Source: a virus
Length of the DNA: 38,082 nucleotides
Virus record (IMG/VR): IMGVR_UViG_3300020220_000148
Location: 1 to 38,082 of that record
Direction: 5' to 3' (one strand)
Shown: positions 1-38,082 of the stretch, in pieces
How the letters are laid out: the number at the start of each line of letters is the position of its first letter
How positions within the stretch are numbered: the first letter of the stretch is position 1
Position numbers and translations under genes: made by a program
The notes under the pieces: model-generated
What the model saw: the letters and a program-made list of their open reading frames with translations, nothing else
Database searches by the model: none
What the model was told of the DNA's origin: nothing

Positions 1-539
1 CATATGAGGATGTAAAAGCCTCTGTGGTTGCGTTTCTAAATGAAAAGATGCATAAATTTAAGGGAGATAAAGGAAAAGCATTTTCTTATTTCACTGTAAT
101 TGCAAGAAACTTTTTATTCAATGAAAATAACGCAAACTATGCGAAGATGAAAGCTCAAGAAAATTTAGATGCTGTAGATATTGGTAGAAATGTTCCCAAT
201 GAAGTTGCAGAATATGAAGCAATAGAAGAAAAATCTGATTTTATGGATTACTTTGTGGATTATATAGATTTAAATCTAAATAAACTTTTTGTAAAAGAAA
301 GGGATAGGAGAATAGCGGATTCAGTAAACGAACTATTCCGTACCAGGAAAGATTTATATTCTTATAATAAAAAGGCACTTTATATACTTATTAGAGATAG
401 GACAGGAGTAAATACGCAGTATATTACAAGGGTTATAGGAAAAATGAAAATAATATTTGTGGAATTAAATTCTGAATATACCAAAAATGGTATTCTAAAA
501 TTAAACCACAATATAGAAAGGTATTATGAAGAAGGATGA
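1..539 (+). CDS. 55: RNA polymerase sigma factor for late transcription, gp55-like (5' partial)
   Basis: The frame is open to the left edge (it reads Y-E-D-V-K-A-S before the GTG at 24), so the true start lies outside the window. The segment KGKAFSYFTVIARNFL is typical of the T4 gp55 / sigma-70 region 2 core of T4-type phages, with a basic helical C-terminal part (residues after the GTG about 85-150: VKERDRRIADSVNELF, then a helix-turn-helix-like stretch ending TQYITRVIGKM). In T4, gp55 binds host RNA polymerase core and, with gp33 and the sliding clamp, recognises late promoters (TATAAATA). Here it probably reads the NATATTTAT boxes seen before many genes of this window. It overlaps the next gene by 14 nt. 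Family assignment is by motif recognition, without a search. Confidence 0.72.
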   Translation, partial: YEDVKASVVAFLNEKMHKFKGDKGKAFSYFTVIARNFLFNENNANYAKMKAQENLDAVDIGRNVPNEVAEYEAIEEKSDFMDYFVDYIDLNLNKLFVKERDRRIADSVNELFRTRKDLYSYNKKALYILIRDRTGVNTQYITRVIGKMKIIFVELNSEYTKNGILKLNHNIERYYEEG

Positions 540-885
540 TGATATATTTAAAGGGACGACATTTTCATCGTTATTAAAAGATGTATATGATAACTCCCGT
601 AAAAAAGATAGACAGATAAAATTACTGATTGCTCAATTAGAACCATTGGTTAAAAATCTAAATGATGCATCAGTAGTAGTTCCGTTGATTAAGGAATACT
701 TAGAGGTATCAGTAAAGAATGATGACCAATTAGTAAGGTTGGCTGCGATTGCACAAAAACTATTGGATAAGGGTGGTTCTGATGATGGGTTACTACTATC
801 AGAAGAAGAAAAGAAACAGTTGTTAGAAGCTAGTAGGGATGTAGATGAAAAATTAGAATCCCTAAAAAAAGATGAGGATGAATAA
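526..885 (+). CDS. Small acidic helical protein of unknown function
   Basis: The product has 119 residues and is predicted almost wholly helical. Heptad-like stretches occur (DRQIKLLIAQLEPLVKNL; EEEKKQLLEASRDVDEKL) and the tail is very acidic and lysine-rich. No signal peptide, membrane segment or cysteine pair is visible. The ATG lies inside the end of the late sigma gene (14-nt overlap) behind AAAGG, and the stop overlaps the following baseplate gene as TAATG, so the three are probably translationally coupled. Placement between a late sigma factor and a baseplate hub gene could mean a transcription accessory (a role like gp33) or a tail chaperone. The sequence does not decide between them, and I do not recognise the family. 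Confidence 0.7.
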   Translation: MKKDDDIFKGTTFSSLLKDVYDNSRKKDRQIKLLIAQLEPLVKNLNDASVVVPLIKEYLEVSVKNDDQLVRLAAIAQKLLDKGGSDDGLLLSEEEKKQLLEASRDVDEKLESLKKDEDE

Positions 886-1829
886 TGCTTGGCGAAGTAG
901 TTGAAGTATTTTTAAAGGATGGTAATCCAGATGATATTTATAAAATAAGCGTTTTAGTTAAACGTGATGATAGTACAACTTCATCTGAATTTGCTTATCC
1001 ACTAAACCCTTATATTAAATCAATACCCACTATAGGTGAACAGGTTTATTTAATTAGTGCTTTAAGTTCTAGATCTAACCCTTTTGCGGGTGGTTTTTCA
1101 TTTTACTATATATCACCCACCTTTTTACAAAGGTCGTTAAATAACAATCCCTTACCAAAAGTGATTAAAAATGGGGTAGTATTATTTGACATCAGCTCAT
1201 ACGAAGAACCAATATCAAACACATCCGGTGTTAATGATGATACAAAAGATTTTGGTAAAGGATTTTCAGAAGTAAATAATTTATCGCAATTACAACCTTA
1301 TATTGGTGATACCATATTTGAAGGTAGGTTTGGACAATCAATAAGATTTGGTTATACGCCAAAAAACAGTGAGGCTCAAAGATCACCATCATGGAATTCG
1401 TCTGTTTCTGGTGCACCAATTACAATTATAAGAAATACTCAAAACGATACTAATAAAAAGGGGTACGATAAATTTGTTGTTGAGAATATAAACAAAGATG
1501 ATTCATCTATATGGATGACTACAAAACAAAAGGTAGCAACTAAATTAGCGAGTAAATCTGTAGTAAAAAATACATCTGAATATAAAAACCCACAAGTTAT
1601 TATTAATTCTGATAGGTTAATATTTAATAGTAAATCTGATAATATTATACTATCATCTAAAAAGGATGTAGCTATATCTACATTGAAATATACAACTACA
1701 ATTAATTTAATTATATCTGCTATAGAAACATTAGCAAGGGGTGGATTTCCAACGGCAACAGGAGGAACAACCTTACCACACCCACAACTTGCTAATATAC
1801 TATTGAAGCTTAAAAAAGGTATTGGTTAA
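885..1829 (+). CDS. Baseplate hub / spike protein with N-terminal OB fold (gp5-like)
   Basis: The product has 314 residues. Residues 1-60 (GEVVEVFLKDGNPDDIYKI, then a strand-rich segment ending IPTIGEQVYLI) have the beta pattern of the OB-fold domain that opens T4 gp5 and related gpV/VgrG spike proteins and plugs the tail tube. A glycine/serine-rich middle follows, then repeated short strands (DRLIFNSKSDNIILSSKKDV, about 245-265) like the beginning of a spike beta-helix, and an end containing PHPQL. No lysozyme catalytic domain is seen, so unlike T4 gp5 it would not itself digest peptidoglycan. The position directly upstream of gp25 and gp6 genes supports a baseplate role. The start shares an A with the upstream stop (TAATG). 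Confidence 0.6.
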   Translation: MLGEVVEVFLKDGNPDDIYKISVLVKRDDSTTSSEFAYPLNPYIKSIPTIGEQVYLISALSSRSNPFAGGFSFYYISPTFLQRSLNNNPLPKVIKNGVVLFDISSYEEPISNTSGVNDDTKDFGKGFSEVNNLSQLQPYIGDTIFEGRFGQSIRFGYTPKNSEAQRSPSWNSSVSGAPITIIRNTQNDTNKKGYDKFVVENINKDDSSIWMTTKQKVATKLASKSVVKNTSEYKNPQVIINSDRLIFNSKSDNIILSSKKDVAISTLKYTTTINLIISAIETLARGGFPTATGGTTLPHPQLANILLKLKKGIG

Positions 1830-1843
1830 TTATTATAAAACAT

Positions 1844-1852
1844 TATATTTAT
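1844..1852 (+). promoter_or_regulatory. NATATTTAT box (putative late promoter), 4 nt before ATG
   Basis: TATATTTAT in the 27-nt gap before the ATG at 1857, separated from it by only TACT. A T4-type late promoter places the start site about 6 nt beyond the box, so this transcript would start at or next to the start codon. The promoter role is inferred from recurrence of the box in this window. Confidence 0.45.
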
Positions 1853-1856
1853 TACT

Positions 1857-2354
1857 ATGGATACAAAAAAACTAATTCAAGCTATTAAAATATTGGTTGA
1901 AAGCGAGGTTAAGAAAAGATTCGCTGAAGAAAAAAAGATTTTAAAACAATCTATTATAAAAGAATTGAAACAACAACCAATAAGACAAACCACCCCATTG
2001 GTGGAAAAAGACCCATTAGATGTAGACCATTTGTTTGAAACAAAAAAACCACAAACACAAAAAAAGTTATTTAATAACAACTCACCAATATCATCAATAT
2101 TGAATGAAACATTCCAAAGTGGTGAGTGGAGGGATATAGGTGGTGGAAGGTCATTTACATCTGATATGGCACAATCATTTGGTTCTATGAAAAAAATGGG
2201 TTCTATGGAAGAATCGGTTGTGCAAGATTCGGAAGGTAGAGCGGTATCAATGAATACATTAGCCCAAACTGAAGCAGGTGCTGCAGTAGTGGATGCACTT
2301 ACAAAAGATTATTCAGCTTTAATGCAGGCAATGAATAATAAAAAGAAAAGGTAA
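1857..2354 (+). CDS. Unknown virion-associated candidate with charged helical N-terminus
   Basis: The 165-residue product opens with an amphipathic, very charged helix (KKLIQAIKILVESEVKKRFA) that resembles the N-termini of other short proteins of this phage, followed by a proline/glutamine-rich linker. The second half contains SILNETFQSGEWRDIGGGRS and a helical, methionine-rich C-terminus. It has one LVES site matching the T4 prohead protease pattern (L/I)-x-E-(G/A/S). It lies between the OB-fold spike protein and gp25, which suggests a baseplate protein or chaperone. The start is the ATG 4 nt after a NATATTTAT box, with no Shine-Dalgarno sequence. I do not recognise the family. Confidence 0.65.
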   Translation: MDTKKLIQAIKILVESEVKKRFAEEKKILKQSIIKELKQQPIRQTTPLVEKDPLDVDHLFETKKPQTQKKLFNNNSPISSILNETFQSGEWRDIGGGRSFTSDMAQSFGSMKKMGSMEESVVQDSEGRAVSMNTLAQTEAGAAVVDALTKDYSALMQAMNNKKKR

Positions 2355-2357
2355 TGA

Positions 2358-2792
2358 GTGGCACGACGATTACAATATAGAATTAATCCAATTGATTTAA
2401 AACCAAATAAAGCTGTTGGTGTGATGTTACCATTGGGTGGTAACCCAATGTTCAAATTAAGTTACACAACTGAACAACAAGCCATATCCAATTTAAAAAA
2501 TCTACTCTTAACCACAAAAGGTGAAAGGCCATTCCAACCACTTTTTGGTGTGGATATTTATTCATTATTGTTTGAAAATATCCAATCTGATTTAGATTCA
2601 TCATTAGAGGACTCTTTGACAAACGATATTAATTTTTGGCTTCCATATATTTTATTGGATAGTGCTGATGTTAATAGTGAGCCCGATTCTAATAAAGTTA
2701 GTATAAAAATAAAATTTAGAGTTACATCACAGGGTGCCAATCAAACCATAGTTTTAGAAGTTGATAATCAGGGTGGATTATCCATAGCTTAG
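2358..2792 (+). CDS. 25: Baseplate wedge subunit gp25
   Basis: The 144-residue product matches the T4 gp25 / GPW-gp25 family in length (T4 gp25 is 132 residues) and in its hallmark: AISNLKNLLLTTKGERPFQP, followed by FGVDIYSLLFE. This family forms the wedge core with gp6 and gp53 and helps initiate sheath assembly. In T4 it was once thought to be a lysozyme, but its established role is structural. GTG at 2358 is chosen because it is the only start that retains the conserved N-terminal strand, and the ATG at 2354 is out of frame and soon hits a stop. It lies 3 nt after the previous stop and 9 nt before the gp6 gene, an order also seen in other contractile systems. Confidence 0.88.
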   Translation: MARRLQYRINPIDLKPNKAVGVMLPLGGNPMFKLSYTTEQQAISNLKNLLLTTKGERPFQPLFGVDIYSLLFENIQSDLDSSLEDSLTNDINFWLPYILLDSADVNSEPDSNKVSIKIKFRVTSQGANQTIVLEVDNQGGLSIA

Positions 2793-2801
2793 GAGTAATA
2801 A

Positions 2802-4733
2802 ATGTTAAATGATTCACAAAAAGAAGTTAGTTTAATTGGTAGGGATTTTTCCGCGTTTAGAAAAAATTTAGTAGATTTTGCTAAACAGTATTATCCAAAC
2901 ACTTATAATGATTTTAACGAATCATCTCCTGGAATGATGTTTATGGAAATGGCATCGTATGTTGGTGATGTTCTATCATATTATACGGATGTTCAATTAA
3001 GAGAATCAATTATTACTCAAGTAAAAGAAAATGGAAACTTATTTCAGTTAGCCCAATCGATGGGATATAAACCAAAATTTTATTCACCCGCTACAACAAA
3101 TTTAATTGTTTATCAGTTAGTTCCTGCCATTGGGAATGGTAATAATGTTAGACCTGATTTAGATTATGCCTTAAAAATTAAAGAGGGGATGCAGGTATCA
3201 TCAACTCAAAATCCAAATGTGGTGTTTTCTACAACTAGAAAAATTGATTTTGCATATTCATCATCTTTTGACCCAACTGAAATATCGGTTTATCAAATAA
3301 ACGAAATTACCGATGAGCCTGTTTTTTATTTATTTAAAAAAAGTGTTCCTGTAGTTAGTGGTGAAGATAAAATAGCCACATTTACATTTGGTTCGCCAAA
3401 ACCATATGATAAAATTAAAATTATTGATGATGGTATTATTGATGTTATTAAAATTGTTGATGATGATGGTGATATTTGGACAAAAGTAGATTATTTAGCT
3501 CAAGAAACTGTATTTGAGCAAGTTCCAAATACAACCGATTATACACTTAGTTTAAATCAATATGGGTCGGAAACTCCATATTTATTAAAGCTTAAAAAAG
3601 TACCTAAAAGATATATAACTAGAGTGGAAGAAAATGGTTCTATAGTAGTACAATTTGGGCCGGGAGTATCATCAAATGCAGATGAAGAGTTATTACCAAA
3701 TCCCGGAAATGTTGGTTCTAATTTATATAAAGCAACTGGAAACATAACGCAAAATTTAGACCCATCAAATTTTTTATATACAAAAACATATGGTGCTGCA
3801 CCATCAAATACAACCTTAACTGTAACCGCTAGAGTTGGGCAGGGTGTAATTGATAATGTTGTATCCAAAGATTTAACCACAATTGTAAACATTGAAATTG
3901 AAAATGAAATTACACCAGCAAACACACAACAATTTAATACAATCAGAAATTCGGTTGCGGTTACAAACGAAGAACCCGCATCTGGTGGTAAATCAAATGA
4001 TGATATGGATGAAATTAGAAATAATGCGATGGCATTTTTCGCTGCACAAAGTAGAGCCGTTACTGCTGAAGATTATGTTGTAAGAGCATATGCTATGCCA
4101 CCACAATTTGGTGCAGTAGCAAAAGCATATGTAGCTCCTGATTATCAAATAAGAGCTATTAGCCCGGCCGGAAGCGGTGGTTCATCGGTTGGTTCTCTTC
4201 AAGTTCCAAATCCACTTGCATTAAATTTATATGTTCTTGGTTATGATGGACAGGGTAATATAGCAAATGTGAACCCAGCCACCAAACAAAACCTTAAAAA
4301 TTATATTTCATATCATAGGATGTTGACCGATGCGGTAAATATTAAAAATGCGTATATTATAAACATTGGTATTGATTTTGAAATTATTGTTTTACCAAAC
4401 TATAATTCAAACGAAGTTTTATTAGATTGTATTAATGAATTAAAATTATATTTTAGTAAAGAAAATAGTCAAATAAACGGTCCTATACTATTATCAGATT
4501 TGTATGTTTTATTAGATAGAGTTGATGGAGTTCAAACTGTTATTAGACCAAGCGTAGGTAATTTGGGTGGATTACAAATAGTTAATAAATTTGATGGTAT
4601 ATATTCACCACATGTATATGATATTAATAGAGCAACACGAAATGGTGTTATATATCCAGCAAAAGACCCATCTATTTTTGAGGTTAAATTTCCTGATGTA
4701 GATATTAGAGGTAGAGTTGTTCCGTTATTTTAG
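2802..4733 (+). CDS. 6: Baseplate wedge subunit gp6 (baseplate J-like)
   Basis: The 643-residue product is close to T4 gp6 (660 residues). The N-terminus (FAKQYYPNTYNDFNESSPGM, then GDVLSYYTDVQLRESII and LAQSMGYKPKFYSPATTNL) is the typical gp6 wedge domain. The baseplate-J-like middle contains ITRVEENGSIVVQFGPG and DEIRNNAMAFFAAQSRAVTA (about 405-425). In T4, gp6 dimers form the continuous inner ring of the baseplate and change conformation during sheath contraction. A clear AGGAG lies 7 nt upstream of the ATG. The gene belongs to one run with the gp25 gene and the next tail gene. Confidence 0.9.
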   Translation: MLNDSQKEVSLIGRDFSAFRKNLVDFAKQYYPNTYNDFNESSPGMMFMEMASYVGDVLSYYTDVQLRESIITQVKENGNLFQLAQSMGYKPKFYSPATTNLIVYQLVPAIGNGNNVRPDLDYALKIKEGMQVSSTQNPNVVFSTTRKIDFAYSSSFDPTEISVYQINEITDEPVFYLFKKSVPVVSGEDKIATFTFGSPKPYDKIKIIDDGIIDVIKIVDDDGDIWTKVDYLAQETVFEQVPNTTDYTLSLNQYGSETPYLLKLKKVPKRYITRVEENGSIVVQFGPGVSSNADEELLPNPGNVGSNLYKATGNITQNLDPSNFLYTKTYGAAPSNTTLTVTARVGQGVIDNVVSKDLTTIVNIEIENEITPANTQQFNTIRNSVAVTNEEPASGGKSNDDMDEIRNNAMAFFAAQSRAVTAEDYVVRAYAMPPQFGAVAKAYVAPDYQIRAISPAGSGGSSVGSLQVPNPLALNLYVLGYDGQGNIANVNPATKQNLKNYISYHRMLTDAVNIKNAYIINIGIDFEIIVLPNYNSNEVLLDCINELKLYFSKENSQINGPILLSDLYVLLDRVDGVQTVIRPSVGNLGGLQIVNKFDGIYSPHVYDINRATRNGVIYPAKDPSIFEVKFPDVDIRGRVVPLF

Positions 4734-4742
4734 GAGAAATAA

Positions 4743-5837
4743 ATGATTTATAGAATATATCCTCAAAAAGATACCACTATATATGAATATTCAGCAAGAA
4801 AATTACAAAATGTTGGAAAAGATGAAGTATTAGAGGTAGGTAAGTTCTTTGATACCGATGATACTACTCTAATAGGTAATAGTAGAATATTAATTCAATT
4901 TGATTTATCCGAAATTTCACAATTGGTTACGGCCGAAACAATATCGGGAAGTATAAAGTATTATTTAAATCTTATTTCATCGGATGAAAGAGAAATTCCA
5001 TCCGATTATAATCTTTATATCTACCCCATATCTCAAAGTTGGGTAGAAGGTTTGGGTTCATTGCCCGATACACCTCATAATGAGAATGATTCAAATTGGG
5101 TTTATAGAAGTACGAATATAAGTTGGAGTGTAGCATCACCAATAAATTCGGGCTCATACTGGGCGGTTAATGAAGGTGGTGGAACTTGGTTTACATCATC
5201 CATTAATGGTATTTCATATTCGCAATCTTTTAGTAGAAATGTTTCGGACATAAACATTGAAGTAACTCAATATGTAAATGATATTCTTAGTGGTAATAGA
5301 GTAAACAATGGGTTTATCATTAAAAGGTCTAATACCGATGAAATCGGTTCAGCTAAGTTTGGCATCTCAAAATATTTTTCAACAGAAACTCATACAATTT
5401 ATGTACCAACATTGGAAGTTAGGTGGGATGATTCCCAATTTCAGACAGGCTCTTTATCATCACTAACCGCAGAAAATATTGTTATATACACCAAAAATCT
5501 TAAATCTGAATATAAGCAAGATTCAAAAGATAGAATTAGAGTTTATGGTAGAGAAAGATACCCACAAAGAACATTTAGTAACAGTGGGGCACTATCAACT
5601 ATAAAATACTTACCCACATCATCATATTGGTCAATTAGGGATGTTGAAACTAATTTAGAAATTATACCATTTAATACTACTTATACAAAGATAGAATGTG
5701 ATTCAAACGGAAACTATTTTGATATGTGGTTTAATACATTACAGCCTGAAAGATATTATAGATTTGTGTTCAGAGTTGATTCTGATGGGCTTGAAAAATA
5801 TTATGATAATGGGTATTACTTTAAATTAATTAGATAA
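4743..5837 (+). CDS. Tail protein with DNRLRE / CBM96-like beta-sandwich domain
   Basis: The product has 364 residues. The N-terminal half reads as the DNRLRE-like fold often found in secreted adhesins: KDTTIYEYSAR, then LIGNSRILIQFDLSEI (the usual 'R-x-hydrophobic-FDL'), a stretch with SQSWVEG, and DINIEVTQYVNDILSG followed by NGFIIKRS. Residues about 240-364 are a second beta-rich domain (RDVETNLEIIPFN, then ERYYRFVFRVDSDGLEKYY). Such sandwiches bind polysaccharide in other systems, so a role in baseplate-proximal receptor contact is plausible. It could also be a purely structural baseplate protein (the gp10/gp11/gp12 niche). It has a strong AGGAGAAATAA leader and shares an A with the next gene (TAATG). 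Confidence 0.6.
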   Translation: MIYRIYPQKDTTIYEYSARKLQNVGKDEVLEVGKFFDTDDTTLIGNSRILIQFDLSEISQLVTAETISGSIKYYLNLISSDEREIPSDYNLYIYPISQSWVEGLGSLPDTPHNENDSNWVYRSTNISWSVASPINSGSYWAVNEGGGTWFTSSINGISYSQSFSRNVSDINIEVTQYVNDILSGNRVNNGFIIKRSNTDEIGSAKFGISKYFSTETHTIYVPTLEVRWDDSQFQTGSLSSLTAENIVIYTKNLKSEYKQDSKDRIRVYGRERYPQRTFSNSGALSTIKYLPTSSYWSIRDVETNLEIIPFNTTYTKIECDSNGNYFDMWFNTLQPERYYRFVFRVDSDGLEKYYDNGYYFKLIR

Positions 5838-6055
5838 TGGAAAGAGATATAAAACGAAATAAAAAAGGAAGCATATTATCCTATGAGATTACCGATTCAA
5901 CCAGTAGTTATGGTGTAATTACGTTGGATAACAATGTAAAATTATTTACATCGCAATCGTTTTATTCAAATCAAACTACAAAAATAACTGAATTGGAAAT
6001 TGATGATCAAGAAATTATCGGTTATAGTTTTGATGTAATTCCCTATATAAATTAA
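5837..6055 (+). CDS. Small beta-rich tail-cluster protein
   Basis: The product has 72 residues with no cysteines, beginning with a basic stretch (MERDIKRNKKGSI) followed by alternating strands (YGVITLDNNVKLF, TTKITELEIDDQEIIGYSFD). The pattern fits a small beta-barrel or OB/SH3-like fold. It is wedged without spacing between two tail genes (TAATG upstream, 1 nt downstream), so it is very likely co-translated and a baseplate component or assembly factor. I do not recognise the family, and coding is supported mainly by its packing. Confidence 0.6.
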   Translation: MERDIKRNKKGSILSYEITDSTSSYGVITLDNNVKLFTSQSFYSNQTTKITELEIDDQEIIGYSFDVIPYIN

Positions 6056-6056
6056 T

Positions 6057-9000
6057 ATGTCATTAGATAGATTTATAAATTTCGATGATATTATTTCAAG
6101 TACATCTCCATTGTATGGGGAGACTTTTGAAAATTTAGGTAATTACCGATTTATATCATCATCTTTCACAGGTGTTGATTTCTTTGTTGACACACCTTCC
6201 AATATTGGAGGTATCGCGGGCCCTAGGCAAAGTTTTTTGGAATTACACATATATGATTCTGATAATAATTTATTAAAATCATCATATTTTAGAAACTTCC
6301 TAACAATATCCGGAAGTCAGATTAGTAGTGCTACAAATCCAATATTTGGATTTTCTCCTGAAAAAGATATAAGAGAACTTGGATATGATAGTGGAATATA
6401 CACAATGGTGTATAACCCATTATACAATTTTGCGGGAAATCCAAATGAACCGGATTTAAAAATATCAGAAATATCTTCAGATAGAACTGAAATACGAATT
6501 AAAAATCCAAGCAATTTTAATTTAAAATTAATTAAAGATATTCAAGAATTTAAATACACTGTTCAACCTTTAAATAATTTTACAAATGGAAGTAGTAAAC
6601 CCGAATTTTTATTAAATTTTGGTAATAATATTATTTCCGATATATCTTACATAAATTTTGTTGGGGAAGGAATTACACCAATTCCATTCCCAACAGGCAG
6701 TTTTAATGGTCAACATACACTATTTAAACCACCTAATTATCCACTATCACCCAGAGGTATTTTATTTAAAGAGATAGTAAGTGGTAGTGTAAATCAACAA
6801 TACCCGAGTGGATCAGCAACCAGAAGATTTACTTTTTTTAAATTAGAATTAAATCAAAATAATGAACCTGAATGGGTTCAGGAAAAAGCAACGGAAGGTA
6901 CTTATGCAGGCGCTCCATATTACCTTTTTAATAATGATATTATTGGAACTGAATTAAACGGTAGAAACGATAATATTCTTGTACTTTCGGGAAGTAATAG
7001 GGGCCCGAACGGCCCCGTATTTACCAACCCTCCTGCATTTATTCAACCTGAAGACGCCAGTAATCTTACAGACAACCTCGAAATAACTGTTCCACAAAGA
7101 CTATTACCAGGTGCGGCATTCGATTATTATCAAAATTTTGAAATTTCTCATGAATCACGACCAAATTTTATAGTTAAGCAGTATAAAAATAGAACAAAAT
7201 TAAGTAAGGATGATGACGATAATCCCACTATTGTATTTTATGTAAGTGGTTCTATATATGTTTCTGGAAGCCTAAACCCCAATATCAGTCGTCTTTTAAC
7301 TACTGTAAGATATTCACAAATTTTACCAAGACCAGCTGATGGTCCAAATGGTGTGTATGAAGCACTTGGTGTTACTAATACATCAAATCCAGAAGATGTA
7401 CGCAACTCAGAACTTTTTGCAGATTCAAGTGGACAATTAGTAAACTTTGCAAATGTTAGATTAAAAAATCAAAAAGGTGGTTCTTTATTAAGTGGGGTTA
7501 TAACTCCTCAAGGCCGTCAAGGAATTTCGGATTTATACATTAAATTAACATTACCATTAGATGATAGTATAGATGTTGGGCAAAGTTTATCAATTGATGG
7601 TAGATTACAAAAATCATATATAGAAAAAATAGTTGCATATGATCAATTAAATCAAATTAAAAGGGTTCAATTTTTACAACCAAATTTTAACATTGATTTA
7701 GATAAATATGGTAAATCGGATGGTACTGATTTTAAATCATGGAATGATTTATTGGATGCAAATTTATCCACATCACAACAAATTATAGATAGTTATTTTA
7801 GTGGTTCTTTTGGTAATATCGAATTAAACATAGATTATTCCGATTTTAAAAATTTTGTTCATTATTCATCTGCAACCGAAAGAGTTGATAATTTCTTTAG
7901 TAAATTACAAACAATAGAGGGATATAATAGTAGAATAGTAACCCTACAACAAATTTCAGGATCACATGCATTAACGAACATATCACAAGCAATTACACGA
8001 AGAGATACTTTAATTGGTGGGTTTGATGGGTTTGAAAAATGGATGTATAACAAAGCAACAGGTTCACTATACACACATTATTCAACAACCGATAATCCAG
8101 CCACACCATATCCAAAAATATCAACATATCCAATAGTATTTTATCCAACCACAAGTTCTCAAGCAGAGAGTTGGTATGCGGGTGCTTATAGTTCTGCTTC
8201 ACTTTACGATTCACAAAATGATTCTGCCCTAATCAATATGATACCATTTGCGTTAAGGGAAGACCCGCTCAACGAAGATTATGTATTATTCATTAATATG
8301 ATAGGACACCACTTTGATATTTTGTGGACTTATGTAAAATCATTAGAAGATATAAATAAAAGAGAAGAACATCCTGAAGATGGTATGTCAGATGATTTGT
8401 TATATGATGTAGCAAAATCAATGGGGTGGTATTTATCCAATGGTTGGGGTAATGCAAATCTTTGGGAATATACTTTAGGAACTAATTCATCAGGAAGCCG
8501 ATCACAAACAATTGGTGGGTTGGAAACAAAATCAAAGGAAAAAATTAGGTCAGAAGTTTGGCGTAGAGTATTAAACAATTTACCATATATTTACAAATCA
8601 AAAGGAACGCCTCGTTCAATAAAAGCCCTTTTATCTTGCTATGGTATTCCATCGTTATTTTTAAAAATAAGAGAATATGGTGGGCCCACAATTGTTGAAT
8701 CCCCAAACAAATATGAAGCTGAAAGATTTATTTACAAAGTAGAAACATCCGATTCTAAACCAATAAGAAACCCTTTTGGTAGTATAGGTATAGATGGTAG
8801 TATTAGTATACCAAACACTATTGAAGTAATTGGTAAAATGCCACTAAATGATTTTACAATTGGTAGATTAACGGGGGGTGGAACTGATTTAGACTTTGAA
8901 TGGAATTATTCAGATGGGCGAGCCAGAATATTGGCTAAAACGGGTTCTAGTTTAGTTATGAGTTCATCGTATATGAACTATAAAACACGAAAAGATGGTG

Positions 9001-10676
9001 TGTTTGGTATTATATCTGGGAGTTCAACCACAATTAGAGCCGTATTTAAAGATGATTTCGGAAATATCCTAGCTTCACTTTCGGCTCAAAGTTCTACACC
9101 AAATAGTATATTTGGTAACTCAACCCAATTCATTGTTGGTGATGGTGTTGGTGATTATTCATCAATTGCATCAATTCAAGAGATTAGATATTACTCATCA
9201 TCCCTTTCCGAAGAAATATTTCAAGAGCACGCCTTAAATACTGAAGCATATTTTTCAGATGATAATACAACCGATGTTGATAATAGCCAAACCTCTTACA
9301 AAAATTTGGTTTATAGAATATTTCCTGATAGTGGGTTTAATACTATATCAACAGCTATTTCATCATCCCACCCAAATCAATTTTTTAAAACCACTTCAGG
9401 TGGAGCACCATTAACCGCATCATTACCAAATCACACATCGGCTGATTTAGTTGGTGAGGTGGATACTCAATTTGTAAAAGTTCCATCGGCGGGAGTATTA
9501 AATGAGAATAATAATAAAGTAAGAATAGAATCTTCGGTTTTAAGTGGTTCTTTAGATGTTGAAAGAACTGGTGAAGTTTCTCAATATGATTATACCCAAT
9601 TAGATTCAAATTTGGTTGGATTATATTTCTCATCAACGGATGTAGTAAATGATGATATATACAATTCAGAAGGTTATTTTGAAATAGATGATTGGGTAGG
9701 AGATCCGGATGATAGATTTAATGATGATTATCCTTTATTAAAATGGAGAGCAGGTGAGTATTTTAAAAAGTATGTTAATCTAACACCGGCTTCAGGTTCG
9801 GCTCAAAGGCGTGGGACTGCAATTGGACTTTTGTTGGATTTGTTATCTTTATATGACCATAGTATATTCCAACAAGTAAAACAATTAATACCCGCAAGGT
9901 GTGAGTATATTGGTGGTGTATTATTAGAACCGCATATTTTAGAAAGAAACAAAATCAAACGAGATGATAAGTGGTCACTCGCCCGACTGGATTATCCACT
10001 ACTTTTGGAAGATTCACCCAAAGTAATAGAAGCTTCAAAGATTGATTATTTAGGAATCATTATACCAAATATTCAGGTCATTGGAGCAAAGCTTGACCAT
10101 TTAGTGAATATTAAACCAAATATTCAGGCCATTGGAGCAAAGCTTGATTATTTAGGAACTATTACACCAAATATTCAAACTATTGGAGCAAAGCTTGACC
10201 ATTTAGTAAATATTAAACCAAATATTCAAGTCATTGGAGCAAAACTTGATTATTCAGCTCCAATATATGTTAAAGATTCATACTATAAAGGTGCTTTAAT
10301 AAAATATCAATATCCCATATTAAGTGCTAGTAGTGGGGTGTTTTTTAATGTTCAAAATCCTTGGTGGGAAAGGCAGATTATATGGTCTTATATGGATCAA
10401 AGATTATCTCCGCACGGAAAACAACGAGAATTCTTCTATTCATCATCTTTATCCGCATCATTAGGTAAATATTATTCATCATCATTAATACCATACCCAT
10501 CTGTTCAAACCGATGAATTACCATTAGGTTTAGCAAATTTAAAATTTAATGGTTGTAATAGTGGAGTTACATCAATAGATGGATTACCTAGTGTTGAAAT
10601 ATTTAGAGTAGATTCAAATGTATTAGGAATTCCTCCAAGAAATTCGTCAGTTCGGGGTGCTAATATAAAAAAATAA
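6057..10676 (+). CDS. Large tail/baseplate protein, gp7-like core with LamG-like domain and 17-residue repeats
   Basis: The 1539-residue product is the largest of the window. Residues 1-700 are serine/glycine-rich beta structure (many SGS turns). Residues about 745-880 carry a tail-protein core: FINMIGHHFDILWTYVKSL, SKEKIRSEVWRRVLNNLPY, then SKGTPRSIKALLSCYGIP and LKIREYGGP. I associate this with large wedge proteins of T4-like phages from metagenomes, in the position of gp7. Residues about 930-1070 resemble a LamG/concanavalin-like sandwich (IASIQEIRYYSSSLSEEIFQ). Residues 1330-1397 are four tandem 17-residue repeats. The C-terminus (NPWWERQIIWSYMDQRLSPH onward) is aromatic-rich. T4 gp7 is 1032 residues, so this is an expanded relative at best. 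Wedge assembly plus surface binding is inferred. Confidence 0.62.
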   Translation: MSLDRFINFDDIISSTSPLYGETFENLGNYRFISSSFTGVDFFVDTPSNIGGIAGPRQSFLELHIYDSDNNLLKSSYFRNFLTISGSQISSATNPIFGFSPEKDIRELGYDSGIYTMVYNPLYNFAGNPNEPDLKISEISSDRTEIRIKNPSNFNLKLIKDIQEFKYTVQPLNNFTNGSSKPEFLLNFGNNIISDISYINFVGEGITPIPFPTGSFNGQHTLFKPPNYPLSPRGILFKEIVSGSVNQQYPSGSATRRFTFFKLELNQNNEPEWVQEKATEGTYAGAPYYLFNNDIIGTELNGRNDNILVLSGSNRGPNGPVFTNPPAFIQPEDASNLTDNLEITVPQRLLPGAAFDYYQNFEISHESRPNFIVKQYKNRTKLSKDDDDNPTIVFYVSGSIYVSGSLNPNISRLLTTVRYSQILPRPADGPNGVYEALGVTNTSNPEDVRNSELFADSSGQLVNFANVRLKNQKGGSLLSGVITPQGRQGISDLYIKLTLPLDDSIDVGQSLSIDGRLQKSYIEKIVAYDQLNQIKRVQFLQPNFNIDLDKYGKSDGTDFKSWNDLLDANLSTSQQIIDSYFSGSFGNIELNIDYSDFKNFVHYSSATERVDNFFSKLQTIEGYNSRIVTLQQISGSHALTNISQAITRRDTLIGGFDGFEKWMYNKATGSLYTHYSTTDNPATPYPKISTYPIVFYPTTSSQAESWYAGAYSSASLYDSQNDSALINMIPFALREDPLNEDYVLFINMIGHHFDILWTYVKSLEDINKREEHPEDGMSDDLLYDVAKSMGWYLSNGWGNANLWEYTLGTNSSGSRSQTIGGLETKSKEKIRSEVWRRVLNNLPYIYKSKGTPRSIKALLSCYGIPSLFLKIREYGGPTIVESPNKYEAERFIYKVETSDSKPIRNPFGSIGIDGSISIPNTIEVIGKMPLNDFTIGRLTGGGTDLDFEWNYSDGRARILAKTGSSLVMSSSYMNYKTRKDGVFGIISGSSTTIRAVFKDDFGNILASLSAQSSTPNSIFGNSTQFIVGDGVGDYSSIASIQEIRYYSSSLSEEIFQEHALNTEAYFSDDNTTDVDNSQTSYKNLVYRIFPDSGFNTISTAISSSHPNQFFKTTSGGAPLTASLPNHTSADLVGEVDTQFVKVPSAGVLNENNNKVRIESSVLSGSLDVERTGEVSQYDYTQLDSNLVGLYFSSTDVVNDDIYNSEGYFEIDDWVGDPDDRFNDDYPLLKWRAGEYFKKYVNLTPASGSAQRRGTAIGLLLDLLSLYDHSIFQQVKQLIPARCEYIGGVLLEPHILERNKIKRDDKWSLARLDYPLLLEDSPKVIEASKIDYLGIIIPNIQVIGAKLDHLVNIKPNIQAIGAKLDYLGTITPNIQTIGAKLDHLVNIKPNIQVIGAKLDYSAPIYVKDSYYKGALIKYQYPILSASSGVFFNVQNPWWERQIIWSYMDQRLSPHGKQREFFYSSSLSASLGKYYSSSLIPYPSVQTDELPLGLANLKFNGCNSGVTSIDGLPSVEIFRVDSNVLGIPPRNSSVRGANIKK
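10044..10247 (+). repeat. Four tandem 51-bp coding repeats with 102-bp higher-order periodicity
   Basis: Units start at 10044, 10095, 10146 and 10197, each encoding D-(Y/H)-L-x-x-I-x-P-N-I-Q-x-I-G-A-K-L. Units 1 and 3 begin DYLG while 2 and 4 begin DHLVNIKPN, so the array looks like a duplicated 34-residue pair. A degenerate remnant (ASKI before unit 1, DYSAPI after unit 4) flanks it. All units stay in frame. Confidence 0.95.
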
Positions 10677-10680
10677 AATC

Positions 10681-10740
10681 TATATTTATATAAAACAAAA
10701 TTAAAAAAATAAAAATCTATATTTATATAAAACAAAATTA
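10681..10740 (+). promoter_or_regulatory. Tandemly duplicated NATATTTAT promoter-like element
   Basis: A 23-bp identical sequence beginning TATATTTATATAAAAC occurs at 10681-10703 and again at 10718-10740 (37-bp period), each preceded by AAAATC or AAAAATC. Both copies lie in the 76-nt gap before the ATG at 10753, and the second runs into the AGGAAATAAT leader. Two late-promoter boxes in series would raise expression of the next gene. The duplication is seen directly, while promoter function is inferred. Confidence 0.55.
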
Positions 10741-10752
10741 AGGAAATAATAT

Positions 10753-11355
10753 ATGGGATACTTAGATAATACATCGGTGACTGTTGATGCTATCTTAACA
10801 AAAAAAGGTAGAGAGCGATTAGCTTCTTCTAGAGACGAATTTGAAATTACAAAATTTGCATTAGGAGATGATGAAGTTGATTACACATTATATAACCCAT
10901 CACATACATTGGGTTCATCATATTATGGTGAAATGATAGAAAATATGCCTATATTGGAAGCAATTACAGATGAAAACTACGCATTGAAATATAAATTAGT
11001 AACATTACCAACCCGCACCTCTAACATACCTATAATGACAGTTGCTCCAACATCAATTTCGATACCACAAAGTAGCGCCCTACCCAGAAATGCGCCGGGG
11101 ACGCCCGTCGGCCCCAACCGAAACTCCGTAACCGTTACCATCGCCGGCCAAGTCGCTCAACAAGGTACTTTTACTGTAACTCTTTTGGATAGTGATTTGG
11201 GTGAAATTACCCCAGACCCGGTCTATCCTTTTAAGTTTGAATTTACGAGCATTTTTACACTAACCCCCCAACTAGACCAAAACGGTACGATAATAGTTCA
11301 ATCGGATAGATTTGGTACACGAATCGATATACCTGTTACAGTTACAGTACAATAA
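10753..11355 (+). CDS. Virion structural protein with conserved N-terminal domain and variable beta-sandwich tail
   Basis: The product has 200 residues. The N-terminal half (GYLDNTSVTVDAILTKKGRE, then EFEITKFALGDDEVDYTLY) is a conserved domain I associate with structural proteins of T4-like metagenomic phages; its exact function is unknown to me. Residues about 110-200 form an alternating beta pattern (NSVTVTIAGQVAQQGTFTVT, ending IDIPVTVTVQ) that looks like an immunoglobulin-like sandwich. The DNA encoding the junction (11071-11160) is about 64% GC by hand count, far above its surroundings, which suggests domain exchange. The upstream promoter duplication implies high expression. The leader is AAGGAAATAATAT. 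Confidence 0.62.
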   Translation: MGYLDNTSVTVDAILTKKGRERLASSRDEFEITKFALGDDEVDYTLYNPSHTLGSSYYGEMIENMPILEAITDENYALKYKLVTLPTRTSNIPIMTVAPTSISIPQSSALPRNAPGTPVGPNRNSVTVTIAGQVAQQGTFTVTLLDSDLGEITPDPVYPFKFEFTSIFTLTPQLDQNGTIIVQSDRFGTRIDIPVTVTVQ

Positions 11356-11415
11356 ATTTTATGGGTGTATATCAATTAATAAAATGTTAAAAAAATATAA
11401 AAGGGAAAAATACAA

Positions 11416-12522
11416 ATGGCAACACAAACAATTATAATTGGAAATCAGAACGTAACTGCTAGCTCTGGAGCATTTGAAAATTTAGATCCAGATGATATAT
11501 TCGATGATCCAATAATTCAAAGAGTAACTCGTGGATTATTTACCCAAAACTCCCCAACATTATCAACATTTTTCACATCATCTGCACAAAGTGCTTCATC
11601 GGGACAATATTATTACGATGTTTACGATGAACCGGCGAGTGATGAACATCGAGAAGTCCAATTTTCAGTAGCATATGGACACGCATTAGGTAGTGGTTCG
11701 TTAGTAATAAACGCAGCATCGAATTTTGCTGGTTCGCAAGACACCCCATCTCGTGCAATTTATGCCCAATATGTACAAACTCTTTTACCTTCAACCCAAC
11801 AAAAATTCAGTTTTATAGGTCTTGGTGCTTCGGGTGTGGCCGTAGATGAAAACATAATTTATGTAATTAACTTTAAAAGGGGTAGAATCAAAGATTTGTT
11901 GGATGCCGGTAATTTTGAATTAAATCTTAGAAGTGGTTCTAATCAACTACGATTAATAGATGATTCTCGAGATACACTTCAGGCAGGAAACCAAAATTCA
12001 GAATTTTTTAATGTAGTTTCCGGTTCACTAGCGAATGGTATAGCAATTGCCGCCGCAACACGAACATATGGAAGGGTTTATCCCGAAAGAGGTGTAATCG
12101 TTTTATCAGGAACACTATTAGGTTCGTCAAGTATTATTCCAGTATTAAACACTAATACTGGTTCTAATGTAAATGGTGATAACGCATTTAAGTTGTTCGA
12201 AGCTATAAGTAGTTCGGCAGCTAATGATTCTACCAATGGTGCATTTAAAGGGAGAAATGTTGAAGAAGTCAAATCTACATATTATTTTTTAAGAGCTAAA
12301 AATACTAAGTTTAATTTTAGTAATAATCCATCGTATGTATCTTCTTCCGGTGGTATAAATGTACTTAGACAACCAACATTTGTAAATAATCCAAAAACAT
12401 ATATTACAACCGTTGGGTTGTATAATACTGGAAGTGAAATGTTAGCAGTTGGTAAATTATCAAAACCAATATTAAAATCTTTTGGTAACGAAATTCTTTT
12501 AAAAGTAAAATTAGATTTTTAA
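11416..12522 (+). CDS. Virion structural protein (tail/baseplate), member of a two-gene family
   Basis: The product has 368 residues. Recognisable segments are PIIQRVTRGLFTQNSPTLST, FSVAYGHALGSGSLVI, VIYVINFKRGRIKDLLDAGN-like and NFELNLRSGSNQLRLIDDSR, all beta-rich and serine-rich with no signal peptide. The C-terminus (TYITTVGLYNTGSEMLAVGK, then LSKPILKSFGNEILLKVKLDF) is matched by the C-terminus of the next gene product, so the two share a terminal module. I recall similar proteins next to baseplate genes in marine T4-like phages but cannot assign a T4 number (gp8 or a fibre-attachment protein are options). A GGGAAAAATACAA leader lies before the ATG. Confidence 0.62.
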   Translation: MATQTIIIGNQNVTASSGAFENLDPDDIFDDPIIQRVTRGLFTQNSPTLSTFFTSSAQSASSGQYYYDVYDEPASDEHREVQFSVAYGHALGSGSLVINAASNFAGSQDTPSRAIYAQYVQTLLPSTQQKFSFIGLGASGVAVDENIIYVINFKRGRIKDLLDAGNFELNLRSGSNQLRLIDDSRDTLQAGNQNSEFFNVVSGSLANGIAIAAATRTYGRVYPERGVIVLSGTLLGSSSIIPVLNTNTGSNVNGDNAFKLFEAISSSAANDSTNGAFKGRNVEEVKSTYYFLRAKNTKFNFSNNPSYVSSSGGINVLRQPTFVNNPKTYITTVGLYNTGSEMLAVGKLSKPILKSFGNEILLKVKLDF

Positions 12523-12533
12523 AATAATAATTA

Positions 12534-13454
12534 ATGCCATATAATAGAACAGTTCAAAAAATTGTATTAAATAATAGAAATTTTGATGGTATTAATTATA
12601 CTTTTAAAAAAATAAATGAGGTATTTTCACAAGAAAAAAAATTTGTTGCACATAAAAGATATGAAGTAACGGATTCAAATCATTACACATCATTTGGTAT
12701 ATCTACTTTAAGAGCAATAAGACCCCATATTAGTGGTGGGATTGAATTTACACCAACCGATTTAACACAAAGTTCCACATACGATGGATTAAGTGATGTT
12801 TATCAAAAAACAATGTGGGTTAGTTTAGATAGATTATTTACTACTGATTGGAGATTAAAATTATACGATACCGCATCAGTTTTATCTATACCTGTTTATA
12901 GATTTGGGTTTGAAATAAAGCCAACATCGGTTAATATAACAAACTATTCAGGCTCAACAACAAACTATAGATACTATACGGATGAAAAAGTAGATGATGA
13001 GTGGGGAACTATAGTATCATCATCAGCAACATATGGTTATGTTTTTTATAGACAGGGTTTGATTGTTATGACAAACACCGGTTCTAATAATCAAAACACT
13101 TTTTTAGGAGATGGTAATTGGGATTATAGTTCTAATAGAGGGTTTATTGTAAACTATAGAGCAACTAAATTGGTAGAAGAAGTTAATTTAATTTGTCATA
13201 TTCCAAAAGATGAATTTAATAAAAGCACAAATCCAAGTGTGTTAGAACCTATAACCGCGTCGTTGAGTGGAACGTCCGGATCAGCTTCAGCTTACAAATC
13301 ATTTACAACAGGTTCAGAATTCATGCCATACATAACAACTATTGGATTATACAACGATGATGGTGAAATGATGGCTGTTGCAAAATTAGGTTCACCATTA
13401 AAGAAAAGTACGATTACGGATTTATTTATAAATGTAAAATTTGATATAGATTAG
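12534..13454 (+). CDS. Virion structural protein (tail/baseplate), paralogous C-terminus with the previous gene
   Basis: The product has 306 residues. The N-terminus (IVLNNRNFDGINYTFKKINE) is followed by aromatic, beta-rich sequence (YRFGFEIKPTSVNITNYSGS; SATYGYVFYRQGLIVMTNTG). The C-terminus PYITTIGLYNDDGEMMAVAK, then LGSPLKKSTITDLFINVKFD, aligns with that of the preceding product: both have YITTxGLYNxxxEMxAVxKL, a P about three residues later, and a final VKxD strand. This shared module is probably a common docking or trimerisation element. There is no strong Shine-Dalgarno sequence (AATAATTAATG). A structural tail role is inferred from context and composition. Confidence 0.62.
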   Translation: MPYNRTVQKIVLNNRNFDGINYTFKKINEVFSQEKKFVAHKRYEVTDSNHYTSFGISTLRAIRPHISGGIEFTPTDLTQSSTYDGLSDVYQKTMWVSLDRLFTTDWRLKLYDTASVLSIPVYRFGFEIKPTSVNITNYSGSTTNYRYYTDEKVDDEWGTIVSSSATYGYVFYRQGLIVMTNTGSNNQNTFLGDGNWDYSSNRGFIVNYRATKLVEEVNLICHIPKDEFNKSTNPSVLEPITASLSGTSGSASAYKSFTTGSEFMPYITTIGLYNDDGEMMAVAKLGSPLKKSTITDLFINVKFDID

Positions 13455-13456
13455 TT

Positions 13457-13876
13457 ATGCCAAAAAATTGGGGTCACATCCAAAAAACCAAAGGGCATCG
13501 CTCGGGTTTGGAGGATAAAGTTTCGGATGAATTAAAACAAATAGGTATTGATGGTGAATATGAAAAACACCAAATATCCTATACTAAACCTGCTACCAAT
13601 CATACATACAAACCTGATTTTAGATTGCCCAATGGAATTTTTATAGAAACAAAGGGTAGGTTTACTTTAGAGGATAGAAAAAAACACTTATTAATAAAAG
13701 CTCAAAAGCCTGATTTGGATATACGGATTGTATTTCAAAATCCAAATGCAAAATTAAATAAAAGGTCAAAAACTACATATGGGATGTGGGCCGATAAAAA
13801 CGGATTTAAATGGGCCACAAAACAAATCCCCACAGAATGGATAAATGAAGAACCCAAAACATTTTTGTTTGGATAA
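13457..13876 (+). CDS. Endonuclease I, Holliday-junction resolvase (T7 gp3-like)
   Basis: The product has 139 residues (T7 endonuclease I has 149). The catalytic set of the family is present with T7 spacing: Glu19 (SGLEDKV), Asp54 (YKPDF), Glu64 and Lys66 (IETKGRF), matching T7 Glu20, Asp55, Glu65 and Lys67. The enzyme cuts branched DNA such as Holliday junctions with two metal ions per site, acting as a domain-swapped dimer. In a T4-like phage this job normally belongs to endonuclease VII (gp49), so this is probably a functional replacement that clears branches before packaging. It starts 2 nt after the preceding stop and opens the DNA-metabolism island. Confidence 0.88.
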   Translation: MPKNWGHIQKTKGHRSGLEDKVSDELKQIGIDGEYEKHQISYTKPATNHTYKPDFRLPNGIFIETKGRFTLEDRKKHLLIKAQKPDLDIRIVFQNPNAKLNKRSKTTYGMWADKNGFKWATKQIPTEWINEEPKTFLFG

Positions 13877-13904
13877 TTAGTTTTTCTGTTGTATATTGTG
13901 TAGA

Positions 13905-14519
13905 ATGGGTTTAGTAAAAACATACACAGTTGAACATACATCGTTTAATCAGAACATTCGTGTCTTTTTAAAAAAGTGGCATTACTCTGATTATGTAAAT
14001 ATACAAACAAAACATGCATTTATTCTACTCAGAGAAGGAAATTTTGGTATGCCTGAAATAATTGGTGTTTGTATCTACACCCGACCAGCAGGCCCAACCG
14101 CAGGGCAAACATATCACCCATCCCGTCCCGATAAGGTTTTAGAATTACGAAGATTGTGTTTGGTAGATGATACACCAAAAAATGCTGAATCGTATTTTAT
14201 ATCCAAAACAATTAAGTGGTTAAAACAAAATACGGATTGGGAATACATAATAAGTTACGCAGACCAAAATCAGGGGCATAGGGGGGTTATCTACCGTGCT
14301 TCCAATTTTAATTATTTGGGTGAAACATCCGCATCAAAATCGTTGGAGGTGGATGGTAAATCATTTCATATTAGGACACTTTCTATGTTGGATAGACCTT
14401 ATGGAGTTGAAATAAATAGGAGATATAAAGAGGGTGATGAGAATGTAAAGATAATTACTAACTTACCAAAACATATTTATACATACGATTTAAGAGATGG
14501 TAGAAGAAAGATTAATTGA
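13905..14519 (+). CDS. mom: Mom-like DNA adenine modification acyltransferase (GNAT fold)
   Basis: From the ATG at 13905 the product has 204 residues. It carries the signatures I know from the phage Mu Mom family: W-H-Y-S (His26, Tyr27), a central LELRRLCLVDDTPKNAESYF, and SYADQNQGHRGVIYRASNF (Asp120, His125, Tyr130). Mu Mom converts adenine to N6-(carbamoylmethyl)adenine and so protects phage DNA from restriction. His/Tyr near the start and Asp/Tyr in the SYAD segment are the residues thought to be important. A TTG nine bases upstream (13896) would add three residues, but the ATG is preferred. No Com-like translational regulator is seen next to it. The end overlaps the primase gene by 23 nt. 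Confidence 0.82.
   Translation: MGLVKTYTVEHTSFNQNIRVFLKKWHYSDYVNIQTKHAFILLREGNFGMPEIIGVCIYTRPAGPTAGQTYHPSRPDKVLELRRLCLVDDTPKNAESYFISKTIKWLKQNTDWEYIISYADQNQGHRGVIYRASNFNYLGETSASKSLEVDGKSFHIRTLSMLDRPYGVEINRRYKEGDENVKIITNLPKHIYTYDLRDGRRKIN
14472..14480 (+). promoter_or_regulatory. Intragenic CATATTTAT box before the primase gene
   Basis: CATATTTAT lies inside the end of the mom-like gene, 16 nt before the primase ATG at 14497, a spacing similar to intergenic boxes at 22009 and 26966. It might drive primase separately, but the box also occurs by chance inside genes in such AT-rich DNA. Confidence 0.25.
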
Positions 14520-15444
14520 GTTATTAGAAAAGGTTTTGGGTAAAAGTAAAAAAACCACTGGGGATAACTATGCTTTTTATTCACCATTCACCGACCATTA
14601 CAAACCAAAACTTGAAATAAACATAAAAACAACATCGGATGGTGATAACCCCTGGCATTGTTGGATATCGGATGAAAAGGGAAAAACAATCCGTTCATTG
14701 TTTAAAAAGCTGAATGTATCACCACAAATATGGGATGAGTATAATTCTATTTTCAGAAACATTAGAAAATATAAACAACCAACCGAACAACTAACCCAAC
14801 AACAAACATTTGTTCAACTACCTAAAGAGTTTATTCCTTTATGGGAATCATCTAAATCCATTATTTATTCACATGCCCTAAATTACATTTTAGGTAGAGG
14901 AATCCGACCGGGTGATATTGTTAAATATGGAATGGGGTATTGTGTTGAGGGTGAATATAGTAATAGAATTATCATCCCTTCATACGATTCGGATGGGATG
15001 TTAAACTATTTTGTTAGTAGGGCTTTTTATGATACAGCACAAAAGCATAAAAATCCAAAGGTATCCAAAGATATTATTGGGTTTGATTTGTATGTAAATT
15101 GGAATGAACCAATCGTTATTTGTGAGGGGGTCTTTGATGCAATCGCAATTCGTAGAAACGCCATTCCTATATTTGGAAAAACAATTCCACCAAAATTAGA
15201 AAAAAAGATATTGGATAAAAAAGTATCCCGTATCTATGTTTGTTTAGATTCCGATGCTATCAACAACTCTATTCAATTATGTGAGAAACTAATGGGTTGG
15301 GGAATTAAAGTTCACTTAGTTCAGTTGGATTCGGAGGATGATGCATCTGAATTAGGATATGATAAGATAAACACAAAAATATACGATACTCCCGAATTAA
15401 ATTTACTAAGTTTGGTGGAGTATAAAATGTTTAGGAAAAAATGA
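14497..15444 (+). CDS. 61: DNA primase, TOPRIM type (gp61-like) with degenerate zinc ribbon
   Basis: The product has 315 residues (T4 gp61 has 342). TOPRIM motifs are clear: ICEGVFDAIAI with Glu210 and YVCLDSDA with Asp251 and Asp253, which bind the metal ions for primer synthesis. The central part (LNYILGRGIRPGDIVKYGMG; SNRIIIPSYDSDGMLNYFVS) is the usual primase N-subdomain. The N-terminal zinc-ribbon region keeps its frame (FYSPFTDHYKPKLEIN; NPWHCWISDEKGKTI), but three of the four expected cysteines are replaced: Ser29, Thr32 and Ser58, with only Cys55 left. A primase in this family normally uses that ribbon for template recognition. It would partner a gp41-type helicase not present here. 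The stop overlaps the next start as ATGA. Confidence 0.85.
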   Translation: MVEERLIELLEKVLGKSKKTTGDNYAFYSPFTDHYKPKLEINIKTTSDGDNPWHCWISDEKGKTIRSLFKKLNVSPQIWDEYNSIFRNIRKYKQPTEQLTQQQTFVQLPKEFIPLWESSKSIIYSHALNYILGRGIRPGDIVKYGMGYCVEGEYSNRIIIPSYDSDGMLNYFVSRAFYDTAQKHKNPKVSKDIIGFDLYVNWNEPIVICEGVFDAIAIRRNAIPIFGKTIPPKLEKKILDKKVSRIYVCLDSDAINNSIQLCEKLMGWGIKVHLVQLDSEDDASELGYDKINTKIYDTPELNLLSLVEYKMFRKK

Positions 15445-18400
15445 AAAAGTTAAATAAGATTTATCATATTGCCGATGTTCATATACGAAACTTAAAGAGA
15501 CACAAAGAATATTCGTTAGTCTTTAATCGTTTATATGATTACCTAAAATCGGTTGTTACTAATGATTCAGCTATTGTATTGGCTGGGGATATTGTTCATG
15601 CTAAAACCGATATGACACCTGAAGTGGTTCATATGACTCAAAACTTTTTAAGAAGTTTATCGGATATTATGCCTACTATTTTAATCCCCGGTAATCACGA
15701 TGCAAACCTAAATAATCCTTCTCGATTAGATGCGTTATCACCAATTGTTGATGCGTTAAATCATCCAAACTTATTTTATTATAAAAACACTACAACCTTT
15801 GAATTTGGTGGTATTACATTTGCACATAAATCGGTGTTTGATTCATCAGATGGTTTTACAAATAGTTCAGATGTTAATGGAGATTTTAAGATTGCTCTTT
15901 ATCACGGACCCGTTGATGGGATACAAACCGAACATGGATTTAAGATTGATAATAAAAAAGTTACAGTAGATTCTTTTAGAGGATATGATATTACTTTATT
16001 AGGGGATATTCATGTCCCCAATAATTCAGTATCAGGTGTAGATACGATAAAGTATCCAGGCTCCCTGATTACACAGAACCATTCAGAATCAATTTATCCT
16101 GAACATGGGATATTGGTATGGGATTTACCCACAAAGTCCTCTACATTCGTTCATATTGAGAATGAGTATGGGTATGGAACAATTGATATTGAGGATGGTA
16201 AAATTGTATCAAGCAATTATATTTGCCCAAAACCAAGATTACGATTGAGGGTTAAAGATACAACCACATCCCAACTAAATAAGGTTATATCTTCTTTGAA
16301 AAAGAAATATGATATAGAAGAGCTGAGTATTCAAAAAGTTTTATCCACTAATCAGGTTGGGAAGCGTGAACATGTAACTCTACAAAATGTAAGAGATGTT
16401 GGTTTTCAAAATAAACTATTAGAGGATTATTTAAGCCAAAAATTTGGAATTGATTCAGAATTATTAGAAGTTGTTAAGGGTATAAACGCCGATATAAACT
16501 CAAAGATTGTAAATCCATATGCAATTAGAAGTTCCGTTTGGATACCAAAAAGTTTTGAGTTTTCCAATATGTTTTCTTATGGTGAGAATAACCATATAAA
16601 CTTTCAGAATATGAAGGGGGCGTATGGTGTATTTGCGCCTAACGCAAGTGGTAAATCTTCTTTATGGGATGCTTTATCATTTTGTATTTTTGATAAGTGT
16701 TCCCGAACATCAAAAGCAGTTGATGTGATGAATTATTCTAAAAAGAATTTTTATTGTAAATTTATTTTTGAATTAAATGGTAGGGATTATGTAATTGAAA
16801 GAACTGCAAATAAATCTACAAAAAAAGGAACTGTAAAGGTTGATACTCAATTTTACACATTCAATGATTTGGGGGATATTGAAAGTTTGAATGGGGATGA
16901 AAGGCGGGATACAAATTCAGTCATTAGACAGTATGTAGGAACATACGATGATTTTATATTGACGGCATTATCAACTCAATTTAACAATAGTGGGTTTATT
17001 GATAAATCGCAAAAAGAAAGAAAAGAATTACTTGCTCAATTTTTGGATATGGATGTTTTTGAACAATTGTATTCAGTAGCAAGTGAAGAAATAAAAGAAT
17101 TATCAACCTTATTAAAAGATTATAAGGGACAAGATTTTCCAACAAAGTTAGCAAAAGCTGAAATGGTAGTCCAATCCATAACAGGTTCTATTTCAAATTT
17201 AGAAACTGAAAAAGTAAATCTTGAAAATGGGCTTGGGGTTATAAACCAGCAAATTGAAGATAAATCTGCAAAGTTAATTGTTGTGGATAAAACTTTAAAT
17301 TTGGAAGTATTAAATACCCAATTAAAAGATTGTAGAAATTCAACAGGAGTAATATCATCCAATATAAGGGAGTTACAATATCAGGTAAAACCATTAGAAG
17401 AAAAGCTTGAAAGAATTGGTGAGTTCTACAAAGAATACAATTTGGATGAATTAAAACTAAAAGATAATGAGTGGCGTGTATTAGATAGGGATATAACATT
17501 GGTAAAGCAAACCATATCAAAGTATCAGATTGATTTATCTCATACTAAAAAACACTTGGAGGGTATTGGTTCTTTTACATACGATGATAATTGTGAACAC
17601 TGTGTTAAAAACAAAAACACTCCATTTGCAAAACAGAGTTTGGAGTTAGAAAACAAAATACTATCTCTTACTAAAAAGATAACTGAATTAGAAACGGAAT
17701 TATCTGAAAAGGTTGTAAGGCAGAGGGCGTGTGATGTAAAAGCAGATTTAGAAAAGGTGAATCAGGTCAAAGAAAAGGAGCAAGAAACAAACCGTAAATA
17801 TTATAATCTTTTATCGGAATTAAATGATGCTAAATCTGATTATACTCAATACGAAGTCCAATATGAAAAAATATCATCCGATATTGAAAAAGCCAAAAAG
17901 CAAGAAAAATCGGTTGAATTCAATATTAAACTTAACGATGAAATTAGTATTTTGAAAAATAAAAGAGTAGAAACTCAATCTGAATTAAATAGGGTTACAA
18001 CCGATTTAATAGATTTGTTGGGTGAGTTACGTGTTCAAAAAAATACAATTGAATCTGTAAATGAGTCCATTGAAAAGTTAAATCAAATGGAATTAAAATA
18101 CAATGGATATGAATATTACTTATCAGCAGTTAAGCGAGATGGTATTCCATATGGATTAATATCAGAAATATTACCAAAGTTAGAAATTGAAATCAACAAC
18201 ATTCTTCAACCTATAGTGGATTTTCAAATCATATTAAATACGGATGGTAAAAACATAAATTCATATATTTGTTATGGTGATGATAGATACTGGCCATTAG
18301 AGTTGACAAGTGGTATGGAAAAGTTTGTGAGTTCAATAGCAATCAGGACCGCATTGATAAGTGTATCTAACTTACCACGTCCCAATTTTATTGCTATTGA

Positions 18401-18581
18401 TGAGGGGTTTGGTTCGTTGGATACTGATAATTTTAATTCTTTGTATTTATTATTTGATTATTTAAAAACTCAATTTGATTTTATTATTACAATATCCCAT
18501 ATAGATAAAACGAGGGATATGGTAGACCAAATAATTGATATAAATAAAATAAATTCTTTTTCTTCAATAAAATACTTATAA
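15441..18581 (+). CDS. 47-46: Fused Mre11-Rad50 recombination nuclease (gp47-gp46 in one polypeptide)
   Basis: The product has 1046 residues. Residues 1-345 are a complete Mre11/SbcD/gp47 phosphoesterase: Asp12 and His14 (ADVHI), Asp50 (GDIVH), Asn85-His86-Asp87 (GNHD), His155 (YHGP) and GDIH at 188-191. Residues about 367-1046 are a complete Rad50/SbcC/gp46 ATPase: Walker A APNASGKSS (399-407, with Ala where Gly is usual), two coiled-coil arms, a zinc hook Cys718-x-x-Cys721, signature LTSGMEK (955-961) and Walker B IAIDEGFGSLD (Asp987, Glu988). In T4 these are separate genes whose products resect DNA ends for recombination-dependent replication and degrade host DNA. No stop or shift separates the halves. 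The start overlaps the primase stop (ATGA). Confidence 0.93.
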   Translation: MKKLNKIYHIADVHIRNLKRHKEYSLVFNRLYDYLKSVVTNDSAIVLAGDIVHAKTDMTPEVVHMTQNFLRSLSDIMPTILIPGNHDANLNNPSRLDALSPIVDALNHPNLFYYKNTTTFEFGGITFAHKSVFDSSDGFTNSSDVNGDFKIALYHGPVDGIQTEHGFKIDNKKVTVDSFRGYDITLLGDIHVPNNSVSGVDTIKYPGSLITQNHSESIYPEHGILVWDLPTKSSTFVHIENEYGYGTIDIEDGKIVSSNYICPKPRLRLRVKDTTTSQLNKVISSLKKKYDIEELSIQKVLSTNQVGKREHVTLQNVRDVGFQNKLLEDYLSQKFGIDSELLEVVKGINADINSKIVNPYAIRSSVWIPKSFEFSNMFSYGENNHINFQNMKGAYGVFAPNASGKSSLWDALSFCIFDKCSRTSKAVDVMNYSKKNFYCKFIFELNGRDYVIERTANKSTKKGTVKVDTQFYTFNDLGDIESLNGDERRDTNSVIRQYVGTYDDFILTALSTQFNNSGFIDKSQKERKELLAQFLDMDVFEQLYSVASEEIKELSTLLKDYKGQDFPTKLAKAEMVVQSITGSISNLETEKVNLENGLGVINQQIEDKSAKLIVVDKTLNLEVLNTQLKDCRNSTGVISSNIRELQYQVKPLEEKLERIGEFYKEYNLDELKLKDNEWRVLDRDITLVKQTISKYQIDLSHTKKHLEGIGSFTYDDNCEHCVKNKNTPFAKQSLELENKILSLTKKITELETELSEKVVRQRACDVKADLEKVNQVKEKEQETNRKYYNLLSELNDAKSDYTQYEVQYEKISSDIEKAKKQEKSVEFNIKLNDEISILKNKRVETQSELNRVTTDLIDLLGELRVQKNTIESVNESIEKLNQMELKYNGYEYYLSAVKRDGIPYGLISEILPKLEIEINNILQPIVDFQIILNTDGKNINSYICYGDDRYWPLELTSGMEKFVSSIAIRTALISVSNLPRPNFIAIDEGFGSLDTDNFNSLYLLFDYLKTQFDFIITISHIDKTRDMVDQIIDINKINSFSSIKYL

Positions 18582-18596
18582 TTATAGGGGAAATAA

Positions 18597-20363
18597 ATGT
18601 CATTGGAATTTAAAAGAAGGTTTAACGAAAATTTAGATTTAATACCGGTTTATATTGAAGATACTTCATTAACATCAGAAGCATACTTTGGTATAAAAGA
18701 GTTTCCTTCTTTTTTTGGTAGGGGTAAAAATGGTGTTAGGATAAAACCAAATGAGGATATACTAAAACCCAATTCTCAATTATATATTGAAATATTAGAT
18801 GTAAATCTTAATTCGGTTTACTATGAAATACCTGATTACGAACCAGGTGATTTATCACGCTATATTTCGGTGTGGGTTTATGGTGAACGGGATGATATAT
18901 ACAATACCCCAAATGGTATTGGTGAAATGATAATATGTGGTATAGCAGAAAGAACCGAAGATGGTGAGATAATACCTGAAGAATTTAGAGATGTTATTAA
19001 TGTTAGGTGGAAAAGAAAAATTTCTATAAGTAGAGATAGTAGATCTGAATCTCCAATAGTGTTTACAAACCAAAATTCAGTACCAATAATATCCGTATCA
19101 GAATCATTTTCATTTTATAGAGAAATACCAACCCAAAGTTTGAATCAACCACAAATAGTAAATCAAACTGTAAATCAAAATATAATTTATACATCGGATT
19201 TTGGTGGGCAAAATGTGTTTTTAGAAACACCAAATTATCAATTAAATCCAAATTCGATTGGTGGTAAAATAAAAATTAACTTACAAAATACCACATTATC
19301 CCCACAAATTACATCCGCAGAACTTAGTGCAGGAATGTTAAAGCCACAAAATTATACCGCATCATTACAATCATTTATTACCAGTAGAAAAGTTAGAGTT
19401 TCTAATCCACTAACCGCATCTGTAAGTACTAAAACAGCATCACTACTAAAAACTTTTACATTATTTTCTACCGGGAGTTTTGTGGTGGAAACAATTAGTA
19501 CAGGTTCTACTACCATATTTTCACAATCATTAGCTCATATAACAATAAAAGATGTGAATCCAATTCTAGGTAATGTTGATAAAATAAATGTGTATATCAG
19601 ATCAAGAGCAACGGGAGGAACATTAACAGAATATCAGTTAATAGGAACAAAACTATTGTATGATATTATTACAGGCTCATCAACAGACATATACTCTGAT
19701 ACTCAAACTAATGTAACTCAATCAACTCATACATTTTTATATAATCCAACCAATAAAAATGTGGCAAATGATATAAAAATTGAATATTTAAATTCACAAA
19801 ACGATTTTGCAAATTATGAATCGATATTAACCAATTATTATTTTAAAGGATATGATAGTCAAGCAAGTGGCTCTGGTGGTGGGGGTGATATAACGGAATT
19901 AAGTCAATCATTATCCACTCAAATTAATAATGTAAGTTCATCTATCACAACATTAACTGTAGCTAGTTCATCATTATCCACTCAAATTAATAATGTAAGT
20001 TCATCTATCACAACATTAACTGAAGCTAGTTCATCATTATCCACTCAAATTAATAATGTAAGTTCTTCATTATCTACTATTACAAATGTAATTAAAGATA
20101 CTGGCGATAATAGATTAGGATTAAATATTCAAGGTGAGTGGAATAATACAACCGAACCAAGCAACACTCTGTTGAGTGAAGGCGAAAAAATTGATTGGCT
20201 ATCGGGTGAGAATATTTCTTTGATAAGAAACTCATCACCGGGAACTATATCACTCTTAGCAGACCCGGATGGATATTTAAAAATTAAATTGCACAGTAAT
20301 GAAGGTGTTGACACTGATTATATAATATTTTTACCATACTATTCATCATCATATTCTGGATAA
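18597..20363 (+). CDS. Fibre-like virion protein with coiled-coil repeats
   Basis: The product has 588 residues. The N-terminal 180 residues are a compact domain (MSLEFKRRFNENLDLIPVYI; GVRIKPNEDILKPNSQLYIE), probably the virion-attachment part. The middle is serine/threonine/asparagine-rich beta structure. Residues 438-493 contain 2.6 copies of a 21-residue repeat (SLSTQINNVSSSITTLTxAS) with hydrophobic residues in heptad positions, as in trimeric fibre coiled coils, and a small C-terminal domain follows (about 500-588: LNIQGEWNNTTEP, SEGEKIDWLSGENISLI). A tail fibre or neck fibre role is inferred. A strong GGGGAAATAA leader precedes the ATG. Confidence 0.65.
   Translation: MSLEFKRRFNENLDLIPVYIEDTSLTSEAYFGIKEFPSFFGRGKNGVRIKPNEDILKPNSQLYIEILDVNLNSVYYEIPDYEPGDLSRYISVWVYGERDDIYNTPNGIGEMIICGIAERTEDGEIIPEEFRDVINVRWKRKISISRDSRSESPIVFTNQNSVPIISVSESFSFYREIPTQSLNQPQIVNQTVNQNIIYTSDFGGQNVFLETPNYQLNPNSIGGKIKINLQNTTLSPQITSAELSAGMLKPQNYTASLQSFITSRKVRVSNPLTASVSTKTASLLKTFTLFSTGSFVVETISTGSTTIFSQSLAHITIKDVNPILGNVDKINVYIRSRATGGTLTEYQLIGTKLLYDIITGSSTDIYSDTQTNVTQSTHTFLYNPTNKNVANDIKIEYLNSQNDFANYESILTNYYFKGYDSQASGSGGGGDITELSQSLSTQINNVSSSITTLTVASSSLSTQINNVSSSITTLTEASSSLSTQINNVSSSLSTITNVIKDTGDNRLGLNIQGEWNNTTEPSNTLLSEGEKIDWLSGENISLIRNSSPGTISLLADPDGYLKIKLHSNEGVDTDYIIFLPYYSSSYSG
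19908..20066 (+). repeat. 63-bp tandem coding repeat, about 2.5 copies
   Basis: Units begin TCATTATCCACTCAAATTAA at 19908, 19971 and 20034 (the third breaks off after about 33 nt). The first two copies differ at a single base inside the unit (the codon giving Val in one and Glu in the other), so the duplication is recent. Period 21 residues equals three heptads, so the coiled-coil register is kept. Confidence 0.95.
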
Positions 20364-20383
20364 TAATAAACTAAAATAAATTT

Positions 20384-20392
20384 TATATTTAT
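20384..20392 (+). promoter_or_regulatory. NATATTTAT box (putative late promoter), 4 nt before ATG
   Basis: TATATTTAT, then TTAT, then the ATG at 20397. Same 4-nt spacing as at 1844 and 30465. No Shine-Dalgarno sequence lies in between. Confidence 0.45.
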
Positions 20393-20396
20393 TTAT

Positions 20397-21971
20397 ATGG
20401 GAAATTTAATAAAAGAGTGGGTTAAAGAAATATTAACCGAAGAAATAAAAGATATAGTGGTTGTATATGCAGGAAGGTTTCAACCTTTTCATAAAGGACA
20501 CTATGGAACATACTCACATTTAGTTCAAAAGTTTGGTAAAGATAAGGTTTGGATTGGAACATCCAATAAAAGTGGTGGACCGAAAGACCCATTTAACTTT
20601 TTGGAGAAGAAAAAAATAATGACTACAATGTTTGATATCCCTTCAAATAAAGTAGTTCAAGTAAAAAACCCATATAACCCAACCGAAGTATTAAGTGGAT
20701 TTTCACCCAAAACAACAGCGTTTGTAACTGTGGTAGGAGAAAAGGATGTACAACGATTGGGTGGTAAATATTTCAAAAAGTTTCATAGTGGAGACGGATT
20801 CAAACCTGCTAGTGGGTATGAAGAAAATGGTTATGTTTACGCATCACCAATGCAGGCAAACTCAATAAGTGGAACGGATGTAAGAAAGTGGTTATCAGCG
20901 GGAGATGAATCAAAAAGAAAAGCAGGATTTAAAAAAGCTTATCCAAAATTTAATCCCAAAATATACAACTTAATAACAAAAAAGTTGATAGCAGTAGAAT
21001 CCATAATGGAATCTTTCTTTAAGACATTTAATATAAAAGCATTAACTGAGTCAACACTAAGTGGTGGATATGGGGGAGATGCAGGTGAACCTGACGCAAT
21101 GTATGTAGTTCCTAATAAACGAAGGGTTTTGGGATTAAGTAAGCAAGCACAAAAAAACGATTATTGGTTTGTTAATGGTGGATATGTACAATTAGATTTT
21201 CCAAAAGCAGATGTAATGGTCAAAAAATCCGCAAAAGGTACTGGGGATTTTTACCAATATAGTAGTACTAGAAAAGTATTTACAATGGATGACCTTTTAG
21301 ATATTCCTGAAACCGAAGATTTTGTAACGGCTGATACAGCAACATCACCATTGGATGCAGCACCACCGGATGCACCACTTAATAATACAGTAGATATTAC
21401 AGGAGTAAAGGATGAAGAGTTACAAGAAGCTTATGCAAGATTAGGACACGAAATTGTTGAATGGTCTACCAATACTAAAGTAAAGAGAATTAACGATAGA
21501 CAATTTAGATTATTAGAAAAAATTGGCAGAAAGTTTTCTAAGTTTTTGTTAGAGGGTGGCGCATACGGACACATGAATCACCCATTTGATATGGAATTGG
21601 GTTTAACTTTTGGTGATTTAAAAAATATAATAACAAAAGCCCTAAAAGGTGATTTGAAATTAACAACAGAAAAGTGTATAGCGGGTGATAGTATTATTGA
21701 AACTAAAAATAATGGAAACATACCTATATCGGAGTTTGTGGATAATAAACTTACCGATTTGGTATTATCATTTAATGAAGTAACTGGTAATAATGAATTT
21801 ATGGGTATTATGGCATCTTTTAATAATGATGATACTGATGAGTGGTTAGAAATAGAACTGGAAGATGGTAAAACCATTCAAGTAACGCCAAATCATAGAA
21901 TGTATGTAGAGGGTATAGGGTATGTTCAGGCCAAAGATTTGACCGAAGATATGGAATTGAAAACATTGTAA
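20397..21971 (+). CDS. Two-domain nucleotidyltransferase, N-terminal fragment, fused to N-half of a split intein
   Basis: The product has 524 residues. Residues about 20-200 are an HxGH nucleotidylyltransferase domain: VVYAGRFQPFHKGHYG with His32-x-Gly-His35, and ISGTDVR at 157-163, as in NMN/pantetheine adenylyltransferases. Residues about 340-426 begin a second enzyme domain that ends at TEK, where Lys426 is the expected nucleotide-accepting lysine of a ligase-like KxDG motif. From Cys427 to the end (98 residues) the sequence is an intein N-half: block A CIAGDSIIET and block B VTPNHRMYVEGIGYVQAKDL, then a stop. The rest of the enzyme is encoded from 22759. The substrate is unknown: NAD salvage or an RNA/DNA end reaction are options. 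It also holds ALTES and LLEGG sites fitting the prohead protease pattern. Confidence 0.85.
   Translation: MGNLIKEWVKEILTEEIKDIVVVYAGRFQPFHKGHYGTYSHLVQKFGKDKVWIGTSNKSGGPKDPFNFLEKKKIMTTMFDIPSNKVVQVKNPYNPTEVLSGFSPKTTAFVTVVGEKDVQRLGGKYFKKFHSGDGFKPASGYEENGYVYASPMQANSISGTDVRKWLSAGDESKRKAGFKKAYPKFNPKIYNLITKKLIAVESIMESFFKTFNIKALTESTLSGGYGGDAGEPDAMYVVPNKRRVLGLSKQAQKNDYWFVNGGYVQLDFPKADVMVKKSAKGTGDFYQYSSTRKVFTMDDLLDIPETEDFVTADTATSPLDAAPPDAPLNNTVDITGVKDEELQEAYARLGHEIVEWSTNTKVKRINDRQFRLLEKIGRKFSKFLLEGGAYGHMNHPFDMELGLTFGDLKNIITKALKGDLKLTTEKCIAGDSIIETKNNGNIPISEFVDNKLTDLVLSFNEVTGNNEFMGIMASFNNDDTDEWLEIELEDGKTIQVTPNHRMYVEGIGYVQAKDLTEDMELKTL
21675..21971 (+). other. Split intein N-fragment (blocks A and B)
   Basis: Block A begins with the splicing nucleophile Cys1 (CIAGDSIIET). 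Block B holds the Thr-x-x-His motif (TPNH), which catalyses the first acyl shift. The acidic middle (FNNDDTDEWLEIELEDGKTI) fits the usual charge complementarity with a basic C-fragment. Coding stops at once after KDLTEDMELKTL, the usual break point of natural split inteins. Confidence 0.9.
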
Positions 21972-22008
21972 AAATACACACAACAACCATCGGTTTTTTC
22001 ACAAATCA

Positions 22009-22017
22009 CATATTTAT
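22009..22017 (+). promoter_or_regulatory. NATATTTAT box before the homing endonuclease gene
   Basis: CATATTTATATAAAATAATAC, 17 nt before the ATG at 22035, in the only gap of the cassette. It may give the endonuclease and the intein C-half their own late transcript. Confidence 0.4.
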
Positions 22018-22034
22018 ATAAAATAATACATACT

Positions 22035-22769
22035 ATGGAAGAAGCTTGTAAATATTGTGGTAATAAACTTCAAATTAAAAGTAGTTTGAGTATAAATGGT
22101 CATATAAGAAATTGTGGTAAATTTAAAGAATGGCGTGATGGGTTATTTAATTATGATATGTTATATACTGAATATATAATAAATGGTAAATCTGCGCTAC
22201 AAATTGCTAATGAAAATGGGTGGAGTTCATCTACAATAGTGAACAAACAACTTAGACGATTAAATATACCTGTTAGAAATGTAAAACAATCTCATTATAT
22301 GGATGGGTATAGAGATAGAATTGAAAAAACTAATTTGAAAAAATATGGTGCAATAAACCCATTATCTAAAGGGACAGTAATATTTCACAAAAGAAATAAA
22401 ACTGTTAAAGAAAAATATGGAGTTGATAACATTTTTCAGCACCCAAAAGTTAAAGAAAAAATACGATTTTCTGGAGCATTTAAGTCTTTATTTCCAAATT
22501 ACAATGTAAATGCTATACCAATTATAGAAGAGTATGGTAAGCAATATGGATATAACTTCCAACACGCGGAAAATGGTGGTGAGTATTATGTTGAAGGGCT
22601 TGGTTATTATTTGGATGGGTATGATAAAGAAAAAAACGCTGTAATTGAAATAGATGAATCGCATCATTTTAATAAAGATGGTTCACTTCGAAAAAGAGAT
22701 GTAATACGACAGGAAAAAATAGAAAAGTTATTGGGCTGTAAATTTATAAGGATTAGATATGAAAATTAA
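22035..22769 (+). CDS. EDxHD (Vsr-like) homing endonuclease
   Basis: The product has 244 residues. An N-terminal zinc knuckle (CKYCGNK...HIRNC, residues 5-31) is followed by a helix-turn-helix-like segment (SALQIANENGWSSSTIVNKQ). Two copies of a basic K-KYG element follow (EKTNLKKYGAINPLSK; KTVKEKYGVDNIFQHPKVKE) as in DNA-binding linkers of such enzymes. The C-terminal nuclease core has YYLDGYDKEKNAVIEIDESH, then KRDVIRQEKIEKLLGCKFIR: Glu and Asp of IEID, the His pair and Asp of KRD give the E-D-x-H-D set known from I-Bth0305I. It should cut intein-free alleles near the KTDG codons. Its last 11 nt overlap the intein C-half gene, which suggests coupled translation. Confidence 0.87.
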   Translation: MEEACKYCGNKLQIKSSLSINGHIRNCGKFKEWRDGLFNYDMLYTEYIINGKSALQIANENGWSSSTIVNKQLRRLNIPVRNVKQSHYMDGYRDRIEKTNLKKYGAINPLSKGTVIFHKRNKTVKEKYGVDNIFQHPKVKEKIRFSGAFKSLFPNYNVNAIPIIEEYGKQYGYNFQHAENGGEYYVEGLGYYLDGYDKEKNAVIEIDESHHFNKDGSLRKRDVIRQEKIEKLLGCKFIRIRYEN

Positions 22770-22863
22770 ATCAATAAAACCAATAAACAAAGTTCAGACC
22801 AGATATGACATAAAAGTTGATAATTTTTCATGTTATTATGCAAATGGTATATTAATTCATAAT
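22759..22863 (+). other. Split intein C-fragment (blocks F and G)
   Basis: Thirty-five residues with a strongly basic start (MKIKSIKPINKVQTR), complementing the acidic N-fragment, and the C-terminal IHN followed by Thr. The length equals that of known natural split-intein C-halves (about 35-40 residues). Confidence 0.9.
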
Positions 22864-23943
22864 ACAGATGGACAGGCACTCGCTATTAGTTGGAGAGATG
22901 ATAAGGGATTAATCGCTGCAAGGAACAAGGGACACCTTGCTAACAGTGGTGAAAACGCAATGTCAATCGCTGATGTTGCTTCAAAGTTCGGAGGTAGGGG
23001 TGGACTAACCGATGCTTACAACTTTGCTATGAGGGATTTAGAAACGGCTGTGAAGGGGTTATCAAAAGCACAACGAGATAAGATATTTGCGCAAGGTAAA
23101 AAGTTTATGAACTTAGAAGTTATTTATCCAACATCGGTAAATGTAATACCTTATGGACAGGCTCTTTTAATATTTCATAATACAAATGAATACGATGAAT
23201 CCGGTGTGGCGATTGGGGCCGACCAATCTGATGCAAAGATATTGGCGGGGATGATTAAACAAATCAATCAGGATGTACAAGAAAAGTATAAGATACAAGG
23301 GCCACCAATTACACAATTACCAAAAGATGTAAATTTAGAAAAATTACAACCAAAGTATTTGGGGATGTTAAAAAACTTACAATCTAAATTTGGTTTAAAA
23401 GATAGTGATGGGCCTGCAGAATATCATCAGGCTTGGTGGGGAGATTACATAGATAAAAATTCACCTGAAAAATTAGATAAATCAACAAAGGATGGATTGG
23501 TAAAAAGGTGGGCATTTTTTGATAAAAGTTTTAAATTGGGTACAAATAACATTAAATCTCAAAAGGTATTAGATTGGGCGGTGGGTGTAGATAAAAACGA
23601 CCATCAAAAAATAACAAAAGATAATATTAGACCATTTGAAGATATATTTTTAGGTGTTGGTGCGGAAGTGTTATCGTTGATGAGTTCAGTATTAACAGTA
23701 AACCCGGATGAAGCAACCCGAAGTATAAAGCAAAGATTAGACCAAATCATTAAAGATGTTAAAGCCGGTGGGGATGAAAAAAAGATAAAGAAATTACAAT
23801 TAGAACTTGAAAGAATGGCAGCAATCGGCGGGCCTGATAAAATTGTTCCGAATGAGGGTGTTGTTTTTGTGTATAAGGGTAGGACGCTTAAACTAACTGG
23901 TGCTTTCGCAAGTTTAAATCAGATATTGGGTTTATTCTATTAA
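22759..23943 (+). CDS. C-half of split intein fused to ligase-like nucleotidyltransferase C-terminal fragment
   Basis: The product has 394 residues. Residues 1-35 are the intein C-half: block F (RYDIKVDNFSCYYANGILIHN with the terminal His34-Asn35 needed for cleavage). Thr36 is the +1 nucleophile. The extein continues TDGQALAISWRDDKG, AARNKGHL (Arg55, Lys57), MNLEVIYP (Glu120), NEGVVFVYKG (Glu366) and LKLTG (Lys378). These resemble motifs I (its DG), Ia, III, IV and V of the DNA/RNA-ligase and capping superfamily in order. The motif I lysine is on the other fragment, so activity would need trans-splicing to a 785-residue product. Nearest known family unsure; it may be annotated only as a phage protein of unknown function. 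AAGGATTAG precedes the ATG. Confidence 0.85.
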   Translation: MKIKSIKPINKVQTRYDIKVDNFSCYYANGILIHNTDGQALAISWRDDKGLIAARNKGHLANSGENAMSIADVASKFGGRGGLTDAYNFAMRDLETAVKGLSKAQRDKIFAQGKKFMNLEVIYPTSVNVIPYGQALLIFHNTNEYDESGVAIGADQSDAKILAGMIKQINQDVQEKYKIQGPPITQLPKDVNLEKLQPKYLGMLKNLQSKFGLKDSDGPAEYHQAWWGDYIDKNSPEKLDKSTKDGLVKRWAFFDKSFKLGTNNIKSQKVLDWAVGVDKNDHQKITKDNIRPFEDIFLGVGAEVLSLMSSVLTVNPDEATRSIKQRLDQIIKDVKAGGDEKKIKKLQLELERMAAIGGPDKIVPNEGVVFVYKGRTLKLTGAFASLNQILGLFY

Positions 23944-23947
23944 TTTA

Positions 23948-23956
23948 GATATTTAT
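23948..23956 (+). promoter_or_regulatory. NATATTTAT box before the zinc-binding protein gene
   Basis: GATATTTATATT immediately after the stop of the previous gene and 13 nt before the ATG at 23970. Confidence 0.4.
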
Positions 23957-23969
23957 ATTAAAATAAGTT

Positions 23970-24572
23970 ATGAGTAAGTTAAAAAATACAAAAGCGGTTA
24001 CTGAAATGTTAGCGGGAACACATAAAACGCAAACACGAACAACCGTTGGTTTTGAAGAAATTCCTACCTATGTTCGTAGAGAAGTCGGTGAACAATGGCA
24101 GGATGAAAATGGGGATATGTGGGAGCAGAAAGCTGGGTATAAAGTAAAACTCGGTAAGCTTCATCAACTTAGGCAGGATTTGAAAAAGTTCCCTAATTGT
24201 ATGAAGGAAACCTGCGACTGTAAAAACCCAAAGAGGTTAGATGAAAAAATGCGTGCTTTTCACGGGATGTGTTTTGATTGTGTATTAAGTATGGAATCAA
24301 AATTACGGATGAGTGGGGAGTATGATAGGTATGAAAAAAAGAAAATGCTGGAGAATGCGAAAGCATGGTTAAAGCAGGCTCAATTTGAAAAAGAGGCCCT
24401 TAAAGTTGCGTTAAGAATGAAGTTTATCAACGAGAATGGTTCGGTTGAAGAATGGAATGGTTTTAATATGGATGAACTTTTATCAAAAGTAGATTCTGAT
24501 TTTGAAAAGTTGCGTGAGGAATATATCGAAAAATTGGAGCAAGAACTTGAAGAAGAAACAACAACAACTTAG
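23970..24572 (+). CDS. Putative zinc-binding phage protein of unknown function
   Basis: The product has 200 residues. A cluster of likely metal ligands lies at about residues 73-112: PNCMKETCDCKN, then FHGMCFDCV, giving C-x4-C-x-C and H-x2-C-x2-C. Upstream is a tryptophan-rich basic part (EQWQDENGDMWEQKAGYKVK) and downstream a long charged helix (KLRMSGEYDRYEKKKMLENA onward) ending in a run of Glu and Thr. I recall homologues in many marine T4-like phages but no function. It overlaps the next small gene by about 26 nt. Confidence 0.65.
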   Translation: MSKLKNTKAVTEMLAGTHKTQTRTTVGFEEIPTYVRREVGEQWQDENGDMWEQKAGYKVKLGKLHQLRQDLKKFPNCMKETCDCKNPKRLDEKMRAFHGMCFDCVLSMESKLRMSGEYDRYEKKKMLENAKAWLKQAQFEKEALKVALRMKFINENGSVEEWNGFNMDELLSKVDSDFEKLREEYIEKLEQELEEETTTT

Positions 24573-24897
24573 AGAATTAATCCGAAGTGCGATAGCACAA
24601 ATTATCAAAGAGGATTTAAGAGCATGGTTTGGTAAAGGTAAGACCGGTTCTACCACTGGTGGTGGTTGGGATAGATATTCCTCTACAGGTGAAAAATTGG
24701 GTAAGTGTGGTGATGCCGAAGAAGGTGAAGCATATTCGGCGTGTCTTTCCAAAGAAAAAGCAAATAAGTTAGGGCCTGAAGGTAGGGCATCTTTTGTAAA
24801 AAGGAAAAGAGCAGCTCAAAAGAAAGCAGGGGATGCCAAAAAAGGTGGTGAACAATCAAAAGGTCAAAAGCCTGTTTTTGTTAAGACTGGTGCTTAG
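24547..24897 (+). CDS. Small basic protein with conserved GGGWDRY domain (DUF5872-like)
   Basis: The reading frame extends upstream to an ATG at 24502, but a TTG at 24547 gives MKKKQQQLRELIRSAIAQ, which resembles the N-terminus of the next gene product, so I prefer it (116 residues). The core is GGGWDRYSSTGEKLGKCGDA, then YSACLSKEKANKLG and SFVKRKRAAQKKAGDAKKGG, a conserved phage domain that I recall as DUF5872 (not checked). The charge is very basic, compatible with DNA binding or packaging into the head. No catalytic motif is visible. Low-complexity Lys/Gly/Gln at the C-terminus. Confidence 0.6.
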   Translation: MKKKQQQLRELIRSAIAQIIKEDLRAWFGKGKTGSTTGGGWDRYSSTGEKLGKCGDAEEGEAYSACLSKEKANKLGPEGRASFVKRKRAAQKKAGDAKKGGEQSKGQKPVFVKTGA

Positions 24898-24925
24898 TAC
24901 CCATATAATGGAAATGAACAAAAAC

Positions 24926-24934
24926 TATATTTAT
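24926..24934 (+). promoter_or_regulatory. NATATTTAT box (putative late promoter)
   Basis: TATATTTATATAATATAAAT in the 67-nt gap, 30 nt before the ATG at 24965, with an ATAGGAAACAAACG leader in between. Confidence 0.45.
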
Positions 24935-24964
24935 ATAATATAAATCAAAAATAGGAAACAAACG

Positions 24965-25204
24965 ATGAAAGTATCGCAATTAAGAAAGTTAATCCGAGAG
25001 GAAGCCAAACGGGCCCTAAATGAAGGACCACTTGTAAACGCTATAAAACCAGCTTATACTGGAGATATTGGAAAAGCGGTCAAAGCATTAGAACAATACT
25101 TAATAAACGTTGGGGATAAGTATCAATGGGGGAAATTAGCCGACTTGATAGTTGATATTGTTGATTATGCACAACAAGAAGCAAGAGATGAATATAAAGA
25201 TTAA
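24965..25204 (+). CDS. Small head-associated candidate with LNE-G protease site
   Basis: The product has 79 residues. The N-terminus SQLRKLIREEAKRALNEG is an amphipathic basic/acidic helix ending in Leu-Asn-Glu-Gly, which fits the T4 gp21 cleavage pattern (L/I)-x-E-(G/A/S). T4 internal proteins carry comparable short removable targeting sequences. The rest is a helical bundle (VKALEQYLINVGDKYQWGKL; LADLIVDIVDYAQQEARDEY). The inference is a core or internal protein that loses about 20 residues on head maturation. It has its own promoter-like box and a TAGGAAAC leader. Confidence 0.62.
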   Translation: MKVSQLRKLIREEAKRALNEGPLVNAIKPAYTGDIGKAVKALEQYLINVGDKYQWGKLADLIVDIVDYAQQEARDEYKD

Positions 25205-25229
25205 AATATAATCAAAAAGGTATCATATA

Positions 25230-26678
25230 ATGAAACTAATATTAGAAAAAAATGTTCCAACAGACCCAGCAAAATGGTCTTATTATAAATCGCAAGCAAA
25301 GAAAAAGTTTGATGTTTACCCTAGTGCCTACGCCAACGGTTGGGCTGCGAAACAATATAAAGCAGCAGGTGGTGGTTGGAAAACCGAAGAATCTGTGGAT
25401 GAAGCCAAAAAAGATTTAGGATTTGATCTTGGTGATTTTGTTCACTTTAAATCAAAAAATAAAACTGGGATGGTTCTAAAAATTCAGGGTAGTAAAGTAA
25501 CCATCAGAACCCTTCAAGGCCCATTTGTGGGTGATATAAAAGATATTCAAATTCTTGCACAAGATAATATAAATGAAGGTAATGCATTTACTGGGGCACT
25601 TTTTAATGCAAGAAAAGAAGGATTAAAAGAGTTTGAATTTAACGGAAAAAAATATCCTGTAATAAATGAAATTGATGATGAGCCCAGCAAATCTTCCGTT
25701 AAAAAATCGGGCAAAGAACAAGCAGCACAACAAAAGGAAATGTTAAGTATTCAGAAAACATTAAAAGATAATGCCAAAGATACTGTTGCTTATAATAAGA
25801 TACCTCAAAATAAAAGAACCTCTGCGCAAAAGGCCCATTTAAAAAATATGGCCGATTTAACAACTAAATTAAAAAAGTTAAAAAGTTTAACCGAAGATAT
25901 TGATGTGGGGCATCAGGATGATGAACCTAATATGTTAAAGGCTGATTTGTTTCGTATTGCTAAATACGCAAAAGAACTTTATGAAATGATGAATCAGTTT
26001 GATAACTCTGATGAAGAAGTTGATTTTCCTCATTGGTGGCAATCTGATATTATTCGTGCAAAAGAATTGATGGTTAATGCAAAACATTATTTGAATGGTG
26101 AATTAAATGTAAATGGTAATCCTTTGGGTGAAGGTAAAAAAAGAATTAGTGAGGGGTTGAGATGGCATTTAAAAAACAAAAAACCGCTTTCTGAAAATGT
26201 ATTTAGATATGGTTCTCCCAAATTTTTTAAGTTAGTAAATGAGTGTAGGAACTTGTGGAGAAAAGGTCAGTTCATGCCAATGAATGAAAGTGATGAATGG
26301 TTTTTAGATTCTGATATGGGTAAGATTGGGATTTATGAAGGTAAGAAAGTTTTATTGGATTTTCCAATGTTGGTAGAAGCTCAGTATCAAGGAACTGAAG
26401 TAGAGTTAAATTCACCAAAAAGAAATTCAGGTGAAGGTAAAAAGTATGTTGTGTATGTAAAAGACCCATCAAGCGATAACATCAGAAAAGTAACCTTTGG
26501 AGATGTAAAGGGTGGATTAACTGCAAAAATAAACAACCCAGAAGCAAGACGGGCATTTTCAGATAGACATAATTGTCCTGATAAAAAAGATAAAACAACA
26601 CCAGGATATTGGTCTTGTAACTTACCACGCCATTGGTCTAAAATCGGTGGTGGTGAGGATATAAACTCATATTGGTAG
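25230..26678 (+). CDS. Mosaic head-associated protein with KOW-like, EGNxF and C-terminal zinc-like domains
   Basis: The product has 482 residues built from small modules: DPAKWSYYKSQAKKKFDVYP (residues about 12-50, a conserved phage 'YPSAYANGWAAKQYK' element); a KOW/SH3-like strand set (about 63-109, GDFVHFKSKNKTGMVLKI); EGNAFTGALFNARKEG with NGKKYPV (from 116), which recurs in the product of 35991; a Gln/Lys-rich linker; a helical segment; and a C-terminal domain (ARRAFSDRHNC, then TPGYWSCNLPRHW). Sites matching prohead-protease specificity separate modules (VDEA, INEG, LGEG, ISEG, LVEA). This suggests a prohead core protein cut into pieces. No enzyme motif is seen. The leader is AAAAAGGTATC. 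Confidence 0.62.
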   Translation: MKLILEKNVPTDPAKWSYYKSQAKKKFDVYPSAYANGWAAKQYKAAGGGWKTEESVDEAKKDLGFDLGDFVHFKSKNKTGMVLKIQGSKVTIRTLQGPFVGDIKDIQILAQDNINEGNAFTGALFNARKEGLKEFEFNGKKYPVINEIDDEPSKSSVKKSGKEQAAQQKEMLSIQKTLKDNAKDTVAYNKIPQNKRTSAQKAHLKNMADLTTKLKKLKSLTEDIDVGHQDDEPNMLKADLFRIAKYAKELYEMMNQFDNSDEEVDFPHWWQSDIIRAKELMVNAKHYLNGELNVNGNPLGEGKKRISEGLRWHLKNKKPLSENVFRYGSPKFFKLVNECRNLWRKGQFMPMNESDEWFLDSDMGKIGIYEGKKVLLDFPMLVEAQYQGTEVELNSPKRNSGEGKKYVVYVKDPSSDNIRKVTFGDVKGGLTAKINNPEARRAFSDRHNCPDKKDKTTPGYWSCNLPRHWSKIGGGEDINSYW

Positions 26679-26679
26679 T

Positions 26680-26952
26680 ATGGCAAAAAGACCGTATTCT
26701 GAAACCAGGTCCGAAAACAATCTTCGTAGAGTATTTAAACCAAATGTAGATAATTCGGAATTGGTTTGGCATAGAGATAGGGAAGATAGATTGGTAGAGG
26801 TTGTAAGTGGTAAAGGTTGGATGTTTCAGTTGGATAATGAAGTTCCGATTGAATTAAAAGCTGGTGATAAATTTAAAATTAAAAAAGAAACTTACCATAG
26901 AATTATTCGTGGAAATACACCACTTGAAGTAAATATTAAATTATTGAATTAA
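26680..26952 (+). CDS. Small cupin-like protein
   Basis: The product has 90 residues. The strand/turn pattern is that of a single cupin barrel: LVWHRDREDRLVEVVSGKGW, MFQLDNEVPIELKAGDKFKI, then TYHRIIRGNTPLEV. His31 and His75 are the likeliest ligands, but the classical metal set (HxH...E...H) is incomplete, so binding or structure is more likely than catalysis. Small cupin-like proteins of this type occur in many T4-like ocean phages without known function. It starts 1 nt after the preceding stop and is translated with that gene. Confidence 0.66.
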   Translation: MAKRPYSETRSENNLRRVFKPNVDNSELVWHRDREDRLVEVVSGKGWMFQLDNEVPIELKAGDKFKIKKETYHRIIRGNTPLEVNIKLLN

Positions 26953-26965
26953 TTAATTTTAGTTC

Positions 26966-26974
26966 CATATTTAT
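26966..26974 (+). promoter_or_regulatory. NATATTTAT box (putative late promoter)
   Basis: CATATTTATTATAAATAAG, 15 nt before the ATG at 26990. This site also contains TATAAATA, the exact T4 late-promoter consensus, immediately downstream (26975-26982). Confidence 0.5.
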
Positions 26975-26989
26975 TATAAATAAGTTACG

Positions 26990-27925
26990 ATGAATTCATA
27001 TCATGTGTTTTTGGTCAATCAAAATAGACCACCAGGCTCTTTTGAGTTGTTAGTTCAAATGTATTCTTGTATTACGCATAAAACGCACAATTCGGATACA
27101 CCATTATACTTAATAACGGATAAAAAATCAAAAGAATTTTATGATAGTTGGAATATAACCCCACTTTATGATGGTGTTATTACTGATTATTTTGATGATT
27201 ATCCATACGATAAAATATCACCCAACTTTTGGGCATCACCTAAATTGTGGGCAATGTCAAAGTTAAAAACTCCATTTGTTATTTATGATACTGATTTGGT
27301 TTTGTATAAAAATTTAAAGAAAGAATCGGTGGGATGCGATTTATTGTATCTTCATAGAGAATCACCAACCACATATGGTAATCCATTGGATATAGAACAT
27401 TCGGATAATTGGAAATGGGATAAAAAGCTAATAAATTCTTTTAAAGATTCATTTCCAATGAATTGTGCTATTGTTGGGATGTTCAACGAAAAATTTAAAA
27501 ACGATTATGTAAATCATTACTTTAATTTTGTTTTGGGTGGTAGTGGGGAAACAAAAAATATGACAAAAGAAAAGTTATTACTGTACGCCGAATCTTCACC
27601 ACAAATTATATTAGAACAATGGTTATTAGCAGCACTTTCAAAGTATTATAAAAAAATAAAAACAAAAGCATTGGTCCCCGTAGTTTATACCAATCAAGCT
27701 TTTTACACATTTGATTTTGATTCTCAATCAGAAGATGCTCACAAATTATTAAACCAATCAATATACCATTTGTGGGGTGCTAAAAAGTTTGAAAATGACC
27801 CGAAATCAAAGTTGTATATAAAATCAAAAGTGGATATTGTAAACGCATTACCAATAATAACATCCAGCCCATACAATCGGTTATTAATTGATAAAGCATC
27901 ATATTTAATATCAAAATTAGTTTAA
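26990..27925 (+). CDS. Glycosyltransferase-like protein (GT-A type, DxD)
   Basis: The product has 311 residues. The order of features fits a GT-A glycosyltransferase: a Rossmann-like start (MNSYHVFLVNQNRPPGSFEL), PLYLITDKKSKEFYDSW, then the core TPFVIYDTDLVLYKNL where Asp-Thr-Asp would bind the metal and sugar nucleotide, a segment with NCAIVGMF, and a late acidic helix ILEQWLLAAL. No membrane segment is seen, so it is probably cytoplasmic. Targets could be phage DNA bases, virion protein or host surface sugar. Nothing in the sequence selects one. It lies between a cupin-like and a basic protein gene. Confidence 0.62.
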   Translation: MNSYHVFLVNQNRPPGSFELLVQMYSCITHKTHNSDTPLYLITDKKSKEFYDSWNITPLYDGVITDYFDDYPYDKISPNFWASPKLWAMSKLKTPFVIYDTDLVLYKNLKKESVGCDLLYLHRESPTTYGNPLDIEHSDNWKWDKKLINSFKDSFPMNCAIVGMFNEKFKNDYVNHYFNFVLGGSGETKNMTKEKLLLYAESSPQIILEQWLLAALSKYYKKIKTKALVPVVYTNQAFYTFDFDSQSEDAHKLLNQSIYHLWGAKKFENDPKSKLYIKSKVDIVNALPIITSSPYNRLLIDKASYLISKLV

Positions 27926-27936
27926 CAAAAAAAATC

Positions 27937-27945
27937 AATATTTAT
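27937..27945 (+). promoter_or_regulatory. NATATTTAT box (putative late promoter)
   Basis: AATATTTATAAAAAC, 18 nt before the ATG at 27964, with a good CAGGAGAAAAGTT ribosome site between. Confidence 0.45.
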
Positions 27946-27963
27946 AAAAACAGGAGAAAAGTT

Positions 27964-28278
27964 ATGAACATTTTAAAAAGATTATTTAGTTTAATTTTTG
28001 GCCAAAAAGCCGAACCAAAAAAGATTGAAACATTGGTAGTTCCAAAACAACCAACTTTTACATCATCGCCAAGATATGCTGGTACATTAGCACCAACTTG
28101 GGAATCAAAAACTGAACAACCCAAAGTTGAACAACCCAAAGTTGAAGTTAAAAAAGCAACACCTGTTGCCGAAGAACCTAAAACTGATGCTGTTGTTGAG
28201 CAAAAACCAAACCCAAAAAGAAAAAATAATTATAGAGTAAAGCATAAAAAGCAAAAAAAGAATAATGAAAATATCTAA
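27964..28278 (+). CDS. Small basic low-complexity protein
   Basis: The product has 104 residues. The N-terminus MNILKRLFSLIFGQK is an amphipathic, membrane-surface-like helix. The rest is disordered: a Pro/Thr/Ser segment, two copies of EQPKV encoded by an exact 15-bp direct repeat (28114-28128, 28129-28143), and a strongly basic tail (PKRKNNYRVKHKKQKKNN). The tail could bind DNA or the inner membrane surface. It overlaps the following membrane-protein gene by 14 nt, so the two may work together. The Shine-Dalgarno sequence is strong. I do not recognise the family. Confidence 0.6.
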   Translation: MNILKRLFSLIFGQKAEPKKIETLVVPKQPTFTSSPRYAGTLAPTWESKTEQPKVEQPKVEVKKATPVAEEPKTDAVVEQKPNPKRKNNYRVKHKKQKKNNENI

Positions 28279-28867
28279 AATTTTTGGATTAGTAGTAGTT
28301 GTATTAATTATCCTATTTTTACTTAGGGATAAATTACCTATGGGGTTTGTTAAGAGAATTTTTAACAATGAACCTACTATAGACACCGTTACAACGGTGG
28401 AATATAAATACGATACTATCACTAATGAATCAAAAGTTTATGTACCACAATGGAAAGATAGGGTTGTAATTGATATTGATAGCTTTATAGTAAGCCAACC
28501 TCAACCTATTGATACAATGGCACTTTTAGCAGATTACTATTCAAAGTATTACTACGAAGATACTGTTGCGGTAGATACCTTTGGGTATGTGGTATTAAAA
28601 GATACAATTTCACAAAATCAAATTCAGTCCCGACAATCAATCACAACTGTTGTCATACCAACAAAAACTGTTACCCATAGTATTTTAATAAATAAAAGAG
28701 AAATTTATTTAGGGGGTGGTTTTACAGGTAGTAGAAACTATATGATTGCCAATGGTGAATTATTAATTAGAACCAAAAAAAGAAAATCATTTGCATTTGG
28801 TGTTGGTATAGATAACGAATTAACTCCAAACTTTACGGGAAAGATTTATTGGCAAATAAGTAAATAA
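28265..28867 (+). CDS. Membrane-anchored protein, possible lysis or envelope factor
   Basis: The product has 200 residues. A single N-terminal transmembrane helix (KIFGLVVVVLIILFLL, residues 5-20) followed by a basic/proline turn predicts a short cytoplasmic end and a large periplasmic part. The periplasmic domain has repeated Asp-Thr motifs (DTVTTVEYKYDTITNES; VDTFGYVVLKDTISQNQI) and ends in beta structure (INKREIYLGGGFTGSRNYMI). I recall proteins of this look in Bacteroidota and their phages, but I am not certain. Anchor plus extended periplasmic part would suit an inner-membrane spanin, yet no outer-membrane lipoprotein partner is visible. It lies 4 nt before the terminase gene. Confidence 0.6.
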   Translation: MKISKIFGLVVVVLIILFLLRDKLPMGFVKRIFNNEPTIDTVTTVEYKYDTITNESKVYVPQWKDRVVIDIDSFIVSQPQPIDTMALLADYYSKYYYEDTVAVDTFGYVVLKDTISQNQIQSRQSITTVVIPTKTVTHSILINKREIYLGGGFTGSRNYMIANGELLIRTKKRKSFAFGVGIDNELTPNFTGKIYWQISK

Positions 28868-28871
28868 ACCA

Positions 28872-30458
28872 ATGGCTGGTAAATCTTTAAAGGAATTAAT
28901 ATCCGATGAGTATGTAAAGTGTGCAAAAGACCCCGTATACTTTTTTAAAAAATTTTGTTACATACAACACCCACATAGGGGTAAGATATTATTTAACCTA
29001 TACGATTTTCAAGAGGGATTAATTGATAATTTTAAAGAACATCGTTTTAATGTTATCCTTAAATCACGTCAGTTAGGTATATCCACTATTAGTGCTGGAT
29101 ATGCAACTTGGTTAATGTTATTTCATAGAGATAAGAACATACTTGTAATTGCTACCACACAAGATGTAGCAAAAAATCTTGTTACAAAAGTTAGGTTTAT
29201 GTATGATAACTTACCAAGTTGGTTAAAAGTTCCTGCTGCAGAAGATAACAAATTATCATTAAGATTGAAAAATGGTTCGCAAATTAAAGCAGTATCCGCA
29301 ACCGAAACGGCAGGTCGTTCTGAAGCACTTTCATTACTGATTATTGATGAGGCTGCATTTATTAAAGGTATTGAAGAGATATGGTTATCAGCACAATCAA
29401 CGTTATCAACCGGTGGTGGGGCTATCATTCTTTCAACTCCAAATGGTGTAGGTAATTTTTTCCACAAAGTTTGGTTGCAAGGTGAGCAGGGTGATAAATG
29501 GCATCCTACAAGATTACATTGGACAGTTCATCCAGAAAGAAATCAACGATGGAGAGATGAACAAACCCGATTATTGGGTGAAAAGGGTGCTGCACAAGAA
29601 TGCGATACTGATTTTATATCATCGGGTTATACTGTTGTAGATGGTAGTGTATTGGAGTGGTATAAAGAAACTTACATTACCGACCCCGTTGAAAAGCGTG
29701 GTTTTGATGCAAATTATTGGATATGGGATTATCCAAACTATGAAAAGAATTATATTGTTGTAGCTGATGTTGCTAGGGGTGATGGAGCAGACTATTCTGC
29801 TTTTCATGTTATTGATGTAGAACGAATTGAACAGGTGGCAGAGTATAGGGGTAAGATAGAAACAAAACAATATGGGGCGTTTCTAACATCAGTTGCAACG
29901 GAATGGAACAATGCTTTGTTGGTGATTGAAAACGCAAATATTGGGTGGGCAGTTATCCAAGAGGCAATTGACCGTAATTATCAAAACCTTTATTATTCAT
30001 ATAGAGAACTGGGTTATATTGATGAGGATATTCATTTAAGGCGTGGTTGGGATTTAAAACAAAAAGAGGATATGGTACCAGGGTTTTCAATAACACAAAA
30101 AACCCGTCCATTGATTGTATCAAAATTAGATACTTATATGAGAGAGAAATCACCTATAATTCGCTCTAAAAGGTTATTGGATGAATTGTTTGTGTTTATT
30201 TGGAATGGTTCAAGAGCAGAAGCACAAAAGGGTTACAACGATGATTTAGTTATATCATTTTCCACAGGTCTTTGGGTAAGAGATACTGCTCTTAAATTAA
30301 GACAGCAAGGAATGGATTTAACCAGATCTGCATTAAGTCATATTACCAAAGTATCTTCAAACCAACCAGGAGTATTTTCAAGCAGAAATCAAACACAAAA
30401 CCCATACTCAATGAAAGATATTCGTGGTAACGATGTTGACTTGAGTTGGTTATTATAA
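28872..30458 (+). CDS. 17: Terminase large subunit gp17
   Basis: The product has 528 residues (T4 gp17 has 610). The ATPase half has the Walker-A-like SRQLGIST (residues 65-72), Walker B LLIIDEAAF (Asp159, Glu160) and coupling segment IILSTPNGVGNFFHK. The nuclease half has VVADVARGDGADYSAFHVID, LLVIENANIGWAV and YNDDLVISF, where the acidic residues form the RNase-H-like metal site. The enzyme cuts concatemeric DNA and drives it through the portal. No small-terminase gene is seen beside it in this window. The portal gene follows after 19 nt, as expected for the head module. Confidence 0.93.
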   Translation: MAGKSLKELISDEYVKCAKDPVYFFKKFCYIQHPHRGKILFNLYDFQEGLIDNFKEHRFNVILKSRQLGISTISAGYATWLMLFHRDKNILVIATTQDVAKNLVTKVRFMYDNLPSWLKVPAAEDNKLSLRLKNGSQIKAVSATETAGRSEALSLLIIDEAAFIKGIEEIWLSAQSTLSTGGGAIILSTPNGVGNFFHKVWLQGEQGDKWHPTRLHWTVHPERNQRWRDEQTRLLGEKGAAQECDTDFISSGYTVVDGSVLEWYKETYITDPVEKRGFDANYWIWDYPNYEKNYIVVADVARGDGADYSAFHVIDVERIEQVAEYRGKIETKQYGAFLTSVATEWNNALLVIENANIGWAVIQEAIDRNYQNLYYSYRELGYIDEDIHLRRGWDLKQKEDMVPGFSITQKTRPLIVSKLDTYMREKSPIIRSKRLLDELFVFIWNGSRAEAQKGYNDDLVISFSTGLWVRDTALKLRQQGMDLTRSALSHITKVSSNQPGVFSSRNQTQNPYSMKDIRGNDVDLSWLL

Positions 30459-30464
30459 AAAATT

Positions 30465-30473
30465 TATATTTAT
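30465..30473 (+). promoter_or_regulatory. NATATTTAT box (putative late promoter), 4 nt before ATG
   Basis: TATATTTAT followed by ATTT and the ATG at 30478, giving the same 4-nt spacing as at 1844 and 20384. The 19-nt gap leaves no room for a Shine-Dalgarno sequence. Confidence 0.45.
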
Positions 30474-30477
30474 ATTT

Positions 30478-32397
30478 ATGGCAGATAAATCACTATTCGG
30501 TAGATTGCAAAGATTATTTTCAACGCAAGTTGTAATAAGGAGAATTGGTAAAGGTAAAACTCGTGCAATTGATACTCAAAGATTACAATCACAGGGTAAT
30601 ATAAAAGGAACATCTTACTACGATAGATTTGGTAGATTGCACAGCACCCGCCAAAATTGGGAAACATACAACAATCAATACAACTATTCATCCAATAGAT
30701 TAGAGTTATATACGGATTATGAAGCAATGGATAAAGATTCAATCATCGCTTCGGTGTTAGATATTTATTCGGATGAATGCACTCTTAAAAATGATATAGG
30801 TGATGTTTTACGAATTAATTCTGATGATGAAAATATAAAAAAAATACTACACAACCTTTTTTATGATGTCTTAAACATTGAGTTCAATTTATGGGCATGG
30901 ATTAGGGGGATGAATAAATATGGTGATTATTATTTAGATTTGGATATAGAAGAGGGTATTGGTATTGTAAACGCATCACCAATATCTGCGTATGAGATTG
31001 AAAGGGAAGAGGGTTTTAATCCTGATAATCCATACGAAGTTCGTTTTAAAATGACATCTTTTGGTGGAGGTACAACAGGATTTAATTATCAAAAATCTCA
31101 AAATGATTTACAAAATTATATTCCATTCTATAGAATAGCACACTTTAGATTATTTTCAGATACAAACTTTTTACCTTACGGCCGTTCACTTTTAGAACCG
31201 GCAAGAAAGACTTGGAAGCAATTAACTCTTATGGAAGATGCGATGTTAATTCATCGTATTATGAGAGCACCTGAAAAAAGGGTATTTAAAATTGATGTTG
31301 GTAATATACCACCAAATGAGGTTGACCAACATATTAGAAACATTATTGACCAAATGAAAAAAATCCCATATGTGGACCAAAACACTGGGGATTATAATCT
31401 TAAATTCAACATTCAAAATATGTTGGAAGATTATTATTTACCCGTCAGAGGTGGGCAGTCTGGAACTCAGATTGATACTTTAAATGGTATGGAATTTACA
31501 GGTATTGAAGATATTAACTACCTAAAAAACCGAATGCAGGCCGCTCTTAAAGTTCCAAAAGCGTTTATTGGATATGAAGAGGGTGTAGAGGGTAAAGCAA
31601 CATTAGCACAACAAGATATTCGTTTTGCACGGAGTATTGAGAGGGTTCAAAAAATTGTTCTTTCGGAATTAACCAAAATAGCAATTATTCACCTTTACGC
31701 ACAAGGATATGAAAATGAAGATTTATCAAACTTTTGGTTGGAACTAACCCCACCATCCATTGTTTATCAGCAAGAAAAAGTTGCCTTATGGGTTGAAAAT
31801 GTTAGATTAGCAACCGATATTAAAACATCAAAATTATTATCACAGGAATGGATATATAAAAATATATTCAATATGTCCGATGATGAATGGAAAGTTGAAC
31901 AGCAAAGGGTTATTGATGATTTGAAGTTAGGGTTTAGGCAGAATCAAATTGAAAATGAAGGTAATGACCCACTTAAAACAGGCGAATCATTTGGAACACC
32001 ACATGATATGGCTTCCATGTCTCAGCAACAACCCGCTGAAGAAGGCGGTGGGCAACAATTCCCTGCCGCACCTAATAGTGAAGTAGGACCGGATGGTGGT
32101 TCGCCCGAAGGTGGATTTCCTGACGCAGGAGCTCCACAAAAAGGAAGTACTACTGGGACGGATGAAAGTAACTTTGGTAGAAATCCGTTAGGATATGAAA
32201 AAAATATATCACCCGAATCAACATATCACAGATTTAGAAAATCACCGTTATCAGTTGAGGGAATGCAATTGAAAGCAAGTTTACAACAATCGAAAATGAA
32301 AAGTAAAAAAATGTTAATTGAATCTCTTTCAACGGAAAGTGAAATTAATGAAGTTAGTATGTTAGATGAGAAAAACATACTAAATGATATGGTTTAA
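30478..32397 (+). CDS. 20: Portal protein gp20
   Basis: The product has 639 residues (T4 gp20 has 524). Conserved portal segments: LELYTDYEAMDKDSIIASVL, DIYSDECTLKNDIGDVLRIN, a wing region FNLWAWIRGMNKYGDYYLDL, and FRLFSDTNFLPYGRSLLEPA followed by LMEDAMLIHRIMRAPEKRVF, then YLKNRMQAALKVPKAFIGYE. The protein forms the dodecameric vertex through which DNA enters and leaves. A Gly/Pro/Gln-rich C-terminal extension (about 515-580) and a short helical tail with LIES and INEV set it apart from T4. The start directly follows the promoter-like box, possibly leaderless. Confidence 0.93.
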   Translation: MADKSLFGRLQRLFSTQVVIRRIGKGKTRAIDTQRLQSQGNIKGTSYYDRFGRLHSTRQNWETYNNQYNYSSNRLELYTDYEAMDKDSIIASVLDIYSDECTLKNDIGDVLRINSDDENIKKILHNLFYDVLNIEFNLWAWIRGMNKYGDYYLDLDIEEGIGIVNASPISAYEIEREEGFNPDNPYEVRFKMTSFGGGTTGFNYQKSQNDLQNYIPFYRIAHFRLFSDTNFLPYGRSLLEPARKTWKQLTLMEDAMLIHRIMRAPEKRVFKIDVGNIPPNEVDQHIRNIIDQMKKIPYVDQNTGDYNLKFNIQNMLEDYYLPVRGGQSGTQIDTLNGMEFTGIEDINYLKNRMQAALKVPKAFIGYEEGVEGKATLAQQDIRFARSIERVQKIVLSELTKIAIIHLYAQGYENEDLSNFWLELTPPSIVYQQEKVALWVENVRLATDIKTSKLLSQEWIYKNIFNMSDDEWKVEQQRVIDDLKLGFRQNQIENEGNDPLKTGESFGTPHDMASMSQQQPAEEGGGQQFPAAPNSEVGPDGGSPEGGFPDAGAPQKGSTTGTDESNFGRNPLGYEKNISPESTYHRFRKSPLSVEGMQLKASLQQSKMKSKKMLIESLSTESEINEVSMLDEKNILNDMV

Positions 32398-32407
32398 TCA
32401 ATTTTAG

Positions 32408-32416
32408 TATATTTAT
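32408..32416 (+). promoter_or_regulatory. NATATTTAT box (putative late promoter)
   Basis: TATATTTATTAAATG, 28 nt before the ATG at 32445, with a TAGGGATAAAAATAAAA leader. A 12-codon reading frame starting at 32420 overlaps the real start. Confidence 0.45.
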
Positions 32417-32444
32417 TAAATGATATATAGGGATAAAAATAAAA

Positions 32445-33275
32445 ATGAACAAACTTAGACATTCAAAATTTAAAAATACAGGTGTTTTGTTTGAATTGCT
32501 TGTCAGACAAATTGCATCTGATACATTGAACGAAAAAAACTCACCAGCCCTTTCTATCATTAAAAAACACTTTAAAAACGGAAGTGAACTAAGTAAAGAA
32601 TTAAAACTATATCAATATTTAGTAAAAGAAAACTTTGATAATTCTTATAAAGCACAAGAGTTTTTAAATATTGTTTTATCCGAAAGAAAAAAATTAAATG
32701 AAGGTGTATTGAAGCGTGAGAAATATAACTTAATTAAAACAATTAATGAACGCTTTAACACAAATGATTTTTTCAAATATAGAGTATCCAATTATAAATC
32801 TCTTGCATCTATTTACAAATTGTTTGAAAACAACGAAGGGACATCCCCAAAAGAATGGGTTGAATGTAAAAATGTTATATTAGAAAATGTAACAAAAAAA
32901 CCAAAAACTGAAAAAGCAGTAAACAATCAATATGTAAATGAATCAAAAGATGTAAGATTATTAGCATACAAATTTTTAGTTGATAAGTTTAATGAAAAGT
33001 ATAAAGTTTTAACTACCGAGCAAAAATTGGTTCTTAGAAATTACATCAATAATGTTGATAATTCTGATAACTTAAAAAGATTTATTTTAAGAGAAAGTGA
33101 AAAACTTAAAAAAGAATTTTCTAAAATAAAAATTTCAGATAAAGTTTCTGCTATAAAACTTAAAGAAGTTATCAATTTAATTGATGGATTATCTAATTCT
33201 AAAATAGTTTCGGAAAATCAGGCTTTAGGTCTTTTACGATATCATCAACTATTGAACGAATTAAAAGGTATTTAA
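32445..33275 (+). CDS. Conserved helical protein downstream of portal, possible prohead core component
   Basis: The product has 276 residues, almost wholly helical and lysine-rich. The opening MNKLRHSKFKNTGVLFELLV, then RQIASDTLNEK, is a conserved N-terminus that I recall after gp20 in marine T4-like phages. Further segments are SELSKELKLYQYLVKENFDN-like helices and TEQKLVLRNYINNVDNSDNL. T4 has the small core proteins gp67 and gp68 at this place, but this product is far longer and I cannot show homology. A LNEG site fits the prohead protease. A role in prohead assembly is inferred from position. Confidence 0.68.
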   Translation: MNKLRHSKFKNTGVLFELLVRQIASDTLNEKNSPALSIIKKHFKNGSELSKELKLYQYLVKENFDNSYKAQEFLNIVLSERKKLNEGVLKREKYNLIKTINERFNTNDFFKYRVSNYKSLASIYKLFENNEGTSPKEWVECKNVILENVTKKPKTEKAVNNQYVNESKDVRLLAYKFLVDKFNEKYKVLTTEQKLVLRNYINNVDNSDNLKRFILRESEKLKKEFSKIKISDKVSAIKLKEVINLIDGLSNSKIVSENQALGLLRYHQLLNELKGI

Positions 33276-33276
33276 T

Positions 33277-33795
33277 ATGAGTAGATTTCTAATTGAAGAG
33301 CTTGATAAACAATTCAAGCAGCTAGAGGAAATAGAAGAGCAGGATGAAAAAGATTCCGAATTAGAAGAACAAAATGTTACCTCTAATTTGGATGGTGGTG
33401 CTGGTCCACCACGAACTCCACACGCATTTGCAAAAAGTGAAAAGGATATGGATGATGACCATATTGAGGTGTTGGGATATAAAAAAATAAAAAGCGTAAA
33501 AAGAAATTTTTTAGAAAGATGGGAAAAGGGGATTGAAGATACGATTAACGAATTAAATTATCGTCAATATCGAAAAGAAGAAATGGGTTCTCCCCAGCTA
33601 AAAATTAATAAAGCGATCAAAGAAATTAATAGAAAAATTTACGAAGTAGAACACTTGGTAAATCAAAATATAAAATTAAAAACCGAAATGGGTGTTTCAT
33701 CCAACACATATTGGAAAAAGACAAGAAATAACTTTTCTAAAATATCAGAGAGGTTAAATCGTATTTCATTTAAGATTAAACAATTGGGTGCATAA
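33277..33795 (+). CDS. Acidic/basic coiled-coil protein, possible prohead core component
   Basis: The product has 172 residues. The first 40 residues are extremely acidic with heptad character (LDKQFKQLEEIEEQDEKDSE). A Gly/Pro linker (LDGGAGPPRTPHAFAKSEKD) follows, then basic helices (LERWEKGIEDTINELNYRQY; ISERLNRISFKIKQLGA). The gene is locked between the previous gene (1-nt gap) and the prohead protease gene (3-nt gap), so it is surely translated with them and probably acts in prohead assembly. I do not recognise the family. Charge segregation of this type is common in scaffold or core proteins. Confidence 0.68.
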   Translation: MSRFLIEELDKQFKQLEEIEEQDEKDSELEEQNVTSNLDGGAGPPRTPHAFAKSEKDMDDDHIEVLGYKKIKSVKRNFLERWEKGIEDTINELNYRQYRKEEMGSPQLKINKAIKEINRKIYEVEHLVNQNIKLKTEMGVSSNTYWKKTRNNFSKISERLNRISFKIKQLGA

Positions 33796-33798
33796 AAG

Positions 33799-34437
33799 AT
33801 GAAACAGCTATTGGTTGATACTATTGTATTTGATGTAAAACCCCAGCAGCTTAAAGAAGCTGCGATGAAGGGTGATGGTAGACTTATTGTAAGTGGTGTT
33901 CTACAAAGAGCAAACGAAAAAAACCAAAATGGTAGAGTATATCCTGAAAGTATATTAAAGCGTGAGGTTTCAAAATACAAAGATAGGGAAATTAAAGAAA
34001 ACCGTGCATATGGTGAGTTAGACCATCCCGAATCATCAGTAGTTGAGTTAAAGAATACATCGCACATTATTAGAGATGTTTGGTGGGATGGTAAGGATGT
34101 TGTTGGTAAGGTAGAAATACTTAACACACCCTCTGGAAGAATACTTAAAGAGTTAATAGAGGCCGGGTGTACCGTTGGTATATCATCACGAGGTATGGGA
34201 TCGGTTCGTCAAATTAAAGAAGATGGGACAGTTGCTGTTGAGGGTGATTTTGATTTAATATGTTGGGATTTTGTAAGTAACCCATCTACCTTTGGTGCGT
34301 TTTTAAAGCCTGTTAATGAGAGTGTAAATCGTAATGTTGGTAAGGTTAATAAGTATGAAAAAGCAAATGATATTATGAGAGATATTATTTGTGAAATTGG
34401 TGGATATTGTGAATGTAATTTTGGAGAAACAAAATGA
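33799..34437 (+). CDS. 21: Prohead core protease gp21
   Basis: The product has 212 residues, equal to T4 gp21 (212). Motifs of the phage prohead protease family (herpesvirus-assemblin-like fold) are present: GVLQRANEKNQNGRVYPESI, ENRAYGELDHPES with catalytic His76, and CTVGISSRGMGS with the nucleophilic serine (Ser129/Ser130), then DFDLICWDFVSNPSTFGAF. It cleaves scaffold, core and capsid proteins after (L/I)-x-E before DNA packaging. Many neighbouring products carry such sites. The start follows AAAAG, and the stop overlaps the next gene as ATGA. Confidence 0.92.
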   Translation: MKQLLVDTIVFDVKPQQLKEAAMKGDGRLIVSGVLQRANEKNQNGRVYPESILKREVSKYKDREIKENRAYGELDHPESSVVELKNTSHIIRDVWWDGKDVVGKVEILNTPSGRILKELIEAGCTVGISSRGMGSVRQIKEDGTVAVEGDFDLICWDFVSNPSTFGAFLKPVNESVNRNVGKVNKYEKANDIMRDIICEIGGYCECNFGETK

Positions 34438-35963
34438 GACTAAAAGAATCCATTAATCAAAATCAAATAAATCTATTAAAAGCGACTTATGGTGATATTA
34501 AAAAAATAAACCCAAATTCAGCTGCTGTTAAAAAACTTATGATGGTTTTAAAGAAGTTATCAAAAAATGATTTGGAAACTATTTCTAAAGCCAAAATAAA
34601 CTTTGTTTCAACTATGGCACAATCTATTCTTAGGGATTCTAATGTATCTGAATCCGCTGAGATGGATAATTTACAAAAGAGAAAAAACGATTTACTAAAA
34701 CAAGTAGACCCTTTAATAGCAAAAAAGAAAAAGTTGTATAGTGATGTAGATATTACTACCCCAAAATCATCGGATGAAAAAAAGTTGGATAAAGAAATTG
34801 CAGACCTTTTTTCGGAAATAAATGATTTGGTTCATAAAATAGTTAAATTGAAGAAATCTCAAAATGAAGGTAGGAATACTATGAAATTAAAATCAGCAGT
34901 AACCGAAGAAATTGCAGTTGGTAAAATGGTTAAGGTTGTTAATAACCCACATTGGGAAGCAGCTTTAGGTAAAAAAGGACCATTCAAAAGAAAAGTTAAA
35001 ATGATTGATGGTGATAATGTATTCTTTACTGATGGTTCTAATTCATCAATGAAATATGTAAAAGAAGATATTCAACCTACAAACGAAGCAGCATCTCGTA
35101 CTGCAATGGAAATTGGTGGTTTGACTGGTTTGAATAAAGATGCAGTTCAAAAGTTTGTTGATACTCACAATATGGATATTGAGGCGGTTTACCAATATAT
35201 TAAAAAATCAAAGATAACTGATAGACTTAATTTTGTAACTGCAGTAGTTGGTAATCCTGGAAATCCGTTTCAAAAGAGAATGATTAAGATGTTTGCTGAA
35301 TCAATAAACGAAGTTGACGCTATGCTCAATAAAAAAGTTTACAAACTTTTGATGAAAGAACTTGGTGATTTGAGAACGGGTGGACCTAACCATCAGTTTG
35401 CAGTAATGCACATTTTGATTGGTGCATTAAGAGATGCAAACTTCTATTCAGATGCAAAGAAAGTACCTGCTCTATTCCCTAAAGCTGAATATGAAGGTGA
35501 CCCGATGGGTAAAGAAGATACCATTGATATATACGAATACGACCTCGGACCAAAAATTGCTAATATGGCACAATGGGATGGTGGTGCTATTGCTGACGCA
35601 ATTGCTTTTTATACTTCAATGACAATTGGTAGACCGCTCGGTCAAAAAATTGAAAAACTTATTGCTTCAATGTCATCAAAATATAATTTAAAAGAATCCA
35701 TAAAAGAATTAATAAATGAGGCTTCGTATACTGTAAAAGCTGAAAACCCATATCAATTTGTAAATGGTGTATATGCTGTTTTAAATGCATATTTGAGAGA
35801 TGAAGAGCTTGGCCCAAAGGCTAAAAAAGAATTACAAACTATCCTAAAGTCATTAGACTATATGAGAAAGTATTTTTATTCTAACATAAAAGAATCAGCA
35901 AAAAAATTCATATTTACTAAAGTTGCCCGTATATCTAATAATGGAAAATTAGATATTTATTAA
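34434..35963 (+). CDS. Mosaic head protein (scaffold/core candidate) with multiple protease-like sites
   Basis: The product has 509 residues in modules: an N-terminal helical part with VSES, a coiled coil (about 80-145, NLQKRKNDLLKQVDPLIAKK), a KOW/SH3-like strand set (about 158-205, VGKMVKVVNNPHWEAALGKK then NVFFTDGSNSSMKYVKEDI), a helical domain (EIGGLTGLNKDAVQKFVDTH), a globular middle (about 295-415) and a C-terminal helical part after LINEA. Sites fitting the prohead protease recur at module borders. Being immediately downstream of the gp21 gene, it occupies the place of the T4 scaffold gp22 but does not resemble it in sequence. Its final codons double as a NATATTTAT box. Confidence 0.65.
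   Translation: MRLKESINQNQINLLKATYGDIKKINPNSAAVKKLMMVLKKLSKNDLETISKAKINFVSTMAQSILRDSNVSESAEMDNLQKRKNDLLKQVDPLIAKKKKLYSDVDITTPKSSDEKKLDKEIADLFSEINDLVHKIVKLKKSQNEGRNTMKLKSAVTEEIAVGKMVKVVNNPHWEAALGKKGPFKRKVKMIDGDNVFFTDGSNSSMKYVKEDIQPTNEAASRTAMEIGGLTGLNKDAVQKFVDTHNMDIEAVYQYIKKSKITDRLNFVTAVVGNPGNPFQKRMIKMFAESINEVDAMLNKKVYKLLMKELGDLRTGGPNHQFAVMHILIGALRDANFYSDAKKVPALFPKAEYEGDPMGKEDTIDIYEYDLGPKIANMAQWDGGAIADAIAFYTSMTIGRPLGQKIEKLIASMSSKYNLKESIKELINEASYTVKAENPYQFVNGVYAVLNAYLRDEELGPKAKKELQTILKSLDYMRKYFYSNIKESAKKFIFTKVARISNNGKLDIY
35952..35960 (+). promoter_or_regulatory. NATATTTAT box overlapping a stop codon
   Basis: GATATTTAT encodes the last residues (Asp-Ile-Tyr) of the preceding protein and lies 30 nt before the ATG at 35991; an AAGAAGGTAATTACA leader follows. 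Confidence 0.4.
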
Positions 35964-35990
35964 TAACTAAAAATAAAGAAGGTAATTACA

Positions 35991-37373
35991 ATGAAAAAAT
36001 TATTAAATTTACTTAAAGAATCTCAAAACTTAGATTATCGTAGATTAAACATAGGTGAGGAAGATTTAGATGATACATCAATGACATCCGATGAAAAGCG
36101 TGCTTTTGTTGAAGCGGTGGCATCTTATAGAAAAATCGGTGAAGCAATTTATCATAATGGTAATTTGATGGAGGCCTATGAGAATATTAAAAACATCGTA
36201 GAAACCGCTGAAAAATTAACCTTAAAAGAAACTGGTGATTGGTTTGATAAAGTAACGGTTAATCGCCATATGAAATCAATGAATGAATCATTTAAGATTT
36301 TTTCAAGCACAATTAAAGAAGTAGCAACTCTTCAACAAAGATTAGAATCATCGTATGATGAGATTGGTGAGGTGTTAGGTAAATATTATGAAATCAAAGA
36401 AGGTAATGAGTTTGGTGCAGAAAGAGCAAAGGCAATAGCATCGGGCGATGATACCTTTAAAGTGGGTGGTCAGAGTTTCAAAGTAACGGATGTGGACGCA
36501 GAAGATAAAAAGAACGCAGAAGAGTTCGTAGGAGAAAATATGAGTAATATGAAATTAGGTTCACTCCTTAAAAACAAAAAAAGAGTTAATGAAGCAAAAG
36601 TAATTGTTTACAATGAAAAGACCGGTGAGAGATACGAAGTATTATCTGGTAAAGGTAAGGGTGATTTGTTAATTGCTATGAAAGCATTACAAAGTTCAGC
36701 ACCATCTCATATGAAGTATTCTATTAAAGAAAATCGTAGAGTAAATGAGGAACTATCGGCCGAATTACCAAAAGCAACAATACCTGCTGCAATTCAGCAA
36801 AGACTTGCACTTGCAATTGAAAAGATTCAATCCGGTAAACTTAACTTTAACCAAAAAATTCAATTATTAGCAAAAGTAGTAGATGCTCTTGGTGTTGATA
36901 AAACCCAATTAGGTACACTTACCTCTAAAATTAAAAGTAAAATGGGAGAAGCTTTGGAAGGAGGATTATCATCCGAATTACCAAAAGCAACAATACCCGC
37001 TGCAATTCAGCAAAGACTTACACTTGCACTTCAAAAGATTGAATCAGGTAAACTTAACTTTAACCAAAAAATTCAATTATTAGCAAAAGTAGTAGATGCT
37101 CTCAATGTTGATAAAACTCAATTAGGTACACTTACCTCTAAAATTAAAAGTAAGATGGAATCATATCAAGCACCAGAAGAGGAAGTTACTGAAGGTAATG
37201 AGTTTGGTGCGGAAAGAGCAAAGGCAATAGCAGCGGGTAATGATACCTTTACTGTTGATGGGAAAACTTACAAAGTAACTGATGTAGACCCAGCCGATAA
37301 AAAGAATGCAGAAGAATTTACCAATGAATCTATGAGATTAACAAATCTCTTAAAAAAAAAAGTCGTTAAGTGA
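35991..37373 (+). CDS. Repeat-built head protein (A-B-B'-A'), upstream part of a frame-interrupted gene
   Basis: The product has 460 residues. Two kinds of module are duplicated: A at residues 137-179 and 401-443 (EGNEFGAERAKAIAxGxDTF, then VTDVD and DKKNAEEF), and B at 255-318 and 326-389 (ELPKATIPAAIQQRL, then GKLNFNQKIQLLAKVVDAL and DKTQLGTLTSKIKSKM). Module A is related to the EGNAF segment of the 25230 product. Protease-like sites (IKEG, VNEA, VTEG) flank modules. The frame ends after LKKKVVK just past a run of ten A; one base fewer would continue into the next frame (see entry at 37354). The role is likely as a prohead core protein; the protein family is unknown to me. The leader is AAGAAGGT. 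Confidence 0.68.
   Translation: MKKLLNLLKESQNLDYRRLNIGEEDLDDTSMTSDEKRAFVEAVASYRKIGEAIYHNGNLMEAYENIKNIVETAEKLTLKETGDWFDKVTVNRHMKSMNESFKIFSSTIKEVATLQQRLESSYDEIGEVLGKYYEIKEGNEFGAERAKAIASGDDTFKVGGQSFKVTDVDAEDKKNAEEFVGENMSNMKLGSLLKNKKRVNEAKVIVYNEKTGERYEVLSGKGKGDLLIAMKALQSSAPSHMKYSIKENRRVNEELSAELPKATIPAAIQQRLALAIEKIQSGKLNFNQKIQLLAKVVDALGVDKTQLGTLTSKIKSKMGEALEGGLSSELPKATIPAAIQQRLTLALQKIESGKLNFNQKIQLLAKVVDALNVDKTQLGTLTSKIKSKMESYQAPEEEVTEGNEFGAERAKAIAAGNDTFTVDGKTYKVTDVDPADKKNAEEFTNESMRLTNLLKKKVVK
36399..37319 (+). repeat. Intragenic duplications in palindromic order A-B-B'-A'
   Basis: A: 36399-36527 and 37191-37319 (43 codons each). B: 36753-36944 and 36966-37157 (64 codons each). The B copies share long identical DNA stretches (for example around AACTTTAACCAAAAAATTCA), so that duplication is younger than the A duplication, which has more changes. 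Confidence 0.92.
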
Positions 37374-37710
37374 GGCAACCGCAAGATTATCTGATTTGTT
37401 AAAGCAGGTGGTTAATGGTTCAACCTCTCGTATTGGTTCTACCAAAGTTGATAAGAAAACCGCGGAGAAGTTGTTAAAACTATATAATTCAGGTGATGTT
37501 AAAATGCAGAACAAATTTGATGGAATGAGTATAGATAAAGTTACATCGGCATTTAAACCATTTATGGAAAATAACAAACTAAAAAATGAAGTTGCACCCG
37601 AAGGATGGGAAGGAACTGTGAAAGCAATGAAAGATGAACCAGGTATTGATAATCCTTGGGCATTGGCTTGGTGGATGAAGGGTAAGGGATATCAATCACA
37701 CAAAAAATAA
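37354..37710 (+). CDS. Downstream part of the frame-interrupted head protein (or separate small gene)
   Basis: The open frame runs from the stop at 37351 and reads KKKSLSEATARLSDLLKQVV, continuing to 37710. The first canonical start is only a TTG at 37396, which has no ribosome site. Joined to the upstream frame by removing one A of the A10 run (37352-37361), it gives a smooth LLKKKSLSEATARLSDLLKQ. The end (APEGWEGTVKAMKDEPGIDN, then PWALAWWMKGKGYQSHKK) is a conserved C-terminal phage domain that I have seen on larger structural proteins, which supports one original gene of about 570 codons. It contains LSEA, a prohead-protease-like site. Alternatives are a sequencing error, slippage at A10, or true decay. 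Confidence 0.6.
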   Translation, partial: KKKSLSEATARLSDLLKQVVNGSTSRIGSTKVDKKTAEKLLKLYNSGDVKMQNKFDGMSIDKVTSAFKPFMENNKLKNEVAPEGWEGTVKAMKDEPGIDNPWALAWWMKGKGYQSHKK

Positions 37711-37725
37711 AAGGTAACACATACT

Positions 37726-38046
37726 ATGCCAGCAATAGACATTATACAAAACATATCTTTAAAGTTTTCTGACTTTATAAAAGATAATCTAAAAGATATT
37801 GGTAAATTACCAAGAAAACAACAACAGGGTATTTCTAAAGCAATCCGTGCATTTAAAGTTGTATTGGATGATATATCTGAAAATTTAAAAGTAGTTGGTC
37901 CAACCGTTGAAGTTGGTTCACCTGTTTTTGTTAAGGGTAAAAATATGGGTGGGGTTGTAATGGAAATAAACAATAAAACCGCAATAGTAAGGACAAAAGC
38001 CGGATTAATAGAAGAATCTATTCAAAACTTAGAAGTTATACAATAA
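37726..38046 (+). CDS. Small head-cluster protein with KOW/SH3-like domain
   Basis: The product has 106 residues. An N-terminal amphipathic helical half (NISLKFSDFIKDNLKDIGKL; AIRAFKVVLDDISENLKVVG) is followed by a compact five-strand pattern from residue about 62 (VEVGSPVFVKGKNMGGVVME, then INNKTAIVRTKAGLIEESIQ) typical of KOW/SH3-like barrels. The same kind of module occurs inside the products of 25230 and 34434. The leader is AAAAGGTAACAC. Interaction with nucleic acid or another head protein is possible, but no function can be assigned. Confidence 0.66.
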   Translation: MPAIDIIQNISLKFSDFIKDNLKDIGKLPRKQQQGISKAIRAFKVVLDDISENLKVVGPTVEVGSPVFVKGKNMGGVVMEINNKTAIVRTKAGLIEESIQNLEVIQ

Positions 38047-38066
38047 ACAATTTAAACAAAGTTACG

Positions 38067-38082
38067 ATGAGTGAAAACGAAG
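38067..38082 (+). CDS. Start of the next gene (3' partial)
   Basis: ATG at 38067 opens MSENE before the window ends. It follows the previous stop by 20 nt. In T4 order the scaffold (22) or major capsid (23) genes should come soon after this point; five codons do not allow a call. Confidence 0.35.

What the first reader, a model, noticed from the sequence alone, without database searches (positions are those of the whole stretch)
21675..22863. Natural split intein with an internal free-standing endonuclease gene
A clear intein N-half (block A CIAGDSIIET, block B TPNH) ends the protein at 21971. A matching C-half (35 residues ending IHN then Thr) opens the protein at 22759. A separate nuclease gene lies between them. 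This is the rare 'fractured gene' layout reported by Dassa and colleagues. The halves show the acidic/basic charge pairing expected of fast split inteins. The host gene may be new for this arrangement.
Basis: partly seen in the sequence, partly recalled or inferred. Interest (0 to 1): 0.95.

Follow-up and report, generated by a model that had tools for sequence, protein, structure and literature searches.

The report
Split intein interrupting phage ligase gene
A phage gene that looks like an RNA-repair enzyme is broken into two genes with a DNA-cutting gene between them; each half carries half of a self-splicing protein element (an intein), and relatives show the element spreading, decaying and existing unsplit, with a copy of the cutter's apparent target site beside its own start.

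Summary
Confirmed. ORF 20397-21971 ends in a 98-aa intein N-half, ORF 22759-23943 begins with a 35-aa C-half, and a homing-endonuclease-like ORF lies between. Four intein-free relatives (about 90% identical) encode one uninterrupted 785-aa protein across the same Lys|Thr junction. The junction reads E-K|T-D-G and lies at the start of a weakly predicted RNA-ligase-like fold, so the split probably parts the catalytic lysine from its domain. Of 26 other contigs with this intein, 20 are split with a nuclease (one cut short), 2 split with a nonsense-broken nuclease, 1 split with nuclease remnants, 1 split without nuclease, 2 contiguous. Divergence patterns suggest movement of the element and nuclease-centred gene conversion. 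New here: upstream of the nuclease, beside a promoter-like word, lies an inverted copy of the empty insertion site (12 of 12 alleles of the main set; absent in a thirteenth, L199). Terminase split inteins with a related nuclease domain carry terminase-site copies (19 of 28 at a loose cut-off, 9 at a strict one). This resembles I-TevI's autorepression operator. Trans-splicing, homing and repression are inferred, not shown. Known layout; host gene and site copy not found in the literature searched.

The parts
20397..21674 (+). N-extein (426 aa): CTP_transf_like nucleotidyltransferase domain, variable middle, then the start of the ligase-like domain, ending at the probable catalytic Lys (codon 21672-21674)
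   Evidence: 89-91% identical in intein-free L001
21675..21968 (+). IntN, 98 aa, blocks A (CIAGDSIIET) and B (TPNH); stop at 21969-21971
   Evidence: (Cys1 and TPNH invariant in 10 of 10 aligned alleles)
21987..22000 (+). CCATCGGTTTTTTC: reverse complement of the empty insertion site GAAAAAACNGATGG (E-K|T-D-G codons); proposed nuclease operator
22010..22018 (+). ATATTTATA, promoter-like word of this phage, just before the nuclease ATG at 22035
   Evidence: 9 hits on the + strand, 7 within 50 nt upstream of one of 34 ORF starts that I listed, none on the - strand; TATTTAT present in 10 of 12 spacers
22035..22769 (+). Homing-endonuclease-like ORF, 244 aa: CxxC N-terminus, helix-turn-helix-like stretch (by eye), KYGVDN repeats (DUF7487), C-terminal nuclease-like domain
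22759..22769 (+). 11-nt overlap of the nuclease 3' end with the IntC start; 11 nt in 16 of 20 open nuclease genes checked, 4, 20, 32 and 32 nt in L132, L199, L117 and L118
   Evidence: same design in the terminase element of L092
22759..22863 (+). IntC, 35 aa, ends ILIHN; +1 residue Thr
22864..23943 (+). C-extein (359 aa): rest of the ligase-like domain, from TDGQ to EGVVF and KLTG

Best explanation
A mobile split intein. The two precursor proteins meet, the intein halves (98 + 35 aa) fold together and splice the exteins in trans into a 785-aa enzyme; because the junction falls between the probable catalytic Lys and the next residue of an RNA-ligase-like domain, the ligase can only work after splicing (inferred; about 0.85 that it trans-splices). 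The ORF between is the homing endonuclease: it recognises the intein-free E-K|T-D-G site and copies the element into it (inferred from the site copy, conversion tract and divergence; about 0.75). The nuclease also binds the copy of that site beside its own promoter-like word and so limits its own expression, as I-TevI does (inferred; about 0.6). When empty sites run out the nuclease decays and is lost, leaving a split intein without nuclease and, probably, sometimes a re-fused contiguous intein (loss shown by remnants in L212; re-fusion about 0.6).
For: Intein identity and layout. Empty 785-aa alleles. Ligase-like fold starting at the junction. Nuclease: PHROG homing endonuclease; C-terminal domain compatible with I-Bth0305I/VSR. 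Nuclease-centred conversion: window and L016 differ at 3 of 846 nt (21993-22838) while C-extein dS is 0.48 (78/222) and nuclease dS 0.01 (1/139). Element transfer: IntN dS is below C-extein dS in 8 of 11 pairs, above it in 2, undefined in 1; clearest in L091-L092 (0.56 vs 1.54). Site copy: 12 of 12 ligase spacers, terminase site 0 of 12; terminase spacers 19 of 28, ligase site 1 of 28. Decay states.
Against: No splicing, cleavage or repression was measured. Fold matches are weak (Foldseek E 0.07 or worse for the ligase, 0.015 or worse for the nuclease, whose top hits are mitoribosomal proteins; Z about 6-7 for the families named). L199 has an open nuclease gene but no site copy within 3 mismatches. 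9 of 28 terminase spacers lack a copy even at the loose cut-off. With each allele's own site, at least one of 500 shuffled sites scores as well in 7 of 13 ligase spacers. Window-L104 and L016-L017 IntN dS give no sign of transfer, and IntC of L087-L088 is more diverged than the extein. The contiguous alleles could be ancestral: holding them together is not rejected on the intein tree (p-AU 0.124), though it is on the extein tree (0.021).
Confidence: 0.75

Rival explanations
1. The two halves no longer splice; they are two separate working proteins, and the intein pieces are relics.
For: A nuclease-split ribonucleotide reductase gene works as two peptides (mentioned in PMC10448857, passage).
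Against: IntN dN/dS 0.08-0.19 in 11 of 11 pairs with Cys1 and TPNH invariant and the C-terminal HN kept in the alleles printed; the break parts the probable catalytic Lys from its domain; contiguous alleles with intact intein exist.
Confidence: 0.08
2. The site copy upstream of the nuclease is not an operator but a leftover of how the nuclease arrived, or a terminator.
For: It holds a run of T; a relic could be inherited; L212 keeps it although its nuclease is deleted; L199 does without it.
Against: It and the promoter-like word are the only well-conserved blocks in otherwise variable spacers of 12 alleles; 9 of these 12 match the 14-base pattern exactly and 3 differ by one change, in L130 at a codon wobble position; the N in the pattern is the Thr-codon wobble, which varies in copies and targets alike; terminase elements have the terminase site instead, mostly in the other orientation.
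Confidence: 0.25
3. The nuclease moves by itself into already split or contiguous inteins; the intein is a passive host and its split came first.
For: The long window-L016 tract ends near the intein's inner edges; nuclease forms of 244 and 304 aa alternate among close alleles.
Against: The copy matches the empty extein site; a second mismatch-free stretch of window-L016 (21561-21730, 170 nt) spans the insertion site itself; in L087-L088 and L091-L092 IntN and nuclease share a similar dS, below the C-extein. Ordinary recombination could also make such tracts.
Confidence: 0.15
4. Contiguous alleles (L112, L116) are ancestral and the nuclease fractured them, rather than being re-fused split inteins.
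For: Most known inteins are contiguous (recalled); direction cannot be read from an unrooted count (2 changes).
Against: Split alleles with nuclease lie on both sides of them in the intein tree (L117/L132/L199 against the rest, 98/96); L212 shows nuclease deletion directly; the L116 linker resembles the nuclease 3' end (short and A-rich, suggestive only).
Confidence: 0.35

Closest known systems
Fractured-gene split inteins with free-standing nuclease (Dassa et al. 2009; paper not held, known here from citations and recall); NrdJ-1 is the nearest solved intein
   Same: Two genes, each extein half plus intein half, nuclease gene between; acidic IntN, basic IntC; nuclease domain compatible with the I-Bth0305I/VSR fold
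   Different: Host is a nucleotidyltransferase + RNA-ligase-like protein; an allelic series with decayed and contiguous forms; insertion-site copy in the spacer (whether the published cases have one was not checked)
AceL-TerL / GOS-TerL atypical split inteins (PMC11766414, passage, 25-aa N-fragment; PMC7090010, reference list only)
   Same: Phage split inteins; the terminase elements found here share the nuclease domain, and many have a site copy
   Different: Terminase IntN is 30-38 aa in the loci counted; different target; copy mostly in direct orientation
I-TevI autorepression (PMC2988022, passages of sections 6 and 10)
   Same: Homing-site-like sequence (15/20 nt there) at the nuclease's own promoter
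   Different: I-TevI is a GIY-YIG enzyme in a group I intron and was tested; this nuclease lies between intein halves, has another nuclease domain and is untested
Phage MIJ3 polB split intein with HNH nuclease (PMC6892783, passages)
   Same: Predicted split intein with a nuclease ORF between the gene halves
   Different: Different host gene and nuclease class

Membership tests
Intein (HINT splicing domain) | N-block Cys, TxxH block B, C-terminal His-Asn followed by Cys/Ser/Thr | tested here: met
   Thr at +1
Intein (HINT splicing domain) | Profile match above the curated cut-off | tested here: inconclusive
   Not reached by the separate halves (21.6 and 16.7 of 35.8 bits), each being part of the domain; reached by contiguous relative L112 (38.1)
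Fractured-gene split intein | Two ORFs that join to one protein known uninterrupted, with a nuclease ORF between | tested here: met
   Intein-free 785-aa alleles L001-L004; nuclease by PHROG homing endonuclease (8.9e-07)
Fractured-gene split intein | Trans-splicing activity | not testable with these tools
   Needs co-expression
I-Bth0305I-type (VSR-like) homing endonuclease | VSR-like nuclease fold and active site | tested here: inconclusive
   3r3p Z 6.8, 77 residues, rmsd 4.7, tied with 4ic1 and 3hrl; VSR 1cw0 Z 6.3; mitoribosomal proteins higher (8.6-10.3); Foldseek E 0.15, prob 0.85; model pLDDT 62 overall, 75-87 by blocks over 191-240
RNA ligase / covalent nucleotidyltransferase | K-x-DG nucleotidyl motif and adenylyltransferase fold | tested here: inconclusive
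   EKTDG at the junction, T-D-G invariant in 22 of 22 rows; 9 of the first 11 Foldseek hits are RNA ligases, E 0.07-0.94; Trl1 Z 6.2, Rnl2 Z 5.8, most such alignments starting at model residues 39-45, rRNA methyltransferases scoring alike; no sequence-profile hit; motif meaning recalled
I-TevI-type autorepressed endonuclease | Homing-site-like sequence at the nuclease's promoter | tested here: met
   (promoter inferred from a word only); L199 is an exception
I-TevI-type autorepressed endonuclease | Binding and repression without efficient cleavage | not testable with these tools
   Needs footprint, reporter and cleavage assays

The most novel reading that the evidence does not exclude
Phage split-intein nucleases widely carry a copy of their own homing site beside their promoter and repress themselves through it; because the IntC start codon lies inside the 3' end of the nuclease gene, this feedback also sets the supply of the C-half, so that mobility of the element and the amount of active ligase are controlled by one switch.
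Probability: 0.2. Interest if true: 0.88.

Novelty: new variant of a known kind. Interest (0 to 1): 0.72.

Why it matters
How naturally split inteins arise, persist and revert is, to my knowledge, not settled; here empty, contiguous, split, decaying and nuclease-free forms sit at one site in related phages, so they can be compared directly. The spacer copy appears to spell out the nuclease's binding core from sequence alone, which makes its specificity and self-control directly testable. The intein is also a candidate split intein for protein engineering (98 + 35 aa, +1 Thr).

Tried and rejected
Host identification by sequence failed: the C-extein domain has no convincing Pfam or PDB-profile match, so the ligase reading rests on a weak fold match and motifs. 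Nuclease against PDB by sequence gave nothing convincing. The conserved spacer word was first taken for a terminator; its match to the empty site on the other strand changed that. Allowing 2 mismatches, the word is not above chance in the window (3 found, 2.6 expected); only the exact hit at 21987 counts. A class 3 intein was set aside because Cys1 is present (class 3 features recalled only). Direction between contiguous and split was not settled. Literature: searches listed nothing on a split intein in an RNA-ligase-like phage gene or on an operator for split-intein nucleases; I saw listings, and read passages (term finds) of nine papers (PMC2988022, PMC12619734, PMC3229294, PMC10448857, PMC7090010, PMC6892783, PMC7765530, PMC8966425, PMC11766414), so this is absence from those only. 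The Dassa paper was not available.

Full report
What is there. The window is a 38,082-base virus record with portal, baseplate and T4-like terminase genes. ORF 20397-21971 ends in an intein N-half and ORF 22759-23943 begins with the C-half; ORF 22035-22769 lies between. IntN is 98 aa, IntC 35 aa, the joined extein 785 aa with a Lys-Thr junction. The joined halves match the NrdJ-1 split intein best among solved structures (E 3.6e-13).

Empty alleles. A scan with the joined ligase-like part found 549 relatives in IMG/VR, of which the best 80 were kept. Eight of the 80 carry the intein (L007-L010, L015-L018); 72 do not. Of those 72, 71 have the E-K-T-D-G codons exactly at the uninterrupted junction, 53 of them reading GAAAAAACNGATGG, and one (L047) starts downstream of it. 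L001-L004 are 89-91% identical to the window over both extein halves and are open over exactly 785 codons, the length predicted for the spliced product.

Host protein. The N-terminus is a CTP_transf_like nucleotidyltransferase (3.2e-06). The C-terminal domain has no convincing sequence-profile match. Its predicted structure (pLDDT 72) gives RNA ligases as 9 of the first 11 Foldseek hits, T4 RNA ligase 1 first, but at E 0.07-0.94; on re-alignment tRNA ligase Trl1 (Z 6.2), AsfvLIG (5.9) and T4 Rnl2 (5.8) lead, mostly starting at model residues 39-45, that is at E-K-T-D-G, and rRNA methyltransferases score up to 5.8. With the K-x-DG motif (recalled) I read it as RNA-ligase-like, tentatively. Relatives L065 and L066 fuse PolyA_pol/CCA-type domains, and L066 an HD domain, in the middle region, which would fit RNA repair (inference).

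Nuclease. PHROG homing endonuclease (8.9e-07); DUF7487 in 7 of 7 rows (best 1.8e-12; the window's own score is under that family's cut-off). Its C-terminal domain aligns with I-Bth0305I (Z 6.8, tied with 4ic1 and 3hrl) and VSR (6.3), below mitoribosomal proteins (8.6-10.3). Forms of 244 and 304 aa exist. Its 3' end overlaps IntC by 11 nt in 16 of 20 open nuclease genes checked, window included.

Allelic series. An exact-pattern scan for the IntC-TDG junction found 26 contigs. From: 20 are split with a nuclease, open in 19 and cut by the locus end in 1 (L192); several of the 20 are near-identical phages. Two are split with one in-frame stop in the nuclease (L094, L095). One is split with the nuclease deleted except for its upstream element and its last codons (L212). 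One is split with 12 nt between the IntN stop and the IntC ATG and no nuclease (L018). Two are contiguous (L112, L116). L212 shows that nuclease loss happens. Whether the contiguous alleles are re-fused or ancestral is open: split alleles lie on both sides of them, but the trees are not decisive.

Mobility. Window and L016 differ at 3 of 846 positions over 21993-22838, against about 10% in the exteins; a second mismatch-free stretch (21561-21730) spans the insertion site. dS is 0.01 in the nuclease, 0.11 and 0.17 in IntN and IntC, and 0.48 in the C-extein. Over 11 pairs, IntN dS is below C-extein dS in 8, above in 2 (L016-L017, window-L104), undefined in 1. In L091-L092, IntN, nuclease and IntC have 0.54-0.60 and the C-extein 1.54; in L087-L088, IntN and nuclease have 0.48 and 0.55 against 1.24, while IntC (35 codons) is 2.47, which does not fit. 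I infer that the element moves between phages and that the nuclease region also recombines by itself.

The site copy. The best-conserved blocks between the IntN stop and the nuclease start are CCATCNGTTTTTTC and ATATTTATAT (12 alleles). The first is the reverse complement of the empty insertion site; the same pattern hits the other strand at the junction of intein-free alleles. Nine of the 12 match exactly and three (L017, L117, L130) differ by one change. It is absent within 2 mismatches from the nuclease-free L018, L112 and L116 and exact in L212. One nuclease-bearing allele, L199, has no copy within 3 mismatches. Scored against the family site, 12 of 12 ligase spacers reach 12-14 and none reaches 9 for the terminase site; of 28 distinct terminase spacers with a related nuclease domain, 19 reach 9 for the terminase site (9 of them reach 12 or more) and 1 reaches 9 for the ligase site. 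The cut-off was set after a first look. In one search, 17 of 30 terminase loci (not de-duplicated) had a direct copy that at most 2 of 100 shuffled sites reached; the other 13 did not. With each ligase allele's own site instead of the family site, the observed score beats all 500 shuffles in 6 of 13 and not in 7, so the case rests on conservation and on the cross-control. ATATTTATA lies within 50 nt upstream of a listed ORF start in 7 of 9 cases (such stretches are 4.5% of the window; binomial p 1.2e-08; 34 starts listed by me), never on the other strand; I read it as a promoter element. In one search TATTTAT was found in 10 of 12 ligase spacers.

Precedent. A review (PMC2988022, passages of sections 6 and 10) states that I-TevI binds an operator 15/20 identical to its homing site, overlapping its late promoter, with equal affinity, cleaves it about 100-fold less, and down-regulates its own promoter. 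The layout here is similar in kind, with another nuclease domain and in two different host genes.

Verdict. It belongs with the fractured genes by layout; activity is untested. The host gene and the site copy look new within the library searched (listings and passages only); the original fractured-gene paper could not be read.

Noticed in passing
L088 7244-8730, L092 5703-6978, and 36 terminase loci: Terminase large-subunit genes split by short-IntN (30-38 aa) inteins, with nucleases related to the window nuclease's C-terminal domain; L088, L089 and L092 carry both the ligase and the terminase element.
   Followed up: partly
L005 about 3217-4004, L006 about 3265-4001; similar-looking ends in L112, L116, L117 just before GGAYGH: An in-frame HNH-like insertion (by eye) of roughly 240-260 aa at a second site of the same extein; whether it is intein, intron or domain was not determined.
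   Followed up: no
L119-L129: Inteins at a VDE|CH motif of a helicase-like phage gene (named by eye); contiguous in L121, L123 and L124.
   Followed up: no
L065, L066: Extein relatives of about 1300-1380 aa with PolyA_pol/CCA-type domains, and in L066 an HD domain, between the nucleotidyltransferase and ligase-like parts.
   Followed up: partly
window, nine + strand sites from 934 to 30466: ATATTTATA sits just upstream of an ORF in 7 of 9 cases and never occurs on the minus strand: probable phage promoter element.
   Followed up: partly
L096 3551-4267: A nuclease of the same family between what look by eye like tail-sheath and tail-tube genes, with no intein noticed.
   Followed up: no
window 28872-30458: The window's own terminase large subunit is intein-free at the site split in L088 (QECD then TDF).
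   Followed up: yes
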